Source: an uncultured Lachnospiraceae bacterium (GTDB lineage Bacteria; Bacillota; Clostridia; Lachnospirales; Lachnospiraceae). From it: a stretch of 64,000 nucleotides of DNA. The notes under the pieces are model-generated. The model searched no databases, had not been told where the DNA came from, and worked only from the letters and a program-made list of their open reading frames with translations. Below are positions 1 to 64,000 of this stretch, in pieces. The position numbers and the translations under genes were made by a program. The stretch spans positions 1 through 64,000 of the forward strand of contig CANQTF010000004.1 in assembly GCA_947626745.1 (NCBI GenBank). Reading direction: 5' to 3'. Each line of letters starts with the position of its first letter. Position 1 is the first letter of the stretch.

Positions 1-153
1 TATATATCTGCAGTTTTCAAGGTGCCTCGGTGCCTTTTTCCTTTACCTCAGGCTTTCATAAATCACTTGACACTACCTCGTCTATATATCATTCTAACAA
101 ATAACAGACGGAATGGGAAGAACAAAAACCGTTTGCACAGCTTTTTCTTTGCA

Positions 154-197
154 AAAAAAGGCTCCGTCCTTTCCGAAACAGCCGAAAAGAACGGAGC
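154..197 (-). terminator. Rho-independent terminator after tpiA
   Basis: Inverted repeat GCTCCGT (161-167) / ACGGAGC (191-197), flanked at 153-159 by an A-run that becomes a T-run on the minus strand. It lies just past the tpiA stop and fits an intrinsic terminator ending the minus-strand glycolytic run. Bases 1-150 hold no convincing gene. Confidence 0.7.
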
Positions 198-212
198 GCC
201 GTGTCATATATC

Positions 213-962
213 TTACCGATAGTTCACGATCTTGCCGAAATCCGCCTTCAAGGAAGCGCCGCCTACCAGACCGCCGTCGATGTCGGGCTGTGCAAACAGC
301 TCCGCCGCATTCCCCGCATTGACGGAACCGCCGTACTGGATACGGACCGCCTCGGCCGTCGCGGCATCATAAACCTCAGCGATGCAGTCGCGGATCCCCT
401 TGCAGACCTCCTGCGCCTGTTCGGTAGTGGCCGTCTTGCCCGTACCGATCGCCCAGATCGGCTCGTATGCGATCACCATGCTCTTGACCTGATCCGCCGT
501 CACGCCCGTCAGATCGGATTTGATCTGCAGTCTGATCCAGTCCATGGTAACGCCCATTTCTCTCTGTTCAAGCGTCTCACCGCAGCACAGGATCGGCGTA
601 AGGCCGGACTCGAAAGCCTTCTTCACCTTCTTATTCAGCAGTTCGTCGTCCTCCTTGAAGTAGTCGCGTCTCTCGGAGTGCCCGATGATCACGTACTTTG
701 CGCCCGCGTCCTTAATCATCGCCGCGGAGATCTCGCCCGTGTACGCACCCTTCTCCTCAAAGTACATGTTCTCTGCGCCGACCACTACGTTCGTGCCCTT
801 TACAGCGTTCACAACCGGCACGATATCAATGGCGGGGACACAGTATACCACGTCCACGTCGTCGGACTTTACCAGATCTTTTAACTCATCACATAATTTG
901 ACAGCCTCACTGGGAGTCATGTTCATCTTCCAGTTGCCGGCTACGATCTTTCTTCTTGCCAT
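213..962 (-). CDS. tpiA: Triosephosphate isomerase
   Basis: Interconverts dihydroxyacetone phosphate and glyceraldehyde-3-phosphate in the cytosol. The 249 residues match the usual family length. Visible motifs are GNWKMN at the N-terminus with catalytic Lys12, GHSERR carrying the catalytic His near residue 97, [10 protein letters not shown] with the catalytic Glu near 168, and the C-terminal phosphate-binding GGSV and GLVGGASL segments. The ATG is preceded by GAGAGG. It is the last gene of the order gapA-pgk-tpiA and is followed by an intrinsic terminator. The 171-base gap from pgk contains stable hairpins. Confidence 0.97.
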
Positions 963-1133
963 TTTCTTTTCCTCTCTTATTTTCTCTTGATTCTCTACAT
1001 ATCATCCGATAAGCATCGCCTCGAAATTGCTGCGCAATTCCTCGGGTGCGTTGCACCCTCAAAGCAGCGTATCCGAAAGATGCCCCGTGCCAGCACGGCA
1101 TCTTTCGTCGCGCCGCTTCTCGCTCTGCTTATC
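963..1133. other. Hairpin-rich pgk-tpiA intergenic spacer
   Basis: No gene fits here. Three inverted repeats follow one another: AATTGC (1025-1030)/GCAATT (1034-1039), GGGTGC (1044-1049)/GCACCC (1053-1058), and GAAAGATGCC (1075-1084)/GGCATCTTTC (1097-1106), the last extended inward by GTGC/GCAC. None is followed by a T-run on the minus strand, so they look more like mRNA-stabilising or processing structures, or a REP-like element, than a terminator. Confidence 0.6.
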
Positions 1134-2357
1134 TCATCTGTCATCCGCCGCAACCACGCCCGGAAGCTCCTTGCCCTCCAGGAACTCGAGGGAAGCGCCG
1201 CCGCCCGTGGAGATGTGGCTCATCTTATCCGCAAAGCCGAGCTGGTTGACAGCCGCCGCGGAGTCGCCGCCGCCGATAATGGTCGTCGCGGAAGTCTCGG
1301 CCAGCGCCTTCGCCACCGCAATCGTGCCCTTCGCGAGGATCGGGTTCTCGAATACGCCCATCGGGCCGTTCCATACGACCGTCTTCGCGGACTTCACGGC
1401 GTCAGCGTACAGCTCCATTGTCTTGGTGCCGATATCAAGGCCCTCTTTGTCCGCCGGGATCTTGTCTGCGTCAACGACCTCCACGTCGATCTTGGCGTCG
1501 ATCGGATTCGGGAATGCGTCCGCAACCGTCGTATCAACGGGAAGCAGCAGCTTCTTGCCCAACTTCTTCGCCTTATCCATCATCTCCTTGCAGTAGTCTA
1601 ACTTCTCATCGTCCACTAAGGAGTTGCCGATCTCATAGCCCTGCGCCTTCAAGAATGTGAAAGCCATGCCGCCGCCGATGATCAGCGTGTCGCACTTCTC
1701 TAACAGGTTGTTGATCACGTTCAGCTTGTCGGCTACTTTTGCGCCGCCGAGGATCGCTACAAAAGGTCTTACGGGATTCTCCACCGCATTGCCGAGGAAG
1801 TCGATCTCCTTCTGCATCAGATAACCTACCGCGCACTCGCCGCCCTTCGCGCGTACCACGTCCGTCACACCCGCAACGGAAGCGTGCGCTCTGTGGGAAG
1901 AACCGAAGGCGTCACATACATAGACGTCGCACAGATCGGCCAGCTCTTTGCTGAACTGCTCGCCGTTCTTGGTCTCCTCGGAACCGCGGAAACGGGTATT
2001 CTGCAAGAGGACCACATCGCCCTCCTTCATGGCATTGACGGCAACCGTAGCCGCTTCGCCCGTCACGTTGTAATCGGATACGAAGTTGACAGGCTTGCCC
2101 AGCTTCTCGGACAGTCTCGCCGCAACGGGCGCAAGGGACTCGCCCTCGTTGGGGCCGTTCTTTACTTTGCCGAGGTGGGAGCAGAGAATGACCTTGCCGC
2201 CGTCAGCGATCAGCTTCTTGATCGTGGGAAGCGCCGCAACGATACGTGTCTCGTCAGTGATCTTGCCCTCTTTCAAAGGAACGTTGAAGTCACATCTCAC
2301 CAGAACGCGCTTTCCCTTCACATTGATATCATCTACGGATTTTTTGTTTAATGACAT
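1134..2357 (-). CDS. pgk: Phosphoglycerate kinase
   Basis: Transfers phosphate from 1,3-bisphosphoglycerate to ADP in lower glycolysis. The product is 407 residues. Diagnostic segments are RCDFNVPL near the N-terminus, the [10 protein letters not shown] substrate region, GGAKVADKL in the hinge region, NGPMGVFE, and the C-terminal [14 protein letters not shown] nucleotide loop. The frame stays open 27 codons further upstream, but the ATG at 2357 has GGAGGG at ideal spacing and matches the family N-terminus (MSLNKKSV). It lies between gapA and tpiA on the same strand. A terminator-like hairpin separates it from gapA. Confidence 0.97.
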
Positions 2358-2415
2358 GTGTATGCCCTCCTGTTTTATGATTTGGGGCGCACCGCCCCAT
2401 TCTTTCCTTACCACG

Positions 2416-2451
2416 CATAAAACAGAGACCCGGCCCAACGGCCGAGCCTCT
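2416..2451 (-). terminator. Terminator-like hairpin between gapA and pgk
   Basis: On the minus strand a 12-bp stem with two G-U pairs (2440-2451 with 2424-2435, short loop) is followed by GTTTT. A second perfect hairpin, AGACGAAC-TT-GTTCGTCT (2506-2523), sits right after the gapA stop. Together they probably end or attenuate gapA transcription before pgk. Confidence 0.55.
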
Positions 2452-2525
2452 GCAGATTACAGTATTTCATTGATGATCGTTCCGAGTCCGCGAAGCGGAT
2501 CTCGCAGACGAACTTGTTCGTCTTG

Positions 2526-3527
2526 TTATGCCAGCTCAGAGAAGTACTTGATCGTGCGGACCATCTGAGATGTGTAGCTGTTCTCGTTGTCGTACCAGGA
2601 AACGACCTGTACCAGATTGTCTGCGCCGACCATTGTCTGCGTCGCATCGAAGATAGAGCCGTATGTGCTTCCTACGATATCGGAAGATACGATCTCATCC
2701 TCGTTGTAGCCGAAGGACTCATTGGAAGCCGCTTTCATCGCCGCGTTGATCTCTTCCTTCGTCACGGACTTCTCAACGGTCGCTACGAGGATCGTCGTGG
2801 AGCCTGTAGGGGTGGGAACACGCTGTGCGGAACCGATCAGCTTGCCGTTCAGCTCAGGGATAACAAGGCCGATCGCCTTAGCCGCGCCCGTGCTGTTGGG
2901 AACGATGTTGACTGCGCCCGCGCGGGATCTTCTCAGGTCGCCCTTTCTCTGAGGACCGTCAAGGATCATCTGGTCGCCTGTGTAAGCGTGGATCGTGCTC
3001 ATGATACCGGACTTGATACCTGCCAGATCGTTCAGAGCCTTCGCCATAGGAGCAAGGCAGTTCGTCGTGCAGGAAGCTGCGGAAATGATCGTGTCCGAAG
3101 GCTTCAGTGTCTTGTGGTTTACATTGTATACAATGGTAGGAAGGTCATTACCCGCGGGAGCAGAGATAACAACTTTTCTTGCGCCTGCGTTGATGTGCGC
3201 CTGTGCTTTCTCCTTGCTGGTATAGAAACCGGAGCACTCCAGAACAACATCGACCTTGAGTTCACCCCAAGGGCAGTTGTTCGCATCGGGCTCTTTGTAG
3301 ATCTTCAGTGTCTTGCCGTCAACCGTGATCGTATCCTCACCTGCGGATACCGTATCTGCCAGAGCGTACTTACCCTGTGAGGAATCATACTTTAACAGAT
3401 GTGCCAGCATCTTAGGGCTCGTCAGATCATTGATCGCTACTACCTCGTATCCTTCTGCACCAAACATCTGTCTGAATGCCAGACGGCCGATACGGCCGAA
3501 ACCATTGATTGCTACTCTTACTGCCAT
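2526..3527 (-). CDS. gapA: Glyceraldehyde-3-phosphate dehydrogenase
   Basis: NAD-dependent oxidation and phosphorylation of glyceraldehyde-3-phosphate. The 333 residues match the classical type I family. GFGRIGRL starts the Rossmann fold. SCTTNCLAP carries the catalytic Cys near residue 151, followed by the HAYTGDQ region. [13 protein letters not shown] is the C-terminal signature. AGGAGGG precedes the ATG. It starts the gapA-pgk-tpiA series and is separated from the divergent histidinol phosphatase gene by about 277 bases. An 18-bp perfect palindrome in that gap could be a regulator site. Confidence 0.97.
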
Positions 3528-3590
3528 TTTTTAGTCCCTCCTAAATATTTGTTTTTTTATATAATTTTGCCCCTCTTAAATTGGATAAGA

Positions 3591-3608
3591 TTGACAAAAT
3601 TTTGTCAA
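3591..3608. promoter_or_regulatory. Perfect palindrome upstream of gapA, candidate operator
   Basis: TTGACAAAATTTTGTCAA is a perfect 18-bp inverted repeat 64 bases upstream of the gapA start. Its left half also reads as a -35 box (TTGACA). The outline TTG...CAA with an A/T centre resembles sites of the NADH-sensing repressor Rex, but the inner bases differ from the clostridial consensus I know, so the protein that binds it is uncertain. Confidence 0.45.
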
Positions 3609-3702
3609 CAGCTTTATTTTAACCAATTTGTCCCGAAAATTCAAGATGTAAAATCAAAAATATTGCGGATACGGTAAAAAAGATGTCCACCGCGCGCTGC
3701 CG

Positions 3703-3731
3703 TTGCATTTTTCACGGGCAGGGGCTATACT
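3703..3731 (+). promoter_or_regulatory. Sigma-A type promoter of the histidinol phosphatase gene
   Basis: TTGCAT (3703-3708), 17-base spacer, TATACT (3726-3731), located 73 bases before the ATG at 3805. Confidence 0.6.
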
Positions 3732-3804
3732 GGATACGGCGGCAGGACGGTGCGGCGACGCGCGGACGCATGCCGCTAAGATCCCGATAAACGGAGGGCC
3801 TATC

Positions 3805-4623
3805 ATGCCGATCACAGCGGACTGCCACTTACACTCTTCTTTCTCCGGCGACAGCGACACGCCCATGGAGACCATGATCTTACAGGGCATCGATCTGGGG
3901 CTTACACAGATGTGCTTCACGGAACACAACGATTTCGATTATCCCGCGGCCGCGGACGAGCCGGCGGATATCTTCGAATTGAACGCGGACGCCTATCTGT
4001 ACGACCTCTTAAAGCTGCGGGACAAGTACGCGGACAGGCTCGAGATACGCTTCGGTCTGGAGCTGGGTCTGCAGCCTCATCTGGCAAAGAAAAACGCCGC
4101 CTTTGCCAAGGTACACGACTACGATTTCATTATCGCCTCCTCACACGTATGCCACGGCAAAGATCCCTATTACCCCTCTTTTTACGAAGGAAGGCCGAAA
4201 GAGGAGGCATACCGGAAGTACTTTGCATCCATTCTGGAAAACCTGCGCGCCTACAGCAATTTCGATGTCTACGGCCATCTGGACTACGTGGTGCGCTACG
4301 GCCCGAAGAAGGACGAGGGATACTCCTATGAAGCCTACCGCGACATCTTCGACGCGATCCTCTCGCGCCTGATCCACATGGAAAAGGGCATCGAGCTCAA
4401 CACGGCGGGGCTGGCGAAGGGAATGCGCGAGCCAAATCCCTGCGCGGGCATACTGAGACGCTACAGAGAATTGGGCGGCGAGATCGTCACGGTCGGTTCG
4501 GACGCCCACAGCCCCGCCCAGATCGCCTTCGGCTTCGAGCGCGCCGCAGACATACTGAAGGACTGCGGTTTCCGGTACTATGCGACCTTTGAAAAACGCA
4601 GTCCTTCCTTTCATAAGCTATGA
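3805..4623 (+). CDS. hisK: Histidinol-phosphatase, PHP family
   Basis: Predicted to dephosphorylate L-histidinol phosphate in histidine synthesis. The 272 residues match the HisK/HisJ PHP family. The metal-ligand motifs are all visible: DCHLHSSFSGDS at the N-terminus, FTEHND, the IIASSHVCHGKD segment, DVYGHLDYV and GSDAHS near the C-terminus. The frame is open further upstream, but the ATG at 3805 has GGAGG eight bases before it and begins at the conserved metal motif. It is monocistronic and divergent from gapA, with no other his genes nearby, so the exact phosphoester substrate rests on family resemblance. Confidence 0.88.
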   Translation: MPITADCHLHSSFSGDSDTPMETMILQGIDLGLTQMCFTEHNDFDYPAAADEPADIFELNADAYLYDLLKLRDKYADRLEIRFGLELGLQPHLAKKNAAFAKVHDYDFIIASSHVCHGKDPYYPSFYEGRPKEEAYRKYFASILENLRAYSNFDVYGHLDYVVRYGPKKDEGYSYEAYRDIFDAILSRLIHMEKGIELNTAGLAKGMREPNPCAGILRRYRELGGEIVTVGSDAHSPAQIAFGFERAADILKDCGFRYYATFEKRSPSFHKL

Positions 4624-4728
4624 GCCGCAGTGTCCGCCGCTTGTCAACGGTTTCTGCATCAAAAATCACCTCAAAAATCAGCGAATGCCGCAGGAGATCT
4701 CTCCCCTGCGGCATATCCCGCGTACCGG

Positions 4729-5346
4729 TCATCTGATAAAATTCGTCCGCTCGAAGGGCTCCCGCTCGGGCAGTCCGTATGCGTCTTTGCCAAGGGCGAT
4801 GCTCTTCATCAAAAACGTCATGTTCCTCGCCAGCGTCCGCATACTCTGTAAGCCTTCCGCGTCCTGTGCGGCCTCCCCTGCCGCCCTGCCGTGAATGCTG
4901 TTCCAGTACTGTCCGGACGCCACCGGCATACCGGAGATCGTAAAGAACTTGTTCAGCTCGTCGAAGGTCGCCGACAGGCCGCCTCTTCTCGCCGCCGCCA
5001 CGCACGCGCCGACCTTCATCGTCTTGTCAAAATGCGTGCTGTAGAAAAGCCTTGTGAGAAAGGCCACAAGCGTTGCGTTGGCGGACGCATAGTAGACGGG
5101 GCTGCCCACCACCAGACCGTCGCACGCCTCAAACTTCGGCGCCGCCTCGTTCACAAGGTCGTCGAACACACATCTGCCCTTCTCTGCACACGCTCCACAG
5201 GCGATACAGCTTCGGACAGCCTGATTTCCTATGTGCAGGAGTTCCGTCTCGACGCCTTCCTTCTCAAATATCTTCTGCATCTCGTGAAGCGCTATGTAGG
5301 TGTTCCCGTCCGCGTGGGGACTTCCGTTGATCATCAATACTTTCAT
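4729..5346 (-). CDS. Iron-sulfur flavoprotein (NADPH-dependent FMN reductase family)
   Basis: A 205-residue flavodoxin-fold redox protein. The N-terminus has the FMN phosphate-binding loop NGSPHADGNT (residues 7-16). A compact cysteine motif C-x2-C-x2-C-x5-C (CIACGACAEKGRC) starts near residue 48, as in the 4Fe-4S-binding Isf family. SPVYYASANA forms the next flavin loop. Electron partner and physiological role are unknown. It stands alone on the minus strand, convergent with the histidinol phosphatase gene. An A+T-rich upstream region separates it from the next gene. Confidence 0.85.
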   Translation of the reverse strand: MKVLMINGSPHADGNTYIALHEMQKIFEKEGVETELLHIGNQAVRSCIACGACAEKGRCVFDDLVNEAAPKFEACDGLVVGSPVYYASANATLVAFLTRLFYSTHFDKTMKVGACVAAARRGGLSATFDELNKFFTISGMPVASGQYWNSIHGRAAGEAAQDAEGLQSMRTLARNMTFLMKSIALGKDAYGLPEREPFERTNFIR

Positions 5347-5546
5347 GCCATGACCTCTTTTCCTGTGTGGATCTTATTTTTTATATTCTACCATATCCGT
5401 CCGCAGATCCGCAAGCCGTGTGTCTGGATGCGGCAGCTTGGCAGGGACATATTAAGCATTACAAAACAAAATCTTCTGTTTCGGGTGTTGCTGTCTGCGC
5501 ACCAATACTGATATTTTCATACGACAATCTCCTTTCGTTTCAAAAC

Positions 5547-6827
5547 TCATTTATAATATATTATTATTTTTTCTCCGTCTATATCAAACAACTTATTATC
5601 GGAATAATTGCTAAAGATGTAATTGCCGAAGCAATCCAACTTTATAATGAATCCTAATTGAATGAATTTTATGACGATCCCCAAATCAAAATCTAAAAAC
5701 GGGACGGTTATTCCCTTAGCCAAAGGCATTCCCAGATTCAACAGTACCGATAACACAAATTCCATAATAAAAGTTACAAGAACACACAGCAGCATCAGTT
5801 GTACCAAAAAAATTTGCTGACGCTTATAGATCTTAACAATTTCACATAATAAGAAAATAAAAAAGGCAATATACAACACTAAGAATAGATAACCATAATT
5901 GGCTATCAGGAATGTCATTGGATAATCCAGCATCCCTTTGTTGTCAAAAGCCGCCGTGTTTCCATTGCCGATCAATTTACTCTTTTTAATCACGTCTTTC
6001 ACAAAAAAAGCATTTGCGCTATTCAGTATATTGTCCCATTTCATGGCGACAGTATATAGCAGTGCGGCTATACAAGGCAAAGAAACTAAAGCATACCATA
6101 ATTTTTTTCTGCCAATGCCAAGCCAAGTGCTTTTTATGGTCAATATCAGAATGATCCATGTATCGACCGCCATTATCATGATACCTGCATATGCCTGTAT
6201 ATGATAAGCAATCCACAGCGGAAGCATAAATATGAGCAAGATCATCAATAAACCGCCTGTCTTTCTGCCCTTTACCCTATCAATGCAGCAGCAACATAAC
6301 AAAGGCTCCAGAAGGAGTATTTCGTTTATTACCCGTGCCTTATTTGAGATATTCATAAAATGCAGGACGATACAGAGTAACATCACACCGCAGTATGCTT
6401 TTGCAGTAAACGCATTAAATTTATCTGCGCTTGACCAATCGCTTACAAACAGCAGAACCGCCCCTAAGCTTCCCAATAATATTCCTAATAAGCTCTTCCC
6501 AAGGTACAAATATTCTCCTGCAGCTCGTAATATTGCGAAGTACGCAAGCAGGGAAAATATAAAAACAGAAACATATACGGCAAAAATCAGTTTATTATTA
6601 TATTGAGGTTTATACGCTTCATTCAACTGCCGCCCCAGAATATCGGGATCGCCCATATTTTTCAAAGTAAGACTCACAGCCTCCTCTTCCACAGCTCCTT
6701 TTTCGACAAGATCCGCCACGCTGTCAGTGATATGATTTTGTAATTCCGTTTTTACAGGTACACGATAATTTTTCCATTTTATATGACTGCCGATCTTTTC
6801 GACATAATCGTTGATTCTACTATCCAT
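5547..6827 (-). CDS. Divergent SEDS (FtsW/RodA/SpoVE-like) membrane protein with N-terminal prefix domain
   Basis: A 426-residue polytopic membrane protein. Residues 1-75 form a soluble helical domain like the permease prefix domain of PadR-associated membrane proteins. About ten hydrophobic segments follow from residue 79. Near residue 280, DVIKKSKLIGNGN and then LDYPMTFLIANYG align by hand with the SEDS loop containing TDFIFAVIGEELG, so Asp301 would match the catalytic Asp of RodA/FtsW glycosyltransferases. LNLGMPLAKGITVPFLDFDLG resembles the SEDS C-terminal signature. It starts two bases after the padR stop, so the pair is translationally coupled. The region is A+T-rich compared with its neighbours, which suggests transfer. 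A cell-wall polymerase role is inferred; no PBP gene is adjacent. Confidence 0.7.
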   Translation of the reverse strand: MDSRINDYVEKIGSHIKWKNYRVPVKTELQNHITDSVADLVEKGAVEEEAVSLTLKNMGDPDILGRQLNEAYKPQYNNKLIFAVYVSVFIFSLLAYFAILRAAGEYLYLGKSLLGILLGSLGAVLLFVSDWSSADKFNAFTAKAYCGVMLLCIVLHFMNISNKARVINEILLLEPLLCCCCIDRVKGRKTGGLLMILLIFMLPLWIAYHIQAYAGIMIMAVDTWIILILTIKSTWLGIGRKKLWYALVSLPCIAALLYTVAMKWDNILNSANAFFVKDVIKKSKLIGNGNTAAFDNKGMLDYPMTFLIANYGYLFLVLYIAFFIFLLCEIVKIYKRQQIFLVQLMLLCVLVTFIMEFVLSVLLNLGMPLAKGITVPFLDFDLGIVIKFIQLGFIIKLDCFGNYIFSNYSDNKLFDIDGEKIIIYYK

Positions 6828-6829
6828 AT

Positions 6830-7153
6830 CTATCCCTCTAAAACGTAATTGACTGCGGCGGAATATTTCTCCCAATCCTGTATCTTGCAGTCCAGACATC
6901 TTTTCCCTGCCTCTGTTATTTTGTAATACTTTCTGACCTGTCTGGAATTTTCTGATTTCTCATAAGCTATGACATATCCCTGCTTTTCCAGAGTGTGCAG
7001 TATAGGATAAATGGTTCCCGTCTTTACTCTGAAATTCGAATTTGGTATGTTTTCTATCTCCTGTATCAATTCGTAGCCATACATATCCTTTTTCTGTAAT
7101 ATTTTTAACAGCAGCATATCAATATAGCTGTTTTGAAAAACTGTACTGCCCAT
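6830..7153 (-). CDS. PadR family transcriptional regulator
   Basis: A 107-residue winged-helix regulator. DMYGYELIQEIE (near residues 18-29) is the PadR recognition-helix region, and KTGTIYPILHTLEKQGYV is the characteristic wing-adjacent segment. A short C-terminal dimerisation helix follows. The neighbouring membrane protein gene starts two bases after its stop. The promoter upstream carries a perfect inverted repeat, which suggests autorepression. The inducing signal is unknown; PadR proteins of this layout often respond to antibiotics or envelope stress, but nothing in the sequence shows that here. Confidence 0.9.
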   Translation of the reverse strand: MGSTVFQNSYIDMLLLKILQKKDMYGYELIQEIENIPNSNFRVKTGTIYPILHTLEKQGYVIAYEKSENSRQVRKYYKITEAGKRCLDCKIQDWEKYSAAVNYVLEG

Positions 7154-7169
7154 GCAGTCCCACCCCTCC

Positions 7170-7223
7170 CATATGTAGAACTTCTATATATTAAAGTATA
7201 GATGTTCTACATATGTATGTCAA
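7170..7223 (-). promoter_or_regulatory. padR promoter overlapped by a perfect inverted repeat
   Basis: On the minus strand TTGACA (7223-7218), a 17-base spacer and TATACT (7200-7195) form a near-consensus promoter. Arms GTTCTACATATG (7204-7215) and CATATGTAGAAC (7170-7181) are exact inverted repeats. One lies inside the -35/-10 spacer and the other spans the early transcribed region. The ATGT...ACAT character is typical of PadR operators. Confidence 0.75.
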
Positions 7224-7263
7224 GTCACCTTTTCTTTTTTCTCTCAAGCACCCACAGACTGCC

Positions 7264-7863
7264 TCAACTGAAAGCGTCCTGCTCCTGTCTTCGCGCCAGA
7301 AGCCACGCCGCGATATGGATCGCCTGCGGGAACTCTCCCTGTGCGATCATATCCTCGATCTCCTGCGCCCTGTATTTCTTCACATGTAAGAACTCCGTCT
7401 CGTCCAGAGACTGTCCGGACACCTTCCGGCAGTTTCCCGCCGCAAACAGATGTGCATAGTTGTCGGCTATGGTAGCGTTTGACGGCACCGTGAGCAGATG
7501 TCTCCACTCGTCGGAGACATAGCCTGTCTCCTCCAGCAGTTCCCGTTTCGCCGCCGCGAGAGCGTCCTCCGCGGAGAGCCCGTCAGGGCCGTACTCTTTT
7601 CCGTCCTTTCTCTCGATCCCACCCGCCGGGAACTCGGTGGTCACGCGCTTGATACCCTGCCTAAACTGGCGGACGCACAGATAATCGCCCTCCGTGTCAC
7701 AGGCCACGATCACCACGTAGTCCCTGCGGCTGTAGCTGTAAAACGGTGCAAACACGCTCCCGTCCGGAAAACGGTACGCAGATCTCCTGAAATCTATCCA
7801 TTCGTCCTGTACGATGTGTTCCCTGCTGATCTCCTCCCAGGCAAGATTTTCCTGATCTTTCAT
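7264..7863 (-). CDS. NUDIX hydrolase (ADP-ribose pyrophosphatase-like)
   Basis: A 199-residue NUDIX protein. The box is recognisable as GG(I) followed by AAKRELLEETGY near residues 105-116, with an unusually long insertion between the glycine and the REUxEE helix. The N-terminal half contains the DYVVIVACDTEG strand typical of nucleoside-diphosphate-sugar hydrolases. The ATG is preceded by GGAAGGAG. A second, more canonical NUDIX gene lies at 13701-14240. Likely substrates are ADP-ribose or similar; this cannot be fixed from sequence. It appears monocistronic between the padR unit and mnmA. Confidence 0.85.
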   Translation of the reverse strand: MKDQENLAWEEISREHIVQDEWIDFRRSAYRFPDGSVFAPFYSYSRRDYVVIVACDTEGDYLCVRQFRQGIKRVTTEFPAGGIERKDGKEYGPDGLSAEDALAAAKRELLEETGYVSDEWRHLLTVPSNATIADNYAHLFAAGNCRKVSGQSLDETEFLHVKKYRAQEIEDMIAQGEFPQAIHIAAWLLARRQEQDAFS

Positions 7864-7976
7864 CTGTTTTTACTCCTTCCGCAAATCCATTTTTATCATA
7901 CCTTCCCGCGCTTTCCTTCCCGGCCAAAGGTTAAAAACACGTTTGGATCAGGCCGGACCAAAGGCGTCTCACCCCG

Positions 7977-9062
7977 TCACGGCCGCCGTATCACGCCCCC
8001 GCCGAGCACACAGCCGTCCTCGTAGAACACGACCGCCTGTCCCGGCGTGACGGCGCGCACCGGCCGGTGAAAGGTACATTTTATCCTGTCCTCCGCTATC
8101 TTTTCAATGGTGCAGCGCTCCCCTGCGTGGGCGTATCGTATCTTGGCGGTGACCTCTCTGGGAGACGGCAGCTCCGCCATGCCCATATAGTTGATATGAT
8201 CGCAGATGAGCGTGTCGCCGAACACCTCCTCCGCCTCGCCGATCACGACCTCGTTGGTGTCCGGCCTGATCTCCGTAACGAACACAGGCCGCCCCATAGC
8301 CAGCTCCAAACCCTTGCGCTGTCCCACGGTGTAATGAATGATGCCGCGATGCCGCCCCAGCGTCCTGCCGTCCTTGGTGACGAAATTGCCCGCCGGCGGT
8401 ACGCGCCCTGCCGCCGCCCGCTCGATATAGCCCGCATAGTCGTGATCGGGGATAAAACAGATCTCCTGACTGTCCGGCTTGTGCGCCACCGGAAGCCCGG
8501 CTTTCTCGGCGATCGCCCGGATCTCTTCCTTCGTGTACTCCCCGACGGGCATCAGGGTGTGCGCAAGCTGCTCCTGTGTCAGATCATAGAGCGCGTATGT
8601 CTGATCCTTCTTGGCGGTCACGGAATTTTTTATGGCATATCTGCCCGCCGCCGTGCGCGTGATGCGCGCATAATGCCCCGTAGCGATATAGTCCGCCCCG
8701 ATCTCCAGACTGCGCGCGAGCAGGGAGCCCCACTTCACATAGCGGTTGCACGCGATACAGGGATTCGGTGTGCGTCCCGCCAGATATTCTTCCACAAAGT
8801 AGTCTATGACCCTGCTCTTGAACTCGTCCTTGAAATTCATGACATAGTGGGGGATATCAAGCATCTGCGCTACCCTGCCGGCGTCATCTGCCGCGCTCAG
8901 GCCGCAGCAGCCGCCGTTTTCTTCCACCGCCTCGCGCTCCTCGTCCTGCCAGATCTGCATGGTCACGCCGATCACGTCATATCCCTGCTCTTTGAGGAGA
9001 TACGCCGCCACGGAAGAATCCACGCCGCCCGACATGCCCACCACTACCTTTTTCCTATCCAT
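7977..9062 (-). CDS. mnmA: tRNA-uridine 2-sulfurtransferase MnmA
   Basis: Thiolates U34 in the wobble position of Lys, Glu and Gln tRNAs. The product is 361 residues. The N-terminal PP-loop GMSGGVDSS binds [16 protein letters not shown] contains the first catalytic Cys and [10 protein letters not shown] the second. GQRKGL and the C-terminal beta-barrel follow. The frame extends 38 codons upstream, but the ATG at 9062 follows GGAGGAG and starts the conserved [13 protein letters not shown]. It is divergent from the SpoVB-like gene with 149 bases between starts. Confidence 0.96.
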
Positions 9063-9211
9063 CTGTGACTCCTCCGTCCGCCTCCGCGCTGCAGCCGTCT
9101 GTGCGGCGCGGCTTTCCGCCTTCCTATTTTCGCGCAAGTTTTGTGTCTTTTGTTCTTGTCTGCACGGCCCGCGCATACATTAAACCGATATCCGACAAAC
9201 GCAGGTGGCCT

Positions 9212-10573
9212 ATGAACCTCAGAAAATGGAAAAACCCTCTGATATCCGGCACGCTCATCCTCACGCTGACAGGGCTGTTGAGCCGCTTTATCGGCTTTTT
9301 CTACCGTATTTTCCTCTCCAACATATTCGGTGCGGAAGGCATGGGGATCTATCAGTTGATCTCCCCCGTGCTCGCGCTCTCCTTCGCGCTGACCGTCTCC
9401 GGCATACAGACCGCCATCTCCAAATATGTCGCCGCCGAGACGGGTACCAACGACTACAAGACATCTTTCCGCACGCTGTGGGCTGGCTTCCTTCTCGCGA
9501 TGACGCTGTCGGCCCTCTGCGCCGCCTATATCTATCTGCGCGCGGACCATATCGCCGCGGTTTTTCTGCTGGAAGAGAGGACCGCCCCGCTGCTGCGCAT
9601 CATTGCGCTCTCCATTCCTATGGCGACCGTACACTCCTGCATCAACGGCTATTTCTACGGTATCCGCAAAACAGGGGTGCCCGCCGTGTCACAGTTGGCG
9701 GAGCAGCTCTGCCGCGTCGGAAGCGTCTATCTCATATACCACATTTGTCTGCGCCATGGCATGACCCCCACGATCAGCTTCGCCGTAGTGGGTCTGGTGA
9801 TCGGCGAGGGCGCGTCCATGATCGTGTCCGTCCTGGCGATCCTCGCCCGCGCGCGCAGCCTGTTCCCGTCCGGTCTCATACGCCCTTATTCCGCCGCAGA
9901 CCCGATACCGGCCGCATACCGCCGCATCACCGGGAATCTGCTGCGGCTCGCCGTGCCGCTCTCCGCCAACCGCCTTGTGCTCAACCTTCTGCAGAGCGTG
10001 GAAGCCGTTTACATACCCAACCGTCTCATGGCCTACGGGCTGAACAACGCCGATGCGCTGGGCGTATACGGCGTGCTGACCGGCATGAGTCTGCCGCTCA
10101 TCCTGTTTCCCTCGGCGGTCACCAACTCCATATCTGTCCTGCTTTTGCCGATCGTGTCCGAGGCCGACGCAAACGGCAACGATGCCGCCGTCAGGCACAC
10201 CATCATGACCTCTATCCGCTGCTGTCTGCTCCTGGGCTTCGGCTGTACGGCGCTGTTCCTCATGCTCGGACGCACCGCGGGACGTCTGCTGTTTCACTCG
10301 GAGTTGGCAGGGAGCTTCATTCTGACACTCAGCTTCATCTGTCCCTTCCTGTACATCGCCAGCACGCTGAACAGTATCTTGAACGGGCTTGGCAAGACCG
10401 CGCAGACCTTCCTGTTCAGCGTGGCAAGCCTTCTGCTCCGCCTCGCTTTCGTCTTCGCCGCGATACCGCGTTTCGGCATCAAGGGCTATCTGTGGGGCAT
10501 GCTGGCGAGCCAGATGCTCCAGACTGCGCTGTGTACCGTATCGGCATTGCGCATATCGCACAGAGCGCGTTAA
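9212..10573 (+). CDS. spoVB: SpoVB-like lipid flippase (polysaccharide biosynthesis/MVF family)
   Basis: A 453-residue protein with about 12-14 membrane segments of the MOP superfamily. The N-terminus ISGTLILTLTGLLSRFIGFFYR and the following FGAEGMGIYQLI segment are typical of stage V sporulation protein B, thought to flip lipid-linked precursors for spore cortex or wall synthesis. The ATG at 9212 follows GCAGGTGG. Upstream in-frame codons lack family similarity and overlap the divergent mnmA start region. Substrate is inferred from family. A vegetative MurJ-like role cannot be excluded. Confidence 0.85.
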   Translation: MNLRKWKNPLISGTLILTLTGLLSRFIGFFYRIFLSNIFGAEGMGIYQLISPVLALSFALTVSGIQTAISKYVAAETGTNDYKTSFRTLWAGFLLAMTLSALCAAYIYLRADHIAAVFLLEERTAPLLRIIALSIPMATVHSCINGYFYGIRKTGVPAVSQLAEQLCRVGSVYLIYHICLRHGMTPTISFAVVGLVIGEGASMIVSVLAILARARSLFPSGLIRPYSAADPIPAAYRRITGNLLRLAVPLSANRLVLNLLQSVEAVYIPNRLMAYGLNNADALGVYGVLTGMSLPLILFPSAVTNSISVLLLPIVSEADANGNDAAVRHTIMTSIRCCLLLGFGCTALFLMLGRTAGRLLFHSELAGSFILTLSFICPFLYIASTLNSILNGLGKTAQTFLFSVASLLLRLAFVFAAIPRFGIKGYLWGMLASQMLQTALCTVSALRISHRAR

Positions 10574-10582
10574 AAGCCGCAC

Positions 10583-10611
10583 TTGCGCTTCCCAATCCAA
10601 TATACTATAAT
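10583..10611 (+). promoter_or_regulatory. Promoter of aroF
   Basis: TTGCGC (10583-10588), 17-base spacer, TATAAT (10606-10611), 74 bases upstream of the aroF start. No leader-peptide or riboswitch structure is evident between promoter and gene. Confidence 0.65.
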
Positions 10612-10684
10612 ATAGGTGTTTTTGCCATAGGAAACATGAAATACGCATAGAGCAGGAAGCGTTTTGCTTCGGATAGGAGAAAAA

Positions 10685-11713
10685 ATGTCATTCAATTATG
10701 TAGCCAAGCTGCCAACGCCGCAGGAGATCCGGGAACAGTTCCCGCTGCCGGAGCATCTCCGCGCCCTGAAAGAACAGCGCGATGCCGAGATCCGCGACGT
10801 CATCACCGGCAGGAGCAATAAATTCTTGGTCATCATCGGCCCTTGCTCCGCAGACAATGAGGAGGCCGTGTGCGACTATGTGAGCCGTCTGGCCCGCGTC
10901 AACGAGCAGGTGAAGGACAGGCTGATCCTGATCCCGCGGATCTATACCAACAAGCCCCGCACCACCGGGGAAGGGTACAAGGGCATCGTGAGCCAGCCCG
11001 ACCCGGAGAAGAAGCCCGATTTCAGGAGCGGCCTGATCGCCATGCGCAAGATGCACATACGCGCTATCGAAGAGTCCGGGCTGACCGCGGCCGACGAGAT
11101 GCTCTACCCCGACAACTGGGGATATGTGGAGGATATCCTTTCCTACGTCGCCATTGGCGCGCGCTCCGTGGAGGACCAGCAGCATCGGATGACCGTCAGC
11201 GGCTTCGACATTCCCGCCGGCATGAAGAATCCGACCAGCGGCACGCTCTCCGTCATGCTCAATTCTATCTATGCGGCACAACACCCCCACGCTTTCATCT
11301 ACCGGGGGTTCGAGGTGAACACGGGCGGCAATCCGCTGGCCCACGCCGTACTGCGCGGCTCCGTGAACAAGCACGGCAGGAGCCTCCCCAACTATCACTA
11401 TGAGGATCTCGCCATGCTCCACTCGCTCTACCACGAGTTCGATCTGGTGAACCCCGCTTGCATCATCGACGCAAACCACAACAATTCCAACAAGGAATAC
11501 GCGCAGCAGATCCGCATCGTCAAGGAAGTCATGCACAGCCGGAAGTTAAACGGCGATATCCACAATATGGTCAAGGGCGTCATGGTGGAAAGCTATATCG
11601 AAGAGGGCAGTCAGAAGATCGGCGAGGGCGTCTACGGCAGATCTATCACCGATCCGTGTCTGGGCTGGGAGGCTTCGGAGAGACTGATCTACGATATCGC
11701 GGAATACGAGTAA
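10685..11713 (+). CDS. aroF: 3-deoxy-7-phosphoheptulonate synthase (DAHP synthase, class I)
   Basis: First step of the shikimate pathway: phosphoenolpyruvate plus erythrose-4-phosphate gives DAHP. The 342 residues match the AroF/G/H family. IIGPCSADN, PRIYTNKPRTTGEGYKGI (PEP and metal site), EMLYPDNWGYVEDILSY and DANHNNSNKEY are visible. The ATG at 10685 lies seven codons inside the open frame and follows TAGGAG. Its own promoter and a bidirectional terminator make it a single-gene unit. The N-terminal segment needed for feedback inhibition is present, but the inhibiting amino acid cannot be told. Confidence 0.95.
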   Translation: MSFNYVAKLPTPQEIREQFPLPEHLRALKEQRDAEIRDVITGRSNKFLVIIGPCSADNEEAVCDYVSRLARVNEQVKDRLILIPRIYTNKPRTTGEGYKGIVSQPDPEKKPDFRSGLIAMRKMHIRAIEESGLTAADEMLYPDNWGYVEDILSYVAIGARSVEDQQHRMTVSGFDIPAGMKNPTSGTLSVMLNSIYAAQHPHAFIYRGFEVNTGGNPLAHAVLRGSVNKHGRSLPNYHYEDLAMLHSLYHEFDLVNPACIIDANHNNSNKEYAQQIRIVKEVMHSRKLNGDIHNMVKGVMVESYIEEGSQKIGEGVYGRSITDPCLGWEASERLIYDIAEYE

Positions 11714-11737
11714 GCCCTCGGGCTTCACGCATACACA

Positions 11738-11777
11738 CAAAAAAGGCATGGGTGCTTTCGAGACGAACCCATGCCTT
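11738..11777. terminator. Bidirectional terminator between aroF and xerD
   Basis: Perfect 11-bp stem AAGGCATGGGT (11743-11753)/ACCCATGCCTT (11767-11777) with A-run 11739-11744 on one side and a T-rich tail on the other, between two convergent genes. Confidence 0.85.
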
Positions 11778-11797
11778 CTCTTATCTTGCAGACTTTG

Positions 11798-12682
11798 CTA
11801 TCCCCGCGGGTGCGCCTTGGCGTACACCTCGCGTATGTGGTTGTGGTTCAGGTGCGCGTAGATCTGGGTCGTGGAGATATCCGAGTGCCCCAGCATCTCC
11901 TGCACGCTCCTGAGATCCGCGCCGTTCTCCACCAAATGCGCCGCGAAAGAATGCCGGAGCGTGTGCGGCGTGATGTCCGCCTTGATGTCCGCCTTCTTCG
12001 CGTAATATTTGATCAGCTTCCAAAATCCCTGTCTGCTCATAGGCTGCCCCGAACAGTTCGCAAAGAGCACATCGGACGCCTTGTTCTCCAGCATCTCGTC
12101 CCTCGTTCCGTCCAAGTACCTTGTGAGCGCGTTTTTCGCCGCCGTCCCGAAGGGAATGATCCTCTCCTTGTTGCGGTCGCGGCACAGGATAAAATTCATC
12201 GACATATTGACGTCGGAGAGTTTGAGCGTGATCAGCTCCGTCACGCGGATACCCGTCGCGTAGAGCAACTCCAGCATCGCTTTGTCCCGTATCTCTTTCG
12301 GGGAGTTGCCGGCCGGCTGTTCCAAGAGCCGGACCACCTCGTCGGGCGACATGATCTCCGGGATCTTCTTCTCGATCTTCGGCGCTTTGAGCGATTCCGC
12401 CAGATCCTCCGCCACCATGCCCTCCTGCAGCATATAGTGATAGAACGCTTTCAGCGAAGCGACGTTTCTGGATACCGTCGCCGCTGCGAAATGATTGTCT
12501 TCCAGATACTTCACGTAGTCCGCCAGATCCTGTCTGGACACGGCGGCCGCCTCGCTGATCCCGCGGGCCTCCATGAAATGCAGAACCTTCTCCAAGTCGC
12601 GCCTGTATGACATCTCCGTGTTGGCGGATGTGCCTTTTACATTATGTAAATATGTGATGAATGCGTTGATCTCTTTTTCCAT
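11798..12682 (-). CDS. xerD: Site-specific tyrosine recombinase XerD
   Basis: Resolves chromosome dimers at dif together with a partner. The product is 294 residues. An N-terminal SAM-like DNA-binding domain covers about 1-100. The catalytic domain shows ATGIRVTELITLKLSD (first Arg), HTLRHSFAAHLVENGADLRSVQEMLGH (His-x-x-Arg and second His) and the nucleophile Tyr in STTQIYAHLN. The upstream in-frame start would be TTG; the ATG at 12682 fits family length better. There is no adjacent integration site or phage gene, so this is a housekeeping recombinase. Confidence 0.9.
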   Translation of the reverse strand: MEKEINAFITYLHNVKGTSANTEMSYRRDLEKVLHFMEARGISEAAAVSRQDLADYVKYLEDNHFAAATVSRNVASLKAFYHYMLQEGMVAEDLAESLKAPKIEKKIPEIMSPDEVVRLLEQPAGNSPKEIRDKAMLELLYATGIRVTELITLKLSDVNMSMNFILCRDRNKERIIPFGTAAKNALTRYLDGTRDEMLENKASDVLFANCSGQPMSRQGFWKLIKYYAKKADIKADITPHTLRHSFAAHLVENGADLRSVQEMLGHSDISTTQIYAHLNHNHIREVYAKAHPRG

Positions 12683-12889
12683 GCAACCGGAAACCTTTCC
12701 CTGCGCGACCCCTCTTATGTAAATCAATTTATCGCCTGACTAACATTATAATCAGAATTTTCGAGAAAAGCAAATGGAATTTTTGTTGATTTTATGGGCT
12801 TTTTAGCCATTTTTTATCAAAAACACAACATATCGGCAAGGCTGTATTTTATGTCTACTATATGTTGCAAAACTGTTTAAAATATTTTT

Positions 12890-13492
12890 TTAAAATATTT
12901 TTAAAATGAAATGCAGCATTTGAGGATTGACATAACATTCCAAGAGGCAGCCCATTATGACAACTGCAACGATGCCCGCCATCTGCAGACCGTATCTGAT
13001 GTATGTCTGCTTGCTGTAGCGCATGTAATGCTCCCTGTAGGGGCTGCGGGCGTACAGCGCCCGGTTGACGCTCACAGCCCAGACGAACAGCGCCATGTAG
13101 GCCGGGATCAGCAGAAGCCCCTGCGGCAGGATCCCCGCCGCCATTAAGAGCAGACCGCGGATACCGTAGCGGATCACCGCGACCGACAGAAGGCAGCCCG
13201 CAGCCAGACCGCAGTAACATATATAGGCGCAGACCGCCGGCAGCCCGATGACCGTAGTGGACAGAAGCCCCAGCATACAGACGGTGACGACTCTGTGGCG
13301 CATGATGCAGGGCAGCAGCCCGCTGCCGTTTGGCATACTGTTTTTCAGGCGCAGGATCATGTCCGCGCCGAACAGCGCGCCGTTTTCGATCCAGGCGTCA
13401 TAGCCCAGATTGACCGCCAGTATCCCGAGAAACAGGCCGATCGTAAAAAGATATATGACATAATAGAAGTTCTTGGATAAAGGCTGCCGCAC
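12890..13492 (-). CDS. spoIIM: Stage II sporulation protein M-like membrane protein
   Basis: A 200-residue integral membrane protein with about five hydrophobic helices (from residue 10, then about 65-90, 95-120, 125-150 and 175-195). In Bacillus, SpoIIM joins SpoIID and SpoIIP in septal peptidoglycan degradation during engulfment. I place the start at GTG 13492 because GGGGAG lies just before it and the product then has family length; the frame upstream lacks ATG and family similarity. The last codons and downstream bases are extremely A+T-rich. It is separated from the NUDIX gene by a strong terminator. Confidence 0.78.
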   Translation of the reverse strand: MRQPLSKNFYYVIYLFTIGLFLGILAVNLGYDAWIENGALFGADMILRLKNSMPNGSGLLPCIMRHRVVTVCMLGLLSTTVIGLPAVCAYICYCGLAAGCLLSVAVIRYGIRGLLLMAAGILPQGLLLIPAYMALFVWAVSVNRALYARSPYREHYMRYSKQTYIRYGLQMAGIVAVVIMGCLLECYVNPQMLHFILKIF

Positions 13493-13617
13493 TTCCGCTC
13501 TCCCCTTTTTGCCTGTCGTTGTCCCATGCTTTGCTGTCCTATATATATGATGCGGCCGCGCCGCGCATGACTGATCGGAAGACAAACTTTGTCCCGTCCG
13601 CCGCAGACGATCTCCGC

Positions 13618-13667
13618 AAAAAAAGAGCGCCGCAGACGGTCCGCTCCGACCCTGCGATGCGCTCTTT
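13618..13667 (-). terminator. Intrinsic terminator after the NUDIX gene
   Basis: Stem AAAGAGCGC (13622-13630)/GCGCTCTTT (13659-13667) with an inner CGCAG/CTGCG pairing. The A-run at 13618-13624 becomes a T-run on the minus strand. Confidence 0.85.
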
Positions 13668-13700
13668 GGTTTGTGATGCCGTATTCTTTTCCCCGACAGC

Positions 13701-14240
13701 CTACTTGGCCCGATATTTATTGTAGTACGCCAGGATCGCCGCAACGGTCTTGCCGTCCTGTATCTTACAGTCGTAGACCATCTGCACAAGCTCTTCGATG
13801 TCATGGCTCTCCACGTCCAGAAACTCGTCCTCGTCCAGATGCTGACGGCTCCTCTGCAGATCCGTGGCCAGATAGATGTCGATCTTCTCGTCGCAGAAGG
13901 CGACCGTCGTGCAGATCGTCAAAAGCAGTTCCAGCTTGCCCGCAGTATAACCGGCCTCCTCCTCCAGCTCCCGCGCCGCAGCGATGTCCGTCGGTTCGTC
14001 CGCCCCGTTCAGACCGCCCGCGGGGATCTCAAGCGTCTCCCTGTTCAGCGCGTTCCTGTACTGCCTTACCATGAGAAGTCTGCCGTCTTCTTTCACGGCG
14101 ACCACCGCCGCCGCGCCCTTATGCTTGATATAGTCCCACTTGGCCACATTGCCGTTGGGGATTTTGATCGTATCCTGATAATAGTCGATGATAGCGCCTT
14201 TATGTATCAGTTCTCTGCCGATACGTTCATATTTTTCCAT
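13701..14240 (-). CDS. NUDIX hydrolase, ADP-ribose pyrophosphatase type
   Basis: A 179-residue enzyme expected to cleave ADP-ribose or related sugar nucleotides. It has a canonical NUDIX box: GGLNGADEPTDIAAARELEEEAGY region, with G-x5-E-x7-REUxEExGU satisfied around residues 82-105. The N-terminus GRELIHKGAIIDYYQD resembles the ADPRase dimerisation strand. The ATG at 14240 is 20 bases after the stop of the aspartate aminotransferase gene and has GAGG upstream. The two are likely cotranscribed and end at the terminator at 13618-13667. Confidence 0.9.
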   Translation of the reverse strand: MEKYERIGRELIHKGAIIDYYQDTIKIPNGNVAKWDYIKHKGAAAVVAVKEDGRLLMVRQYRNALNRETLEIPAGGLNGADEPTDIAAARELEEEAGYTAGKLELLLTICTTVAFCDEKIDIYLATDLQRSRQHLDEDEFLDVESHDIEELVQMVYDCKIQDGKTVAAILAYYNKYRAK

Positions 14241-14260
14241 AACAGATACCTCAGATCGTC

Positions 14261-15547
14261 TTACTTCGCCAACAGTTTCTCCACACTCACTAACTTCACG
14301 CACAGCACAAACAGATCGGACGCCTCGGCCATCTCCTCCGCCGTCGGATAAGTCGGCGCAATACGGATATTGCTGTCCTTGGGATCGCTGCCGTAGGGGA
14401 AGGTGGCCCCCGCGCCTGTCAGCACGACGCCGGCTTCCTTACACTTTGCCACGATCGCTTTCGCGCAGCCCTCCATCGCATCGAAGGAGATAAAGTAACC
14501 GCCGTTCGGTCTCGTCCACTCTCCGATGCCAAGCCCGCCCAACTCTCTGTCGAGCACCGCGAGCACCGCCGCGAATTTGGGTCTGAGGATAGCGGCATGT
14601 CTGCGCATATGCGCCTTCAGTCCTTCCAGATCCTTGAAATACCTCGCATGGCGGAGCTGGTTGATCTTGTCGTGGCCGATAGTCTGTATCGTCATGGAGC
14701 GCTTTGCCTCCTCGATGTTTGCCTTGGAGGACGCAAACGCCGCGATGCCCGCACCCGAAAAGCTGATCTTGGAGGTGGAAGCGAACTCGTATACCATATC
14801 GGGATTGCCGGCCTTCTCGCACTCGCTCAGGATCTCGAGGATCTCGTCCTGCCTGTCATCATACAGATGATGAACCGCATAGGCGTTATCCCAATAGATT
14901 CTGAAATCCTTCGCCGCCGGTTTCAGCGCGGCAAACCGCCTGACCGTCTCGTCCGAGTAAGAATACCCCTGCGGATTGGAATATTTCGGCACGCACCAGA
15001 TACCCTTGACCGTCTCGTCCTCGGAGACATACTTCTCTACCATATCCATGTCCGGCCCTGTGGGTGTCATCGGGATCGTGATCATCTCGATGCCGAAATG
15101 CTGCGTGATCGCAAAATGCCTGTCATAACCCGGCGCGGGACATAAGAACTTCACCTTGTCAAGTCTGCACCACGGCGTATTTCCAAGCACGCCGTGCGTC
15201 ATCGCGCGGGAGACCGTATCGTACATAATGGACAGGCTCGCGTTGCCGTAGACGATCACATTCTCCGCCGGCACGCCGCCCATAACGTCCGCCATCAGAT
15301 GCTTTGCCTCCGGAATACCGTCCATTCCACCGTAATTCCTCGTATCCAGCCCGTTCTCGGACTTCATATCGGACTCGGAGGTCAGCGCATCCATGAGTCC
15401 CATCCCCATATCAAGCTGCGCAGGGGTCGGCTTTCCTCTGGACATATCCAGTTTCAGTCCCTTTCCTTTCGCGTCCTCAAACTGTCTGTCAAGTTCCGCC
15501 TTCAGCGCGAGAAGCTCTTCTCTGCTCATCTCTCTGTACAGTTTCAT
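14261..15547 (-). CDS. Aspartate aminotransferase, type Ic-like
   Basis: PLP-dependent transamination, probably of aspartate and 2-oxoglutarate. The 428 residues fit the type Ic aspartate aminotransferase family. MSRGKPTPAQLDM, the VIVYGNASLSIMYD cofactor-phosphate region, CPAPGYDRHF, PKYSNPQGYSYSD, DNAYAVHHL, and ASTSKISFSGAGIAAFASS (PLP-binding Lys in STSKISF) are visible. The C-terminus contains NIRIAPTYP with the substrate Arg. It heads a two-gene unit with a NUDIX gene. A promoter and a GntR-type palindrome lie upstream. Confidence 0.88.
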   Translation of the reverse strand: MKLYREMSREELLALKAELDRQFEDAKGKGLKLDMSRGKPTPAQLDMGMGLMDALTSESDMKSENGLDTRNYGGMDGIPEAKHLMADVMGGVPAENVIVYGNASLSIMYDTVSRAMTHGVLGNTPWCRLDKVKFLCPAPGYDRHFAITQHFGIEMITIPMTPTGPDMDMVEKYVSEDETVKGIWCVPKYSNPQGYSYSDETVRRFAALKPAAKDFRIYWDNAYAVHHLYDDRQDEILEILSECEKAGNPDMVYEFASTSKISFSGAGIAAFASSKANIEEAKRSMTIQTIGHDKINQLRHARYFKDLEGLKAHMRRHAAILRPKFAAVLAVLDRELGGLGIGEWTRPNGGYFISFDAMEGCAKAIVAKCKEAGVVLTGAGATFPYGSDPKDSNIRIAPTYPTAEEMAEASDLFVLCVKLVSVEKLLAK

Positions 15548-15616
15548 CTCTGTGTCGATACTCCTTTCAAGGGCGCCATGCTTTCAGATCACAGGCAGCC
15601 GTCTCTGTATTGGATA

Positions 15617-15672
15617 ATTGTATACAATCATACACCGCTACCTATTCTACTACAGTTTCTCCCATTTCACAA
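15617..15672 (-). promoter_or_regulatory. Aminotransferase promoter with a GntR-type palindrome
   Basis: Minus strand TTGTGA (15672-15667), 17-base spacer, TAGAAT (15649-15644). About 15 bases further on lies the perfect palindrome ATTGTATACAAT (15617-15628), with the GTnnnAC core typical of FadR-subfamily GntR operators. No GntR gene is in the window. Confidence 0.5.
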
Positions 15673-15703
15673 GTATGTAGATAAAACAATTTCTAAATAA
15701 TTA

Positions 15704-15731
15704 TAACCCCGCAGATTTCTCTGCGGGGTTA
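15704..15731 (-). terminator. Intrinsic terminator after rny
   Basis: Perfect 12-bp stem TAACCCCGCAGA (15704-15715)/TCTGCGGGGTTA (15720-15731), followed on the minus strand by an A/T-rich tail, seven bases past the rny stop. Confidence 0.85.
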
Positions 15732-15737
15732 CGCATA

Positions 15738-17285
15738 CTATTTCGCATAGTCGATGACACGGCTCTCTCGGATGACATTGACCTTGATCTGTCCGGGATA
15801 TTCCAGCTCTGCCTCTATCTGCTTTGAGATATTTCTGGCGAGCAGCACCATGTCCGAATCGCTGATCTGTTCCGGAACTACCATTACACGAATCTCTCTA
15901 CCTGCCTGAATAGCAAAAGATTTATCGACACCCTTGAAGCTGTTTGTGATGTCTTCCAATTGTTTTAATCTTGTTGTGTATGTTTCTAATGTCTCTCTTC
16001 TCGCACCCGGTCTTGCCGCGGAGATCGTATCTGCTGCCTGCACAAGACATGCGATCAACGACTGAGGTTCCACGTCGCCGTGATGAGATTCCACCGCATT
16101 GATGACAGTCGGGGATTCCTTATACTTTCTGCAGAGTTCAACACCCAACTGGATATGCGAGCCTTCCATTTCATGGTCTACCGCCTTGCCGATATCATGC
16201 AGCAGTCCCGCACGCTTCGCCATTCTGACGTCCAAGCCCATTTCGGCGGCAAGCAAGCCTGACAGCTGCGCTACCTCAATGGAATGCTTCAAAGCGTTCT
16301 GACCATAGCTGGTCCTGAATTTCATCTTACCGAGCAATCTTACGAGTTCGGGGTGAATGCCATGCACGCCGACTTCCAGCGTGGCCGCCTCACCTTCCTC
16401 TTTGATCATGACTTCCACTTCGCGCTGCGCTTTTTCAACCATTTCTTCGATCCTGGCGGGATGGATACGTCCATCCACGATCAGTTTCTCAAGCGCGATC
16501 CTCGCCACTTCCCTGCGGATCGGATCGAAACCGGACAGGATTACCGCTTCCGGTGTATCGTCTATGATCAGATCGACACCCGTCATCGTCTCGAGAGTCC
16601 TGATGTTACGTCCCTCCCGGCCGATGATCCTGCCCTTCATCTCGTCGTTGGGAAGCTGCACGACGGATATCGTCGTCTCGGAAACATGGTCTGCGGCGCA
16701 TTTCTGGATCGCCGTGACAACATATTCCTTCGCCTTCTTATCCGCCTCTTCCTTGGCCCTGCTCTCCATCTCTTTGATCATGACAGCAGTTTCATGTTTC
16801 ACTTCATCTTCAACAATTTTTAACAGGTAATCTTTTGCTTGTTCGGAGGTCAGTCCTGAGATTCGTTCCAGTTCCTGTAATCTCTGTTCGTTCAGCTTGG
16901 AAATTTCTTCGCGCTGCTTGGCCAACGATTCCTCTCTGTGAACCAAACTCGCTTCCTTTTTCTCGATCGCATCAGCTTTCTTATCGATGTTCTCTTCCTT
17001 CTGCTGTACGCGCCGCTCATAGCGCTGCGCTTCCGCACGGCGTTCCTTGATCTCCTTGTCGAGTTCATTCTTTGTGCGTATGGACTCTTCCTTGATCTCA
17101 AGAAGTGACTCGCGCTTCTTCGCCTCAGCAGTCTTGAGAGCTTCATCGATGATCTCCCTGGCTTTCTCGTCCGCATTGCCGAGCTTCTTCTCCACGACCT
17201 TCTTGCGGTAATTGACCGCAGCGACTGCGGATACCGGCGCGGCGATAACCAGTGTGATGACTACTGCTATCACGACTTGCCACAT
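15738..17285 (-). CDS. rny: Ribonuclease Y
   Basis: Membrane-anchored endoribonuclease that starts mRNA decay. The product is 515 residues. A transmembrane helix occupies about residues 3-24. A long charged coiled coil follows to about 200. The KH domain is marked by [15 protein letters not shown]. The HD domain is marked by [18 protein letters not shown] and [10 protein letters not shown]. The C-terminal domain ends with the conserved [23 protein letters not shown] precedes the ATG. It is monocistronic, with its own promoter and terminator. Confidence 0.97.
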
Positions 17286-17399
17286 TACAGGAGCACCTCC
17301 TTATTTAATTTTCATTGTACATGATCTATTCTAGAATGTTTCGGCTTTGTGCATTAGCGTATTACAACATTCTATAATTAGCAAAATTACAACACTTCA

Positions 17400-17428
17400 A
17401 TTCTATACTGTATTTCAAGTTATGTCAA
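17400..17428 (-). promoter_or_regulatory. Promoter of rny
   Basis: Minus strand TTGACA (17428-17423), 17-base spacer, TAGAAT (17405-17400), leaving an untranslated leader of roughly 105 bases before the ATG at 17285. Confidence 0.65.
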
Positions 17429-17453
17429 GTAAAAAGTCGTGAAAAGCACATTG

Positions 17454-17485
17454 AAAAAAGGGAACCGCCCTGAAAGCAGTTCCCT
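17454..17485 (-). terminator. Terminator of the kdu operon
   Basis: AGGGAAC (17459-17465)/GTTCCCT (17479-17485) with inner partial pairing. The A-run 17454-17459 gives TTTTTT on the minus strand, about 30 bases after the kduD stop. Confidence 0.85.
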
Positions 17486-17513
17486 CGTTTCACGCAGTGA
17501 CGTATTTTCCCTT

Positions 17514-18317
17514 TTAGCCGGGCTGTTTGCCGATATAAGCCAGAATACCGCCGTCCACATACAGGATATGGCCGTTGACCGCGTCGGACGCGTCAGATGC
17601 AAGGAACACCGCAGGACCCTGCAGCTCCTCCGGCTTGAGCCATCTGTTGGCGGGTGTCTTCGCGCAGATGAACTGGTCGAAAGGATGTCTGCTGCCGTCC
17701 GCCTGACGCTCTCTGAGGGGCGCCGTCTGCGGCGTCTCGATGTAGCCGGGCCCGATGCCGTTACACTGAATATTGTACTGGCCGTACTCGGAGCAGATAT
17801 TTCTGGTGAGCATCTTCAGACCGCCCTTGGCTGCCGCGTATGCGGACACCGTCTCACGGCCAAGCTCCGACATCATGGAGCAGATGTTGATGATCTTGCC
17901 GTGGCCCTTCTTGATCATGCCGGGGATAACCGCCTTGGACACGATAAAGGGTGCGTTCAGGTCAACGTCGATGACCTGACGGAACTCCGCCGCCGTCATC
18001 TCGAGCATCGGGATACGCTTGATGATGCCCGCGTTGTTGACAAGGATATCGATCACGCCCACTTCCTTCTCGATCTGTGCGACCAGCGCGTTGACCGCCT
18101 CCTCGTTCGTCACATCACACACATAGCCGTGCGCCTCGATGCCTTTCTCCTTGTACGCGGCAAGGCCCTTGTCCACCAGCTCCTGCTTGATGTCGTTGAA
18201 CACGATCGTCGCGCCGGCCTCGGCAAACGCCGTGGCGATCGCGAAACCGATGCCGTAGGATGCGCCCGTCACAAGGGCGATCTTGCCTTCCAATGAAAAA
18301 TTATTCGTAAAGCTCAT
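17514..18317 (-). CDS. kduD: 2-dehydro-3-deoxy-D-gluconate 5-dehydrogenase / gluconate 5-dehydrogenase-type SDR
   Basis: A 267-residue classical short-chain dehydrogenase. The cofactor motif TGASYGIG is at residues 18-25, NNAG follows near 93, the catalytic Ser is in NICSMMSE, and Tyr/Lys are in SAYAAAKGG. The sequence resembles proteins often labelled gluconate 5-dehydrogenase. Adjacency to kduI, kdgK and the KDPG aldolase argues for the KduD role, reducing 2,5-diketo-3-deoxygluconate to KDG. GGAGG precedes the ATG. It is the last gene of the operon, 68 bases after kduI and before a terminator. Confidence 0.85.
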   Translation of the reverse strand: MSFTNNFSLEGKIALVTGASYGIGFAIATAFAEAGATIVFNDIKQELVDKGLAAYKEKGIEAHGYVCDVTNEEAVNALVAQIEKEVGVIDILVNNAGIIKRIPMLEMTAAEFRQVIDVDLNAPFIVSKAVIPGMIKKGHGKIINICSMMSELGRETVSAYAAAKGGLKMLTRNICSEYGQYNIQCNGIGPGYIETPQTAPLRERQADGSRHPFDQFICAKTPANRWLKPEELQGPAVFLASDASDAVNGHILYVDGGILAYIGKQPG

Positions 18318-18385
18318 GATAAAATCCTCCGTTATTCTTGAATGAAATTGCGCTGCGGATCTCAGAGAATCCCTCTGATCCCGTC

Positions 18386-19249
18386 CTATCTCAGATCCTG
18401 ATTCCTCACGCCGTCCATATCGTCGAACGCCTGATTCTCGCCGACCATGCCCCAGATGAAGGTGTAGTTTCTGCTGCCGCTGCCCGCATGGATCGACCAG
18501 CTGGGAGAGATCACGGCCTCCTCATTGTGCATGATGATGTGGCGCGTCTGCGTCGGCTCGCCCATGTAGTGTACGACGAAAGCGTCCTCGGGGATCTCAA
18601 AATAGAGATACACTTCCATACGGCGGTCGTGGGTGTGGCAGGGCATCGTGTTCCACACACTGCCGGGCTTTAATGCCGTCATACCCATGACGAGCTGGCA
18701 GCTCTCCACCTGCCCCGGCAGGATATACTTGTTGATCACTCTGTGGTTGGACTCCTCCAGACTGCCCAGCTCCACCTTGTTCTCAGGCTTGATGATGACC
18801 ACATCGTCGCCGTCCGCCGTACCTTCCAGCTTGATCAGCTTGGTGGGGTACGCCTTGTGCGCGGGCGCGCTGTTCAGATAGAATTTGGCGGGCTTGGAGG
18901 CATCCTTGGACTCAAACACGATATCCTTGGAGCCCATACCGATGTACATGCCGTCCTTGTGTCCGACCTCATAGCGCTTGCCGTCCACGCTGACTACGCC
19001 CGGCTCCCCGATGTTGATGAGCCCCAGCTCCCTTCTCTCGCAGAAGTACTGTGCGCGCAGTTCGTCTCCCGCCGTCAGCTTGATCGGCGCTGTGGGAACC
19101 GCCGCGCCGGTGATGATGCGGTCGATATGGCTGTACACCAGCTTGATCTCTCCCGGCACGAACAGATTCTGGATCAGGAACTCCTCTCTGAGTCTCTCTG
19201 TGTCATAGGTTTTCACGTCACGCGGCGATGCCGCTGTTCTTAACTCCAT
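18386..19249 (-). CDS. kduI: 5-dehydro-4-deoxy-D-glucuronate isomerase
   Basis: Isomerises 5-keto-4-deoxyuronate, the non-enzymatic product of unsaturated galacturonate, to 2,5-diketo-3-deoxygluconate. The 287 residues are slightly longer than the 278 of the E. coli enzyme. The cupin metal site is visible as the MPCHTHDRRMEVYLYF segment (two His and Glu), with a further His in SWSIHAGSG. The ending WGMVGENQAFDDMDGV is the family hallmark. It is 45 bases after kdgK and 68 before kduD. Confidence 0.96.
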   Translation of the reverse strand: MELRTAASPRDVKTYDTERLREEFLIQNLFVPGEIKLVYSHIDRIITGAAVPTAPIKLTAGDELRAQYFCERRELGLINIGEPGVVSVDGKRYEVGHKDGMYIGMGSKDIVFESKDASKPAKFYLNSAPAHKAYPTKLIKLEGTADGDDVVIIKPENKVELGSLEESNHRVINKYILPGQVESCQLVMGMTALKPGSVWNTMPCHTHDRRMEVYLYFEIPEDAFVVHYMGEPTQTRHIIMHNEEAVISPSWSIHAGSGSRNYTFIWGMVGENQAFDDMDGVRNQDLR

Positions 19250-19294
19250 TTTCTTTCACTCCTTCTATAAAAAAGATATACGGTCTTATCCGTC

Positions 19295-20320
19295 TTACCG
19301 CTGTACTCGTCCGGATCCGTCGCCGCCGGCCAGCTTCGTGACCTCATCGACGCTGACCTGATTGAAGTCGCCCTCGATCGTATGCTTTAAGCAGCTTGCA
19401 GCCACCGCAAACTCGATAGTCGCCTGCGGATCGTAATTCATCATGGAAGCATAGATCAGGCCGCCGCCGAAGGAATCGCCGCCGCCCACACGGTCAACGA
19501 TCCTTACCGCATACTTCTTAGAGAAGTAGTACTCGCCGCCCGTGTACAGCATAGCCGCCCAGTTGTTGTCGTTTGCGGAGATAGACTCGCGCAGCGTGAT
19601 CGCTACGGCCTTGAAGCCGAAACGGTCGGCCAGCTGCTTCGCCACATCCTTGTATCCCTCATGGTTTACCTCGCCCTTGGTGACGTCGGTGTTTGCTGCC
19701 TTGATGCCGAATACGTCTCCCGCATCTTCCTCGTTCGCGATGCACACGTCAACATATTTGCACAGCTCGCCCATGACCTGTCCTGCCTTCTCCTTGGACC
19801 AGAGTTTGTTCCTGTAGTTCAGGTCGCAGCTCACCGTGATGCCTTTTTCCTTCGCTTTTTTACATGCCTCTACGCAGATCGCAGCGACATTGTCGCCGAG
19901 TGCGGGAGTGATGCCCGTAAAGTGAAACCACTCTGCGCCCTCAAAGATCTCATCCCAGTTGAAATCCGCCGTCGTCGCCGTAGCGATAGAGGAACCGGCT
20001 CTGTCATAGATGACCTTGGAAGGTCTCTGAGACGCGCCTTTCTCCAAGAAATAAATACCTACACGGTCGCCGCCGCGCACGATCTTAGATGTATCCACGC
20101 CGAACTGACGCAGCGCGTTCACGCCCGCCTGACCGATCTCATGTTTCGGGAGTTTGGTTACAAAAGATGCATCCAGCCCGTAATTTGCAAGAGAGATGGC
20201 TACGTTTGCCTCTCCTCCGCCATAAGTCGCTCCATAGCTTGCCGCCTGTACGAACCGATAATATCCCTCCGGTGCAAGACGCAGCATGATCTCTCCGAAT
20301 GTAACTACTTTTTTGCTCAT
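19295..20320 (-). CDS. kdgK: 2-keto-3-deoxygluconate kinase (PfkB family)
   Basis: Phosphorylates KDG to KDPG using ATP. The 341 residues fit sugar kinases of the ribokinase fold. The N-terminal GEIMLRLAPEGYYRFVQA and GGGEANVAISLANYG bind substrate. DRVGGGDSFGGGLIYA holds the catalytic Asp; the first glycine pair reads GGGD where most members have GAGD. AAGGAGGG precedes the ATG. It is 24 bases after the aldolase gene, so the two consecutive steps are made together. Confidence 0.93.
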   Translation of the reverse strand: MSKKVVTFGEIMLRLAPEGYYRFVQAASYGATYGGGEANVAISLANYGLDASFVTKLPKHEIGQAGVNALRQFGVDTSKIVRGGDRVGIYFLEKGASQRPSKVIYDRAGSSIATATTADFNWDEIFEGAEWFHFTGITPALGDNVAAICVEACKKAKEKGITVSCDLNYRNKLWSKEKAGQVMGELCKYVDVCIANEEDAGDVFGIKAANTDVTKGEVNHEGYKDVAKQLADRFGFKAVAITLRESISANDNNWAAMLYTGGEYYFSKKYAVRIVDRVGGGDSFGGGLIYASMMNYDPQATIEFAVAASCLKHTIEGDFNQVSVDEVTKLAGGDGSGRVQR

Positions 20321-20344
20321 TTTAGCCCTCCTTGTTTTTTGCTC

Positions 20345-21304
20345 TTATTTTTGAACAAGATGTACGGCAAAACCGCCGATCTCATCCTGCAGATAAACTG
20401 CCTTGATCTTACCCTTTTCATCTTTCTTTGCGGTGCTCATATCGAACTTCACGCCCTGTTTTTCCAGATGATAGATCGCCCGGTCCATATAGTTCGTGCC
20501 GATAGCGATATGGCCGTTCTTTCCGAGATACGGTTTCTTCATCGCCTCGATGGCCGTACCCGCAAATACGGAGCTGCCGCCCACTTTCTTCGTGAATCCG
20601 AACATGGACTCAAAGCTGTCTGCGATACCGCTTGCCTCGTCCTCATTCTGTGCGTTGATGCCGATATGGCGCAGCTCGAAGCCGAGCATCTTCACGACAG
20701 CCTCTCTCGTGAGCGCCTCGATCTCATCGAACTTGCCCGCAGCGATCAGGTCCTTCTTCACCATCCATGTGCCGCCGCACGCAATGATCTTCGGGAAGTC
20801 CAGATAGTCCTTCAGATTGCCGGCATTTACGCCGCCTGTCGGCATGAAGCGCACTTTTGTGTAAGGCGCGCTCATCGCCTTGATCATATCGATGCCGCCC
20901 GCAGCCTCCGCAGGGAAGAACTTTACCACTTCCAGCCCAAGTTCCAGCGCCATCTCCACATCGGACGGATTCGACGTGCCGGGAACGACCGGGATATTTT
21001 TGTCTACGCAGTATTTTACAACATGGGGATTCAGGCCGGGGCTGACGATAAACTTTGCGCCTGCCGCTACCGCTCTGTCCACCTGCTCCGTTGTCAGCAC
21101 CGTGCCCGCGCCCACGAGCATCTCAGGGAATTTCTGAGACATGATCCTGATAGATTCCTCCGCCGCGTCCGTGCGGAAAGTGACCTCCGCGCAGGGCAGT
21201 CCGCCGTTGCACAGCGCTCTGGCCAACGGCTCAGCATCTTTGGCGTCATCCAACGCAATGACGGGAACGATACCGATCCCATAGATCTCTTCTATAACGT
21301 TCAT
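20345..21304 (-). CDS. eda: KDPG/KHG aldolase fused to a C-terminal VOC-like domain
   Basis: Cleaves KDPG to pyruvate and glyceraldehyde-3-phosphate. The product has 319 residues, about 110 more than a plain Eda. The aldolase barrel covers about 1-205, with Glu40 (CAEVTFRT), PGLNPHVVKYC, Schiff-base Lys128 (VVKFFPAEAAGG) and the phosphate loop PTGGVN. Residues 208-319 (LRHIGINAQN, GFTKKVGGSSVF, GHIAIGTNYMDRAIYHLE) look like a glyoxalase/VOC domain of unknown job. The ATG at 21304 follows GGAAG; the longer frame has no family support. Confidence 0.9.
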   Translation of the reverse strand: MNVIEEIYGIGIVPVIALDDAKDAEPLARALCNGGLPCAEVTFRTDAAEESIRIMSQKFPEMLVGAGTVLTTEQVDRAVAAGAKFIVSPGLNPHVVKYCVDKNIPVVPGTSNPSDVEMALELGLEVVKFFPAEAAGGIDMIKAMSAPYTKVRFMPTGGVNAGNLKDYLDFPKIIACGGTWMVKKDLIAAGKFDEIEALTREAVVKMLGFELRHIGINAQNEDEASGIADSFESMFGFTKKVGGSSVFAGTAIEAMKKPYLGKNGHIAIGTNYMDRAIYHLEKQGVKFDMSTAKKDEKGKIKAVYLQDEIGGFAVHLVQK

Positions 21305-21407
21305 ATTCTTCCTTTCTGCCGACATCCTCGGCTCCCACAAAAATGATACTCCTGCTGGGAGCAGGCATGATATGTGCTGCCTGCGGCACATGATTGACAT
21401 TGTCCTG

Positions 21408-22244
21408 TCACGATACGGCTTCGTAGCGCTTCTCGACGAACTCGCGCGACCGCACCGCATTCTCCGGTCTTGTATTCTCCAGTGTGGCGTGGATATACGG
21501 CTTGCGCTCCTTGGCAAACCGCAGGATCGTGTCGTAATTCATCAGACCGTCCCCGGCCGCACAGGCTTCCAGTCTGCCGTCCTCCACCGTGAAGTCTTTC
21601 AGGTGGATCATCGCGACCTCGTCCCCGAATGTCTCGATAGCCTCCTCGAAGATCTCTTCCCGGCGCTCATAATTGGAGATATCCAACAGATTCACCGGAT
21701 CGAAGATGATCCGCAGATTCGGCGAGTCGATCGCATCCAAGACCTTTCTGGTCTGTTTGGGGTTCCACATGATATGTTTGTACACCGGTTCGAGCGCCAT
21801 GATCACGCCGGCCTGTTCGGCGCAGCGGACAACGGGCCGCAGATTGGTGATAAAAGTCTGCAGCGCAGCCTCCGTGTGGCACGCCTCCTCGAAGCGGTAC
21901 TCTATGTTGGGCGCTCCCGTCTCCGTTCCGACGACGCCGCAGCCAAGCAGCGAAGCAAAGCGAAGATGCGCCTTGTAGACTTCCTGATTCCGTGCCAGCG
22001 CCGCCTTATCCGGCGTCGCAAGGTTGAGATAGCAGCCAAGCACGGCGATATCCAAGTCCTCTTTGGCAAACACTTTCCTCAGATACATGGCCCAGCCCGG
22101 GGTGAGCTCCGGCAGCGTCATCTTGTAATCGCACAGCTTCGACAGCGCCACGTGTACACAGGCAAAGCCCTGTTCCCCGGCCGTATGCGCCCGCTCTTCT
22201 ATCGTGCCCGCCGCCACGTCATGTAACCGTATTCCTATCTGCAT
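21408..22244 (-). CDS. Sugar phosphate isomerase/epimerase-like TIM-barrel protein
   Basis: A 278-residue AP endonuclease-2-type TIM barrel. Candidate metal ligands are the Glu in MALEPVYKH, Asp in IIFDPVNLLD, His in MIHLKDF and Glu in HATLENTR, in the order seen in xylose isomerase-like epimerases. The substrate is unknown. It lies 14 bases after the hydrogenase gene and 103 bases before the aldolase gene on the same strand, so a step on a pectin-derived keto sugar or uronate is plausible, but this is inference from position. AGGAGG precedes the ATG. Confidence 0.8.
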   Translation of the reverse strand: MQIGIRLHDVAAGTIEERAHTAGEQGFACVHVALSKLCDYKMTLPELTPGWAMYLRKVFAKEDLDIAVLGCYLNLATPDKAALARNQEVYKAHLRFASLLGCGVVGTETGAPNIEYRFEEACHTEAALQTFITNLRPVVRCAEQAGVIMALEPVYKHIMWNPKQTRKVLDAIDSPNLRIIFDPVNLLDISNYERREEIFEEAIETFGDEVAMIHLKDFTVEDGRLEACAAGDGLMNYDTILRFAKERKPYIHATLENTRPENAVRSREFVEKRYEAVS

Positions 22245-22258
22245 CAGACGTTTTCCTC

Positions 22259-23965
22259 CTATCCGTGTACATGCAACAACTCATGCGCTTTCTCCGACAG
22301 CGGCTTCCCCAGATAATCCGCGTACAGCTTCTTGATCTCAGGATTCTCATGGGAGAAGCGGACCGCTCTCCTCTTGTCCAGATCATAGAGCTTCGGCGCG
22401 CGGACGGACGCCATTTCCACACCGTCCACTATGGGCTGGCCGCCGCCGCCCACACAGCCGCCGGGACACGCCATGACTTCCACGAAATCGTAGGACACCC
22501 TGCGGCACCTCACGTCCTCCATCAGCTTTCTGGCGTTGCCGAGACCGCTCACCGTGCATGTCCTGATCGGCACACCGTTGATATGATAGGTGACCTCTCT
22601 CCTGCCGGCCTCTCCCCGCACATCGCTGAACGTCTCGGGATTGGGGTTGGAGCCTTCTATCGCCGCCACCGCCGTTCTGAGCGCGGCCTCCATGACACCG
22701 CCCGTAGCGCCGAAGATCACGCCAGCGCCGGAGCTTTCGCCTAACGGCGAGTCAAAAGTATCCTCGCCGAGCAGCTTCGGGATAATGTGCTCCGCCTTCA
22801 GGAGCCGCACAAGCTCCCGCGTCGTCAGCACGATATCGACATCCGGCCCGTATCCGGTCACATCCATTTCCGGGAGCGCCGCCTCGCCCTTCTTGGCGAT
22901 ACATGGCATCACGGAGATACTGCATATCTTATCCGGCGAGACGCCGATCTTCTCCGCAAAATAGGTCTTGGCCACGGCGCCGAACATCTGCTGCGGCGAC
23001 TTGGCGCTGGACAGCCTTGACTTATAGTCCGGATACTGCGATTTCATGAACCTGACCCACGCCGGACAGCAGGACGTAAACATCGGCACGCCCGACGCTT
23101 TCACCTCTTCCAGCCTTGCGAGGAACTCGTGCGCCTCCTCCATGATCGTCAGATCCGCCGAGAAGTTGGTGTCGAAAATATAATCGAAACCGACCTGCCT
23201 GAGCGCCGCGACCATGCGGCCCTCCGTCGCCAGCTCCTCCGGCAGATCCATCTGCTCCGCCCACGCGGTCCGCACTGCCGGCGCCACCTGCACCACCGTG
23301 ATCTTCTCGGGATCGGCTAACGCCTTGAACACTTCCGGCACATCGTTCCTCTCCCGCAGCGCGCCTGTCGGACAATGGGTCACGCACTGTCCGCAGTTGG
23401 AACAGTCGGACTCCTCGATACACTTGTTCATCGACACGTCAACGGTCGTCCGCGAACCGGTATTCTGCACGTCCCAGATATGCAGATCCTGCACCTTGTC
23501 GCAGATCTGCACGCACCGCATACACTTGATGCACTTTCCGGCGTCCTTGACGAACGGATAGCTGTGATTCCACGGCGCGGTGGGGATTTCTCTTTTGTAC
23601 GGGATCTCGATGATCCCCAGATCGTTTGCAATCTTCTGCAGATTGCAGTTCCCGCTCCGCACGCACATGGCGCAGGTGCAGTCATGCTGTGACAGGATCA
23701 GCTCCACGTTCGTCCTTCTCACCCTCCGCACCTTCGGAGAGTTGGTGTAGAGCACCATGCCCTCTTCCACGGGACTGTTGCAGGAGGTGATCAGTTTGGT
23801 CTTCCCCTGCATCTCCACGACGCACACCTTGCAGGCGCCGATCTCGTTGATCCCCTCCAGATAACACAGATGCGGTATCATAATGCCGACTGAAGCAGCG
23901 GCTCTCATAATGGTAGTTCCCTCCGGCACACTGACCGGCCTGTTATCGATCGTCAGATTTACCAT
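22259..23965 (-). CDS. hydA: [FeFe]-hydrogenase catalytic subunit
   Basis: Reversible H2 production or uptake. The product is 568 residues. An N-terminal 2Fe-2S domain has Cys in CYLEGINEIGACKVC and TSCNSPV. Next are the His-Cys3 cluster (SQHDCTCAMCVRSGNC) and two 4Fe-4S motifs (CIKCMRCVQIC, CSNCGQCVTHC). All three H-cluster signatures are intact: TSCCPAW, MPCIAKKGEA and MACPGGCVGGGGQP. The C-terminal small-subunit-like tail is present. The ATG at 23965 overlaps the end of the upstream flavoprotein gene by seven bases. Pairing with a GltD-like protein suggests HydDB group A2, though it could be labelled A6 elsewhere. It probably uses NAD(P)H through its partner. Confidence 0.93.
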   Translation of the reverse strand: MVNLTIDNRPVSVPEGTTIMRAAASVGIMIPHLCYLEGINEIGACKVCVVEMQGKTKLITSCNSPVEEGMVLYTNSPKVRRVRRTNVELILSQHDCTCAMCVRSGNCNLQKIANDLGIIEIPYKREIPTAPWNHSYPFVKDAGKCIKCMRCVQICDKVQDLHIWDVQNTGSRTTVDVSMNKCIEESDCSNCGQCVTHCPTGALRERNDVPEVFKALADPEKITVVQVAPAVRTAWAEQMDLPEELATEGRMVAALRQVGFDYIFDTNFSADLTIMEEAHEFLARLEEVKASGVPMFTSCCPAWVRFMKSQYPDYKSRLSSAKSPQQMFGAVAKTYFAEKIGVSPDKICSISVMPCIAKKGEAALPEMDVTGYGPDVDIVLTTRELVRLLKAEHIIPKLLGEDTFDSPLGESSGAGVIFGATGGVMEAALRTAVAAIEGSNPNPETFSDVRGEAGRREVTYHINGVPIRTCTVSGLGNARKLMEDVRCRRVSYDFVEVMACPGGCVGGGGQPIVDGVEMASVRAPKLYDLDKRRAVRFSHENPEIKKLYADYLGKPLSEKAHELLHVHG

Positions 23966-25809
23966 ATCGCGGCCCTGCCCCCTTTCAGATTGCCATATCC
24001 GAAGTGGTCGCACCGCAGACATCTCGCCGCCTCCTGCGCAGCCTCCTGCTTCGTCATGGAATATTCGATGGCGTCAAAATCGTTTTTCCTCTCGCACGCT
24101 TCCCGCTCGCACAGATTGATCCTGCCGCAGGGCAGCTTGTCGCCGTAGGTCACCTGCGGGATCTCCACATCGCACGAGATCGTATGGTGATATCCCAGAT
24201 ATTCGTCGATGTTCGCCGCCGCGACCTTGCCCGCCGCAATCGCGCGAATGACGGTCGCAGGGCCGGTCACGCAGTCTCCGCCCGCGAAGACGCCCGGCAC
24301 ATCTCTGACGCCGCTCTCGCTCATGGCATCTAACATACCTCTCTTGACCGGAATGCCCGACTCCTCAAAGTGACGGGATTCGATCCCCTGCCCGATCGCA
24401 ACGACCACGATATCGCACGGGATCCGCACCAGCTCCACATCCGCTTTCACCGGCTTGGCTCTGCCCCACGCGTCGATCGGCCCGATGATCTGCGGCTCTA
24501 CCCAGATCGCCGCGACTCTGCCGTTTTCATCGGCCTCGATCCTGTGCGGCGCTTTCAGGCTGTACAGCTCCGCGCCTTCCGCGATCGCGCCTTCCACTTC
24601 TTCCGGCAGGGCAGTCATATCTTCCTGCCGTCTGCGGTATGCGATGCCGACAGATTTTGCGCCGAGACGGATCGCGGATCTGGTGCAGTCCATCGCGACG
24701 TTGCCGCCGCCCACCACGATCACTCTCTTATCCTTGAAATCCGGCGGATCGTCGTCCCCGATGCCCCGCAGCATCTCCACTGCCGAGATAACGCCCTCGG
24801 AGTCCTCGCCGTCAATGCCTATCTTCTTGTCCGTGTGCGCGCCGATCGCGATATATACCGCGTCGTAATCCTTGCGCAGCTGCTCAAAGGATACCGTGTC
24901 CTCCTCGTTGCCTACCGTGACCGAAGTGTGTACCTCGACGCCCGTGGACAGGATCGCCTCGATGTCCTCCTCCAGTCTCTCGCGGGGGAAACGGTAATTG
25001 GGAATGCCGTAACGCAGCATACCGCCCAGCTTGCTCTTGCTCTCGAACACAACGGCGTGATGCCCCATCAGCTCCAGATAGTAAGCCGCCGACAATCCGC
25101 CCGGCCCGCCGCCCACGATAGCGATCTTCTTGCCGGTGCTCTCTGCCTTCTTTGGCACGGGAACGGTATTCGCCCGCGCATTGTCCACCGCCATCTTCTT
25201 AAGTCCTCTTATGTTGACGGAGCTGTCTATCATATTCCTGCGGCATCTCGCCTCGCACGGGTGTTCACAGATCAGCGCACAGGCCGTCGGGAACGGATTG
25301 TCCTTGCGGATCAGCTTCACCGCATCCGCATAGCGCTCCTCCCCCACCAGCGCGATATAGCCCGGTATGTCCACACCCGCGGGGCACAGAGCCACACAGG
25401 GCACGGGCTGCGTAATGGAATAAGAACACTTGCCGTGTTCGATGTGATACAGATAATCGTCGCGGAATCCCACGAGACCCGCCAGCACCATATGCGCCGC
25501 CTCGTACCCGATCGCGCAGTCCGCCGAGTCCGTAATGTTGTTCGCCGTCTCCTCGATCAGATCGAGCGTGCGAAGATCGGCCCTGTTTTCCAACACGTCC
25601 TCCAACAAATGGGAAAGCTGCAGGATCCCGACCCGGCAGGGTACGCACTTACCGCACGTCTGCGCATGGCAGGTTTTCAGAAAAGACAACTGCAGATCGA
25701 TGGGACACAGTCCCGGAGGACTTGCGATGATGTGACGTTCCAGATCCTTGTACAACCGTTCTACCGTTAGCTGCGCCTGATTCGGCGTGCTGATCTTTAA
25801 TCTGCTCAT
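23959..25809 (-). CDS. GltD-like FAD/NAD(P) oxidoreductase with N-terminal NuoF-type 4Fe-4S domain
   Basis: A 616-residue flavoprotein, the likely electron-transfer partner of the hydrogenase. Residues 30-115 resemble the NuoF iron-sulfur tail, with C52-x2-C55-x2-C58 in TCGKCVPCRVG. A GltD-type cysteine region follows (CVALCPAGVD, CEHPCEARCRR). The FAD loop is IAIVGGGPGGLSAAYYLE near residue 229, and the NAD(P) loop is VIVVGGGNVAMDC near 365. GVFAGGDCVTGPATV is the C-terminal FAD contact. More cysteines close the chain (CGRINLCEREAC, CLRCDHFG). Its stop overlaps the hydA start. It is divergent from the pectinesterase gene. Confidence 0.88.
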   Translation of the reverse strand: MSRLKISTPNQAQLTVERLYKDLERHIIASPPGLCPIDLQLSFLKTCHAQTCGKCVPCRVGILQLSHLLEDVLENRADLRTLDLIEETANNITDSADCAIGYEAAHMVLAGLVGFRDDYLYHIEHGKCSYSITQPVPCVALCPAGVDIPGYIALVGEERYADAVKLIRKDNPFPTACALICEHPCEARCRRNMIDSSVNIRGLKKMAVDNARANTVPVPKKAESTGKKIAIVGGGPGGLSAAYYLELMGHHAVVFESKSKLGGMLRYGIPNYRFPRERLEEDIEAILSTGVEVHTSVTVGNEEDTVSFEQLRKDYDAVYIAIGAHTDKKIGIDGEDSEGVISAVEMLRGIGDDDPPDFKDKRVIVVGGGNVAMDCTRSAIRLGAKSVGIAYRRRQEDMTALPEEVEGAIAEGAELYSLKAPHRIEADENGRVAAIWVEPQIIGPIDAWGRAKPVKADVELVRIPCDIVVVAIGQGIESRHFEESGIPVKRGMLDAMSESGVRDVPGVFAGGDCVTGPATVIRAIAAGKVAAANIDEYLGYHHTISCDVEIPQVTYGDKLPCGRINLCEREACERKNDFDAIEYSMTKQEAAQEAARCLRCDHFGYGNLKGGRAAIW

Positions 25810-25892
25810 ACCATACCCTCATGCTTCTTTCGTTTCACTTTCATTTCCGCTCCCTTTGTGTTATGATAACAGCGAAAAGGAGGCGTAAATAC

Positions 25893-26900
25893 ATGTTAAA
25901 ACTGACTGTCTCACCAAACGGCGATCCCGCCGCAGAAAATACCTTCTCCACCGTAACACAGGCGATCGCCCGTATCCCCAAAGACGGCCGCGAGCCTGTC
26001 ACCATCGAAGTCGCTCCCGGCATCTATCATGAAAAGATAACCCTCGACCGGCCCAACGTACATCTGATCGGCGCTTCCGCCGCCGAGTGCATCATCACCT
26101 ACGGCGACTATGCCAGAGATCTCATGCCGGACGGGTCAAAACGCGGAACGTTCCGCTCTTATACTTTCCTTCTTGACGCGGATCATGTCACGCTCGAAAA
26201 CCTGACGATCCGCAACAGTGCATCGCCGCGCTCCAAGGCGGGACAGGCGATCGCGCTGTACGCCGACGGCGACGATCTCTCTATACGCTCGTGCCGGCTG
26301 GAGAGCTATCAGGACACGCTTTTCACCGGTCCTCTGCCTCCTGCCCCCATGCAGATCGGCGGATTCACCGGCCCGAAAGAATTTGCCGAAAGGCGGGTCG
26401 GACATCAGTACTACAAAGACTGCTATATCTGCGGCGACGTTGACTTTATCTTCGGCAGCGCCATCGCCTACTTTGAAAACTGCGAGATCGCCTCGGTCTG
26501 CTCCGAAGAGCTGCCCGCAGAGCCTGACGGCAGCACTCCCGTTTACGGCTATGCCACAGCCGCCTCCACACCGGAAGGAAGCCCTTACGGCTACGTGTTC
26601 GACGGCTGCCGCTTTACCTCCGCCTGTCCGAAAGCAAGCGTCTATCTGGGAAGGCCCTGGCGCGATTTCGCGCAGACGGTCCTGTTAAACTGCTGGCTCG
26701 GCGATCATATCCGCCCCGAGGGCTTCCACGACTGGAACAAGCCGCACGCGAGAGAGACCGTCCTCTACGCCGAATACGGCAGCACGGGCCCGGGTGCCGA
26801 CAACGGCACAGGCCGCCGCGCCGACTTCGTCCGCGCGCTGACGAAAGAGGAGGCGCTCCGCTATACCAGAGACAAAGTGCTTCCGGGCTTTCGCTTCTAA
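25893..26900 (+). CDS. Pectinesterase (CE8), cytoplasmic
   Basis: De-esterifies methyl-galacturonate units. The 335-residue right-handed beta-helix shows the CE8 signatures: GQAIALYADGDD (Gln118), SYQDTLF (acid/base Asp141), GDVDFIFGSA (nucleophile Asp184) and YLGRPWRDFAQ (Arg and Trp). Residues 1-30 have no hydrophobic signal segment, so it should act inside the cell on imported oligosaccharides. The ATG at 25893 follows AAAAGGAGG. It is transcribed alone, divergent from the flavoprotein gene and convergent with the GH28 gene 24 bases away. Confidence 0.93.
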   Translation: MLKLTVSPNGDPAAENTFSTVTQAIARIPKDGREPVTIEVAPGIYHEKITLDRPNVHLIGASAAECIITYGDYARDLMPDGSKRGTFRSYTFLLDADHVTLENLTIRNSASPRSKAGQAIALYADGDDLSIRSCRLESYQDTLFTGPLPPAPMQIGGFTGPKEFAERRVGHQYYKDCYICGDVDFIFGSAIAYFENCEIASVCSEELPAEPDGSTPVYGYATAASTPEGSPYGYVFDGCRFTSACPKASVYLGRPWRDFAQTVLLNCWLGDHIRPEGFHDWNKPHARETVLYAEYGSTGPGADNGTGRRADFVRALTKEEALRYTRDKVLPGFRF

Positions 26901-26924
26901 GGCCGTTTCCTCTTCCTCACAGAA

Positions 26925-28484
26925 TCAGTCCTTCTCTATCTCGTCTACGCCGACAGCGATGATCGGATCGCCCTGCGCTCCCGTGACCTCCACGTTCTCC
27001 AAGCAGAGCTTCTTCACGTTGCTGGCGTAGATCCCTTTCAGGGAACATGCCTCCACGCCGGCGGACATAGCCGGCACGTCGCATTTCGGATCCTTCGCGT
27101 AGGAGACGCGGATATTCTTCATCCTGATCTCCTCGATCTTCTGCTCCGGCAGCCCGTCGAAATAGGCCGCCGCCACATGGCAGTTCTTGGCGTCGATATC
27201 TTCAAAGCAAAGCCTCTTGATATAAGGCGTCCGCTGATCCACCGGAAGCTTTTCCCTGCTCTGCACGTACGCCGTCTTGCCGTCCGGATCGCAGAAATAG
27301 AAGCAGTTCACCACAAAAGGCGTCATCACATGATTCATGTCGATCCTGCGGAATGTGATCCTGTCAAGCACGGCGTCTTCGCCGCGTCCCCGTCTCGTCT
27401 TGATCCGCAGTCCCCTGTCCGTATTGGAGAACAGGCATTCCTCCACGGTAAGGTTCTTCACGCCGCCGGCCATCTCGCTGCCGATCGTGACCGCGCCGTG
27501 CCCGTCCTGCATCAGACACTGATAGATATGTATGTTCTCGGACGGCGTCTTATGTTTCTTTCCCATATAGATCTTGCCGGATTTCACGGCGATACAGTCA
27601 TCGCCGAGGCTGAACCGTATCCCTGCGATCTCCACATCCTTGCACGACTCGGGATCCAGCCCGTCCGTGTTGGGCGAGACGCTCGGATTCTCGATCTTCA
27701 GATCATAGAAGCCCAGCTTTTTGCTGAAGAAAGGGTGCAGCGTCCAAGAAGGGCTGTTGCAGAATTTGAGCCCCTGCAGCACAATGTCCTCACAGTGGTT
27801 GATGAAGAACATTCTGGGACGGAAAGCGATGTTCATCACCTTCGGATCTTTCCACCAGTTATCCGCAGATGCGCCGCCGTTGATACAGCCCTCGCCGTAC
27901 AGCACCACATCTTCCACGCCGATCCCCGTGATGACCGCCGCGAACATCGGCAGCGGATTGCCCTCCCACGTACCGAGATAGTATTCGTCCGTCTCATCGT
28001 AACTCTCGATCAGCGCCGGGAATCTCGGGAACTCGTTCCTGTCCGTGAGCGCCAGAAGCTCCGCACCCTTGGCCAGCTCGATCTTCACATGGCTTTTCAG
28101 GAAAAGACTGGTGATCCTGTACGTGCCCGCCGGGATGAGCACCCGGCTGTCCTTCGGACAGGCCATGACCGCCGCCTGGATATATTTGGTGTCGTCGCTT
28201 ACGCCGTCGCCCTTGGCGCCGAAATCCCTGACGTTCAGCGTGACGAACTCATAGTCCGTGCGGAAAGAAAAACTCGCTTCCTCCGCGCCCTGCCCGGTCT
28301 TCACCGCAAGCGTATACGCCGTATCCGGCTTCAGGCCGAAGAGAGAGGTGATGACCGTGTCCGTCTCCTTCACATCTTCCCCGTTCAGCGAAATGCGGTA
28401 CGTCTCCTTGGTATGGTAGATGCCGCCGTCCGCGAGTTTGAGCGTCACGCTTCTCGCAGTCTTGGTCAACAATTCTATTTCCAT
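26925..28484 (-). CDS. GH28 polygalacturonase / exo-galacturonidase, cytoplasmic
   Basis: Hydrolyses galacturonan. The product is 519 residues. Residues 1-80 form a small beta domain (fibronectin-like, as in other clostridial exo-GH28). The beta-helix begins at DFGAKGDGVSDDTKYIQAA. All GH28 active-site motifs are present: PNTDGLD, GDDCIAVKSG, GHGAVTIGSE and GLRIKTRRGRG. There is no signal peptide. The ATG at 28484 follows GGGAGG and lies 28 bases after the GH105 gene. It is the last gene of the uxaB-uxaA-GH105-GH28 run, which suggests action on imported oligogalacturonides. Confidence 0.93.
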   Translation of the reverse strand: MEIELLTKTARSVTLKLADGGIYHTKETYRISLNGEDVKETDTVITSLFGLKPDTAYTLAVKTGQGAEEASFSFRTDYEFVTLNVRDFGAKGDGVSDDTKYIQAAVMACPKDSRVLIPAGTYRITSLFLKSHVKIELAKGAELLALTDRNEFPRFPALIESYDETDEYYLGTWEGNPLPMFAAVITGIGVEDVVLYGEGCINGGASADNWWKDPKVMNIAFRPRMFFINHCEDIVLQGLKFCNSPSWTLHPFFSKKLGFYDLKIENPSVSPNTDGLDPESCKDVEIAGIRFSLGDDCIAVKSGKIYMGKKHKTPSENIHIYQCLMQDGHGAVTIGSEMAGGVKNLTVEECLFSNTDRGLRIKTRRGRGEDAVLDRITFRRIDMNHVMTPFVVNCFYFCDPDGKTAYVQSREKLPVDQRTPYIKRLCFEDIDAKNCHVAAAYFDGLPEQKIEEIRMKNIRVSYAKDPKCDVPAMSAGVEACSLKGIYASNVKKLCLENVEVTGAQGDPIIAVGVDEIEKD

Positions 28485-28512
28485 ATGATCCTCCCTATCG
28501 TGCATATGCGCT

Positions 28513-29625
28513 TTACTGTTCCTTCTTGGCCTCCAGATACTGTGCGTAAGCCATCATGAACGGGCCGACGCCCTTGGAGTCGTCCGCCACGACGGGCTCG
28601 GAAAGGTAATACGCCACGCTGCCGTCCCTCTTCGGGTTGCTCTCAGGCCCCAGACCTGCAACGGAGCAGATCCCCGTGAGCTGCAGTCTGCCGTCGATCT
28701 CCTGCAGCTTGTTGTTCGCGAGACTCTCCACGATCTCCATGCCGACAGGCTCATATTTCTCTTTCTGGAGGATCCCCATGCGGCATGCTTTCAGAATGGA
28801 ATACCCGACCATAGCGCTGCCGGAGGTCTCCAGATAGTTGCCTTCTACGTCCGCCCTGTCGATGACCTGATAGAACAGCTTCGTCTCCTTGTCCTGATAC
28901 TGCAGGATCCCCTTCAGCATCAGCTTGTAGATATCCTCCAGTTCGCGGTACTGCTCATAGATCTCGATGCTCATCTTATCCATGACGTCAACGAGCGCCA
29001 TCAGATACCAGCCCATGCTTCTGAGCCAGAAGTTCGGGGAGCAGCCCGTCTCCTTGTTCGCCCAGAACTGCGCCTTCGCCTCGTCGTAGGCGTGATAGCA
29101 GAGTCCCTTGTCCTTGTCATACAGGTATTTCTGCACATTCTCAAACTGGGAGATGATATCGTTGTACTGTTCTTTCCTGTCATACTTCGTCTCATACTCC
29201 ATGTAGAACGGCTGCGCCATATACAGGCCGTCGAGCCATATCTGGTTCGGGTAGATCTCCTTGTGGAAGAAATTGCCGGTCGAACATCTCGGGTGGGCGC
29301 GGAGCCTGTTCATGACGAACTCGATCGCCTTGCGGTACTTCTCTTCGCCCGTGGCGTCATACATGAAGAAAAGGATCTTGCCGCTGTTGATGCTGTCGAT
29401 GTTGAATTTCTCCAATTCATAGTGCGCGATCGTGCCGTCGTCCATCACAAAGTGTTTCAGATAGTTCTCGATGAACGAGAAATATTTCCGGTCGCCGGTC
29501 ACGTTATACAGATATTCCGCGCCGAGCAGCACACAGCCGTCCTCATAGTTCCAATACTCCTTATATCTCTTGTACCCTTTCAGGTATTCGTCGATAAAAA
29601 GATCTACCCGTTCTTCCATTCCCAT
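28513..29625 (-). CDS. GH105 unsaturated galacturonyl/rhamnogalacturonyl hydrolase
   Basis: Removes the delta-4,5-unsaturated uronic acid left at the non-reducing end by pectate or rhamnogalacturonan lyases. The 370-residue alpha/alpha barrel is typical of the YteR/RhiN family. IWLDGLYMAQPF holds the catalytic Asp132, with further conserved segments NFWLRSMGWYLMAL and LETSGSAMVGYSILKA. No secretion signal is present. Its product, a 5-keto-4-deoxyuronate precursor, feeds KduI and KduD encoded about 10 kb away. It lies 52 bases after uxaA and 28 before GH28. Confidence 0.93.
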   Translation of the reverse strand: MGMEERVDLFIDEYLKGYKRYKEYWNYEDGCVLLGAEYLYNVTGDRKYFSFIENYLKHFVMDDGTIAHYELEKFNIDSINSGKILFFMYDATGEEKYRKAIEFVMNRLRAHPRCSTGNFFHKEIYPNQIWLDGLYMAQPFYMEYETKYDRKEQYNDIISQFENVQKYLYDKDKGLCYHAYDEAKAQFWANKETGCSPNFWLRSMGWYLMALVDVMDKMSIEIYEQYRELEDIYKLMLKGILQYQDKETKLFYQVIDRADVEGNYLETSGSAMVGYSILKACRMGILQKEKYEPVGMEIVESLANNKLQEIDGRLQLTGICSVAGLGPESNPKRDGSVAYYLSEPVVADDSKGVGPFMMAYAQYLEAKKEQ

Positions 29626-29677
29626 AGTGTTCTCCCTCCATAAATGATTCTTGATTCCGTAAAAGCCTTCCGCGCTC

Positions 29678-31156
29678 TTACAAAGTTACTCCCTGCTTAA
29701 AGATCGCCATATCGTGGAATCCCGCTCTCTCGCTGCACACCTTCCTGCCGGAAGCCGTCTCGAGCACGAGCTGAAAGAGCTCCTCCGCAGTCTCCTCCAT
29801 GCTGCCGCCCTCCACCAGAGTTCCGGCATTGAAGTCGATCCAGTTCGACTTCCTGCCCGCAAGCCCTGAGTTGCTCGCGATCTTCATCGTCGGAACGGGC
29901 GACGCGAAAGGCGTTCCCCTTCCGGTGGTGAAAAGAACAATATGAGCGCCGCTGGCGGCAAGCGCCGTCGCCGCGACCAGATCGTTGCCCGGTGCGCTTA
30001 AGAGATTCAGTCCCGCTGTCTGCACCCGCTCACCGTAATGTAACACTCCCATCACCGCCGCGCTGCCGGATTTCTGCGTACAGCCGAGCGATTTGTCCTC
30101 CAGTGTGGAGATACCGCCTTTCTTGTTGCCCGGTGAAGGGTTCTCGTATATCGTCTGATTGTTGCTCTTGAAATAATTCTTAAAATCATTGATCAGAGTG
30201 ACCGTCTTGTCGAACAGCTCCTCGTTCGCGCAGCGGTTCATCAGGATCGTCTCAGCGCCGAACATCTCCGGCACTTCCGTGAGGATCGTCGTGCCGCCCG
30301 CGCCGATCAGCAGATCGGAGAACCGTCCCACGAGGGGATTCGCCGTGATGCCCGAGAAGCCGTCGCTGCCGCCGCACTTCAGTCCCACGATCAGCTTGGA
30401 AGCGCTGACCTTCGTCCGCTTGCGCACAGACGCGCGCTCGATCAGCTCTTTGACGATCTCCACGCCGTCCGCGATCTCGTCGCCGCTCTCCTGGCACACG
30501 AGGAACTTCACCCTGTCGGCATCATACTCGCCTATGTACTCTTTCAGCACGTCTATGTTGCTGTTCTCACAGCCAAGCCCGAGGACAAGCACGCCGCCCG
30601 CATTGGGATGGTGGATCAGATCGGCGAGGATCGTCCTCGTGTGCTCCTGATCGTCTCCCATCTGGGAACAGCCGTAAGGGTGAGGGAAAGCGATGACTTC
30701 CTCCACGCTTCCCTTCACATAGGCGTTCGCCTGTTTCGCGATCGCGCCCGCCACGTTGTTCACGCAGCCCACGGTGGGGATCACCCATATCTCGTTGCGG
30801 ACGCCGACCGTGCCGTCACTGTGTACAAAGCCTTCAAAATAAGCCTCTCTGGCGGGCAGCTCCTTGCGCTCCGTCGGCTCATAGGTGTAGGTCAGCAGAT
30901 CGCCGAGTCCGGTCTTCAGGTTGTGGGTGTGGATCCACTCCCCCTTCCGCACCGCCTCTTTCGTGTGACCGATGGGATAGCCGTACTTGACGACCGCCTC
31001 CCCCGCCGCCAGATCGCGAAGCGCCATTTTGTGCCCCGCCGGGATCTCCGTGACGGCCGTAACGGTCTCGTTTCCGACGGGGACCTGCGTCCCCTCCGGT
31101 ATGGTCTCTATCGCGACGGCGACATTGTCGCCGTCGTTGATCTTTAAAATCATCAT
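29678..31156 (-). CDS. uxaA: Altronate dehydratase
   Basis: Dehydrates D-altronate to KDG. The 492 residues match the fused UxaA form: an N-terminal SAF domain (about 1-95, INDGDNVAVAIETIPEG) and the C-terminal catalytic domain (GYPRSDGTVGVRN-like segment VHSDGTVGVRNEIWVIPTVGC, then PHPYGCSQMGDD and LKCGGSDGFSG). The starting ATG overlaps the uxaB stop as ATGA, and a second ATG follows directly. Translational coupling with the previous pathway step is clear. Confidence 0.95.
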   Translation of the reverse strand: MMILKINDGDNVAVAIETIPEGTQVPVGNETVTAVTEIPAGHKMALRDLAAGEAVVKYGYPIGHTKEAVRKGEWIHTHNLKTGLGDLLTYTYEPTERKELPAREAYFEGFVHSDGTVGVRNEIWVIPTVGCVNNVAGAIAKQANAYVKGSVEEVIAFPHPYGCSQMGDDQEHTRTILADLIHHPNAGGVLVLGLGCENSNIDVLKEYIGEYDADRVKFLVCQESGDEIADGVEIVKELIERASVRKRTKVSASKLIVGLKCGGSDGFSGITANPLVGRFSDLLIGAGGTTILTEVPEMFGAETILMNRCANEELFDKTVTLINDFKNYFKSNNQTIYENPSPGNKKGGISTLEDKSLGCTQKSGSAAVMGVLHYGERVQTAGLNLLSAPGNDLVAATALAASGAHIVLFTTGRGTPFASPVPTMKIASNSGLAGRKSNWIDFNAGTLVEGGSMEETAEELFQLVLETASGRKVCSERAGFHDMAIFKQGVTL

Positions 31157-32631
31157 GAGAAATGCTCCTCCATCGTTTTTCTCATACCCTTTGCATTGAT
31201 CTCGTCAAGATATGCCGCGACCGCGTCCGCAAGTCCCTGCGTCCTGCCCAGTTCCGGCCCGAAGAAGGACTCGTTGTTCAAAAATGCCGTGACGAACTGC
31301 TTCGTGTCCTTGCCGGTGTTCTCCGCGAAGAACTGCAGCACTGCCGCATCGTCCATGATCTGATACTCCTTGCCGTCCCTGTGGCCGATCAGCGCCTTGT
31401 CGCGCAGCTCTGTGCCCTGATAGAACGCCATCAGCGCCGCGATAGAGAAGGTCAGGTGCGTGGGAAGCTTGCCGTTCTTCTCCACATAACCGAGGAAGCT
31501 CGGCATACATCTCGCGCGCCACTTGGAAACGGAGTTTAAGGAGATCGAGAGGAGCGCGTGCTTCACGTAAGGATTGTTGAATCTCGTGATGACCGCATTC
31601 GCGAAATCCTCCAGCTCCTGCTTCGGCAGCGTCAGCGTCGGAATGACTTCGTCGAAGATAGTCTCCTTCATAAACTTGCAGATCAGGTCGTCCTTCATGG
31701 ATTCCAGCACGATGTCGTTGCCGGCGAGATAGGACGCAAGGACAAACGACGTGTGTGCGCCGTTGAGTATGCGGACCTTTCTCTGCTTGTACGGCTTCTG
31801 GTTGTCGGTGAAGATGACCTGCATGCCGGACATATCCGCAAGCGCTTTGTCGAGAGGCAGTTCGCCGCTGATGTCCTTCGCGCTCTCGATGACCCAGAGT
31901 GCAAAAGGCTCGCCGGTCACGATCAACTCATCTTTGTAGCCCCACTCCTGCCAAAGCTTCTCCTCCTCGTCCTTCGGGTAGCCGGTGATGATCCTGTCTA
32001 CCAGCGTGGACGTAAAGACGCATGCCTCGTCGAGCCATTTCTTGAAGCCGTCCTCCAGCCCCCAGTTGTCCGCCTGTTTCAGCACGCACTCTCTCAGATG
32101 GATGCCGTTATCGTCGATCAGCTCCACCGGCAGCATGACAAGGCCCTTGTCCGGTGCGCCGTTGAAATGCTTGTATCTCTCATATAAGAACTTTGCCAGC
32201 TTGGCAGGGAAACTCATGGGCGGATTCATCTCCAGCCTGTCGTTTTCATCGTACACGATGCCGGCCTCGGTCGTGTTCGACACGATGTAGCGCAGCGTGT
32301 CCAGCTTTGCATAGCTGCTGTACTTCTCATATTCCTCATGCGCCGCCACCGCGTCCGCCACACTGGTGATCACCCTGTTCATCACGGTCGCCTCGCCGTC
32401 CACGATGCCGCGCAGGGAGACCGTATACTGGCACTCCTGATTATGAAAACGTTCCAGCGTGCCGTACTCGATCGGCTTCACCAGAACGATATCTCCGTCA
32501 AATAACCCCTTCTCATTGGCAATATCGATCATGTAGTCCACAAATCCGCGCAGGAAATTTCCCTCGCCGAACTGCAGCACCTTGATCGGTCTTTCCTTCT
32601 TGCCTGTTTTGCTTCTCTGCAATAATTCCAT
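31153..32631 (-). CDS. uxaB: Tagaturonate reductase
   Basis: NADH-dependent reduction of D-tagaturonate to D-altronate. The 492 residues are of the polyol-specific long-chain dehydrogenase family. QFGEGNFLRGFVDYMID is the N-terminal cofactor region, and RKVRILNGAHTSFVLASYLAG contains the conserved catalytic-region Asn and His. Several in-frame ATGs exist. I chose 32631 because GGAGGACAAG directly precedes it at ideal distance. It heads the uxaB-uxaA-GH105-GH28 operon, with a consensus promoter and a LacI-type palindrome upstream. Confidence 0.92.
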   Translation of the reverse strand: MELLQRSKTGKKERPIKVLQFGEGNFLRGFVDYMIDIANEKGLFDGDIVLVKPIEYGTLERFHNQECQYTVSLRGIVDGEATVMNRVITSVADAVAAHEEYEKYSSYAKLDTLRYIVSNTTEAGIVYDENDRLEMNPPMSFPAKLAKFLYERYKHFNGAPDKGLVMLPVELIDDNGIHLRECVLKQADNWGLEDGFKKWLDEACVFTSTLVDRIITGYPKDEEEKLWQEWGYKDELIVTGEPFALWVIESAKDISGELPLDKALADMSGMQVIFTDNQKPYKQRKVRILNGAHTSFVLASYLAGNDIVLESMKDDLICKFMKETIFDEVIPTLTLPKQELEDFANAVITRFNNPYVKHALLSISLNSVSKWRARCMPSFLGYVEKNGKLPTHLTFSIAALMAFYQGTELRDKALIGHRDGKEYQIMDDAAVLQFFAENTGKDTKQFVTAFLNNESFFGPELGRTQGLADAVAAYLDEINAKGMRKTMEEHFS

Positions 32632-32721
32632 CTTGTCCTCCATTCTGAGATCAATACCGTTCTCTATGTATTTCATAAGCCCCGGCACCCTTGCTCTGTC
32701 ACCGCAAAAACCCATATTTTG

Positions 32722-32770
32722 TGTAAGGGCTTACAAATTAAATTTTACAACCAACACCGGTATAAGTCAA
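32722..32770 (-). promoter_or_regulatory. uxaB promoter with LacI/cre-type operator
   Basis: Minus strand TTGACT (32770-32765), 17-base spacer, TAAAAT (32747-32742). Six bases past the -10 box is the palindrome TGTAAGGGCTTACA (32722-32735), placed over the expected transcription start. The 313-base uxaB-lacI gap holds only this and the opposing lacI promoter. Confidence 0.75.
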
Positions 32771-32849
32771 CCTTGTTTTCATTTATTTTAACCGTCCGTT
32801 TTCACAGCTTTCCGGCCTTATTTTCTCCATTCTTTTTGCCGAAAAAATA

Positions 32850-32906
32850 TTGTAAATCCAAGCTGCCTATTGTATAATGTATATGTTTATCATGTAAACG
32901 TTTTCA
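32850..32906 (+). promoter_or_regulatory. lacI-type regulator promoter with cre-like operator
   Basis: TTGTAA (32850-32855), 17-base spacer, TATAAT (32873-32878), then TGTAAACGTTTTCA (32893-32906), which fits the CcpA cre consensus and the LacI-family operator pattern. Suggests autoregulation or catabolite control. Confidence 0.75.
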
Positions 32907-32944
32907 TAGCACAAGACAAGGCGGGAGCAAAGGAGTTACGAGCG

Positions 32945-33961
32945 TTGAACATTTACGACATTTCCAAGCAGGCGGGCGTGTCCATAGCGACCGTTTCCCG
33001 TGTCCTGAACGGCAGCCCTAACGTGAAACCTTCCACGCGCAGAAAAGTGATGGATATCATCGACCAGTACGGATACACGCCCAACGCGTTTGCCAGAGGG
33101 CTTGGTCTGGACACCATGAATTCTATCGGGATCATATGCGCCGACAGCTCCGATCTCTACCTCTCCAAAGCCATTTACTATATCGAGGGCAACCTCCGCA
33201 AGAACGGCTACAACTGTATCCTGACCTGCTCCGGCTACAACCACGACGACAAGGAGGCCGCTCTGGCCATGATGATCAACCGCCGCGTGGACGCAGTCAT
33301 TCTGGTGGGTTCCAACTATATCGAAGCGGACGATGAGACCAACCGCTACATCATGAACGCGGCCGCCCAGAGTCCGGTCTTCCTGCTCAATGCGAGCATG
33401 GACTGCCCCAACGTGTTCTGTGCCACATGCGACGATTTCAAGGCTATGCAGGATGCCGCCCTCGCCCTGATAGACAGCGGCATCACGGATATCCTTTATC
33501 TGTACAATTCCCACTCCTACAGCGGCAGACGGAAGCTGGGGGGCTACCGGTCGGCCTGTGAGATACGTAAACTCGACATTGCCCAAGATCTGATGCAGTT
33601 CTATGAAGGCTCCCACGAGGACATCGACGGCGTGTGCCGTTTCCTCTGCGGGCTCAGAGCGCAGGGACTCGTATTCCGCGCGGTCCTCGCGTCCGAAGAC
33701 ATGCTGGCCGCCGGCGCCGTCAAATACGCCAAGAAGAACGGCATCGCCATTCCGGACGAACTGTCCGTCATCGGCTACAACAATTCCCTGCTCACCACCT
33801 GCAGCGATCCGGAGATCACCTCCGTGGACAACAAGCTGGAGGCTCTGTGCTTTCAGCTCGTGCGGACGTGCATCGGCGTGCTGAACGGCGAGAAGATGCC
33901 GCCGAAGATCATCTACTCCGGCGAACTGGTACACAAGGGAACGACCAGACTGGTTCACTAA
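32945..33961 (+). CDS. LacI family transcriptional regulator
   Basis: A 338-residue regulator. The helix-turn-helix and hinge are at the very N-terminus (NIYDISKQAGVSIATVSRVL, then RRKVMDIIDQYGYTPNAFA). A periplasmic-binding-protein-like effector domain runs from about residue 60 (IGIICADSSDLYLSKAI, CFLL-type strands, LSVIGYNNSLL). I start at TTG 32945, nine bases after AAAGGAG, which places the HTH correctly; upstream codons lack similarity. It sits between the divergent uxaB operon and uxaC and is the obvious candidate controller of the hexuronate genes. The effector is unknown, possibly galacturonate or tagaturonate. Confidence 0.92.
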   Translation: MNIYDISKQAGVSIATVSRVLNGSPNVKPSTRRKVMDIIDQYGYTPNAFARGLGLDTMNSIGIICADSSDLYLSKAIYYIEGNLRKNGYNCILTCSGYNHDDKEAALAMMINRRVDAVILVGSNYIEADDETNRYIMNAAAQSPVFLLNASMDCPNVFCATCDDFKAMQDAALALIDSGITDILYLYNSHSYSGRRKLGGYRSACEIRKLDIAQDLMQFYEGSHEDIDGVCRFLCGLRAQGLVFRAVLASEDMLAAGAVKYAKKNGIAIPDELSVIGYNNSLLTTCSDPEITSVDNKLEALCFQLVRTCIGVLNGEKMPPKIIYSGELVHKGTTRLVH

Positions 33962-33997
33962 AAATATCATAATCAAACCAAAGGAGGTATATATTCT

Positions 33998-35404
33998 ATG
34001 AAAGCATTTATGGACAAGGATTTTCTTCTGTCCACCCCCACCGCACAGAAGCTCTTCCATGACTATGCGGAAAAAACGCCTGTGCTGGACTACCACTGCC
34101 ACATCAACCCCAAGGAGATCGCGCAGGACAGAAGATTTGACAACATCACGCAGGTCTGGCTGGGAGGCGACCATTACAAGTGGCGCTTCATGCGCTCCTG
34201 CGGCGTGGACGAACATTTCATAACCGGCGATGCCTCGGACAAGGAGAAATTCTTCAAGTGGGCCGAGGTGCTCGGCAAGGCGATCGGCAATCCGCTCTAT
34301 CACTGGAGTCATCTGGAGCTGCAGCGCTATTTCGGCTATCACGGAACGCTGAACAAGAACACTGCCGAGGAGGTTTGGGAGCTGTGCAACGCCAAACTTG
34401 CCGAGCCTTCCATGAGCGTGCGCAACCTGATCAAGCAATCCAACGTCACCCTGATCTGCACGACGGACGATCCCGTCGATTCTCTGGAATGGCACGATGC
34501 GATCGCGGCGGACAAGAGCTTTGACGTGCAGGTCCTTCCCGCTTGGCGTCCCGACAAGGCGATGAATATCGAGAAGCCCGATTACTTGGATTATCTGCAG
34601 TCTCTTGCCAAGGCAAGCGGCATAGCCGTCTCCTCTTTTGCCGATCTGAAGGAAGCGCTGAAGAACAGGATGGCATTCTTCGCCTCCAAGAAGTGCTGCG
34701 TATCCGACCACGCTCTGGAATACGTGATGTACGCTCCCGCGACGGACGCGGAGATCGAGGCGATCTTTGCGAAGCGCATGGCCGGCAATCCCGTAAGCCG
34801 CGAGGAAGAACTGAAGTTCAAGACAGCGTTCATGCTCTTCGTCGGCCGCGAGTACAACAGGCTCGGCTGGGTGATGCAGCTCCATTACGGCTGCAAGCGC
34901 GACAACAACCGCCTGATGTACGACAAACTCGGCCCGGATACCGGATACGACTGCATCAACAACTATGCGCCGTCCGCACAGATGGCCGACTTCCTGAATG
35001 CGCTGAACGAGACGGACGAACTGCCCAAGACGATCCTGTACAGCCTGAACCCCAACGACAATGAAGCGATCGGCACGATCCTCGGCTGCTTCCAGGATTC
35101 CACGGCTGTCGCTAAGATCCAGCAGGGAAGCGCGTGGTGGTTCAACGACCACAAGATCGGCATGAAGAATCAGATGCTCTCTTTGGCGAATCTCGGAAAT
35201 CTGTCCGGCTTCGTCGGTATGCTGACGGATTCCAGAAGCTTCCTGTCCTACACGCGGCATGAATACTTCCGCCGTATCCTCTGTGATCTGGTCGGCGGCC
35301 TTGTGGAGAACGGAGAATTTCCGTACGACGAGGAGATCCTCTCCGAGATCATCAAGGATATCTCCTACTACAACGCCGTCCGGTACTTCGGTTTCGACTT
35401 ATAA
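33998..35404 (+). CDS. uxaC: Glucuronate/galacturonate isomerase
   Basis: Isomerises D-galacturonate to D-tagaturonate and D-glucuronate to D-fructuronate. The 468 residues match the family. DYHCHINPKEIAQ carries the metal-binding His pair; TTDDPVDSLEWH, the LPAWRPDKA segment and MQLHYGCKRDNN are conserved. AAAGGAGGT gives a strong ribosome site before the ATG. It follows the LacI regulator by 36 bases and ends at a terminator. With UxaB and UxaA it completes the galacturonate branch to KDG; no UxuA or UxuB for the glucuronate branch is in the window. Confidence 0.96.
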   Translation: MKAFMDKDFLLSTPTAQKLFHDYAEKTPVLDYHCHINPKEIAQDRRFDNITQVWLGGDHYKWRFMRSCGVDEHFITGDASDKEKFFKWAEVLGKAIGNPLYHWSHLELQRYFGYHGTLNKNTAEEVWELCNAKLAEPSMSVRNLIKQSNVTLICTTDDPVDSLEWHDAIAADKSFDVQVLPAWRPDKAMNIEKPDYLDYLQSLAKASGIAVSSFADLKEALKNRMAFFASKKCCVSDHALEYVMYAPATDAEIEAIFAKRMAGNPVSREEELKFKTAFMLFVGREYNRLGWVMQLHYGCKRDNNRLMYDKLGPDTGYDCINNYAPSAQMADFLNALNETDELPKTILYSLNPNDNEAIGTILGCFQDSTAVAKIQQGSAWWFNDHKIGMKNQMLSLANLGNLSGFVGMLTDSRSFLSYTRHEYFRRILCDLVGGLVENGEFPYDEEILSEIIKDISYYNAVRYFGFDL

Positions 35405-35420
35405 CCACACGCACATAGCG

Positions 35421-35451
35421 AGAGCGGGCCCGCTGCGGACCCGCTCTTTTT
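35421..35451 (+). terminator. Terminator after uxaC
   Basis: Stem AGAGCGGG (35421-35428)/CCCGCTCT (35440-35447), extended inward by CCGC/GCGG, followed by TTTTT. It separates the convergent uxaC and MATE genes and overlaps the MATE stop region. Confidence 0.85.
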
Positions 35452-36865
35452 ATGCCGTCTTCGTTTTCTGTTTGATGCGCTCCTTCTTCCAGTAGCCGGT
35501 CAGATAGACCAGATACAGAAGGACAGCCGAGATACCGTTGCTGACCACGACGGAATACCAAATGCTCCGCACGCCCATGTGCAGCAGCTTCTCGCACACA
35601 TACAGCGTGGCAAAGCGGAACACCCAGAGACGCGAGGCATCCACGAGCATCGTGACCTCCGTGTGCCCGCTGCCCTGAAAAAGCCCCATCGTCGAATTGT
35701 AGACGCCGTTGGTGAACACCCAGAACGCCATGATGCTCAAAAACTCGGCCGCCATCGCGACCACTTCCTCGTCCTCCGAGAAGATGCGCACGATCGCCTC
35801 GGAGACCGGCGCGCGCGACAGGATCATACCGCCCACAAGGAGGAACACGATGATCATCTTCATGGAAAGCTTGTAGCCTTCCCTTGCGCGCTCCAACTGT
35901 CCGGCGCCCACATTCTGACCAACGATCGTGGCCACCGCCGAGCCGATACCGTTGGACGGCAGGGAGATCAACCCGTTTACCTTATTGCCGATCCCGTAAG
36001 CCGCCATTGCCTGTGTGCCGTATTTGAAGACGCTCTTGCTCATCAGCAGGAAGCCGAACTGCATCGTGCTGCCGCCTATGGCGGTGGGAAGCCCGATGAT
36101 GACGATGCTCCGCAGTTTTTCCTTTTCAAATCTCAGCTTTCGCAGCGCCAGCCTGATCGGCGCCTTATCGCTGTGCAGCAGGACAAACGCGATCACCGCG
36201 GGAACAGCCTTCGCCGTGACCGTCGCCAGCGCCGCGCCCGCCACGCCCCAGCGGAATCCCACCATGAACAGCGGGTCGAGCACCATGTTGACCGTGATGC
36301 CTAACAGATTCAACAGCATCGGCCGCACCGTATCGCCCTGCGCCTGATGGATCGCCGCATAGATATTGACCGTGTACAGGAAAGGCATATCCAGAATGAC
36401 AAGCTGCATGTAGATCCTGCTGTACGTCCATGTATCGCCATCCGCGCCCAGCCATGTGACGATGGCGGGCGTCGTGAGATTGCACAAAACGGCGCAGAAG
36501 ACCCCGAACAGCACGGCGCACGCAAATATCTGATTTGCCATGGAACGCGCGTCGTCCTTCTTTCCCGCGCCGATGTACTGCGCGATCAGGACCGACCCCG
36601 CCACCGTGATGCCCGAGCCGAAGTTGACCACGATGTTCTGCACCGGCGTGATCAGATTGATCGCCGCCAGCTCCTCCGTCCCCAGCGTGCCGAGCCAGTA
36701 GGTGTCCGTCAGATTGTACATCGTCTGCAGAAAGCTGTTGATGATGACAGGGACCGCCAGCGCGAGGATCGCCTTCATCATATTGCCGCTCAGGATCTGC
36801 GCGCTGTTCAGCTCACTGTTTTTCCGCTTATCCAATTTTGCTATGCCGTTTTTCCAACCGTTCAT
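35450..36865 (-). CDS. MATE family efflux transporter
   Basis: A 471-residue multidrug/toxin-extrusion type antiporter with twelve predicted membrane helices. Typical segments are LALAVPVIINSFLQTMYNLTDTYWLG and, at the start of the second half, IGLPTAIGGSTMQFG. Substrate is unknown. Its ATG overlaps the stop of the ankyrin-GH43 gene as ATGA, so it is translationally coupled to a pectin/xylan enzyme operon, which is unusual for a MATE gene. It may export a toxic by-product or a phenolic released from plant wall material; this is speculation. Confidence 0.88.
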   Translation of the reverse strand: MNGWKNGIAKLDKRKNSELNSAQILSGNMMKAILALAVPVIINSFLQTMYNLTDTYWLGTLGTEELAAINLITPVQNIVVNFGSGITVAGSVLIAQYIGAGKKDDARSMANQIFACAVLFGVFCAVLCNLTTPAIVTWLGADGDTWTYSRIYMQLVILDMPFLYTVNIYAAIHQAQGDTVRPMLLNLLGITVNMVLDPLFMVGFRWGVAGAALATVTAKAVPAVIAFVLLHSDKAPIRLALRKLRFEKEKLRSIVIIGLPTAIGGSTMQFGFLLMSKSVFKYGTQAMAAYGIGNKVNGLISLPSNGIGSAVATIVGQNVGAGQLERAREGYKLSMKMIIVFLLVGGMILSRAPVSEAIVRIFSEDEEVVAMAAEFLSIMAFWVFTNGVYNSTMGLFQGSGHTEVTMLVDASRLWVFRFATLYVCEKLLHMGVRSIWYSVVVSNGISAVLLYLVYLTGYWKKERIKQKTKTA

Positions 36866-38781
36866 CGTTCGACCTTATAGATAAAATCTTCAAACACCGC
36901 AGTCAGCCCGCCTTCCTTGGCGTAAGCGTACATACCGACCATGGCTCCCGTGAACCGCTTGCCGATAGAAACGCCCTCGTCGCACAGATAGTAGACGTCC
37001 GGAAGCAGTTCACTCTCGTACCGGCGCTTTTCCGTCACCGCCCAAAACTGCCTTTGTAAGCCCTTCGTCCTGACTCCCAACTCTATGCGCGCCGCGCCGT
37101 CCGCGCGCTGTGCGGTATCCTGTGTATCCAAATACGTTTTCTCATGGCAGATCGTCCGCGTCCCGATATGCTCCTTCACCTGCAGGAACGCGCCCTCTTC
37201 CTCTCTGCCCAGCGAAAAGCTCACCCAGCTGTTCTCGTCATAGTAGCAGGTGATCCCCGCCTCCTGCCCCGCCGCAAGCTCCGGCATGTGCATGGTGACC
37301 TGCGCCGAGAAGGCAAACTCCGTCTGTCTGCGCAGACACAGGTTGCGCGCCGCCACGTCGGACAACGGCGCCCTGCTCGCTTGCAGGACAAAACGATCTC
37401 CCTCGATCCGTATCCCGTCGGGATCCGGCTCTCTCGGGCTGACCCACTGCAGCCGCGGCACTTCCTTCGGCGCATAGGGCGGAAGCGCCGGCCTCTTTTG
37501 CAGGACGCTGGGGCCGTTCAACTCGTTCACGACAGGCCAGCCGTCCTCGGTCCAGCGGATCGGGTCGAGCGCCGTCTCCCGGCCGAGCATACTGCATATG
37601 TCAGGCCCCTCTTCCCCGTCGCGCCACAGTTTTCTGCCGCACAGATAGACCATGTACCAGTCTCCCGCCGCAGTCTGCACCGGCTTGCCGTGTCCGCATC
37701 TCCAGATGCCCGCGCCCGCGTCTTCCTGCCGCATGATCGGATTGTAAGGGCACGGCTCATAATCGCCGAAAAGCGTCCTGCTCCTCGCCACGCTGATGCG
37801 GTGTCCCGCCCCCGTGCCTCCCTCCGCCAGAAACAGGTAATACCAGCCGTCCCTGTAAAGCAGATGCGGCCCCTCCGGCGCGCGCTTCTGATCGCCGTAG
37901 TAGAGCAGTCTGGCCTCGGAGATCTGACGTTTGCAGTCCGCGGACAGCTCGAAGATCCTCGCGCCCCTGTTCAAAAGCATGTAATGTCTCCCGTCTGTGT
38001 CATGGAAGATAGAGGGATCGATACCGTCCTCCTCTATGTAAGACGGCTCGCTGTAAGGCCCCTCCGGTCTGTCGGAGGAGACGACGATCTGTCTGCGGTA
38101 GACGGTCCCCGTATCGTTCAGGCGGTAAGTCGCCGTGATATAGAAGGTCCCGTTGTGGTAGGAAATATCCGGCGCCCAATATCCTCTGCCGCCCTCCAGA
38201 TCCCCCAGTCCGGACCATGCGGGATTCGTGACCGCGTGGCCGATGATCTCCCAGTGTACCAGATCCTTGGAGTGAGAGATCGGGATACACGGGAAGAAGA
38301 TAAAGCTGGAGTTGACCATATAGTAGTCGTCCCCCACGCGCACGATCGAGGGATCCGGAAACATGCCCCGTCTGATAGGATTGCGGTACATCTCCTCGTA
38401 GGGCGCTCCGACCTTTGCCTGAAAATAAGCTAAAAGCTCTTCATGCTTTTCCTCGTAGGCGATCTGGTACGGCGTCACCAGATCACGGTCGCCGCTCAGG
38501 ATATCCATGCCGACCTTCTCCACAAGATAGCGGCAGAGCGATGCATTTCCCGACATCGCCCCGTAGTGAAGGATATTCCTGTTATTGCCGTCCACCGTGT
38601 TCATGCTGGCTCTGGAATACTCCACGATATATTTCACCAATTCCTGACTGCCGCCCGCTGCGGCGAGGAAGGGCATGGCAATTCCCGCCTCGTCCGTCTG
38701 ATCTATCGCAGACGGATCCGCTGTCAGGATCCGCTTGACCGCTTCCATGTCCTGTGCTTTTATCGCGTCCTGAATCGTCAT
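36862..38781 (-). CDS. Ankyrin-repeat / GH43 glycosidase fusion
   Basis: A 639-residue protein with an unusual build. Residues 1-125 are ankyrin repeats (MEAVKRILTADPSAID, GIAMPFLAAAGGSQELVKYI, RNILHYGAMSGNASLCRYLV, VTPYQIAYEEKHEELLAYF). Residues 133-430 are a GH43 five-blade propeller with Asp143 (FPDPSIVRVG), Asp255 (GIDPSIFHD) and Glu303 (APEGPHLLYR) as base, pKa modulator and acid. The remainder is a C-terminal beta-sandwich like those of GH43 xylosidases/arabinofuranosidases. No signal peptide. The first ATG is 15 bases after the previous stop with AGGAGG upstream, so the ankyrin part is translated. Arabinosidase or xylosidase activity cannot be told apart. Confidence 0.9.
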   Translation of the reverse strand: MTIQDAIKAQDMEAVKRILTADPSAIDQTDEAGIAMPFLAAAGGSQELVKYIVEYSRASMNTVDGNNRNILHYGAMSGNASLCRYLVEKVGMDILSGDRDLVTPYQIAYEEKHEELLAYFQAKVGAPYEEMYRNPIRRGMFPDPSIVRVGDDYYMVNSSFIFFPCIPISHSKDLVHWEIIGHAVTNPAWSGLGDLEGGRGYWAPDISYHNGTFYITATYRLNDTGTVYRRQIVVSSDRPEGPYSEPSYIEEDGIDPSIFHDTDGRHYMLLNRGARIFELSADCKRQISEARLLYYGDQKRAPEGPHLLYRDGWYYLFLAEGGTGAGHRISVARSRTLFGDYEPCPYNPIMRQEDAGAGIWRCGHGKPVQTAAGDWYMVYLCGRKLWRDGEEGPDICSMLGRETALDPIRWTEDGWPVVNELNGPSVLQKRPALPPYAPKEVPRLQWVSPREPDPDGIRIEGDRFVLQASRAPLSDVAARNLCLRRQTEFAFSAQVTMHMPELAAGQEAGITCYYDENSWVSFSLGREEEGAFLQVKEHIGTRTICHEKTYLDTQDTAQRADGAARIELGVRTKGLQRQFWAVTEKRRYESELLPDVYYLCDEGVSIGKRFTGAMVGMYAYAKEGGLTAVFEDFIYKVER

Positions 38782-38796
38782 ATACGCCCTGCCCTC

Positions 38797-40350
38797 CTAC
38801 AGATCTTCCACATGCATATACGCAAAATCCGCGTAACCGCACTGCTCGACGCCGGAGACGGTCCCTGCAAACAGGCCGATCTTCGCGCCTACCCAAGTGT
38901 GATCCGTCGGGAAAAATGACGTCTCCACCTGCACGTAATCCTCTCCGTCCACGGAAAACTCCATCGTAAAGCTGTCCTCCGTCAGGCTCTCCCTAAGCCA
39001 GAGCTCCGTGACATCTCCCTGCAGTCCGAGCGTCCTCACCTCTTCCTCCATGCCCTGTACGCCGTCAAAGCTCTGCGCATAGACAAGCTCCTTCCTGCCG
39101 TCTGCGATCCGGGCCGCAAGATAAGCGTAGTGTCCGCCCATCATGACAAGCCCCGCCTGTCCGTTCTCCTGCAGCCCGTCAAGCCGAAGCCTCGTCTCCG
39201 CCCGAAAACGGGGACATACCAGCTTCTGTGTCAGCACATTGGCATTTTCCCACAGGATCGGCGCATCGCTGCCCGAGGGATTCAGCGCAAACAGCCGCAG
39301 ATGACCGGGATTCTGTGTCAGGGAAGCAAAATCCGCTCTCGCGTTGCCAAGCCACTGCCACTGTAAGCCGAGCGCCGTGCCGTCGAACTCATCCGACGCC
39401 TCCAAATAAGTCATCTCGCTGTCCTTTCCCATATCGGGTTTTGCATGGACAAGACACGGTCTGCCGCAGCCCTCCGCATCCGGATCCACGCCGATCACCG
39501 GCCAGTCGTTCTCCCAGTGTACGGGCTGCAGATGTACGATCCTGCCGTACAGTCCCCTGTCCTGAAAATGCAAAAACCACTCCTGCCCCGACAAAGTATC
39601 GACCAGTCCGCCCTGATGCGGGCCGTTCACCTCCGTGTCCCCCTGCTTCATGACGATCTTCTCCTCATAAGGGCCGTAGATGTCCCTTGCGCGCAGCGCC
39701 GTCTGCCAGCCCGTGCGCACCCCGCCCGCGGGCGCGAGGATATAGTAGAAGCCGTTCCGCTTGTAGACCTTCGGCCCTTCTATGGTAGGCTGCGTCTCCA
39801 CGCCGTTATACAGGATATGATCCGGCGCGGCGGCCCGCGTGCCGTCAGCCGTCATCGGGAAGATGCCGAGGCAGCTCTTGAAACCGATCCGGCTTTTCGC
39901 ATAGCCGTGTACGATGTACGCCGTGCCGTCCTCCTCCCAGTACGGGCAGGGATCGATCAGCCCCTTGGCCTCCAGAACAAGCACGGGCTTCTCCCACTCT
40001 CCCAAGGGTTCCTTCGTCTTGACCATAAAGATGCCCTCGTCGGGCATGCCGTAGTAGATGTAAAATTCTCCGTTATGATAGCGGAGGGCGGGCGCCCAGA
40101 TCCCCTTCGCATGCTGCGGCGTGTCATACGCAGCATAGTCGATACGCTCTTTGACCGCATAATTCTCCAGCTTCCAGTTCACCAGATCCTTCGAGGTGAG
40201 GATCGGCAGCCCCGGTATGTAGTTAAAGCTGGACGCAGTCATATAAAAAGTGTCGCCCACCCTGATCACATCAGGATCGGAATAATCCGCATACAGGACG
40301 GGGTTTTGGAATGTGCCGTCCCCCAGATCCGATTTCCACAAACGCTCCAT
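38797..40350 (-). CDS. GH43 beta-xylosidase / arabinofuranosidase
   Basis: A 517-residue cytoplasmic glycosidase. The GH43 propeller begins at NPVLYADYSDPDVIRVGDTFYM with base Asp25; Asp133 (LIDPCPYWEEDG) and Glu191 (TIEGPKVYKRNG) complete the triad. From about residue 320 a beta-sandwich domain follows, as in xylosidases of the XynB type. The ATG at 40350 follows GGAAGGAG; seven upstream codons are probably untranslated. No signal peptide. It lies 65 bases after the acetylesterase gene and 15 before the ankyrin-GH43 gene. Likely trims arabinose or xylose side chains of imported pectin fragments. Confidence 0.92.
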   Translation of the reverse strand: MERLWKSDLGDGTFQNPVLYADYSDPDVIRVGDTFYMTASSFNYIPGLPILTSKDLVNWKLENYAVKERIDYAAYDTPQHAKGIWAPALRYHNGEFYIYYGMPDEGIFMVKTKEPLGEWEKPVLVLEAKGLIDPCPYWEEDGTAYIVHGYAKSRIGFKSCLGIFPMTADGTRAAAPDHILYNGVETQPTIEGPKVYKRNGFYYILAPAGGVRTGWQTALRARDIYGPYEEKIVMKQGDTEVNGPHQGGLVDTLSGQEWFLHFQDRGLYGRIVHLQPVHWENDWPVIGVDPDAEGCGRPCLVHAKPDMGKDSEMTYLEASDEFDGTALGLQWQWLGNARADFASLTQNPGHLRLFALNPSGSDAPILWENANVLTQKLVCPRFRAETRLRLDGLQENGQAGLVMMGGHYAYLAARIADGRKELVYAQSFDGVQGMEEEVRTLGLQGDVTELWLRESLTEDSFTMEFSVDGEDYVQVETSFFPTDHTWVGAKIGLFAGTVSGVEQCGYADFAYMHVEDL

Positions 40351-40415
40351 AAACGCTCCTTCCCGCAGCAAGACCGCGCCTCATCCTGCGCGGCCCCGTA
40401 CTGCCCTTTTCGTTT

Positions 40416-41129
40416 TTACATGCCATAAAAAGGCTTCTCAAACAGATCCTCCAACAGAAGATCCGCGTAGATGCCGCCCAACTCCTTCAGGCCGCGCGCA
40501 ATGCAGCCGGCATAGATCACCGCGCCCTCATAGCGCAGATGCGTATTGTCCGTGTCGAGCCCCTCCGGGTGGTACGGATAGATGCCGGCGGGAATGTGCA
40601 TATACCACGTAAGCGTATCCTCCGGCCCCGTCTTCTCCAGCTTTTCGCGGCTCATCGTAAAAAGATCGATCAGCGGCACGTCGAGTTCCTTTGCCGTCTT
40701 CTTCATAGCCTCCACATAGGGAAGATGCAGACTCTCCTCCAGACGGCCGTCCTCCTTGAAGTTCCTCCGTTCAAGCGGCGTGATGAAGACCGGATACGCT
40801 TTCTTGTCCCTCGCCACATTGACGAATTTGCCGAGGTTCGTCCTGTACTCTGTGTCGGGGTCGGTGTAGCGCGCCGGATCCGTATCCTTCTCGTCGTTGT
40901 GGCCGAACTGGATAAAGAGGAAATCTCCCTCCGCGATGCGGTCATAGATCGGCACGAGTCTGGACTCGTCGATAAAGCTTTTCGTGCTGCGCCCGTTCTT
41001 CGCATGATTTTCTACTCTGATCTCCGGTTTGAGGTACATCGGCAGCACCTGCCCAAGCCCCGTCTGCGGAAACGTCAGGATCCCGTTGAACTGCACCGTG
41101 GAATCCCCCGCCCAAAATATTGTGTTCAT
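40416..41129 (-). CDS. Rhamnogalacturonan acetylesterase-like SGNH hydrolase (CE12)
   Basis: Predicted to remove acetyl groups from galacturonic acid in rhamnogalacturonan. The 237-residue SGNH fold shows FWAGDSTVQ (nucleophile Ser10), the NHAKNGRSTKSF block, FIQFGHND (oxyanion Asn) and GLDTDNTHL (catalytic Asp-x-x-His). No signal peptide. The ATG at 41129 follows GGAGGAG; the longer frame would start with TTG. It heads the acetylesterase-GH43-ankyrin/GH43-MATE run. A terminator separates it from the ABC transporter genes. Confidence 0.9.
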   Translation of the reverse strand: MNTIFWAGDSTVQFNGILTFPQTGLGQVLPMYLKPEIRVENHAKNGRSTKSFIDESRLVPIYDRIAEGDFLFIQFGHNDEKDTDPARYTDPDTEYRTNLGKFVNVARDKKAYPVFITPLERRNFKEDGRLEESLHLPYVEAMKKTAKELDVPLIDLFTMSREKLEKTGPEDTLTWYMHIPAGIYPYHPEGLDTDNTHLRYEGAVIYAGCIARGLKELGGIYADLLLEDLFEKPFYGM

Positions 41130-41251
41130 ATGCTCCTCCAAATTACCCTATGATCTATTTTTGCAACGAGCCGAAACTCGCTTTGCGGGTTTCGCCCGTC
41201 ATCGCGGCATTCGCCGGATCGACAAGTCTGCCCGGCTCATTGCCCGCGTAA

Positions 41252-41289
41252 AAAGTTGGTGCAGAGAAACGAGCCGCTGCACCAACTTT
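41252..41289 (-). terminator. Terminator of the ABC importer operon
   Basis: Perfect 13-bp stem AAAGTTGGTGCAG (41252-41264)/CTGCACCAACTTT (41277-41289). The A-run 41250-41254 gives TTTTT on the minus strand, 26 bases past the permease stop. Confidence 0.9.
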
Positions 41290-41314
41290 GCCTACCTATT
41301 TCAATTCAGAACAA

Positions 41315-42160
41315 TTACTCCTTGACAGCGCCGATATTGACACCCTTGACGAAGTACTTCTGTAAGAAAGGATACAGGATCATGAACGGAATGATGACGA
41401 TGATGATCGCCGCGTTCTTGACCGTGTTCTCCGTCGCGTTGCTGCCCGCCGTAGGCGGCAGATCACTACCCATGACCATACCGCGCAGCTTCATCTGGAA
41501 GTTGTACCACTTGGAATCTGTGATGTACAGTTTGTAGTGGGTGTAGTCGTTCCAGTAGGTCACCGCAAACATCAGGCCGATCGAAGCAAGGGCCGCCTTG
41601 GACATCGGCAGCACGATGCGGATAAAGGTCTGCATCGGTGAGCAGCCGTCCAGCGTAGCGGACTCAAACAAACTCTGCGGGATACCTTCAAAGAAGTTCC
41701 GCATCAGCACCAGATTGTACACGTTCAATGCCGGGAACAGGATAACGACCCAGATCGTGTTCGTCAGGTGCAGTCCTCGTAGCACCAAGTAGGTGGGGAT
41801 CATACCGCCGTTGAAGATCATCGTAAAGAGCAGCATGTTCGCAAAGAAGTTTCTGCCCGGCATATCCCATTGGATCAATACATACGCGCCCAGCGTCGAC
41901 AGCGTCAGCGCGATCAGCGTACCGACGATCGTGGTGATAAAGGAGATGATCAGCGGACGTAACAGCGTCGGGTTCGAGAAGACGTTCTTATAACCGTCCA
42001 GACCGAAAGCCTCCGGCCACAGCTTCATACCGTATGCCGTATGTAAGTCGAAGGAGTCAACGATGACCTTCCACATCGGGATCAGGATAACAAACGCCAG
42101 TATAATAAACACCAGACCATTGATGATCTGAAAAGCTGAAATTTTCTTTTTCTTCTTCAT
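41315..42160 (-). CDS. Carbohydrate ABC transporter permease (LplC/YtcP-like)
   Basis: A 281-residue inner-membrane permease with six helices. The ATPase-contact EAA loop is visible as EGIPQSLFESATLDGCSPMQTFIRI (Glu-Ser-Ala-x3-Gly). Sequence character is that of the YtcP/LplC group used for complex sugars such as rhamnogalacturonan oligosaccharides. It follows the partner permease by 12 bases and ends at a strong terminator. No ATPase gene is in the operon, so a shared MsmX-type ATPase elsewhere is expected. Confidence 0.92.
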   Translation of the reverse strand: MKKKKKISAFQIINGLVFIILAFVILIPMWKVIVDSFDLHTAYGMKLWPEAFGLDGYKNVFSNPTLLRPLIISFITTIVGTLIALTLSTLGAYVLIQWDMPGRNFFANMLLFTMIFNGGMIPTYLVLRGLHLTNTIWVVILFPALNVYNLVLMRNFFEGIPQSLFESATLDGCSPMQTFIRIVLPMSKAALASIGLMFAVTYWNDYTHYKLYITDSKWYNFQMKLRGMVMGSDLPPTAGSNATENTVKNAAIIIVIIPFMILYPFLQKYFVKGVNIGAVKE

Positions 42161-42172
42161 ACCATTCCCTCC

Positions 42173-43108
42173 TTACACGATTCCGCGGCCTTCGCGTACT
42201 TTCTTACTCCACTGGTTGCAGACAAGAACAAGCACACAGCCCACCAGAGACTTGAACAGGCCGACCGCCGTCGTATAGCCGTAGTTCGGGATAGCGCCGC
42301 TGTTAAAACTCTGATAGTAGATGTAGGTTTCAAGTACGTTGGACACGTCCAGCACCGCGTCGTTCTGCAGTACGAAAGCGGACTCGAACAGGTTCATGAC
42401 CTTGGCGAGGTTCAGGATGATGACCGTCAGGATCGTATTGCGCAGCTGCGGGAAGGTGATATACCACATCTTGCCCCATCTGCCGGCGCCGTCGATGGCG
42501 GCCGCCTCATAGAGATCCGTATTGATGCCGGCCAACGTCGCCATGAAGATGACGGTCTGCCAACCGGTCTCTTTCCAGAGGTTGATGATATAATAAGCAG
42601 GACGCCACCACTTCGAATTTCCCAGGAAGTAGATCATACTCTTGGAATCTACTATGTGCAGATTCACAAGGAGCGTGTTCACAAGACCGCTGCTCGAAGG
42701 AGACAGGATCAGGGAGAAAATCGATGCCGTCACGACCCATGACATGAAGTGCGGCAGGTAGATGATCGTCTGCACTACTTTCTTAAATAAGAGGTTGGCG
42801 ATCTCATTCAGCAGGATCGACACGATGACCGCGAACGCCGTCGTGAGCAACAGCTTGATGATACTGATCTGAATGGTGTTCCAGAATGCCGACCAGAAAT
42901 TCTGCATCGAGAACATCCGCTGGAAGTTCTCTAACCTCGTAAACGCAGGTTCTCTTATGCCGTTATAGTTGGTAAACGCGTAGCGGATACCGAGCATCGG
43001 CGCATAAAAGAATATGATGGCAAATACAAATACCGGAAGGAACATCAGATAAAATCCCCTATACTTGTAAATTTTAGCCATAGTCTTATTTTTTTTCTTT
43101 TCCTTCAT
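42173..43108 (-). CDS. Carbohydrate ABC transporter permease (LplB/YteP-like)
   Basis: A 311-residue permease with six membrane helices. The N-terminus YRGFYLMFLPVFVFAIIFFYAPMLGIRYAFTNYNG is typical of the LplB/YteP family, and DLYEAAAIDGAGRWGKMWYITFP is the EAA loop contacting the ATPase. Hydrophobic stretches span the rest. It begins 141 bases after the lipoprotein gene; a stable stem-loop fills that gap. With the second permease it forms the channel for sugars delivered by the lipoprotein. Confidence 0.92.
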   Translation of the reverse strand: MKEKKKNKTMAKIYKYRGFYLMFLPVFVFAIIFFYAPMLGIRYAFTNYNGIREPAFTRLENFQRMFSMQNFWSAFWNTIQISIIKLLLTTAFAVIVSILLNEIANLLFKKVVQTIIYLPHFMSWVVTASIFSLILSPSSSGLVNTLLVNLHIVDSKSMIYFLGNSKWWRPAYYIINLWKETGWQTVIFMATLAGINTDLYEAAAIDGAGRWGKMWYITFPQLRNTILTVIILNLAKVMNLFESAFVLQNDAVLDVSNVLETYIYYQSFNSGAIPNYGYTTAVGLFKSLVGCVLVLVCNQWSKKVREGRGIV

Positions 43109-43197
43109 ATCCGTCCTTCCTCTCCCACATAATTAAAGAAATACCACTGCTCAGGCATGACTGCGCGAAAACGGTGAGCGGCCGCCTTTCGCGGATA

Positions 43198-43230
43198 GAT
43201 TAGGCGGAGTAAAAAGCGCTCCGCCTAATC
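43198..43230 (-). other. Intercistronic stem-loop between binding protein and permease genes
   Basis: Perfect 12-bp stem GATTAGGCGGAG (43198-43209)/CTCCGCCTAATC (43219-43230), without a following T-run. Placed between lipoprotein and permease genes, it fits an mRNA-stabilising or attenuating element giving more binding protein than permease. Confidence 0.7.
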
Positions 43231-43249
43231 CTTAATCACTGCATCTTAC

Positions 43250-44884
43250 TTACTGTGCGTTCAGGGAGTCAACGATCTGCTGAGACATATCAGCATAACC
43301 GCCGGACTCATACTCCGCATACGCCTCATCAACAGTCATCTGACCGAGCGCAACCTTTGTGACAAGGCTCTGCTTCTCTGTCATCAGGTCACCGTTGTAC
43401 TGGTTCATCGCGTCCGTAGAAGGAACAACGAATGCACCTACGGAATGCGTGTTGAACAAATCCTGTGCCGCCAGAGCCTCGGGCGCTACCGTCGTCTCAC
43501 GAGGGTCGTTCGCCAGTTCCGTCAGCGCAAGCATCGGATCGATGTGAGCCTTGGTGTACTGGGAACCGGGGGTCTCCAGATTGTCAAGCATATGGAACTC
43601 GCCGTCAGCGTAGGTCTTCGGGTCGTCCGTATCCGCATACAGCGTCTCCGCTGCGGTAGACCAGTGCGTACCCTCTACGCCGTAGGTCCACAGGAACTGT
43701 ACGTCGCCGCCGTCCTGCATCGCCTCGATGAAGTATTTGAATACGCCCTCAGGATTCTCGCAAGCCGTGGTGATGCACCAAGCCGGAGATACACGGTCAA
43801 TGTAACCGCCGTTGCCGTCATGCTGTCCCTGCACGCCTGCCGTGATCTCTTTGATCGGCTCCAGAACTGCCATCGTGCCGTCCAGGCCGTTGTTCTCGCA
43901 GTTGTTCTTGATGTTGCTTGCCCAGGTACCAGCCCAGTAGGTGAATACGCCCAAGCTGTCGTCATAGAACTTATTGCGGACATCACTCGTCGCATAGTTG
44001 GTGGACTCGGGGTCAACAACACCGTCGGCAACGCCCTGCGCCAGTCTCTCCATAGCCGCCTTCATGGAATCCTCAGCGAAGCCGTCAGCCCATGTGCCGT
44101 CCTCTTTCTGATAGAAGCTCGGCCATGCATCCTGATAGAACTCCGGGAAGTAGTTGATGTAAGGCGCCTCAGCATTCAGGAAACCGGATGCCGCTACTAC
44201 ATAGTCAACACCCTCAGCCTCTTTCAGCTTGAGCAGCATGTCATAGTACTCATCGAAGTTGGTGGGCAGCGTCGTAATGCCCGCATCGTCAAGCCATTTC
44301 TGCTTTACGTAGGTAACGCAGCCGTTACCGTGCGTAACCGGCATGCCGTAGAGGTGGCCGTCGATGAACATGGACTCAACCACACCTGCGCCGTTGTTCG
44401 CCTCCTGGCGTGTCTTCAGCTCGGAATTGTTCCAAGCGTCAGCCATATCCCAGAGAACGCCCTCGGAACCGTAGCTGGACATCTGCGTAGATGCAAGGAT
44501 CAGTACGTCCGGCCAATCACCGGATGCGATCTGCTGACCGACTACATCATAGTATGCATCATGGTCAGGCTGGATCACATTGATCTTGATGCCTGTCAGC
44601 TCTTCGAGCTTAGCCATGAACTGATCGCGGCCGTTCTCCTCTGTGAATACCGTACCGTCAACCATGATGGTGATCTCTTCCGGCTTCTCCACTTCCTCAG
44701 CGGGCGCCTCAGCCTCTGTGCCCGCATCTGCGGCGGGTGCATCCGTACCTGCGTCAGCAGCCGGCGCTTCCGTGCCTGCGTCAGCAGCGGGTTCTGTGGT
44801 AGAAGAGCTGTCTCCGCCGCCACAGCCTACTAATGAAACAACCATGGTTGTTGCCAAAAGCAGGGAAACTACTTTCTTTTTCAT
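43250..44884 (-). CDS. Sugar ABC transporter substrate-binding lipoprotein
   Basis: A 544-residue extracellular solute-binding protein of the LplA/YtcQ type. The signal peptide MKKKVVSLLLATTMVVSLVG ends at lipobox Cys21. Residues 22-70 are a low-complexity linker of repeated ADAGTEAP-like units plus acidic residues that lifts the domain through the wall. The binding domain starts near residue 70 (EEITIMVDGTVFTEENG). The ligand is probably an oligogalacturonide or rhamnogalacturonan fragment, judged only from neighbours. It is the first gene of the importer operon, with a promoter and a LacI-type operator upstream. Confidence 0.93.
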   Translation of the reverse strand: MKKKVVSLLLATTMVVSLVGCGGGDSSSTTEPAADAGTEAPAADAGTDAPAADAGTEAEAPAEEVEKPEEITIMVDGTVFTEENGRDQFMAKLEELTGIKINVIQPDHDAYYDVVGQQIASGDWPDVLILASTQMSSYGSEGVLWDMADAWNNSELKTRQEANNGAGVVESMFIDGHLYGMPVTHGNGCVTYVKQKWLDDAGITTLPTNFDEYYDMLLKLKEAEGVDYVVAASGFLNAEAPYINYFPEFYQDAWPSFYQKEDGTWADGFAEDSMKAAMERLAQGVADGVVDPESTNYATSDVRNKFYDDSLGVFTYWAGTWASNIKNNCENNGLDGTMAVLEPIKEITAGVQGQHDGNGGYIDRVSPAWCITTACENPEGVFKYFIEAMQDGGDVQFLWTYGVEGTHWSTAAETLYADTDDPKTYADGEFHMLDNLETPGSQYTKAHIDPMLALTELANDPRETTVAPEALAAQDLFNTHSVGAFVVPSTDAMNQYNGDLMTEKQSLVTKVALGQMTVDEAYAEYESGGYADMSQQIVDSLNAQ

Positions 44885-44941
44885 AGTAAACCTCCTTTAA
44901 CTATTGTGCTCTGTACATTTTCTCTCCTGTAAGGAAGAGTA

Positions 44942-44997
44942 TGTAAGCACTTTCATACTACTTGATAATCATATCACACCGCATCTCGACTTGTAAA
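44942..44997 (-). promoter_or_regulatory. Promoter and operator of the ABC importer operon
   Basis: Minus strand TTTACA (44997-44992), 18-base spacer, TATGAT (44973-44968), then TGTAAGCACTTTCA (44942-44955), one base off the LacI/cre consensus, just downstream of the expected start. The 322-base gap to the serine hydrolase gene holds this and the opposing control region. Confidence 0.65.
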
Positions 44998-45083
44998 GTA
45001 TATTCTATGAAAATATGCCAAAAAATTTAAGATATTTATGGAAACTATAACATATCGTCCAAAACTTTCCGACCGCGGTTTGT

Positions 45084-45144
45084 TGTAAGCGCTTACAGAT
45101 TTATCCTCTTCCCGCTTGTATATCCTCCGGTAAATTGCTACAAT
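45084..45144 (+). promoter_or_regulatory. Serine hydrolase promoter with upstream perfect operator
   Basis: TGTAAGCGCTTACA (45084-45097) is a perfect 14-bp palindrome of the LacI/cre type. TTGTAT (45116-45121), 17-base spacer, TACAAT (45139-45144) forms the promoter, 62 bases before the ATG. The operator is 18 bases upstream of the -35 box. Confidence 0.7.
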
Positions 45145-45206
45145 AAGATTGCCGCCGCCAAAACCGCTGCGGTGCGAGTCAAAGGATCCGGAAGGAGAGT
45201 AACGAT

Positions 45207-46664
45207 ATGCTGACGATCGAACGCGCCACACCCGAACAGACAGGCATTCCGGCCGAATGCATCATACGCATGGCAGAACGTCTGGAGAGGAAGCAGATCC
45301 CCATGCACAGTCTGCTCATCATGCACGGAGGCAGACTGATCTGCGAGAGCTACTATGCGCCGTGTACCGCGGACACGCTGCACCGCATGTTCTCGATCAC
45401 CAAGAGTTTTACCGCCGTCGCCGTCGGGCTGCTGGCGGACGAGGGAAAGCTGTCTCTTGACGACAGGATCACGGACTATTTCCCCGAAAAAGTCCCCGCA
45501 GACGTACACCCGTACATCGCCGATATGACGATCCGCAATATGCTTATGATGCGCACCTGCCACGAGAAGACCACCTACAAGCTGGATATGGAAAAGGACT
45601 GGGTGGAGAGCTTCTTCACGACCATGCCGACGCACCCTGCGGGGACAGTCTTCCACTATGACACCTCATCGGCCCATACGCTGTGCGCGCTCGCGGAAAA
45701 GCTGAGCGGCATGGATATGCTCGACTATATCAAGCGGAAGCTGAAACCGCTGGGGCTGTCCGAGGGCTCTTACCTGTTAAAAGATCCCTTCGGCGTCTCT
45801 ATCGGCGGCAGCGGCCTTGTCGCTACCTCTATGGATATCCTGCGGTTCGGCCTCTTTCTGTATCACGAGGGGAACATCGACGGCGAGCAGCTCCTGTCCG
45901 CCTCCTATATTAAAGAAGCGACTTCATGCCTTACCGCCACCGCGGTGACCGCCCCTCTGCCGAGCGAAGCCTGCGGCTACGGTATGCAGATCTGGCGCAC
46001 GCAGCACAACGGTTACGTGTGCTACGGCATGGGCGGCCAGTTCGTCATCGTGCTGCCCGACTATGACCTGATCTGCGTGACGACCGCGGACACACAGGGG
46101 ATCGGCGGCGGAAATCAGCAGATCTATGATGCGCTGTACGAGGAAGTGCTCCCCTATATCGGGACTGTCGGCCCCATGCAGGGCGATACCGCCAAAACCG
46201 CACACTACCGGCAGTTTCTCGCGTCGCGCACCCTCTGCGTCCCGGACGGGGCGAAGGACTGCCCCGTGGCAAAGCGGATTTCCGGCAAGCGGTTCCTGAT
46301 ACAGGACAGCCCCTTCTCCTATATGCAGGTGGATATCCCTCGTCAGCCCGGCCGCACACAGACGGAGGGCGCCGTCGCTTTCGGCTATCAGGGCAAAGAC
46401 TGCAGGATCGGCTTCGGCCTGGGATATCCCGTGACCGGCCCACTGCCCCTCTATGAGCTGCGCTATGCCGCCAGCGGCGTATGGCTTTCCGACGATACGC
46501 TGTATGTCAAGATCAATGTGATAGACTCCTGCGTCGGCAGCATTCACTTCCAGTTCTCTTTTCAGGAGGACCGCATGACGCTGTTCATGCGCAAGCAGGA
46601 GGAGAGCCTGTTCGCAGAGTTTACGGGGCATCTTGTGGGCTTCCTTGCGAGAGAGCCTTCATGA
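45207..46664 (+). CDS. Serine hydrolase of the beta-lactamase/class C family
   Basis: A 485-residue member of the penicillin-binding-protein-like esterase family. SITKSFTAVAVG contains the S-x-x-K nucleophile near residue 72, and YDTSSAHTL supplies the Tyr. The C-terminal 170 residues form an additional beta domain. There is no signal peptide, so it is not a classical periplasmic beta-lactamase; a cytoplasmic esterase acting on plant acyl groups is possible. The ATG follows GGAAGGAGAG. Its 3' end overlaps the convergent recX gene by 44 bases. The operator upstream ties it to the pectin genes. Confidence 0.85.
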   Translation: MLTIERATPEQTGIPAECIIRMAERLERKQIPMHSLLIMHGGRLICESYYAPCTADTLHRMFSITKSFTAVAVGLLADEGKLSLDDRITDYFPEKVPADVHPYIADMTIRNMLMMRTCHEKTTYKLDMEKDWVESFFTTMPTHPAGTVFHYDTSSAHTLCALAEKLSGMDMLDYIKRKLKPLGLSEGSYLLKDPFGVSIGGSGLVATSMDILRFGLFLYHEGNIDGEQLLSASYIKEATSCLTATAVTAPLPSEACGYGMQIWRTQHNGYVCYGMGGQFVIVLPDYDLICVTTADTQGIGGGNQQIYDALYEEVLPYIGTVGPMQGDTAKTAHYRQFLASRTLCVPDGAKDCPVAKRISGKRFLIQDSPFSYMQVDIPRQPGRTQTEGAVAFGYQGKDCRIGFGLGYPVTGPLPLYELRYAASGVWLSDDTLYVKINVIDSCVGSIHFQFSFQEDRMTLFMRKQEESLFAEFTGHLVGFLAREPS

Positions 46665-47253
46665 TCTTCTCCGGCGAAAAACCCCTGCGGCACAGATACC
46701 CGTACATCTTCTGCTTCTCCTGCACGGTAGCCGTGTCCGCGTGATATCCCCGCTTCTCTGTCAGTGCGAGGATCATGGCAGTCTCGTCCTGCGCTGCGCC
46801 CATATCCTCCAGTTCCGCAAAAGCTTCCCGTATCACTTCCTTCGATACGCCCTTTTGCAGCAGATCCGTCTCGATGCGCAGTCTGCTGTGGGATTGCAGC
46901 CGATACGCTATGAAATCTCTCGCGTACCGCTTATCGTCGATATAGCCGTAGGCTTCCACATAAGCGACCGCCTCTTCCACACAGGACTGCGGGTAACCGC
47001 CCTGTCTCAGCTTATCCTCCAATTGTTTTCTGGTATAATCTCTGGACCGAAGCAGATTCATGCTGCGCAGCTTTGCCCGTCTCGGCAGGAGCTGCGTCAT
47101 GATGTGCCGATAACTCTCCTCGGAGAGTTCCTGACCTTCCTCGATATGCATTTGACGAAGTTCGCCGCTGTACAGGACAAAGGCGAACTGACCGTCTATA
47201 GAGATCCGAAACCTCGCCTTCGACGAGGTTTCGGCAATCTGTGTCACAAGCAT
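46621..47253 (-). CDS. recX: RecA regulatory protein RecX
   Basis: Modulates RecA filaments. The 210 residues are built of helical triplet repeats, seen at SRDYTRKQLEDKLRQGGYPQ, YVEAYGYIDDKRYARDFIAYRL and LLQKGVSKEVIREAFAEL, with an N-terminal beta extension common in Clostridia. It lies 24 bases downstream of recA in the same operon. The last 44 bases overlap the convergent serine hydrolase gene, so the two transcripts are complementary at their ends. Confidence 0.92.
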   Translation of the reverse strand: MLVTQIAETSSKARFRISIDGQFAFVLYSGELRQMHIEEGQELSEESYRHIMTQLLPRRAKLRSMNLLRSRDYTRKQLEDKLRQGGYPQSCVEEAVAYVEAYGYIDDKRYARDFIAYRLQSHSRLRIETDLLQKGVSKEVIREAFAELEDMGAAQDETAMILALTEKRGYHADTATVQEKQKMYGYLCRRGFSPEKIMKALSQGSPQDAP

Positions 47254-47277
47254 TTTGATTCTCCGTATCCTGCAGAC

Positions 47278-48339
47278 TTACTTCCCGTCCGCGCTTCCGG
47301 CTTCCGCCGCAGCTGCCGCCGTCCCGCTCTCGTCCGCCTGTGCGGCATTCAGATTGAACAGCTCGCGCACCCGGCGCTCTATCTCGGCGCAGACCGCCGG
47401 ATTGTCCTTCAAATACTGTTTCGCGTTCTCTCGTCCCTGGCCGATCTTATTGCCCTCGTAGGCGTACCATGCGCCGCTCTTATTGACGATATTGTTGTCT
47501 GCGGCGAGGTCAAGGATATCGCCCTCGACCGAGATGCCCTCGCCGAACATGATATCAAACTCAGCCTCCTTGAACGGCGGCGCGATCTTGTTCTTGACGA
47601 CCTTGACCCTCGTCCTGTTGCCGATCACCTCTCCGCCCTGTTTTAGGGATTCGATCCTTCTGACATCGAGGCGCACGGAAGAATAGAATTTCAACGCACG
47701 GCCGCCTGTCGTCGTCTCCGGATTGCCGAACATGATGCCGACTTTCTCGCGAAGCTGATTGATAAACACCACGGTGCAGTTTGATTTGCTGATCACCGCC
47801 GTCAGTTTCCTGAGCGCCTGAGACATCAGGCGCGCCTGCAGTCCCACATGGCTGTCTCCCATGTCGCCGTCTATCTCCGCCTTCGGCACGAGGGCCGCAA
47901 CGGAGTCCACCACAATGATGTCCACAGCGCCGGAACGCACCATCGTCTCCGTGATCTCCAGGGCCTGTTCGCCGCAGTCCGGCTGCGATATATACAGATT
48001 GTCGATATCCACGCCGATGTTCTTCGCGTACACCGGATCGAGCGCGTGCTCCGCGTCGATAAATCCGGCGATGCCGCCGCGCTTCTGCACTTCCGCTATC
48101 ATATGTAACGTGACCGTCGTCTTACCGCTGGACTCCGGCCCGTAGATCTCCACGATCCTGCCCTTCGGGATCCCGCCCAGACCAAGTGCGAGGTCAAGGC
48201 TCAGAGAGCCGGTCGGTATCGTCTCCACATTCATCTGAGCGGACGGGTCGCCCAGCTTCATGACGGCGCCCTTGCCGAACTGCCTCTCTATCTGTCCCAA
48301 AGCCGCATCCAATGCTTTTAATTTTTCTTCTCTTTCCAT
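47278..48339 (-). CDS. recA: Recombinase RecA
   Basis: Strand-exchange and SOS coprotease. The 353 residues match the family. Walker A is GPESSGKTT, followed by the [15 protein letters not shown] region, Walker [11 protein letters not shown], the L2 loop [21 protein letters not shown] and the [12 protein letters not shown] segment. The C-terminal tail is Ala/acidic-rich ([21 protein letters not shown]). Two LexA boxes and a consensus promoter precede it. recX follows. Confidence 0.98.
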
Positions 48340-48362
48340 GAAATCGTTCTCCTTTTCTTGTA

Positions 48363-48410
48363 GAACATTTGTTCTGTTTTCAGATTAAAACAAATGTTCG
48401 ATTTTGTCAA
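48363..48410 (-). promoter_or_regulatory. recA promoter with two LexA (SOS) boxes
   Basis: Minus strand TTGACA (48410-48405), 17-base spacer, TAATCT (48387-48382). CGAACATTTGTT (48400-48389) lies inside the spacer and GAACATTTGTTC (48363-48374) downstream of the -10 box. Both fit the Gram-positive GAAC-n4-GTTC SOS box. The 332-base recA to bile-salt-hydrolase-like gap otherwise holds only the terminator at 48608-48646. Confidence 0.8.
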
Positions 48411-48607
48411 TGCTCTTTTTGCTAAAATCCTTTTCCGGCGCCGTATCCGTGCGATACGATCACCGTATACCCTATCTTATCATGTCCTATGTCCAATAAA
48501 CGACACTTCAACCTCCTTTCCCCACAAAATACGAAACAATGGAAATCACGGCGAAATGCCCGATGTGCATAGCAGAATTCCATTTCTTCAGATAAGACAA
48601 GTGTAAC

Positions 48608-48646
48608 AAAAAAAAGAGCGTTGTGCAACCGCTTTCTGCACAACGC
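48608..48646 (-). terminator. Terminator after the choloylglycine hydrolase-family gene
   Basis: Stem GCGTTGTGCA (48618-48627)/TGCACAACGC (48637-48646). The long A-run 48608-48615 becomes a T-run on the minus strand. Confidence 0.88.
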
Positions 48647-48671
48647 CCCGAAATGCTCCTTTATATCCTTG

Positions 48672-49646
48672 TTAATTCTGCAGCCTGATCTGCTCTTCCT
48701 TCACCAAGGGATATCGGATCAGCTTATCCCCGTCGAGATCCTCCCTGTGCATATCCACCGCCGTGATCTGGTGATTGTCGTAGGTCGTATAATAGTAGAT
48801 CCCCTTATCCGTGTTGCAGCAGGAGGTGTAGAGCGTGATCTCGTACTTGCCGTCGTCCAGTTCACAGCACCCGCGCTGCTGATCCACCGAGCCTAAGATA
48901 TGGAAAAACTGGCTGACACTCTCGGCCTCGCCGTCGCCGGACTTGGAATTCATTTTGGTAAAAGCGACCTTCACGAATCTGGACTGTGACGAGAGATCGC
49001 CCGGAAGGCCGATCGCCCCCATGCCGCGGCTGTAGCGCTGCAGCGCAAGCCCCTCGCCGAAGGTGTCCTGCGGAGATCTCGGCGACAGATGCATATAGTT
49101 GTTCAGCGCGAACAGCTGCTTGTCGAAGGGCGGATTGTTCGTCAGCACCCCGACCGGATTGTCATAGATCCTGATGCCTTCCGCGACCGCCTCCACGGTG
49201 ATGCACGCCTCTTTGTCCGCAATGATCCAGTGAAGCTGTGAGAGCGGCAGTTCAGGGCTGAACGGAACATTCAAAAGATTCATCTTCTCCACGAGACGGC
49301 GGGCCTCCTCTACCGTGGTACACTGTCCGAGGATCCACGGGATAAATTCAAACTGCGCCACATTGTCTCTGTCTTCCTGCCTGTCCCAGCATGCCGCATT
49401 CCCCACGAAATTCAGCCCGGCCATACCGAGCCCGCGCTCGTTGACCGCGTCGTAGTACAGCGGATAATCCTGCGCCACATACGCCATGCCGATGATCGCA
49501 TGGTGAGAGGGCATGTCGCCCGTCTGCCTGAAGTGAAACGGATAATTCCGCGGCGTGACGGTCACCTCGTCGCCGTAGGAAAACTCATAGTCCAGCGTCC
49601 GCCCGAAATAGAAATCCTTTGTCTTATAAGTTGCCGCCGTACACAT
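48672..49646 (-). CDS. Choloylglycine hydrolase family enzyme, probable bile salt hydrolase
   Basis: Predicted to deconjugate bile salts (or cleave a related amide such as penicillin V or N-acyl lactones). The 324-residue Ntn hydrolase matures at Cys2. The expected active-site set is present: Cys2, Arg16 and Asp19 (FGRTLDYE), Asn79 in GLGMAGLNFVGNA, Asn170/171 in VLTNNPPFD and Arg223 in SRFVKVAF. NERGLGMAGLNF is the arrangement seen in intestinal bile salt hydrolases rather than penicillin acylases. No signal peptide, as usual for the cytoplasmic enzyme. It is transcribed alone with its own terminator. Confidence 0.85.
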   Translation of the reverse strand: MCTAATYKTKDFYFGRTLDYEFSYGDEVTVTPRNYPFHFRQTGDMPSHHAIIGMAYVAQDYPLYYDAVNERGLGMAGLNFVGNAACWDRQEDRDNVAQFEFIPWILGQCTTVEEARRLVEKMNLLNVPFSPELPLSQLHWIIADKEACITVEAVAEGIRIYDNPVGVLTNNPPFDKQLFALNNYMHLSPRSPQDTFGEGLALQRYSRGMGAIGLPGDLSSQSRFVKVAFTKMNSKSGDGEAESVSQFFHILGSVDQQRGCCELDDGKYEITLYTSCCNTDKGIYYYTTYDNHQITAVDMHREDLDGDKLIRYPLVKEEQIRLQN

Positions 49647-49660
49647 AACCTACTCCTCTA

Positions 49661-51442
49661 TTATATCTTGAATCTGTGAATGCTGTTCATCAGCGCGTTC
49701 ATCTTCTCCTGCAGCTCATCCACGATGGACGTGGAATCGTCCACGACACGGGACAACTCGGAGGACATCGCGGAGGTCTCTTCCGCCACGGCCGCATTGT
49801 CCTGCGCCAGCTTATTCAGTACCGTCAGGGAGTCGATCACATTGCTCCTCTGCTGCTCCACTTCCGTCGTGAGATTGTCGATTGACTGTACGGAAGCCAC
49901 GCAGTTGCCCAGCTCCTTGTGCAGATCCATGAAGATCTTCTGGGTCTCGGTGAGGGAATCTACCTGCTTCTCCATAGAGACATTGATCTCCTTCATACCG
50001 TCCACAGACTTGGTAGCGTTCGTCTGCAGCTCGTCCACTACCTTGTTGATCTCCTCAACGGAGTGCGAGGACTGGTTTGCCAGCTTGGCGATCTCGTCCG
50101 CCACAACGGCAAAGCCTCTTCCGGCCTCACCGGCCCTCGCCGCCTCGATGCTCGCATTCAGTGCAAGCAGACTGGTCTGATCCGCGATCTCATTGATGAG
50201 ATTGGCCGCCATATGGATCTGCTGTACGGACTCATGGGTGTAGTTGATCTGCTCCGCCACATCGGAAATGCTCTTTCTTGTGGTGTCGTTTACATCGATC
50301 AGCTGCCGCAGCGTGTTCATGGACTGTTCGCTGATCTGGTTCATATCTCTTGCATTCTGGTCGAGCGCCTCCACCTCGGACTCCGTCTGTCTGATCTTGT
50401 CGGCCATCACGTTCACATCGCCGTTGGCCGTGTCGGTAGAGCCGGCCTGCTGGCTTACGTTGTCCGCAATCGAGTTGACCGCTTCGCTCACCTGCCCGAT
50501 AGAGGATCTCATATTATTGAAGGAGGACTCAAACTGGTGAAGCACGTTGTCCACGCCTTCCGCCACGTCCGTGATGCCCTGCAGAAGCTCGCGCATATTG
50601 TCCTGCGCTACCCGCAGCGCATCGGAGGTCTGTCCGATCTCGTTCTTCTGTTTTACGTCCACGTCCGTGGTCAGGTCGCCCTCGGAGATGTGGCCCGCAA
50701 ACTCTTGGATCTTTCTGAGCGGCGCCGTGATGATCCTTGCAACCACAAATGCGATTACCAGTGCGACCACGATCGCTACCACGAACATCACATCGACGCG
50801 AAGCAGCATAGAATTGTACTGGCTGTCCAGACTGGCTCTGGTATCTTCCTTGGCCAGCGTGATATCGTCCACATAGTTGCCTGTGGATACGATCCAGCCC
50901 CAAGGCTCAAAGATCTGTGAGTATGCGATCTTGGGCGCCACGGTAACGCCGTCCGATTTGGTGAAATAGAATTCGTTGAAACCGCCTTTTTCCGGCGTCT
51001 GGCAGACCTTGACGATAGACTGCACGATCATGACGCCGTTGGGGTCCTCCAGATCGTAGCGGTTGTTGCCCTCGTTCTCCACGAGAATGGGGTGCATGAC
51101 CAGTATGTAATCCGTGTCGTCGATCCAGAAATAACCGCTCTGGTCGTCACGGTAACGCATCGCGCGGATCGTCTCCTTGGCGTCGTACTTGGCCTCTTCC
51201 TCGGTCTTCTCGCCCGCCATGTACTTGTCGTATTCCGCCTGCATGACGGCTATGGTGCTCTGCACCTGTGACTTGATCTCCGTCTTGTACCCCTCGTCCA
51301 TCGCCGTCTCATAAGTCTTGTATGAAGAATCGGACATGGAGCGCAGCGCTATTACCGCGTTGCCGCCGATGATACACGCCGTCAGGATAACGATAACGGC
51401 GCTCATGATCATAACGGAAGCTATCAGACTTTTCTTCTTCAT
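49661..51442 (-). CDS. Methyl-accepting chemotaxis protein with single Cache sensor
   Basis: A 593-residue chemoreceptor. Transmembrane helix 1 covers about 7-29. The extracellular sensor (about 35-190) has sCache_2 features such as [17 protein letters not shown] and [16 protein letters not shown]. Helix 2 is near 205-230, and a HAMP domain begins at [17 protein letters not shown]. The signalling tip is [20 protein letters not shown]. The ATG at 51442 follows AAGGGGG; upstream codons are unlikely. The ligand is unknown; sCache_2 sensors often bind small organic acids. No flagellar gene is in the window. Confidence 0.92.
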
Positions 51443-51559
51443 TTGATGTATCCCCCTTGCTGTTCTATGATTCATTTTGTGCATTATATATATTTTGCCT
51501 TTATTATTTTATAATCAGTCGGCATATTTTGCAAGTACTAATCATATTGATATGCGCGC

Positions 51560-53071
51560 TCAGAACACTTTCAGATACTGTTCATAATCCTTGTAGGTGA
51601 CCGTCACCCAGCCGTACTCATAGTTGAACCCGATCTCCATGCCGAGCGGCGTGTAGAACACGATGATATCGTCGGAGGTAAAGTATTCCGTGATCTCCTG
51701 ATCGGAGAGCATCGTCAGATATTCGATCTCTCCGTTCTGCTTGTCGCTCCTCTGCCTGAAATCCACGGAAAAATCGTCATCTGTGCGGATAAGGCTCTGG
51801 TTGTCCAAGACAACGCCGTTCTCCATATCGATATTGAGGCTGTACAGATAGTAGTTTATGTCCTGCCCGCCGTCCTCATAGGTGAGGTACAGATCCTCCT
51901 TGAAAACGATGCTCAGCTTCTCCTCGTCCATATAGGTCACATAGGCTTCTCCGCTCAGATAGACGTACGTGTCCTCCTCGACATCCTCCGCCACGTCCTG
52001 CAGGAAATCCACCTCGTCCATGATCGTCCGGTTTAAGCTGTCCAGATTCGGCACATTGTCGCCGGCGATCACGGGATAGGTGATGAAGATCTCCCTGCCG
52101 CCGCTCTGTTCATCCGCGTCCTCTCCCTCATAGTACTCCTCGAAATCCACGACATAGGACAGATCCCAGCGCTGCTCATCGTGCAGGTCATAATACTCGC
52201 CGCTCTGCCCGTCATCATAACCGGGATCCTCATCGTAGCCGTAATCGTCATCATAACCGGGATCGTCGTCATAGCCATGATCAGAGTCGTGGTGTGTGCC
52301 CCAGCCGTCGTCATCATAATCGAAATCGTAATCGTCGCCGACGCTGCGGTCTCTGCCGTTATCCTTCATGATCTCTTTGCCCACATTGTAGACCAGCGCA
52401 AACAGGGCGATCAGGAACAGGACGATGACCGTCACAACGATGCCGATGATAAGGCCGTTCTTATTCTTTTTGGGCGGCACGGCATAGGGACTGTACGGCG
52501 CGTTGTACGGATCGCCGTACTGGCTGTTGCCGTAAGGATTGTTGCTGCCGTACTGGCTGCCGTTGCCGTAAGGATTATTGTTATTGCCGTACTGGCCGCC
52601 GTTGCCGTAAGGATTATTGTTATTGCCGTACTGGCCGTTACTGCCATAAGGATTGCTATTGCCGTACTGGCCGCCGTTGCCATAAGGATTGTTATTGCCA
52701 TACTGGCCGCCGTTGCCGTAGGGGTTATTGTTATTGCCATACTGACCGTTGCTGCCATAAGGATTGTTATTGCCATATTGGCCGCCGTTGTTGCCGTAGG
52801 GGTTATTGTTATTGCCATACTGGCCGCCGCTGCCGTAGGGGCTGCCGCCGCCGTACTGGGCCGGCACACTCTGTGCCGCTCCCTGTCCCGATCCGTCCTC
52901 CACGATGACATCCGTCTCCGACAACTCTTCCGCCGACACCACATCGGCCGTCTCCCCGGTGACATCGGGCGTATCATAGATATCCGCACTGCTCTCCGGC
53001 ACGTAACTGCCGGACGCAGGATCCGGCTCTATACCGTCGTTTCCATTGTTAAACTGATCCCATTGGCTCAT
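51560..53071 (-). CDS. DUF3298 (RsiV-like) membrane protein with NPYG-repeat cytoplasmic tail
   Basis: A 503-residue single-pass protein. Residues 1-70 are acidic and disordered. About 72-192 are tandem GGQYGNNNNPYGN-type repeats. After a Lys-rich stop (PPKKNKNG), one transmembrane helix occupies about 207-229, giving N-inside topology. Residues 246-289 are an Asp/Tyr/Gly-rich acidic stretch that could bind cations. The C-terminal 200 residues (REIFITYPVIAGDNVPNLDSLN, DINYYLYSLNIDMENGVV) resemble DUF3298, the sensor domain of anti-sigma factor RsiV. No sigma-factor gene is adjacent. The function is unknown. Confidence 0.8.
   Translation of the reverse strand: MSQWDQFNNGNDGIEPDPASGSYVPESSADIYDTPDVTGETADVVSAEELSETDVIVEDGSGQGAAQSVPAQYGGGSPYGSGGQYGNNNNPYGNNGGQYGNNNPYGSNGQYGNNNNPYGNGGQYGNNNPYGNGGQYGNSNPYGSNGQYGNNNNPYGNGGQYGNNNNPYGNGSQYGSNNPYGNSQYGDPYNAPYSPYAVPPKKNKNGLIIGIVVTVIVLFLIALFALVYNVGKEIMKDNGRDRSVGDDYDFDYDDDGWGTHHDSDHGYDDDPGYDDDYGYDEDPGYDDGQSGEYYDLHDEQRWDLSYVVDFEEYYEGEDADEQSGGREIFITYPVIAGDNVPNLDSLNRTIMDEVDFLQDVAEDVEEDTYVYLSGEAYVTYMDEEKLSIVFKEDLYLTYEDGGQDINYYLYSLNIDMENGVVLDNQSLIRTDDDFSVDFRQRSDKQNGEIEYLTMLSDQEITEYFTSDDIIVFYTPLGMEIGFNYEYGWVTVTYKDYEQYLKVF
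52496..52858 (-). repeat. In-frame tandem repeats coding for Asn/Pro/Tyr/Gly units
   Basis: About ten imperfect 33-45 base units within the DUF3298 gene, with variation in Asn codons (AAC/AAT) and unit length. The pattern is a protein-coding minisatellite likely to change copy number by slippage or recombination, not a CRISPR array. Confidence 0.85.
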
Positions 53072-53110
53072 CTTCTCACACCTTATCTTTCTGAATCTGC
53101 ATCGTCGTAT

Positions 53111-54382
53111 CTATTTCTCTTTGCCGCCGAATGTCACTTCGCTGTAATACTGCAGGATACACTCCCGCAGCAGCGTCAATGCAGCGGAGACCGTGCTCTC
53201 CCTGATCTTGGCGCGCCCGCCGCTGAAATGATATTCCTTGACCGTAACGCTGCCGCAGACGCTGCAAGCAATATACACCAGACCGACCGGCTTCTGTGCG
53301 GTCCCGCCGTCCGGCCCGGCGATCCCCGTAATGGCGACAGTGACGTCTCCCTTCGAGACGAACGCCGCGCCCTTCGCCATTTCCCGCGCAGTCTCCTTGC
53401 TCACCGCGCCGTACTTGGCGAGCAGACTTTTCTTGATCCCGAGGAGACGCCGCTTCGACTTGTTGGAGTAGGTGACGAAGCCGCCCTTAAAGACGTCGGA
53501 TACCCCCGGCACATTGACGAGCCTTGCCGCCAGCATGCCGCCGGTGCAGGACTCCGCCGTGATGAGCGAGAGCTTGTTGGCGAGCAGCAGATCGACCACC
53601 GCCTTCTCCAGCGTCACCTCGTCGTCCGTCGTGTACACATGGCTGCCGAACCGTCCTTTCAACTCCTTGACGACGGGCTTGACGAGCTTCTTGGCCGCCT
53701 TCTCATCTTCGGCTCTGGCCGTCACGCGCAGATGCACCTCGCCCGTCTTGGCATATGTGGCGATCGTGGGGTTCGTCTGGGCGTCGATCAGATCCTGTAC
53801 CATCGTCTCGGCTTTGCTCTCCCCGACGCCGCAGATCTTCACGGTCTGTGAATAGATCACGCCGTCTTGAAGCCCGGCAAGATACGGCGCGACGGACGCC
53901 TCAAACATCGGGATCAACTCGTTGGGCGGCCCCGGCATCAGCACAACATGCTTGCCGTTCTCCGCCATGATGACGCCGGGCGCGGTGCCGTTCGGGTTGT
54001 CCACCACGATGCAGCCTTCCGGCATCATGGCCTGTTTCCAGTTGTTGTCGGTGATCTCCAGCCCTCTCTCCGCAAAGAAAGCCTGCAGCGCCGCCTTGCT
54101 CTCCTCATGAAGATACAGCGGTTTCCCCAGCACCTTGGCTGCCACTTCCTTCGTCAGATCATCCTGCGTCGGCCCAAGTCCGCCGGATATGAGCAGGATA
54201 TCCGCTCTGGACAATGCCGTGCTGATCGTCCCGTACAACCTTTCCGCGTTGTCCCCGACCACATCCTGATAGTAGCACGAAAGCCCCAGCCCGGCGCACT
54301 GCTCGGCCAGATAAGCCGCATTCGTGTTCACGATATTGCCGAGTAAAATCTCTGTTCCGACTGAAATCAATTCAACGACCAT
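53111..54382 (-). CDS. cinA: CinA family protein (competence/damage-inducible, NMN amidohydrolase)
   Basis: A 423-residue two-domain protein. The N-terminal MoCF-type domain (ELISVGTEILLGNIVNTNAAYLA, SGGLGPTQDDLT, PGPPNELIPMF) resembles ADP-ribose pyrophosphatase domains. The C-terminal CinA domain (ITAESCTGGMLAARLVNVPG, ITGIAGPDGGT) is the nicotinamide mononucleotide deamidase. I start at the ATG 54382, giving the family N-terminus MVVELISVGTE; an in-frame ATG four codons upstream is possible. It ends the operon that begins with yicC. Confidence 0.92.
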   Translation of the reverse strand: MVVELISVGTEILLGNIVNTNAAYLAEQCAGLGLSCYYQDVVGDNAERLYGTISTALSRADILLISGGLGPTQDDLTKEVAAKVLGKPLYLHEESKAALQAFFAERGLEITDNNWKQAMMPEGCIVVDNPNGTAPGVIMAENGKHVVLMPGPPNELIPMFEASVAPYLAGLQDGVIYSQTVKICGVGESKAETMVQDLIDAQTNPTIATYAKTGEVHLRVTARAEDEKAAKKLVKPVVKELKGRFGSHVYTTDDEVTLEKAVVDLLLANKLSLITAESCTGGMLAARLVNVPGVSDVFKGGFVTYSNKSKRRLLGIKKSLLAKYGAVSKETAREMAKGAAFVSKGDVTVAITGIAGPDGGTAQKPVGLVYIACSVCGSVTVKEYHFSGGRAKIRESTVSAALTLLRECILQYYSEVTFGGKEK

Positions 54383-54429
54383 ACTCTCACCCATTCCGCA
54401 TCATGTATGCTGTTGTCTGCTTTTTTATT

Positions 54430-54963
54430 TTATTTTGTATCCTTCATAACATCTCTGTTTTTCCACAGATAGTCCGCAAGCGATATCACGGTCAAAGCAA
54501 GCGCTACCCACATCACGATGTCCGTAAGCAGGGCGATCGCCGCGATATCCGCGATCATCAGGCAGATCATGACCATTTGGAACGTGGTCTTGAACTTGCC
54601 CCAATAGCTGGCCGCGATCACCACGCCGTTGTCCGAGGCGATCAGCCGAAAGCCGCTGATGATGAACTCTCTGGCGATGATCACGATAACGATCCAAGCC
54701 GGTATCCGGCCAAGCGCCACCAGACAGATGAGGGCGGAGCACACGAGCAGCTTATCCGCCAGCGGATCCATGAATTTGCCGAAATTCGTCACCAGACCAT
54801 ACTTTCTGGCGATCTTGCCGTCCAACAGATCCGTCAGGCTGGCAATGATGAAAACGGACAGCGCGATCCACTTGTCGTATGGAGTTATGTCAACCAGCAT
54901 GAACACCACAAAAAAAGGGATCAGTATCACCCGAAACATAGTCAATTTATTAGGCAGGTTCAT
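54430..54963 (-). CDS. pgsA: CDP-diacylglycerol-glycerol-3-phosphate 3-phosphatidyltransferase
   Basis: Makes phosphatidylglycerol phosphate, the committed step to phosphatidylglycerol and cardiolipin, at the membrane. The 177 residues have the CDP-alcohol transferase motif D-x2-DG-x2-AR-x8-G-x3-D-x3-D, seen across DLLDGKIARKYG and FGKFMDPLADK near residues 46-72. Membrane helices flank it. I chose ATG 54963 over an upstream TTG. The start lies 14 bases inside the 3' end of rimO, so the genes overlap. Confidence 0.94.
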   Translation of the reverse strand: MNLPNKLTMFRVILIPFFVVFMLVDITPYDKWIALSVFIIASLTDLLDGKIARKYGLVTNFGKFMDPLADKLLVCSALICLVALGRIPAWIVIVIIAREFIISGFRLIASDNGVVIAASYWGKFKTTFQMVMICLMIADIAAIALLTDIVMWVALALTVISLADYLWKNRDVMKDTK

Positions 54964-56290
54964 CTTCCAACTCTCCAATCAGATCATACTCGTAAGAAGC
55001 GGTGATCTTCACCCTGACGAAATCACCCGTCATCAGTTCTCTGTCCGTATTGATAAACACGAAGCCGTCCACATTCGGCGCGTCCTTGTAAGTCCGCGCG
55101 ACATACACGTCCTCACCGGCAAGCTTCCCCTCGATCATGGCCGTCACGCTCTTCCCGGCCATACGCTCGGCCGCCTCGAAAGCGATCTTCTGCTGCAGCT
55201 CCATGAGCTGCGCCCGCCGCTCCTCCTTGACTTCCTCGGGGATCTGATCCGGCATATCCGCCGCGGGCGTATCTTCTTCCTGCGAGTACGCAAAGACGCC
55301 GAGCCTGTCGAACCGCATCCGGCCGACGAACGCTAACAGCTCCTCATGATCCTCCTGCGTCTCTCCGGGGAAACCGGCGATCAGTGTCGTCCGCAGACAG
55401 ATGTCCGGGATCTCGCTTCGCAGCTTTCCTATGATCTCCTCAAGCTGCCGCCTGTCAGTCCTGCGCCCCATCCGCCGCAGTACCCCGTCGGCCGCGTGCT
55501 GTACCGGCAGGTCGAGATAATGACAGATCTTCTCCTCTTCCTTGATCGTCCGAATCAATTCGTCATCGATCTCTTCGGGATAGCAGTACAGGATCCGTAT
55601 CCAGCGGACGCCTTCTATCCCGCACAGGCTGCGCAGCAGCTTGGGCAGCGCCTTGTACCCGTACAGATCCTGTCCGTAGACCGTCGTCTCCTGTGCGACG
55701 AGGATCAGCTCTTTCACGCCCTGTTCTGCCAGTTTCCGGGCCTCGCGCACGAGCGCCTCGATCGGCACGCTGCGATAGCTGCCGCGCACCTTCGGAATGA
55801 TACAGTAAGTGCAGCGCTTATCGCAGCCTTCCGCGATCTTCAGGTAAGCGAAATGTCCGCCGGTCGTCAGGGTGCGGTCCACGCCGGTCAGCGGTTTTTC
55901 CGCAAGGCTCTTATAGTGATCGTGTCCGTCGCCGCGGGCTGCTTCCTCCAGCGCTTCCCCGATCTCGTCGAGAGCCGTCGTCCCCAGCACGGCATCCACC
56001 TCGGGGATCTCCGTCCGGATCTCCTCGCGGTACCGCTCGGCCAGACAGCCTGTCACGATCAGGCTCTCGATCGCACCGCTCTTTTTTAATTCCGCCATTT
56101 CAAGGATCGTGTTGATGCTCTCCTCCTTGGCGTCTCCGATAAAACAGCAGGTATTGACGACCACAATGTCGGCTTCCCGCTCGTCGTCGGTAAATTCGTA
56201 TCCCTTTTCGGCAAGCATACCCAGCATCATCTCGGAATCCACCAGATTCTTGTCGCAGCCCAGCGATACGAACATGATCTTTCTCTTCAT
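54950..56290 (-). CDS. rimO: Ribosomal protein S12 methylthiotransferase RimO
   Basis: Radical-SAM enzyme that methylthiolates Asp in ribosomal protein S12. The product is 446 residues. The N-terminal domain carries SLGCDKNLVDSE, VVNTCCFI and VTGCLAERY, with three cluster Cys. The radical-SAM CxxxCxxC is in EGCDKRCTYCIIPKVRGSYRS. A C-terminal TRAM domain ends the chain. The start overlaps the trpD stop by four bases (ATGA), and the 3' end overlaps pgsA. Confidence 0.97.
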   Translation of the reverse strand: MKRKIMFVSLGCDKNLVDSEMMLGMLAEKGYEFTDDEREADIVVVNTCCFIGDAKEESINTILEMAELKKSGAIESLIVTGCLAERYREEIRTEIPEVDAVLGTTALDEIGEALEEAARGDGHDHYKSLAEKPLTGVDRTLTTGGHFAYLKIAEGCDKRCTYCIIPKVRGSYRSVPIEALVREARKLAEQGVKELILVAQETTVYGQDLYGYKALPKLLRSLCGIEGVRWIRILYCYPEEIDDELIRTIKEEEKICHYLDLPVQHAADGVLRRMGRRTDRRQLEEIIGKLRSEIPDICLRTTLIAGFPGETQEDHEELLAFVGRMRFDRLGVFAYSQEEDTPAADMPDQIPEEVKEERRAQLMELQQKIAFEAAERMAGKSVTAMIEGKLAGEDVYVARTYKDAPNVDGFVFINTDRELMTGDFVRVKITASYEYDLIGELEDEPA

Positions 56291-57297
56291 CGGTTGGAGT
56301 ACTCCACCAGCTTGTTCAGCGTCTCCGCCGCCTTGCCGGAATCGATCGCCTCCGCCGCAAGCTTCATTCCTTCCTCGATAGAAGCCGCGATCTTGCCGGT
56401 ATACAGAGCCGCGCCCGCATTGAGCAGGACGATGTCCCGCTTCGGGCCTTTGTCCGCGCCGCTCAGGATATCTCTGGTGATCTTGGCGTTCTCCTTGCCG
56501 TCGCCGCCCGTGATATCTTCCGCCGTCGCCCGCTTTATGCCGAACTGCTCCGGCGTGATCGTGTATACCGTTACCACATCGTTCTTGATCTCCGCGATCG
56601 TCGTCTCGCTGACAGTGGATATCTCATCCATACCGTTTGCGCCGGATACGACCATGCCGGTCTCCACGCCGAGATGCATCAGGGCCGTTGCGATCGGCTG
56701 GCAGAGCGCCTGATCGTACACGCCGATCAGCATACATTTCGCGCCCGAAGGATTTGCCATGGGCCCTAAGATATTGAAGATAGAGCGAATCCCCATCTCG
56801 CTTCTCGCCTGTCCCACATACTTCATGGACTGGTTGAAGGCCGGGGCGAACATGAAGCCGATCCCGACCTCCTCCACGCATTTCTCCACAACGTCGATAT
56901 CCGGCGTGATGTTGACGCCGAGCGCCTCCAGCACATCGCCCGCACCGGATTTGGACGAGATAGCGCGGTTGCCGTGCTTGGCTACCGGAAGTCCGGCCGC
57001 CGCGACCACGAATGCCGACGTGGTCGAAATATTGAAGGTATAGGCATAGTCGCCGCCCGTTCCCACGAAGTCGATATACATCGGGAGCTTGGGGTGGATA
57101 TGCGCCGCCTTCTCCTTCAGGACACTGGCGCTGCCGATGATCTCGTCGATCGTCTCCCCTTTCATGCGAAGCGCAGTCAGATACGCACCGATCTGAGCCT
57201 GCGTCGCCTCGCCGCTCAACATGAGTTCCATGACCCGTGCCGCCTCTTCGACGGACAGATTCTTTCTTTCGCTTACCGCTTTAATCGCACTCTTCAT
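56287..57297 (-). CDS. trpD: Anthranilate phosphoribosyltransferase
   Basis: Joins anthranilate and PRPP in tryptophan synthesis. The 336 residues match TrpD. The PRPP loop GTGGDYAYTFNISTTSAF, KHGNRAISSKSGAGDVLEALG and NGMDEIS (the Mg-binding Asp-Glu) are all present. It sits alone between rpoZ and rimO, away from other trp genes: its first 17 bases overlap rpoZ and its last four overlap rimO. Such placement may reflect a moonlighting role or simple operon capture. Catalytic residues look intact. Confidence 0.93.
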   Translation of the reverse strand: MKSAIKAVSERKNLSVEEAARVMELMLSGEATQAQIGAYLTALRMKGETIDEIIGSASVLKEKAAHIHPKLPMYIDFVGTGGDYAYTFNISTTSAFVVAAAGLPVAKHGNRAISSKSGAGDVLEALGVNITPDIDVVEKCVEEVGIGFMFAPAFNQSMKYVGQARSEMGIRSIFNILGPMANPSGAKCMLIGVYDQALCQPIATALMHLGVETGMVVSGANGMDEISTVSETTIAEIKNDVVTVYTITPEQFGIKRATAEDITGGDGKENAKITRDILSGADKGPKRDIVLLNAGAALYTGKIAASIEEGMKLAAEAIDSGKAAETLNKLVEYSNR

Positions 57298-57532
57298 CTT
57301 CCTCTTCCTCGCTTAAGATCTTTACTTTTGCCTGATCCAGTTCCTCCACGGCAACGGAGAGCGGCTTCCTGCCCCTGTCCTCCACCAGCGGCTCATCGCC
57401 GGCGATGAGCTGTCTCGCTCTCTTGGCGGTGGCCATCACGATAGAATACCGGCTGTTCACCACGGGATCTTCTCCCTCCTCCACGCCGCTGTTCACCACG
57501 TTGATCAAGTCTGCATAAGATGGATGTAACAT
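57281..57532 (-). CDS. rpoZ: RNA polymerase omega subunit
   Basis: Small assembly and stability subunit of RNA polymerase. The 83 residues contain the conserved region SRYSIVMATAKRARQLI (residues 27-43) and KPLSVAVEEL, then a strongly acidic tail (EEEEDEECD). The ATG shares a base with the gmk stop (TAATG). The acidic-tail codons also serve as the ribosome site for trpD. Confidence 0.95.
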   Translation of the reverse strand: MLHPSYADLINVVNSGVEEGEDPVVNSRYSIVMATAKRARQLIAGDEPLVEDRGRKPLSVAVEELDQAKVKILSEEEEDEECD

Positions 57533-58155
57533 TATTTTTCTCCTTCCAATTCTGTTCTGATATTTTCGATAAACTCCCTGTTTCTGGCGGGAGTGTTATG
57601 CGCTGCCAAAATGATTTCATGAAGCTGTCCGACACATGTCTCCAGATCGTCGTTGACCACGATGTACTCGTACGCCTCGATGCCCTGCGCCTCCTCCGCT
57701 GCGCGGCGCATCCTCTTGTCGATCACTTCCTCCGACTCTGTTCCCCTGCCGACCAGCCTCCTTCTAAGCTCCGCCGCGCTCGGCGGCATCACAAAGAGCA
57801 GAAGCGCGTCGCTGTACTGTTCCTTGATCTTGAGCGCGCCTTGGATCTCGATCTCCAGTATCACGTCCATGCCTTCGGAGAGCTGACGCTCCACATACGC
57901 GCGGGGCGTGCCGTAATAATTATCGCAGTAACAGGCGTATTCGATCAGCCCGTTCTCCGCGATCTTTTGCTCGAACTGCTCTCTCTGCAGGAAAAAGTAT
58001 TCCCTGCCGTCCTCCTCGCCCGGCCGCGGTTTTCTTGTCGTCGCGGACACGGACAGCGCATAGTTGTCGTACCGCTCCACAAGTCTTTTCACCAAAGTGC
58101 CCTTGCCCGCTCCCGAAAAACCGGAAACCACGATCAAAATCCCTTTACGTCTCAT
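57532..58155 (-). CDS. gmk: Guanylate kinase
   Basis: Phosphorylates GMP to GDP. The 207 residues are typical. The P-loop is SGFSGAGKGT (residues 11-20; Phe replaces the more common Pro). The GMP-binding segments SVSATTRKPRPGEEDGREYFF and VILEIEIQGALKIKE are intact. The start overlaps the remA 3' end by 11 bases, and the stop shares a base with the rpoZ start. Confidence 0.97.
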   Translation of the reverse strand: MRRKGILIVVSGFSGAGKGTLVKRLVERYDNYALSVSATTRKPRPGEEDGREYFFLQREQFEQKIAENGLIEYACYCDNYYGTPRAYVERQLSEGMDVILEIEIQGALKIKEQYSDALLLFVMPPSAAELRRRLVGRGTESEEVIDKRMRRAAEEAQGIEAYEYIVVNDDLETCVGQLHEIILAAHNTPARNREFIENIRTELEGEK

Positions 58156-58399
58156 CTGTATCCTCCGCCTGTGCTCTCCCGGAGATCGTCTCCGGCAGCA
58201 GCGCCGACAGCACGATCTGACTGTTCTCCATTACCAGCACCGCCTTTGTCTTGCGGCCCTGTGTGGCGTCTATCGCCATACCCGTCTCCTTGGCCTTCTG
58301 CACCATTCGCTTCACGGGTGCGGAATCGGGGCTCACGATAGCGATAATCTTTCCCGTATTGACAACATTTCCGAATCCTATATGAATGAGCCTTCCCAT
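58145..58399 (-). CDS. remA: RemA-like extracellular matrix regulator (DUF370)
   Basis: A DNA-binding regulator that activates biofilm matrix genes in Bacillus. The 84 residues include the conserved N-terminus LIHIGFGNVVN and TGKIIAIVSPDSAPVKRM, then DATQGRKTKAVLVM. It lies between yicC and gmk, the usual clostridial order, and overlaps gmk by 11 bases. Targets in this organism are unknown. Confidence 0.93.
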   Translation of the reverse strand: MGRLIHIGFGNVVNTGKIIAIVSPDSAPVKRMVQKAKETGMAIDATQGRKTKAVLVMENSQIVLSALLPETISGRAQAEDTDET

Positions 58400-58434
58400 T
58401 TTCTGACCGTCTCTCCTCCCGGCAGCGGCTTCGC

Positions 58435-59313
58435 CTACTCGATATTCTGGATCTGTTCCCGCACCTTCTCGATCTCCGTCTTCAGTTCAATGGCGCGGTT
58501 GGATATCTCCAGATCGTTCGCCTTCGAGAGGATCGTGTTCGCCTCACGGTTCATCTCCTGCGCGATAAAATCGAGTTTCCGTCCGATGCTGCCGCCCTGC
58601 ACGAGATTCTCTCTGGTAGTCTCGATATGGCTTCTTAAGCGCACCAGTTCCTCGTCCACGCACACCTTATCCGCGAAGATCGTGACCTCCGTCAGCAGAC
58701 GGCTCTCGTCCACACCGGCGTCCCCGATCAGTTCCCGGACTTTCTCCTCCAGCTTCTGGCGGTATTCCGCGATGATCTGCGGGGAGCGCTCCGTGATGTA
58801 ATCGACGTGAGAGAGCATACCGTCCAGCTTGCCGATCAGATCGTCCCTGAGATTCTCGCCCTCCCTGATCCTCGTCTCGACAAACTTCTCCGCGGCCTCC
58901 CTGACCGCAGCTCCCAGAAGCTGCCACAGCTCCTCCTCATCCGTAGTCTGCTCTTCCATGCTGAGCACCTCAGGATATCTCGACAGCGTCGATACCCGGA
59001 TATCGTTGTCCAGCCCGAAATCTTCGGCCATCTGCGCAAGATACTTCATATACTCGGCGGCAAGCTCCCTGTTATACTTCACACACACGTTGGCCTCCGT
59101 GAGATCCTCATAAGTGATGAAGACATCCACCTTGCCCCGCTGGATATAATTCTTCAGTTCGTTTCTGATAGCCGCCTCAAAAAAGTTCAGTTTCTTGGGC
59201 ATCTTGACAGTGACGTCCAGATACCTGTGATTGACGGATTTCATCTCGACGGTGATCTTCCGCTCTCCCTTCGCCACCTCTGATCTGCCGAAGCCGGTCA
59301 TGCTCTTGATCAT
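58435..59313 (-). CDS. yicC: YicC family protein (endoribonuclease-like)
   Basis: A 292-residue protein of the YicC/YloC family, in which members act as endoribonucleases. The N-terminal signature MIKSMTGFGR and KSVNHRYLDVTVKMP are conserved. The C-terminal domain has GRKLDFIAQEMNREANTILSKAND, the family's hallmark. It is the first gene of the yicC-remA-gmk-rpoZ-trpD-rimO-pgsA-cinA operon and has a consensus promoter. Confidence 0.94.
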   Translation of the reverse strand: MIKSMTGFGRSEVAKGERKITVEMKSVNHRYLDVTVKMPKKLNFFEAAIRNELKNYIQRGKVDVFITYEDLTEANVCVKYNRELAAEYMKYLAQMAEDFGLDNDIRVSTLSRYPEVLSMEEQTTDEEELWQLLGAAVREAAEKFVETRIREGENLRDDLIGKLDGMLSHVDYITERSPQIIAEYRQKLEEKVRELIGDAGVDESRLLTEVTIFADKVCVDEELVRLRSHIETTRENLVQGGSIGRKLDFIAQEMNREANTILSKANDLEISNRAIELKTEIEKVREQIQNIE

Positions 59314-59379
59314 AATCGTATACTTGCCTTTCCCATGTGGAAAACCACACGCGCCGCTTAGTCTGTGCGTACAGATTTC

Positions 59380-59408
59380 ATTATAGAATAATTGTGGGGA
59401 GTAGTCAA
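59380..59408 (-). promoter_or_regulatory. Promoter of the yicC operon
   Basis: Minus strand TTGACT (59408-59403), 17-base spacer, TATAAT (59385-59380), 67 bases before the yicC ATG. Confidence 0.75.
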
Positions 59409-59413
59409 GAAAG

Positions 59414-59442
59414 TTGCAAGTTAAGTGTCAGTGATGTAGAAT
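59414..59442 (+). promoter_or_regulatory. Promoter of rqcH
   Basis: TTGCAA (59414-59419), 17-base spacer, TAGAAT (59437-59442). Its -35 box is only five bases from that of the divergent yicC promoter, so the two polymerases would compete. Confidence 0.65.
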
Positions 59443-59501
59443 GAGTTACAGTCCGCCCGGCTCGCCGCCGCGGAAATATATCATAGGAAAAGGATACATT
59501 C

Positions 59502-61313
59502 ATGGCATTCGACGGCATTACTATCGCAAACATCACAAGAGAACTGCACCAGACGCTCCTCGGCGGCCGCATCTACAAGATCGCACAGCCGGAGAGCGAC
59601 GAGCTGCTCCTGACCGTCAAAAATAACGGCGCGCAGTACAGGCTGCTGCTGTCGGCGGACGCCTCGCTGCCCTTGATCTACCTGACGGACGTAAACAAGG
59701 CAAGTCCGATGACCGCGCCCGGCTTCTGTATGCTGCTGCGCAAGCACCTGCAGAATGCCCGGATCACCGGCATCGCGCAGCCCGGTCTGGAGCGCATCAT
59801 ACATCTGGAACTGGAGCATCTGGACGAGCTGGGCGACGTCTGCCGCAAGAAACTGATCGTGGAGATGATGGGCAAGCACAGCAATATCATCTTCTGCGAT
59901 GACACGGACATGATCATCGACAGCATCAAGCACATCTCCGGCATGGTCAGCTCCGTCCGCGAGGTGCTGCCCGGAAAGAAATACTTTATCCCCAAGACGC
60001 AGGACAAGGAAGACCCCTTGCGCTTCTGCGCGCGGTACACGGCTCCGGCGGCAGACGATCCCGGCGTCTTCCTCAGAGATGCCGACGACGGGACGCCTTT
60101 AAGTTATGTAAACTTCTCAACGGCCATACGCCAAAAGCCGCTGCCCGTCTACAAAGCGCTCTACAATGTCTACACAGGACTGTCCCCTATCATCGCACAG
60201 GAGATCTGCTATCGCGCCGGCGTGGACGGCGATCTGCCGGCGGGCGCTTTGGACGAGGCGGCTCTCCATGCGCTCTGCGATGTGCTGACGGACATGATGA
60301 CGCATATCGTAAACGGCGATTTTACACCCACCGTCATCTACGAAGGCCGGGAACCCGTCGAGTACGCGGCGCTGCCCCTGACGCTCTACGCGGACAAAAC
60401 AGCCAAAAGCTGCGATTCCGTCAGCGCCCTGCTGGAGCAGTATTACGCGCAAAGGAGCGCCATAACGCGCATCCGACAGAAATCCGCAGATCTGCGGAAG
60501 ATCGTGCAGACCGCCCTCGAACGCAGCGTCAAGAAATACGACCTGCAGATCCGGCAGATGAAGGACACAGAGAAGCGGGAACAGTACAAAGTCTATGGCG
60601 AGCTTTTGAACGCCTACGGCTACGGTCTCGAACCCGGCGCAAAATCTCTGGAAGCGCCAAATTACTATACCGGCGAGACTGTCACGATCCCGCTGGACGA
60701 AACACTGACGCCGCAGGAAAACGCCAAGAGATACTTCGACAGATACGGCAAGCTGAAACGAACCTACGAGGCGCTCTCAGAATTGACCGTTCAAGTCAAA
60801 GACGAGATCGGCCACTTGGAATCCATTATGACGGCGCTGGATATCGCCATACAGGAGGAGGATCTCGTCCAGATCAGGGAGGAGCTTGTCGAGAGCGGCT
60901 ATATCCGCAGAAAAGGCAGCGCAAAGAAAGTCCGCGTCACGAGCAGACCTTTCCACTATGTCAGCAGCGACGGCTTTCATATGTATGTGGGAAAAAACAA
61001 CTACCAGAACGATGAGCTGACCTTTAAGTTTGCAAACGGGAACGACTGGTGGTTTCACGCGAAAAAGATCCCCGGTTCCCACGTGGTGGTGAAGACCGAG
61101 GGCAAAGAGCTGCCGGACCGCACCTTCGAGGAAGCTGCGCGCCTGGCCGCCTACTATTCCAAGGGGCGCGAACAGGAAAAGGTGGAGATCGACTATCTGC
61201 GCAGAAAAGACGTCAAAAAGCCGAACGGCGCAAAGCCGGGCTTCGTAGTCTATTACACCAACTACTCTATGGCCATCGACGCCGATATCTCCGGCATCGA
61301 GCGGCTGGAATAA
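59502..61313 (+). CDS. rqcH: RqcH / Rqc2-like ribosome quality control protein (NFACT family)
   Basis: Binds stalled 50S-peptidyl-tRNA and recruits tRNA-Ala for C-terminal Ala tailing. The product is 603 residues. NFACT-N begins MAFDGITIANITREL. A coiled-coil/helix-hairpin middle follows. NFACT-R is marked by YVSSDGFHMYVGKNNYQND and WWFHAKKIPGSHVV. At the position of the conserved Asp97-Arg98 of Bacillus RqcH the chain reads Glu97-Arg98. GAAAAGGA precedes the ATG. It is divergent from yicC. Confidence 0.94.
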   Translation: MAFDGITIANITRELHQTLLGGRIYKIAQPESDELLLTVKNNGAQYRLLLSADASLPLIYLTDVNKASPMTAPGFCMLLRKHLQNARITGIAQPGLERIIHLELEHLDELGDVCRKKLIVEMMGKHSNIIFCDDTDMIIDSIKHISGMVSSVREVLPGKKYFIPKTQDKEDPLRFCARYTAPAADDPGVFLRDADDGTPLSYVNFSTAIRQKPLPVYKALYNVYTGLSPIIAQEICYRAGVDGDLPAGALDEAALHALCDVLTDMMTHIVNGDFTPTVIYEGREPVEYAALPLTLYADKTAKSCDSVSALLEQYYAQRSAITRIRQKSADLRKIVQTALERSVKKYDLQIRQMKDTEKREQYKVYGELLNAYGYGLEPGAKSLEAPNYYTGETVTIPLDETLTPQENAKRYFDRYGKLKRTYEALSELTVQVKDEIGHLESIMTALDIAIQEEDLVQIREELVESGYIRRKGSAKKVRVTSRPFHYVSSDGFHMYVGKNNYQNDELTFKFANGNDWWFHAKKIPGSHVVVKTEGKELPDRTFEEAARLAAYYSKGREQEKVEIDYLRRKDVKKPNGAKPGFVVYYTNYSMAIDADISGIERLE

Positions 61314-61324
61314 TAACAGATCGT

Positions 61325-62734
61325 TCACACCACGATATTCTTAAGCCATACGCCCCGCTTCACCAGAACAAAGCCGATCGTACACTTGATAATATCCCCA
61401 AGCTGCACCAGCGTAAACACGACCGTCACCGGCAGCGCCGTGAAACGGCTCAAAGTATACGCAATCGTCACGCTGACACACCAGATGAACACGCTGTCAA
61501 ACAGAAACGTGACGACCGTTCTGCCGCCGGAGCGCAGCGTAAAATACGACGCGTGCAGAAAAGCGTTCTGCGGCATGAAGACCGCCGTGATCATGATGAA
61601 ATGCGCCGCCAGTCTGCGCACATCCTCCTCGGTATTGTAGAACATGGGAAAAAACGGTGCGAGCGCAAACATGACCGCGGCGACGAGCGTGCAGCTCATG
61701 ACCGCAAACGCGATCATCTTATTGTCGGCGTCTCTGGCTTCTTCCATCTTGCCCGCGCCGAGAAGCTGCCCGACCACGATCGCCACGGAATCCCCCAGCG
61801 CGATAAAGACGATATTGAACACATTATTGATAGTGTTGGAGATATTCTGCGCCGCGATCACATGAAGCCCCCGCACGGAGTAGCACTGTGTCAGCATCGC
61901 GATGCCGGCGCCCCACAGCGTCTCGTTCATAAGGAGCGGCAGCCCCTTCAAGATGATCTTGCCCGTCAGGGCGGACGGCACCTTTAACGTCTTATACAGC
62001 CCGTCGGCAAACGGATTGCTCTCCTTGTGCCTGTGCGTATGTATCAGCACGATCGCCGCTTCCGTGTAGCGTGACAGGACCGTAGCGATAGCGGCGCCCG
62101 CAACTCCCAGCGCGGGTGCGCCGAATTTCCCGTAGATCAGGATATAATTCAACGCCAGATTCACAAAAACGGCCACGATGCCCGCCTTCATCGGCAGGAT
62201 CGTCTGCCCGCATTCCCGCAGGGTGCTGGAGTACACCTGCACCATCATAAAAGGCGGCAGTCCGAGCAGCATGATCAGCAGATATTGTCTGCCGTACCGA
62301 AGCGTGGCCGCTGCGCTCTCGGCCGTACCCTCTCCCTTAAGATACAGCGTGATCAGATCCGTGCCCGCCAAAAGCAGCAGCAATACGGTAAACAGCGTGA
62401 TCGCCGCAACGATCCACAGCTTCAGGCGCACCGTCCGGCGGACGCCCTCGTCGTTCTTCTGCCCGAAATACTGCGCAGTGAAAATGCCCGCGCCCGACAC
62501 GCCGCCGAACAGACAGAGATTATATACGAAAAGAAGCTGATTGACGATAGCGACGCCCGACATGGGATCTGTGCCGACGCGCCCGATCATGATATTGTCA
62601 AGAAGGCTCACGAAATTCGTGATGCCGTTCTGTATCATAATGGGGACGGCGATCGTGAGCACCATTTTATAAAAAGCGCGGTCGCCGATGAACTTATGAA
62701 AAAATCTTGACTTTGCACCCTGCGTCTTACCCAT
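61325..62734 (-). CDS. MATE family efflux transporter
   Basis: A 469-residue antiporter with about twelve membrane helices. Segments such as VLTIAVPIMIQNGITNFVSLLDNIMIG and GVSGAGIFTAQYFGQKNDEGVRR are family-typical. It is convergent with rqcH (11 bases apart) and unrelated in context to the MATE gene at 35450-36865. Substrate is unknown. Confidence 0.9.
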   Translation of the reverse strand: MGKTQGAKSRFFHKFIGDRAFYKMVLTIAVPIMIQNGITNFVSLLDNIMIGRVGTDPMSGVAIVNQLLFVYNLCLFGGVSGAGIFTAQYFGQKNDEGVRRTVRLKLWIVAAITLFTVLLLLLAGTDLITLYLKGEGTAESAAATLRYGRQYLLIMLLGLPPFMMVQVYSSTLRECGQTILPMKAGIVAVFVNLALNYILIYGKFGAPALGVAGAAIATVLSRYTEAAIVLIHTHRHKESNPFADGLYKTLKVPSALTGKIILKGLPLLMNETLWGAGIAMLTQCYSVRGLHVIAAQNISNTINNVFNIVFIALGDSVAIVVGQLLGAGKMEEARDADNKMIAFAVMSCTLVAAVMFALAPFFPMFYNTEEDVRRLAAHFIMITAVFMPQNAFLHASYFTLRSGGRTVVTFLFDSVFIWCVSVTIAYTLSRFTALPVTVVFTLVQLGDIIKCTIGFVLVKRGVWLKNIVV

Positions 62735-62773
62735 ACTCCCTGCTGCTTTCTCCGCGTCAGGCGGACGGCATGA

Positions 62774-62944
62774 TCACTGTAAGAAAAAGAATTTTACAGG
62801 CAGCTTTCCAACTTTTTCTCTGATCTTACCTTTATTTTGATCTTTCATAGTTTCATAAAGTTTCTCTATTTCCCTATCCAATTCTTCTTCAGACATTTTC
62901 TTATATTTTTCAGGGATTTCCAATATATCATTTTCACATACCAT
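62774..62944 (-). CDS. Small hypothetical protein (56 residues)
   Basis: A short charged protein, mostly helical in character, with repeated Glu/Lys (EKYKKMSEEELDREIEKLYE) and a hydrophobic end (VGKLPVKFFFLQ). The ATG at 62944 lies inside the 3' end of the JAMM-like gene (11-base overlap) and has GGAGA about ten bases upstream, so it is probably coupled to that gene. A+T content is as high as its neighbour. The function is unknown; a partner or immunity-type small protein is conceivable. Confidence 0.6.
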   Translation of the reverse strand: MVCENDILEIPEKYKKMSEEELDREIEKLYETMKDQNKGKIREKVGKLPVKFFFLQ

Positions 62945-63560
62945 CTTCTTTTATCTCCTCTATCATAATATCAAACTTCGTGACTAATTCTTGTAATGTC
63001 ATGACCTGTGCTTGATATTCATCATAGCCTTTTTTTAAGTACTTTTCAACAACCATCTTGTAATAGTCTACCCTTATTTCTTGATTGGAAGCATACCTGA
63101 ATATTTTCCCATCATGGCAGACCACGATGCCAAGGCCATAATGATTGATAAAATTTGAGTTTAGATCATTGATACTGGGCGGATAACTGTTCGGATGTGA
63201 ATGCAATGTGATCAGGTCATCATATTTTTGTATCTTGGAACGTATGCTGTCCGAATATATGATCTGCTCTTCAGAACAGCTTTCCGTTTCTTCTGCCACC
63301 ACCACCTGCTGTGCCGTATCAATCCAATACATATCCTCGAACTTTGATCCCGACCTATGCTGCAACATCTTTTTCGATAATTGAAAGATTAGGCGATTCA
63401 ACTCAGGCGAATTGGAAATGTAATTAAATTTTTTTCGATAACTGCCACTGTTAATATATGTATGGTTTATCACTGTATCTTTATTTCTGCCATATCTTTG
63501 TCCCTCATCCTCTGATTGCGGCAAAAAACAATCGGTTTCAGACGAGTCTTTTCTTCCCAT
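62934..63560 (-). CDS. JAMM/MPN-like protein in an A+T-rich island
   Basis: A 208-residue protein of uncertain function. LITLHSHPNSYPPSINDLN (His120, His122, Ser129, Asp132) resembles the JAMM metalloprotease motif H-x-H-...-S-x2-D, with one residue fewer in the spacer than usual. LGIVVCHDGKIFRYAS follows, as seen in domains found in clostridial mobile-element and phage-head-like proteins. The N-terminal 50 residues are polar and Tyr/Asn-rich. GGGAGG precedes the ATG. Base composition differs sharply from flanking genes, suggesting recent acquisition. Followed by an overlapping 56-residue gene. Confidence 0.55.
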   Translation of the reverse strand: MGRKDSSETDCFLPQSEDEGQRYGRNKDTVINHTYINSGSYRKKFNYISNSPELNRLIFQLSKKMLQHRSGSKFEDMYWIDTAQQVVVAEETESCSEEQIIYSDSIRSKIQKYDDLITLHSHPNSYPPSINDLNSNFINHYGLGIVVCHDGKIFRYASNQEIRVDYYKMVVEKYLKKGYDEYQAQVMTLQELVTKFDIMIEEIKEDGM

Positions 63561-63848
63561 TCTTCTTTCCTCCCTTATGAAGTTGTGTGTACATATAAGG
63601 GAGCGTTTCAGAACAGAGATACAGACTTGCGGTCAGAACTGCCAGACTTCCCAGATATGCTTGTGGTTATGATAGCACAGGAGAGGAAGGATTGCAACAG
63701 GATTTTTAGAAAAATGTGAACGATATTTCGTATGTGCGTCGGATCAAGAAGAGCGGCGCAGACGGTCGCAGTGCGCGGGCAGCATAAGGAGCCGCAGACG
63801 CGCTTGCGCTCCGCTCCAAACGCAGCGGTACTAGGCTCGTGCTCCGCC
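63561..63848. other. Intergenic region, no gene seen
   Basis: 288 bases between the JAMM-like gene and the end of the GH3 gene. The first 150 bases are A+T-rich, like the island. From about 63740 composition returns to G+C-rich with several short inverted repeats (for example GCGCTTGCGC near 63802), but no clear terminator with a T-run. Confidence 0.5.
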
Positions 63849-64000
63849 TCATCCAGCCATCGCCTCCCGCAGCCCCAGCTTGACGCGGATGATGCGAAGC
63901 ACGGACTCGTCGATCCGCTCCTCGGTGAGCGTTCCGTCCGCCACTGCGTCGAGAATCCCTTGGTACGCCGCTTGAAAATCCGCCGGCATCAGCAGCAGGT
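63849..64000 (-). CDS. GH3 beta-N-acetylhexosaminidase-like, C-terminal end only (cut by window edge)
   Basis: The last 50 codons of a minus-strand gene that continues beyond the window. The visible chain LLLMPADFQAAYQGILDAV, then GTLTEERIDESVLRIIRVKLGL, is typical of the end of the GH3 catalytic barrel of NagZ-like enzymes (LLMP-x-DF and the RIDESVLRIIRVK helix). It stops at TGA 63849-63851. NagZ-type enzymes act in peptidoglycan turnover; other GH3 specificities remain possible because the active site is outside the window. Confidence 0.75.
   Translation of the reverse strand, partial: LLLMPADFQAAYQGILDAVADGTLTEERIDESVLRIIRVKLGLREAMAG

Follow-up and report, generated by a model that had tools for sequence, protein, structure and literature searches.

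Ankyrin repeats at the N-terminus of a Lachnospiraceae GH43 enzyme: a possible scaffold for a predicted two-enzyme unit

Introduction

GH43 is a very large family of enzymes from gut and rumen bacteria, and its accessory domains are usually read as carbohydrate-binding. Ankyrin repeats are a protein-interaction fold. Both occur in a single open reading frame of 639 amino acids (36862..38781) within a 64,000-nucleotide stretch of DNA from an uncultured Lachnospiraceae bacterium (GenBank assembly GCA_947626745.1, contig CANQTF010000004.1; hereafter the window). The ORF call and Pfam assign this gene, which like every feature described here lies on the minus strand, to an ankyrin-GH43-GH43_C2 enzyme. 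Why should a glycosidase carry such repeats? The original prediction, made from the sequence letters, proposed that they dock a cytoplasmic enzyme to a partner, perhaps the MATE transporter encoded by the overlapping gene or the neighbouring GH43. Here, we examine the architecture of the enzyme, its company in other genomes and its relatives. Our best explanation, to which we give about an even chance of being right, is a cytosolic unit of two GH43 enzymes acting on ABC-imported, probably pectic oligosaccharides, in which the ankyrin part is a fixed module that positions the partner.

Domain architecture and predicted fold

Pfam places Ank_2 at residues 6-95 (39.3 bits; curated cut-off 27.3), with an additional match to Ank_4 (32.7 bits; cut-off 22.7), followed by Glyco_hydro_43 (PF04616) at residues 132-416 (37534..38388; 273.7 bits, cut-off 32.2) and the GH43_C2 beta-sandwich (PF17851) at residues 443-636 (36874..37455; 89.4 bits, cut-off 22.7). 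The AlphaFold2 model of the single chain has a mean pLDDT of 93.9 and a pTM of 0.93, and ten-residue blocks of the ankyrin part score 94-98. Within residues 1-125 (38407..38781), four helix pairs are predicted (3-8/12-21, 36-42/46-55, 70-77/80-90 and 104-110/114-124); this is the ankyrin pattern, and the pairs recur about every 33 residues, as ankyrin repeats do. By sequence alone, the best solved ankyrin chain matched this block with an E value of 2.7e-17; in the fold searches, the best 50 listed matches per search were all GH43-type chains, with no ankyrin chain among the matches listed. The Pfam match and the structure prediction thus bear out the proposed ankyrin repeats.

The catalytic part has the beta-propeller fold of solved GH43 enzymes, which agrees with the fold search, and D143, D255 and E303, which we take to be the GH43 Asp/Asp/Glu catalytic residues, are invariant across all 131 rows of the alignment, among them the row from the window. 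A complete propeller with an intact triad and a C-terminal beta-sandwich, as first described, is therefore upheld by Pfam and the alignment. No NCBIfam model matched this enzyme or the neighbouring GH43 above its cut-off; below cut-off, arabinanase models and a single ankyrin effector model (19.7 bits against a cut-off of 500) matched weakly, which is generic similarity. Judged by eye, neither protein has an obvious signal peptide, in keeping with the predicted cytoplasmic location of the enzyme. Because the whole-chain pTM reaches 0.93, the ankyrin part is probably a fixed module rather than a loose tether, and the model suggests that the block is rigidly packed on its own enzyme.

The neighbouring GH43 enzyme

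The upstream gene (38797..40371; UPGH) encodes a GH43 plus GH43_C2 enzyme by Pfam, with an aligned triad of D32, D140 and E198. In a sample of 200 genomes of the family from 199 genera, in which phylogeny is handled by the sampling only, this partner occurs in 15 of the 16 ankyrin-positive genomes versus 13 of the 184 ankyrin-negative ones (Fisher 3.8e-14); the sixteenth positive genome has a divergent GH43 adjoining the ankyrin gene (37% identity). Of 28 further genomes in which the two genes lie apart, 25 still have the partner; it was not found in the genomes of loci L022, L031 and L054. It is adjacent or fused at 21 of 55 ankyrin loci and neither at 34. Adjacent or fused pairs were seen in 10 of 15 ankyrin genomes versus one of the six genomes whose enzyme is the ankyrin-less sister (one-sided Fisher 0.055).

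The two enzymes also occur as one protein. Twenty-five database proteins are single chains in the order partner GH43-ankyrin-GH43, and on the locus tree four fused rows (two of them identical) need three changes, two of which are forced by well-supported branches. The fusions lack ankyrin repeat 1, and in them the conserved ankyrin motif described below reads E54 in 26 of 26, Y55 in 24 of 26 and lysine in place of R57 in 22 of 26. At least ten rows are fused partner-GH43 chains that lack ankyrin, and among the seven of 200 genomes that hold only the ankyrin-less sister-type enzyme, six keep the partner (G039 does not). For these two reasons, pairing of the two GH43 enzymes does not need the ankyrin part. 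The original idea that the repeats dock the neighbouring GH43 thus stands in part: the pair itself is backed by co-occurrence and fusions, the repeats are not required for it, and a contact of the repeats with the neighbouring enzyme is possible. As a partner, this neighbour is plausible.

The main alternative is that the ankyrin part works purely within its own protein, stabilizing or shaping its active site or a homo-oligomer, and that the GH43 pair is linked only through metabolism, one enzyme removing a group and thereby exposing the substrate of the other. The structure predictions favour this explanation: the pTM is 0.93 for the single chain versus 0.72 for a fused chain of 1126 residues, and because of the latter value the placement of the partner is only partly determined. 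So do the retention of the partner by genomes with the ankyrin-less sister or with the genes apart, and the fusions that largely preserve the motif. Against it stand the fusions, which recur in a single order and have ankyrin between the two enzymes, and the disappearance of repeat 1 from chains that carry the partner. When 157 rows (Neff 66) were analysed for covariation of the ankyrin part with the remainder of the protein, plausible pairs appeared within the repeats, and the inter-domain pairs were scattered. On balance, we lean away from a purely intramolecular role, while regarding it as a serious contender.

Operon context

A MATE transporter gene (35450..36865; Pfam) overlaps the ankyrin-GH43 gene by four bases. 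On the other side, a GDSL esterase (40416..41141; Pfam and locus comparison) belongs to the same probable operon, followed by two ABC permeases (41315..42160 and 42173..43108) and an extracellular solute-binding protein (43250..44884), all by Pfam. Docking of the enzyme to a membrane transporter, either MATE or the ABC permeases, could be read from this overlap and from the presence of at least two of the three ABC gene kinds at 36 of 55 ankyrin loci. ABC genes beside glycosidases are common. When the architecture was sought in other genomes, MATE lay directly downstream at only 10 of the 55 loci (at 51 of which the downstream sequence exceeds 1.5 kb), and all ten fall in the window's own 15-row tree clade. 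This rules out MATE as a general partner, contrary to the earlier suggestion, and as nothing indicates contact with either kind of transporter, we consider transporter docking very unlikely.

The window also holds pectin-related genes for GH28, GH88, altronate dehydratase, tagaturonate reductase and glucuronate isomerase. Elsewhere, locus L017 has GH28 nearby and L023 has GH28 and GH88, and the neighbours at L045 are GH95 and a regulator, without pectin genes. From such neighbours, the substrate is probably pectic oligosaccharides.

Conservation and origin of the ankyrin block

A database search with residues 1-135 returned 537 matching proteins, and all of the best 120 of these, the window's own included, combine ankyrin with GH43. 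On the GH43 tree, the repeats are absent from the sister enzymes and present in 71 of 72 rows of their clade, which corresponds to one gain and one doubtful absence (L083, a doubtful long branch). Mean top-residue frequencies in the alignment fall in the order GH43 (0.87), ankyrin (0.71) and GH43_C2 (0.60). The motif EYSRASMN (residues 54-61; 38599..38622), which deviates from the usual ankyrin pattern, is near-invariant: E54 is found in 131, Y55 in 130, S59 in 125 and R57 in 122 of 131 rows. Purifying selection acts on the ankyrin codons, with dN/dS values below 0.25 against four relatives (0.133, 0.128, 0.238 and 0.055, two of them rough with dS above 1; a fifth comparison was saturated). 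The ankyrin-GH43 architecture is thus old and conserved. Stand-alone versions were sought among 34 matches to the ankyrin block of 72-227 amino acids; no clear case of a separate ankyrin protein emerged there, since the matches are short, 29 of the 34 lie on contigs below 5 kb and 10 contain the start of GH43.

These data bear on two further explanations. That the ankyrin part is a functionless, neutral leftover might be read from its third-position GC, lower than elsewhere (0.69 versus 0.78 and 0.75), and from the sister enzymes that lack it, but purifying selection, invariant residues and retention in every clade row except the doubtful one make it highly improbable. Next to impossible, in our judgement, is translation from Met131 with the ankyrin frame not translated together with the enzyme: although Met131 is frequent among relatives (119 of 131 rows), this internal start is rejected because the ankyrin frame is conserved, selected and found inside longer fused chains, and the purine run before Met131 abuts that ATG, leaving no ribosome site at proper spacing. 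A start at residue 1 is supported instead by a good AGGAGG ribosome-binding site (38793..38798), which runs into the stop codon of the GH43 gene upstream, and by a gap of 15 bases between that stop and the ATG; with the ankyrin frame kept in relatives, the fusion first proposed is genuine.

Comparison with known systems

The match to the solved GH43 enzyme BlXynB from Bacillus licheniformis (6ms2, 6ms3), a chain without ankyrin, starts at residue 129-130, and no ankyrin was matched in the alpha-L-arabinofuranosidases BoGH43A and BoGH43B from Bacteroides ovatus (5jow, 5joz; about 30% identity), whose entry titles name a xyloglucan locus. The best solved relative of the partner is BACEGG_01304 from Bacteroides eggerthii, a bifunctional GH43-CE protein (6mly; E 1.8e-53). 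By its title, its GH43 is joined to an esterase, much as the window's GH43 adjoins the GDSL esterase; it differs in being fused to the esterase and not to an ankyrin-GH43 enzyme. Also comparable are ankyrin-less GH43-GH43 chains such as P0156 (1040 residues), which combine these two types of enzyme in an identical order; there, the second GH43 directly follows the first with no ankyrin match between them. A literature search found no paper on ankyrin with GH43 in Lachnospiraceae or ankyrin with a glycoside hydrolase in Butyrivibrio, and, in the library searched, none by name for 6MS3, BlXynB or BACEGG_01304. Passages of PMC6801697 mention ankyrin proteins and GH43 separately.

Proposed two-enzyme unit

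In the two-enzyme unit that we favour, the ankyrin-GH43 protein would be a cytosolic enzyme, judging from its sequence, and exo-acting, judging from its family; together with the neighbouring GH43, it would act on oligosaccharides imported through the ABC transporter of the same probable operon. The repeats would have been gained once as an N-terminal module in this GH43 lineage and then kept. They would lie at the junction between the partner's C-terminus and the N-terminus of the ankyrin-GH43 enzyme, most likely packing on their own propeller or sandwich, as the pTM suggests. Their surface would position the partner so that two enzymes form one unit, this contact being the weakest step. Domain architecture, conservation, co-occurrence and natural fusions in one order are the directly supported parts.

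A stronger form can be offered tentatively, as possible but rather less than probable: the ankyrin part may serve as an integral scaffold by which two distinct exo-acting GH43 enzymes are locked together in the cytosol, noncovalently as products of neighbouring genes or within a single chain. Imported pectic oligosaccharides would then be trimmed by a pair of active sites with a fixed relative arrangement. Such an intracellular scaffolded pair would involve neither dockerins nor cohesins and would be overlooked by gene-by-gene annotation. Here, the accessory domain of a GH43 enzyme with no obvious signal peptide is a protein-interaction fold, kept across many Lachnospiraceae. Natural versions with and without ankyrin, fused or separate, are at hand for comparison, so that the role of such repeats in a metabolic enzyme of bacteria can be put to a direct test.

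Ankyrin-GH43 gene and probable operon

The gene at 36862–38781 on the minus strand encodes, by open reading frame and Pfam analysis, an enzyme of 639 residues with Ank_2 (6–95), GH43 (132–416) and GH43_C2 (443–636) domains, each scoring above its Pfam cut-off. The upstream gene (38797–40371, minus strand) encodes UPGH, in which Pfam identifies GH43 and GH43_C2 domains without ankyrin repeats. The original prediction held that the fusion is genuine, with a 15-base operon gap, a ribosome site and an intact Asp/Asp/Glu triad. All of this was borne out: the domains share one frame and 537 proteins match residues 1–135 (E up to 0.001; 763 candidates), AGGAGG ahead of the ATG overlaps the UPGH stop codon, which lies 15 bases from the ATG, and D143, D255 and E303 are equivalent to D32, D140 and E198 of UPGH. 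Judged by eye, neither enzyme has an obvious signal peptide. The probable operon runs, in order of transcription, from a solute-binding protein through two ABC permeases, a GDSL esterase, UPGH and the ankyrin enzyme to a MATE transporter, whose gene overlaps that of the ankyrin enzyme by four bases. A 774-residue open frame (32936–35260, minus strand) lies opposite the LacI and UxaC genes, has no Pfam match and is interrupted in relatives; it is probably a shadow frame.

In its catalytic part the enzyme is a typical GH43, a solved relative sharing 46% identity with it, and the architecture is visible in precomputed domain tables. The few source-named rows among the 120 matches listed read family 43 glycosylhydrolase and, once, xylan 1,4-beta-xylosidase. 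No paper on the architecture was found in the open literature searched, subscription papers being mostly outside it.

Age and selection of the fusion

Ankyrin and GH43 are both present in all 120 listed of the 537 matches, the window protein included. From species genomes 59 loci were drawn, most of them titled Lachnospiraceae or genera thereof. In a tree built from 86 GH43 rows plus three outgroup rows, ankyrin presence takes two changes, one gain and one absence; the sole absence is locus L083, a doubtful long branch, and the closest ankyrin-less sisters are L077–L082. The ankyrin codons gave dN/dS values of 0.133, 0.128, 0.238 and 0.055 against L003, L004, L005 and L051, respectively; two of the four comparisons are rough, their dS exceeding 1, and L008 was saturated. 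The ankyrin values lie below those of the C-terminal sandwich in three of four, L005 being slightly higher (0.238 versus 0.222). Judged by sequence comparison, the fusion is real and old, and its ankyrin codons are under purifying selection. The window's genome (assembly 83.5% complete) has no Ank_2 match besides the ankyrin enzyme; Ank_2 matches occur in 26 of 100 genomes of the family and, assigned by matching position, include the ankyrin-GH43 enzyme in ten of the 26.

Third-position GC is 0.69 in the ankyrin part (38392–38781), 0.78 in GH43 and 0.75 in C2. A long-branched ankyrin-GH43 from Fusibacter sp. 3D3 (L054) is basal in the ankyrin clade; downstream of its gene lie GDSL and a distant MATE. 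The family is otherwise mostly from Lachnospiraceae, but protein P0107 and locus L057, which contains just the GH43 end, are labelled Bacteroides in metagenome-assembled records; this may reflect a binning error or transfer.

Structure of the ankyrin module

A check for a non-ankyrin fold with AlphaFold2 (131 alignment rows; mean pLDDT 93.9, pTM 0.93) returned four helix pairs in the ankyrin block, with pLDDT of 94–98 per ten-residue block. Since loose placement of one fifth of the chain should clearly lower pTM, the model suggests that the module, itself real and selected, is probably fixed to its own enzyme. Most of the strongly conserved ankyrin positions, namely G44, N61, D64, L71, H72, G78, Y85 and L86, fit the ordinary ankyrin pattern; the EYSRAS motif (54–59) departs from it. 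E54 is found in 131, Y55 in 130, R57 in 122 and S59 in 125 of the 131 rows. The distant L075 and L076, both outside this alignment, do not retain the motif, which is therefore a trait of most rows seen, not all. In these two loci the ankyrin-GH43 is encoded by a separate gene, located at the partner gene's end or overlapping it, and ankyrin repeat 1 is absent.

Association with UPGH

Synteny was counted in 55 of 57 ankyrin loci (L003–L059; flanks up to 8 kb), L056 and L057 being cut at contig ends. The repeats had also been proposed to dock the MATE transporter, which is not supported: MATE lies directly downstream in only 10 of the 55 loci, all inside the 15-row clade that holds the window's enzyme. 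In 21 loci UPGH adjoins the ankyrin enzyme or is fused to it, and in 25 it is within the locus or fused; GDSL occurs in 24, and at least two of three ABC gene kinds in 36. UPGH is neither adjacent nor fused in 34 loci, and it was found in 25 of the 28 of their genomes searched, the misses being those of L022, L031 and L054; in L013 it is in the same locus, a few kilobases away.

Among 200 genomes of the family, the window's own included, the ankyrin enzyme occurs in 16 and UPGH (E up to 1e-60) in 28: both in 15, the ankyrin enzyme only in one, UPGH only in 13 and neither in 171 (Fisher 3.8e-14). In the ankyrin-only genome (G041) a divergent GH43 adjoins the ankyrin enzyme. An ankyrin-less sister enzyme is present in six of the 13 UPGH-only genomes; a seventh genome with a sister-type enzyme (G039, carrying L083) lacks UPGH. 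The pairing of the two enzymes is well supported; the original prediction had named the neighbouring GH43 as one possible docking partner.

Natural fusions and the possible role of the ankyrin module

With the first 540 residues of the fused chain in L041 as query, 1834 matches were obtained. Among the 120 listed, at least 25 chains of 1000 residues or more are ordered UPGH-ankyrin-GH43 (ankyrin from precomputed Pfam in 22, and from our own profile only in P0133, P0137 and P0177), and at least ten join UPGH to a sister GH43 without ankyrin, P0153 being ambiguous. The fused state takes three changes on the locus tree, two forced by well-supported branches. Alignments of the ankyrin fusions to the window protein start at residues 19–47, which means that the first repeat is wholly or largely absent; E54 is kept in 26 of 26, Y55 in 24, and R57 is replaced by K in 22. 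The GH43-ankyrin-GH43 gene of L071 (1474–4783, G093) is apparently split, with two frames in the partner half and one TGA, reflecting a sequencing error or a broken gene.

The repeats lie where two enzymes that have fused more than once meet, and the simplest account of this placement is that the module, probably fixed to its own enzyme, would also position UPGH. Almost as probable is a role confined to the ankyrin enzyme itself, and two observations count against docking: ankyrin-less UPGH-GH43 pairs exist, and a 1126-residue fused-chain model has good local confidence (mean pLDDT 92.3) with a pTM of 0.72, between our estimates for two blocks of this size placed freely (about 0.55) or fixedly (0.9), so the partner's position is only partly determined.

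GH28, GH88, altronate dehydratase, tagaturonate reductase, a LacI regulator and glucuronate isomerase lie nearby in the window and suggest that the substrate comes from pectin; the neighbours of L045 (GH95 and an AraC-type regulator) do not indicate pectin. Relatives of the partner GH43, including P0152, P0161, P0165, P0169–P0171 and P0240, are fused to GDSL or other esterase, pectinesterase, pectate lyase, GH28 or GH88 domains, which hints that the substrate is pectic. Judged by the genes around the enzyme in the window, L017 and L023, the substrate most likely derives from pectin.
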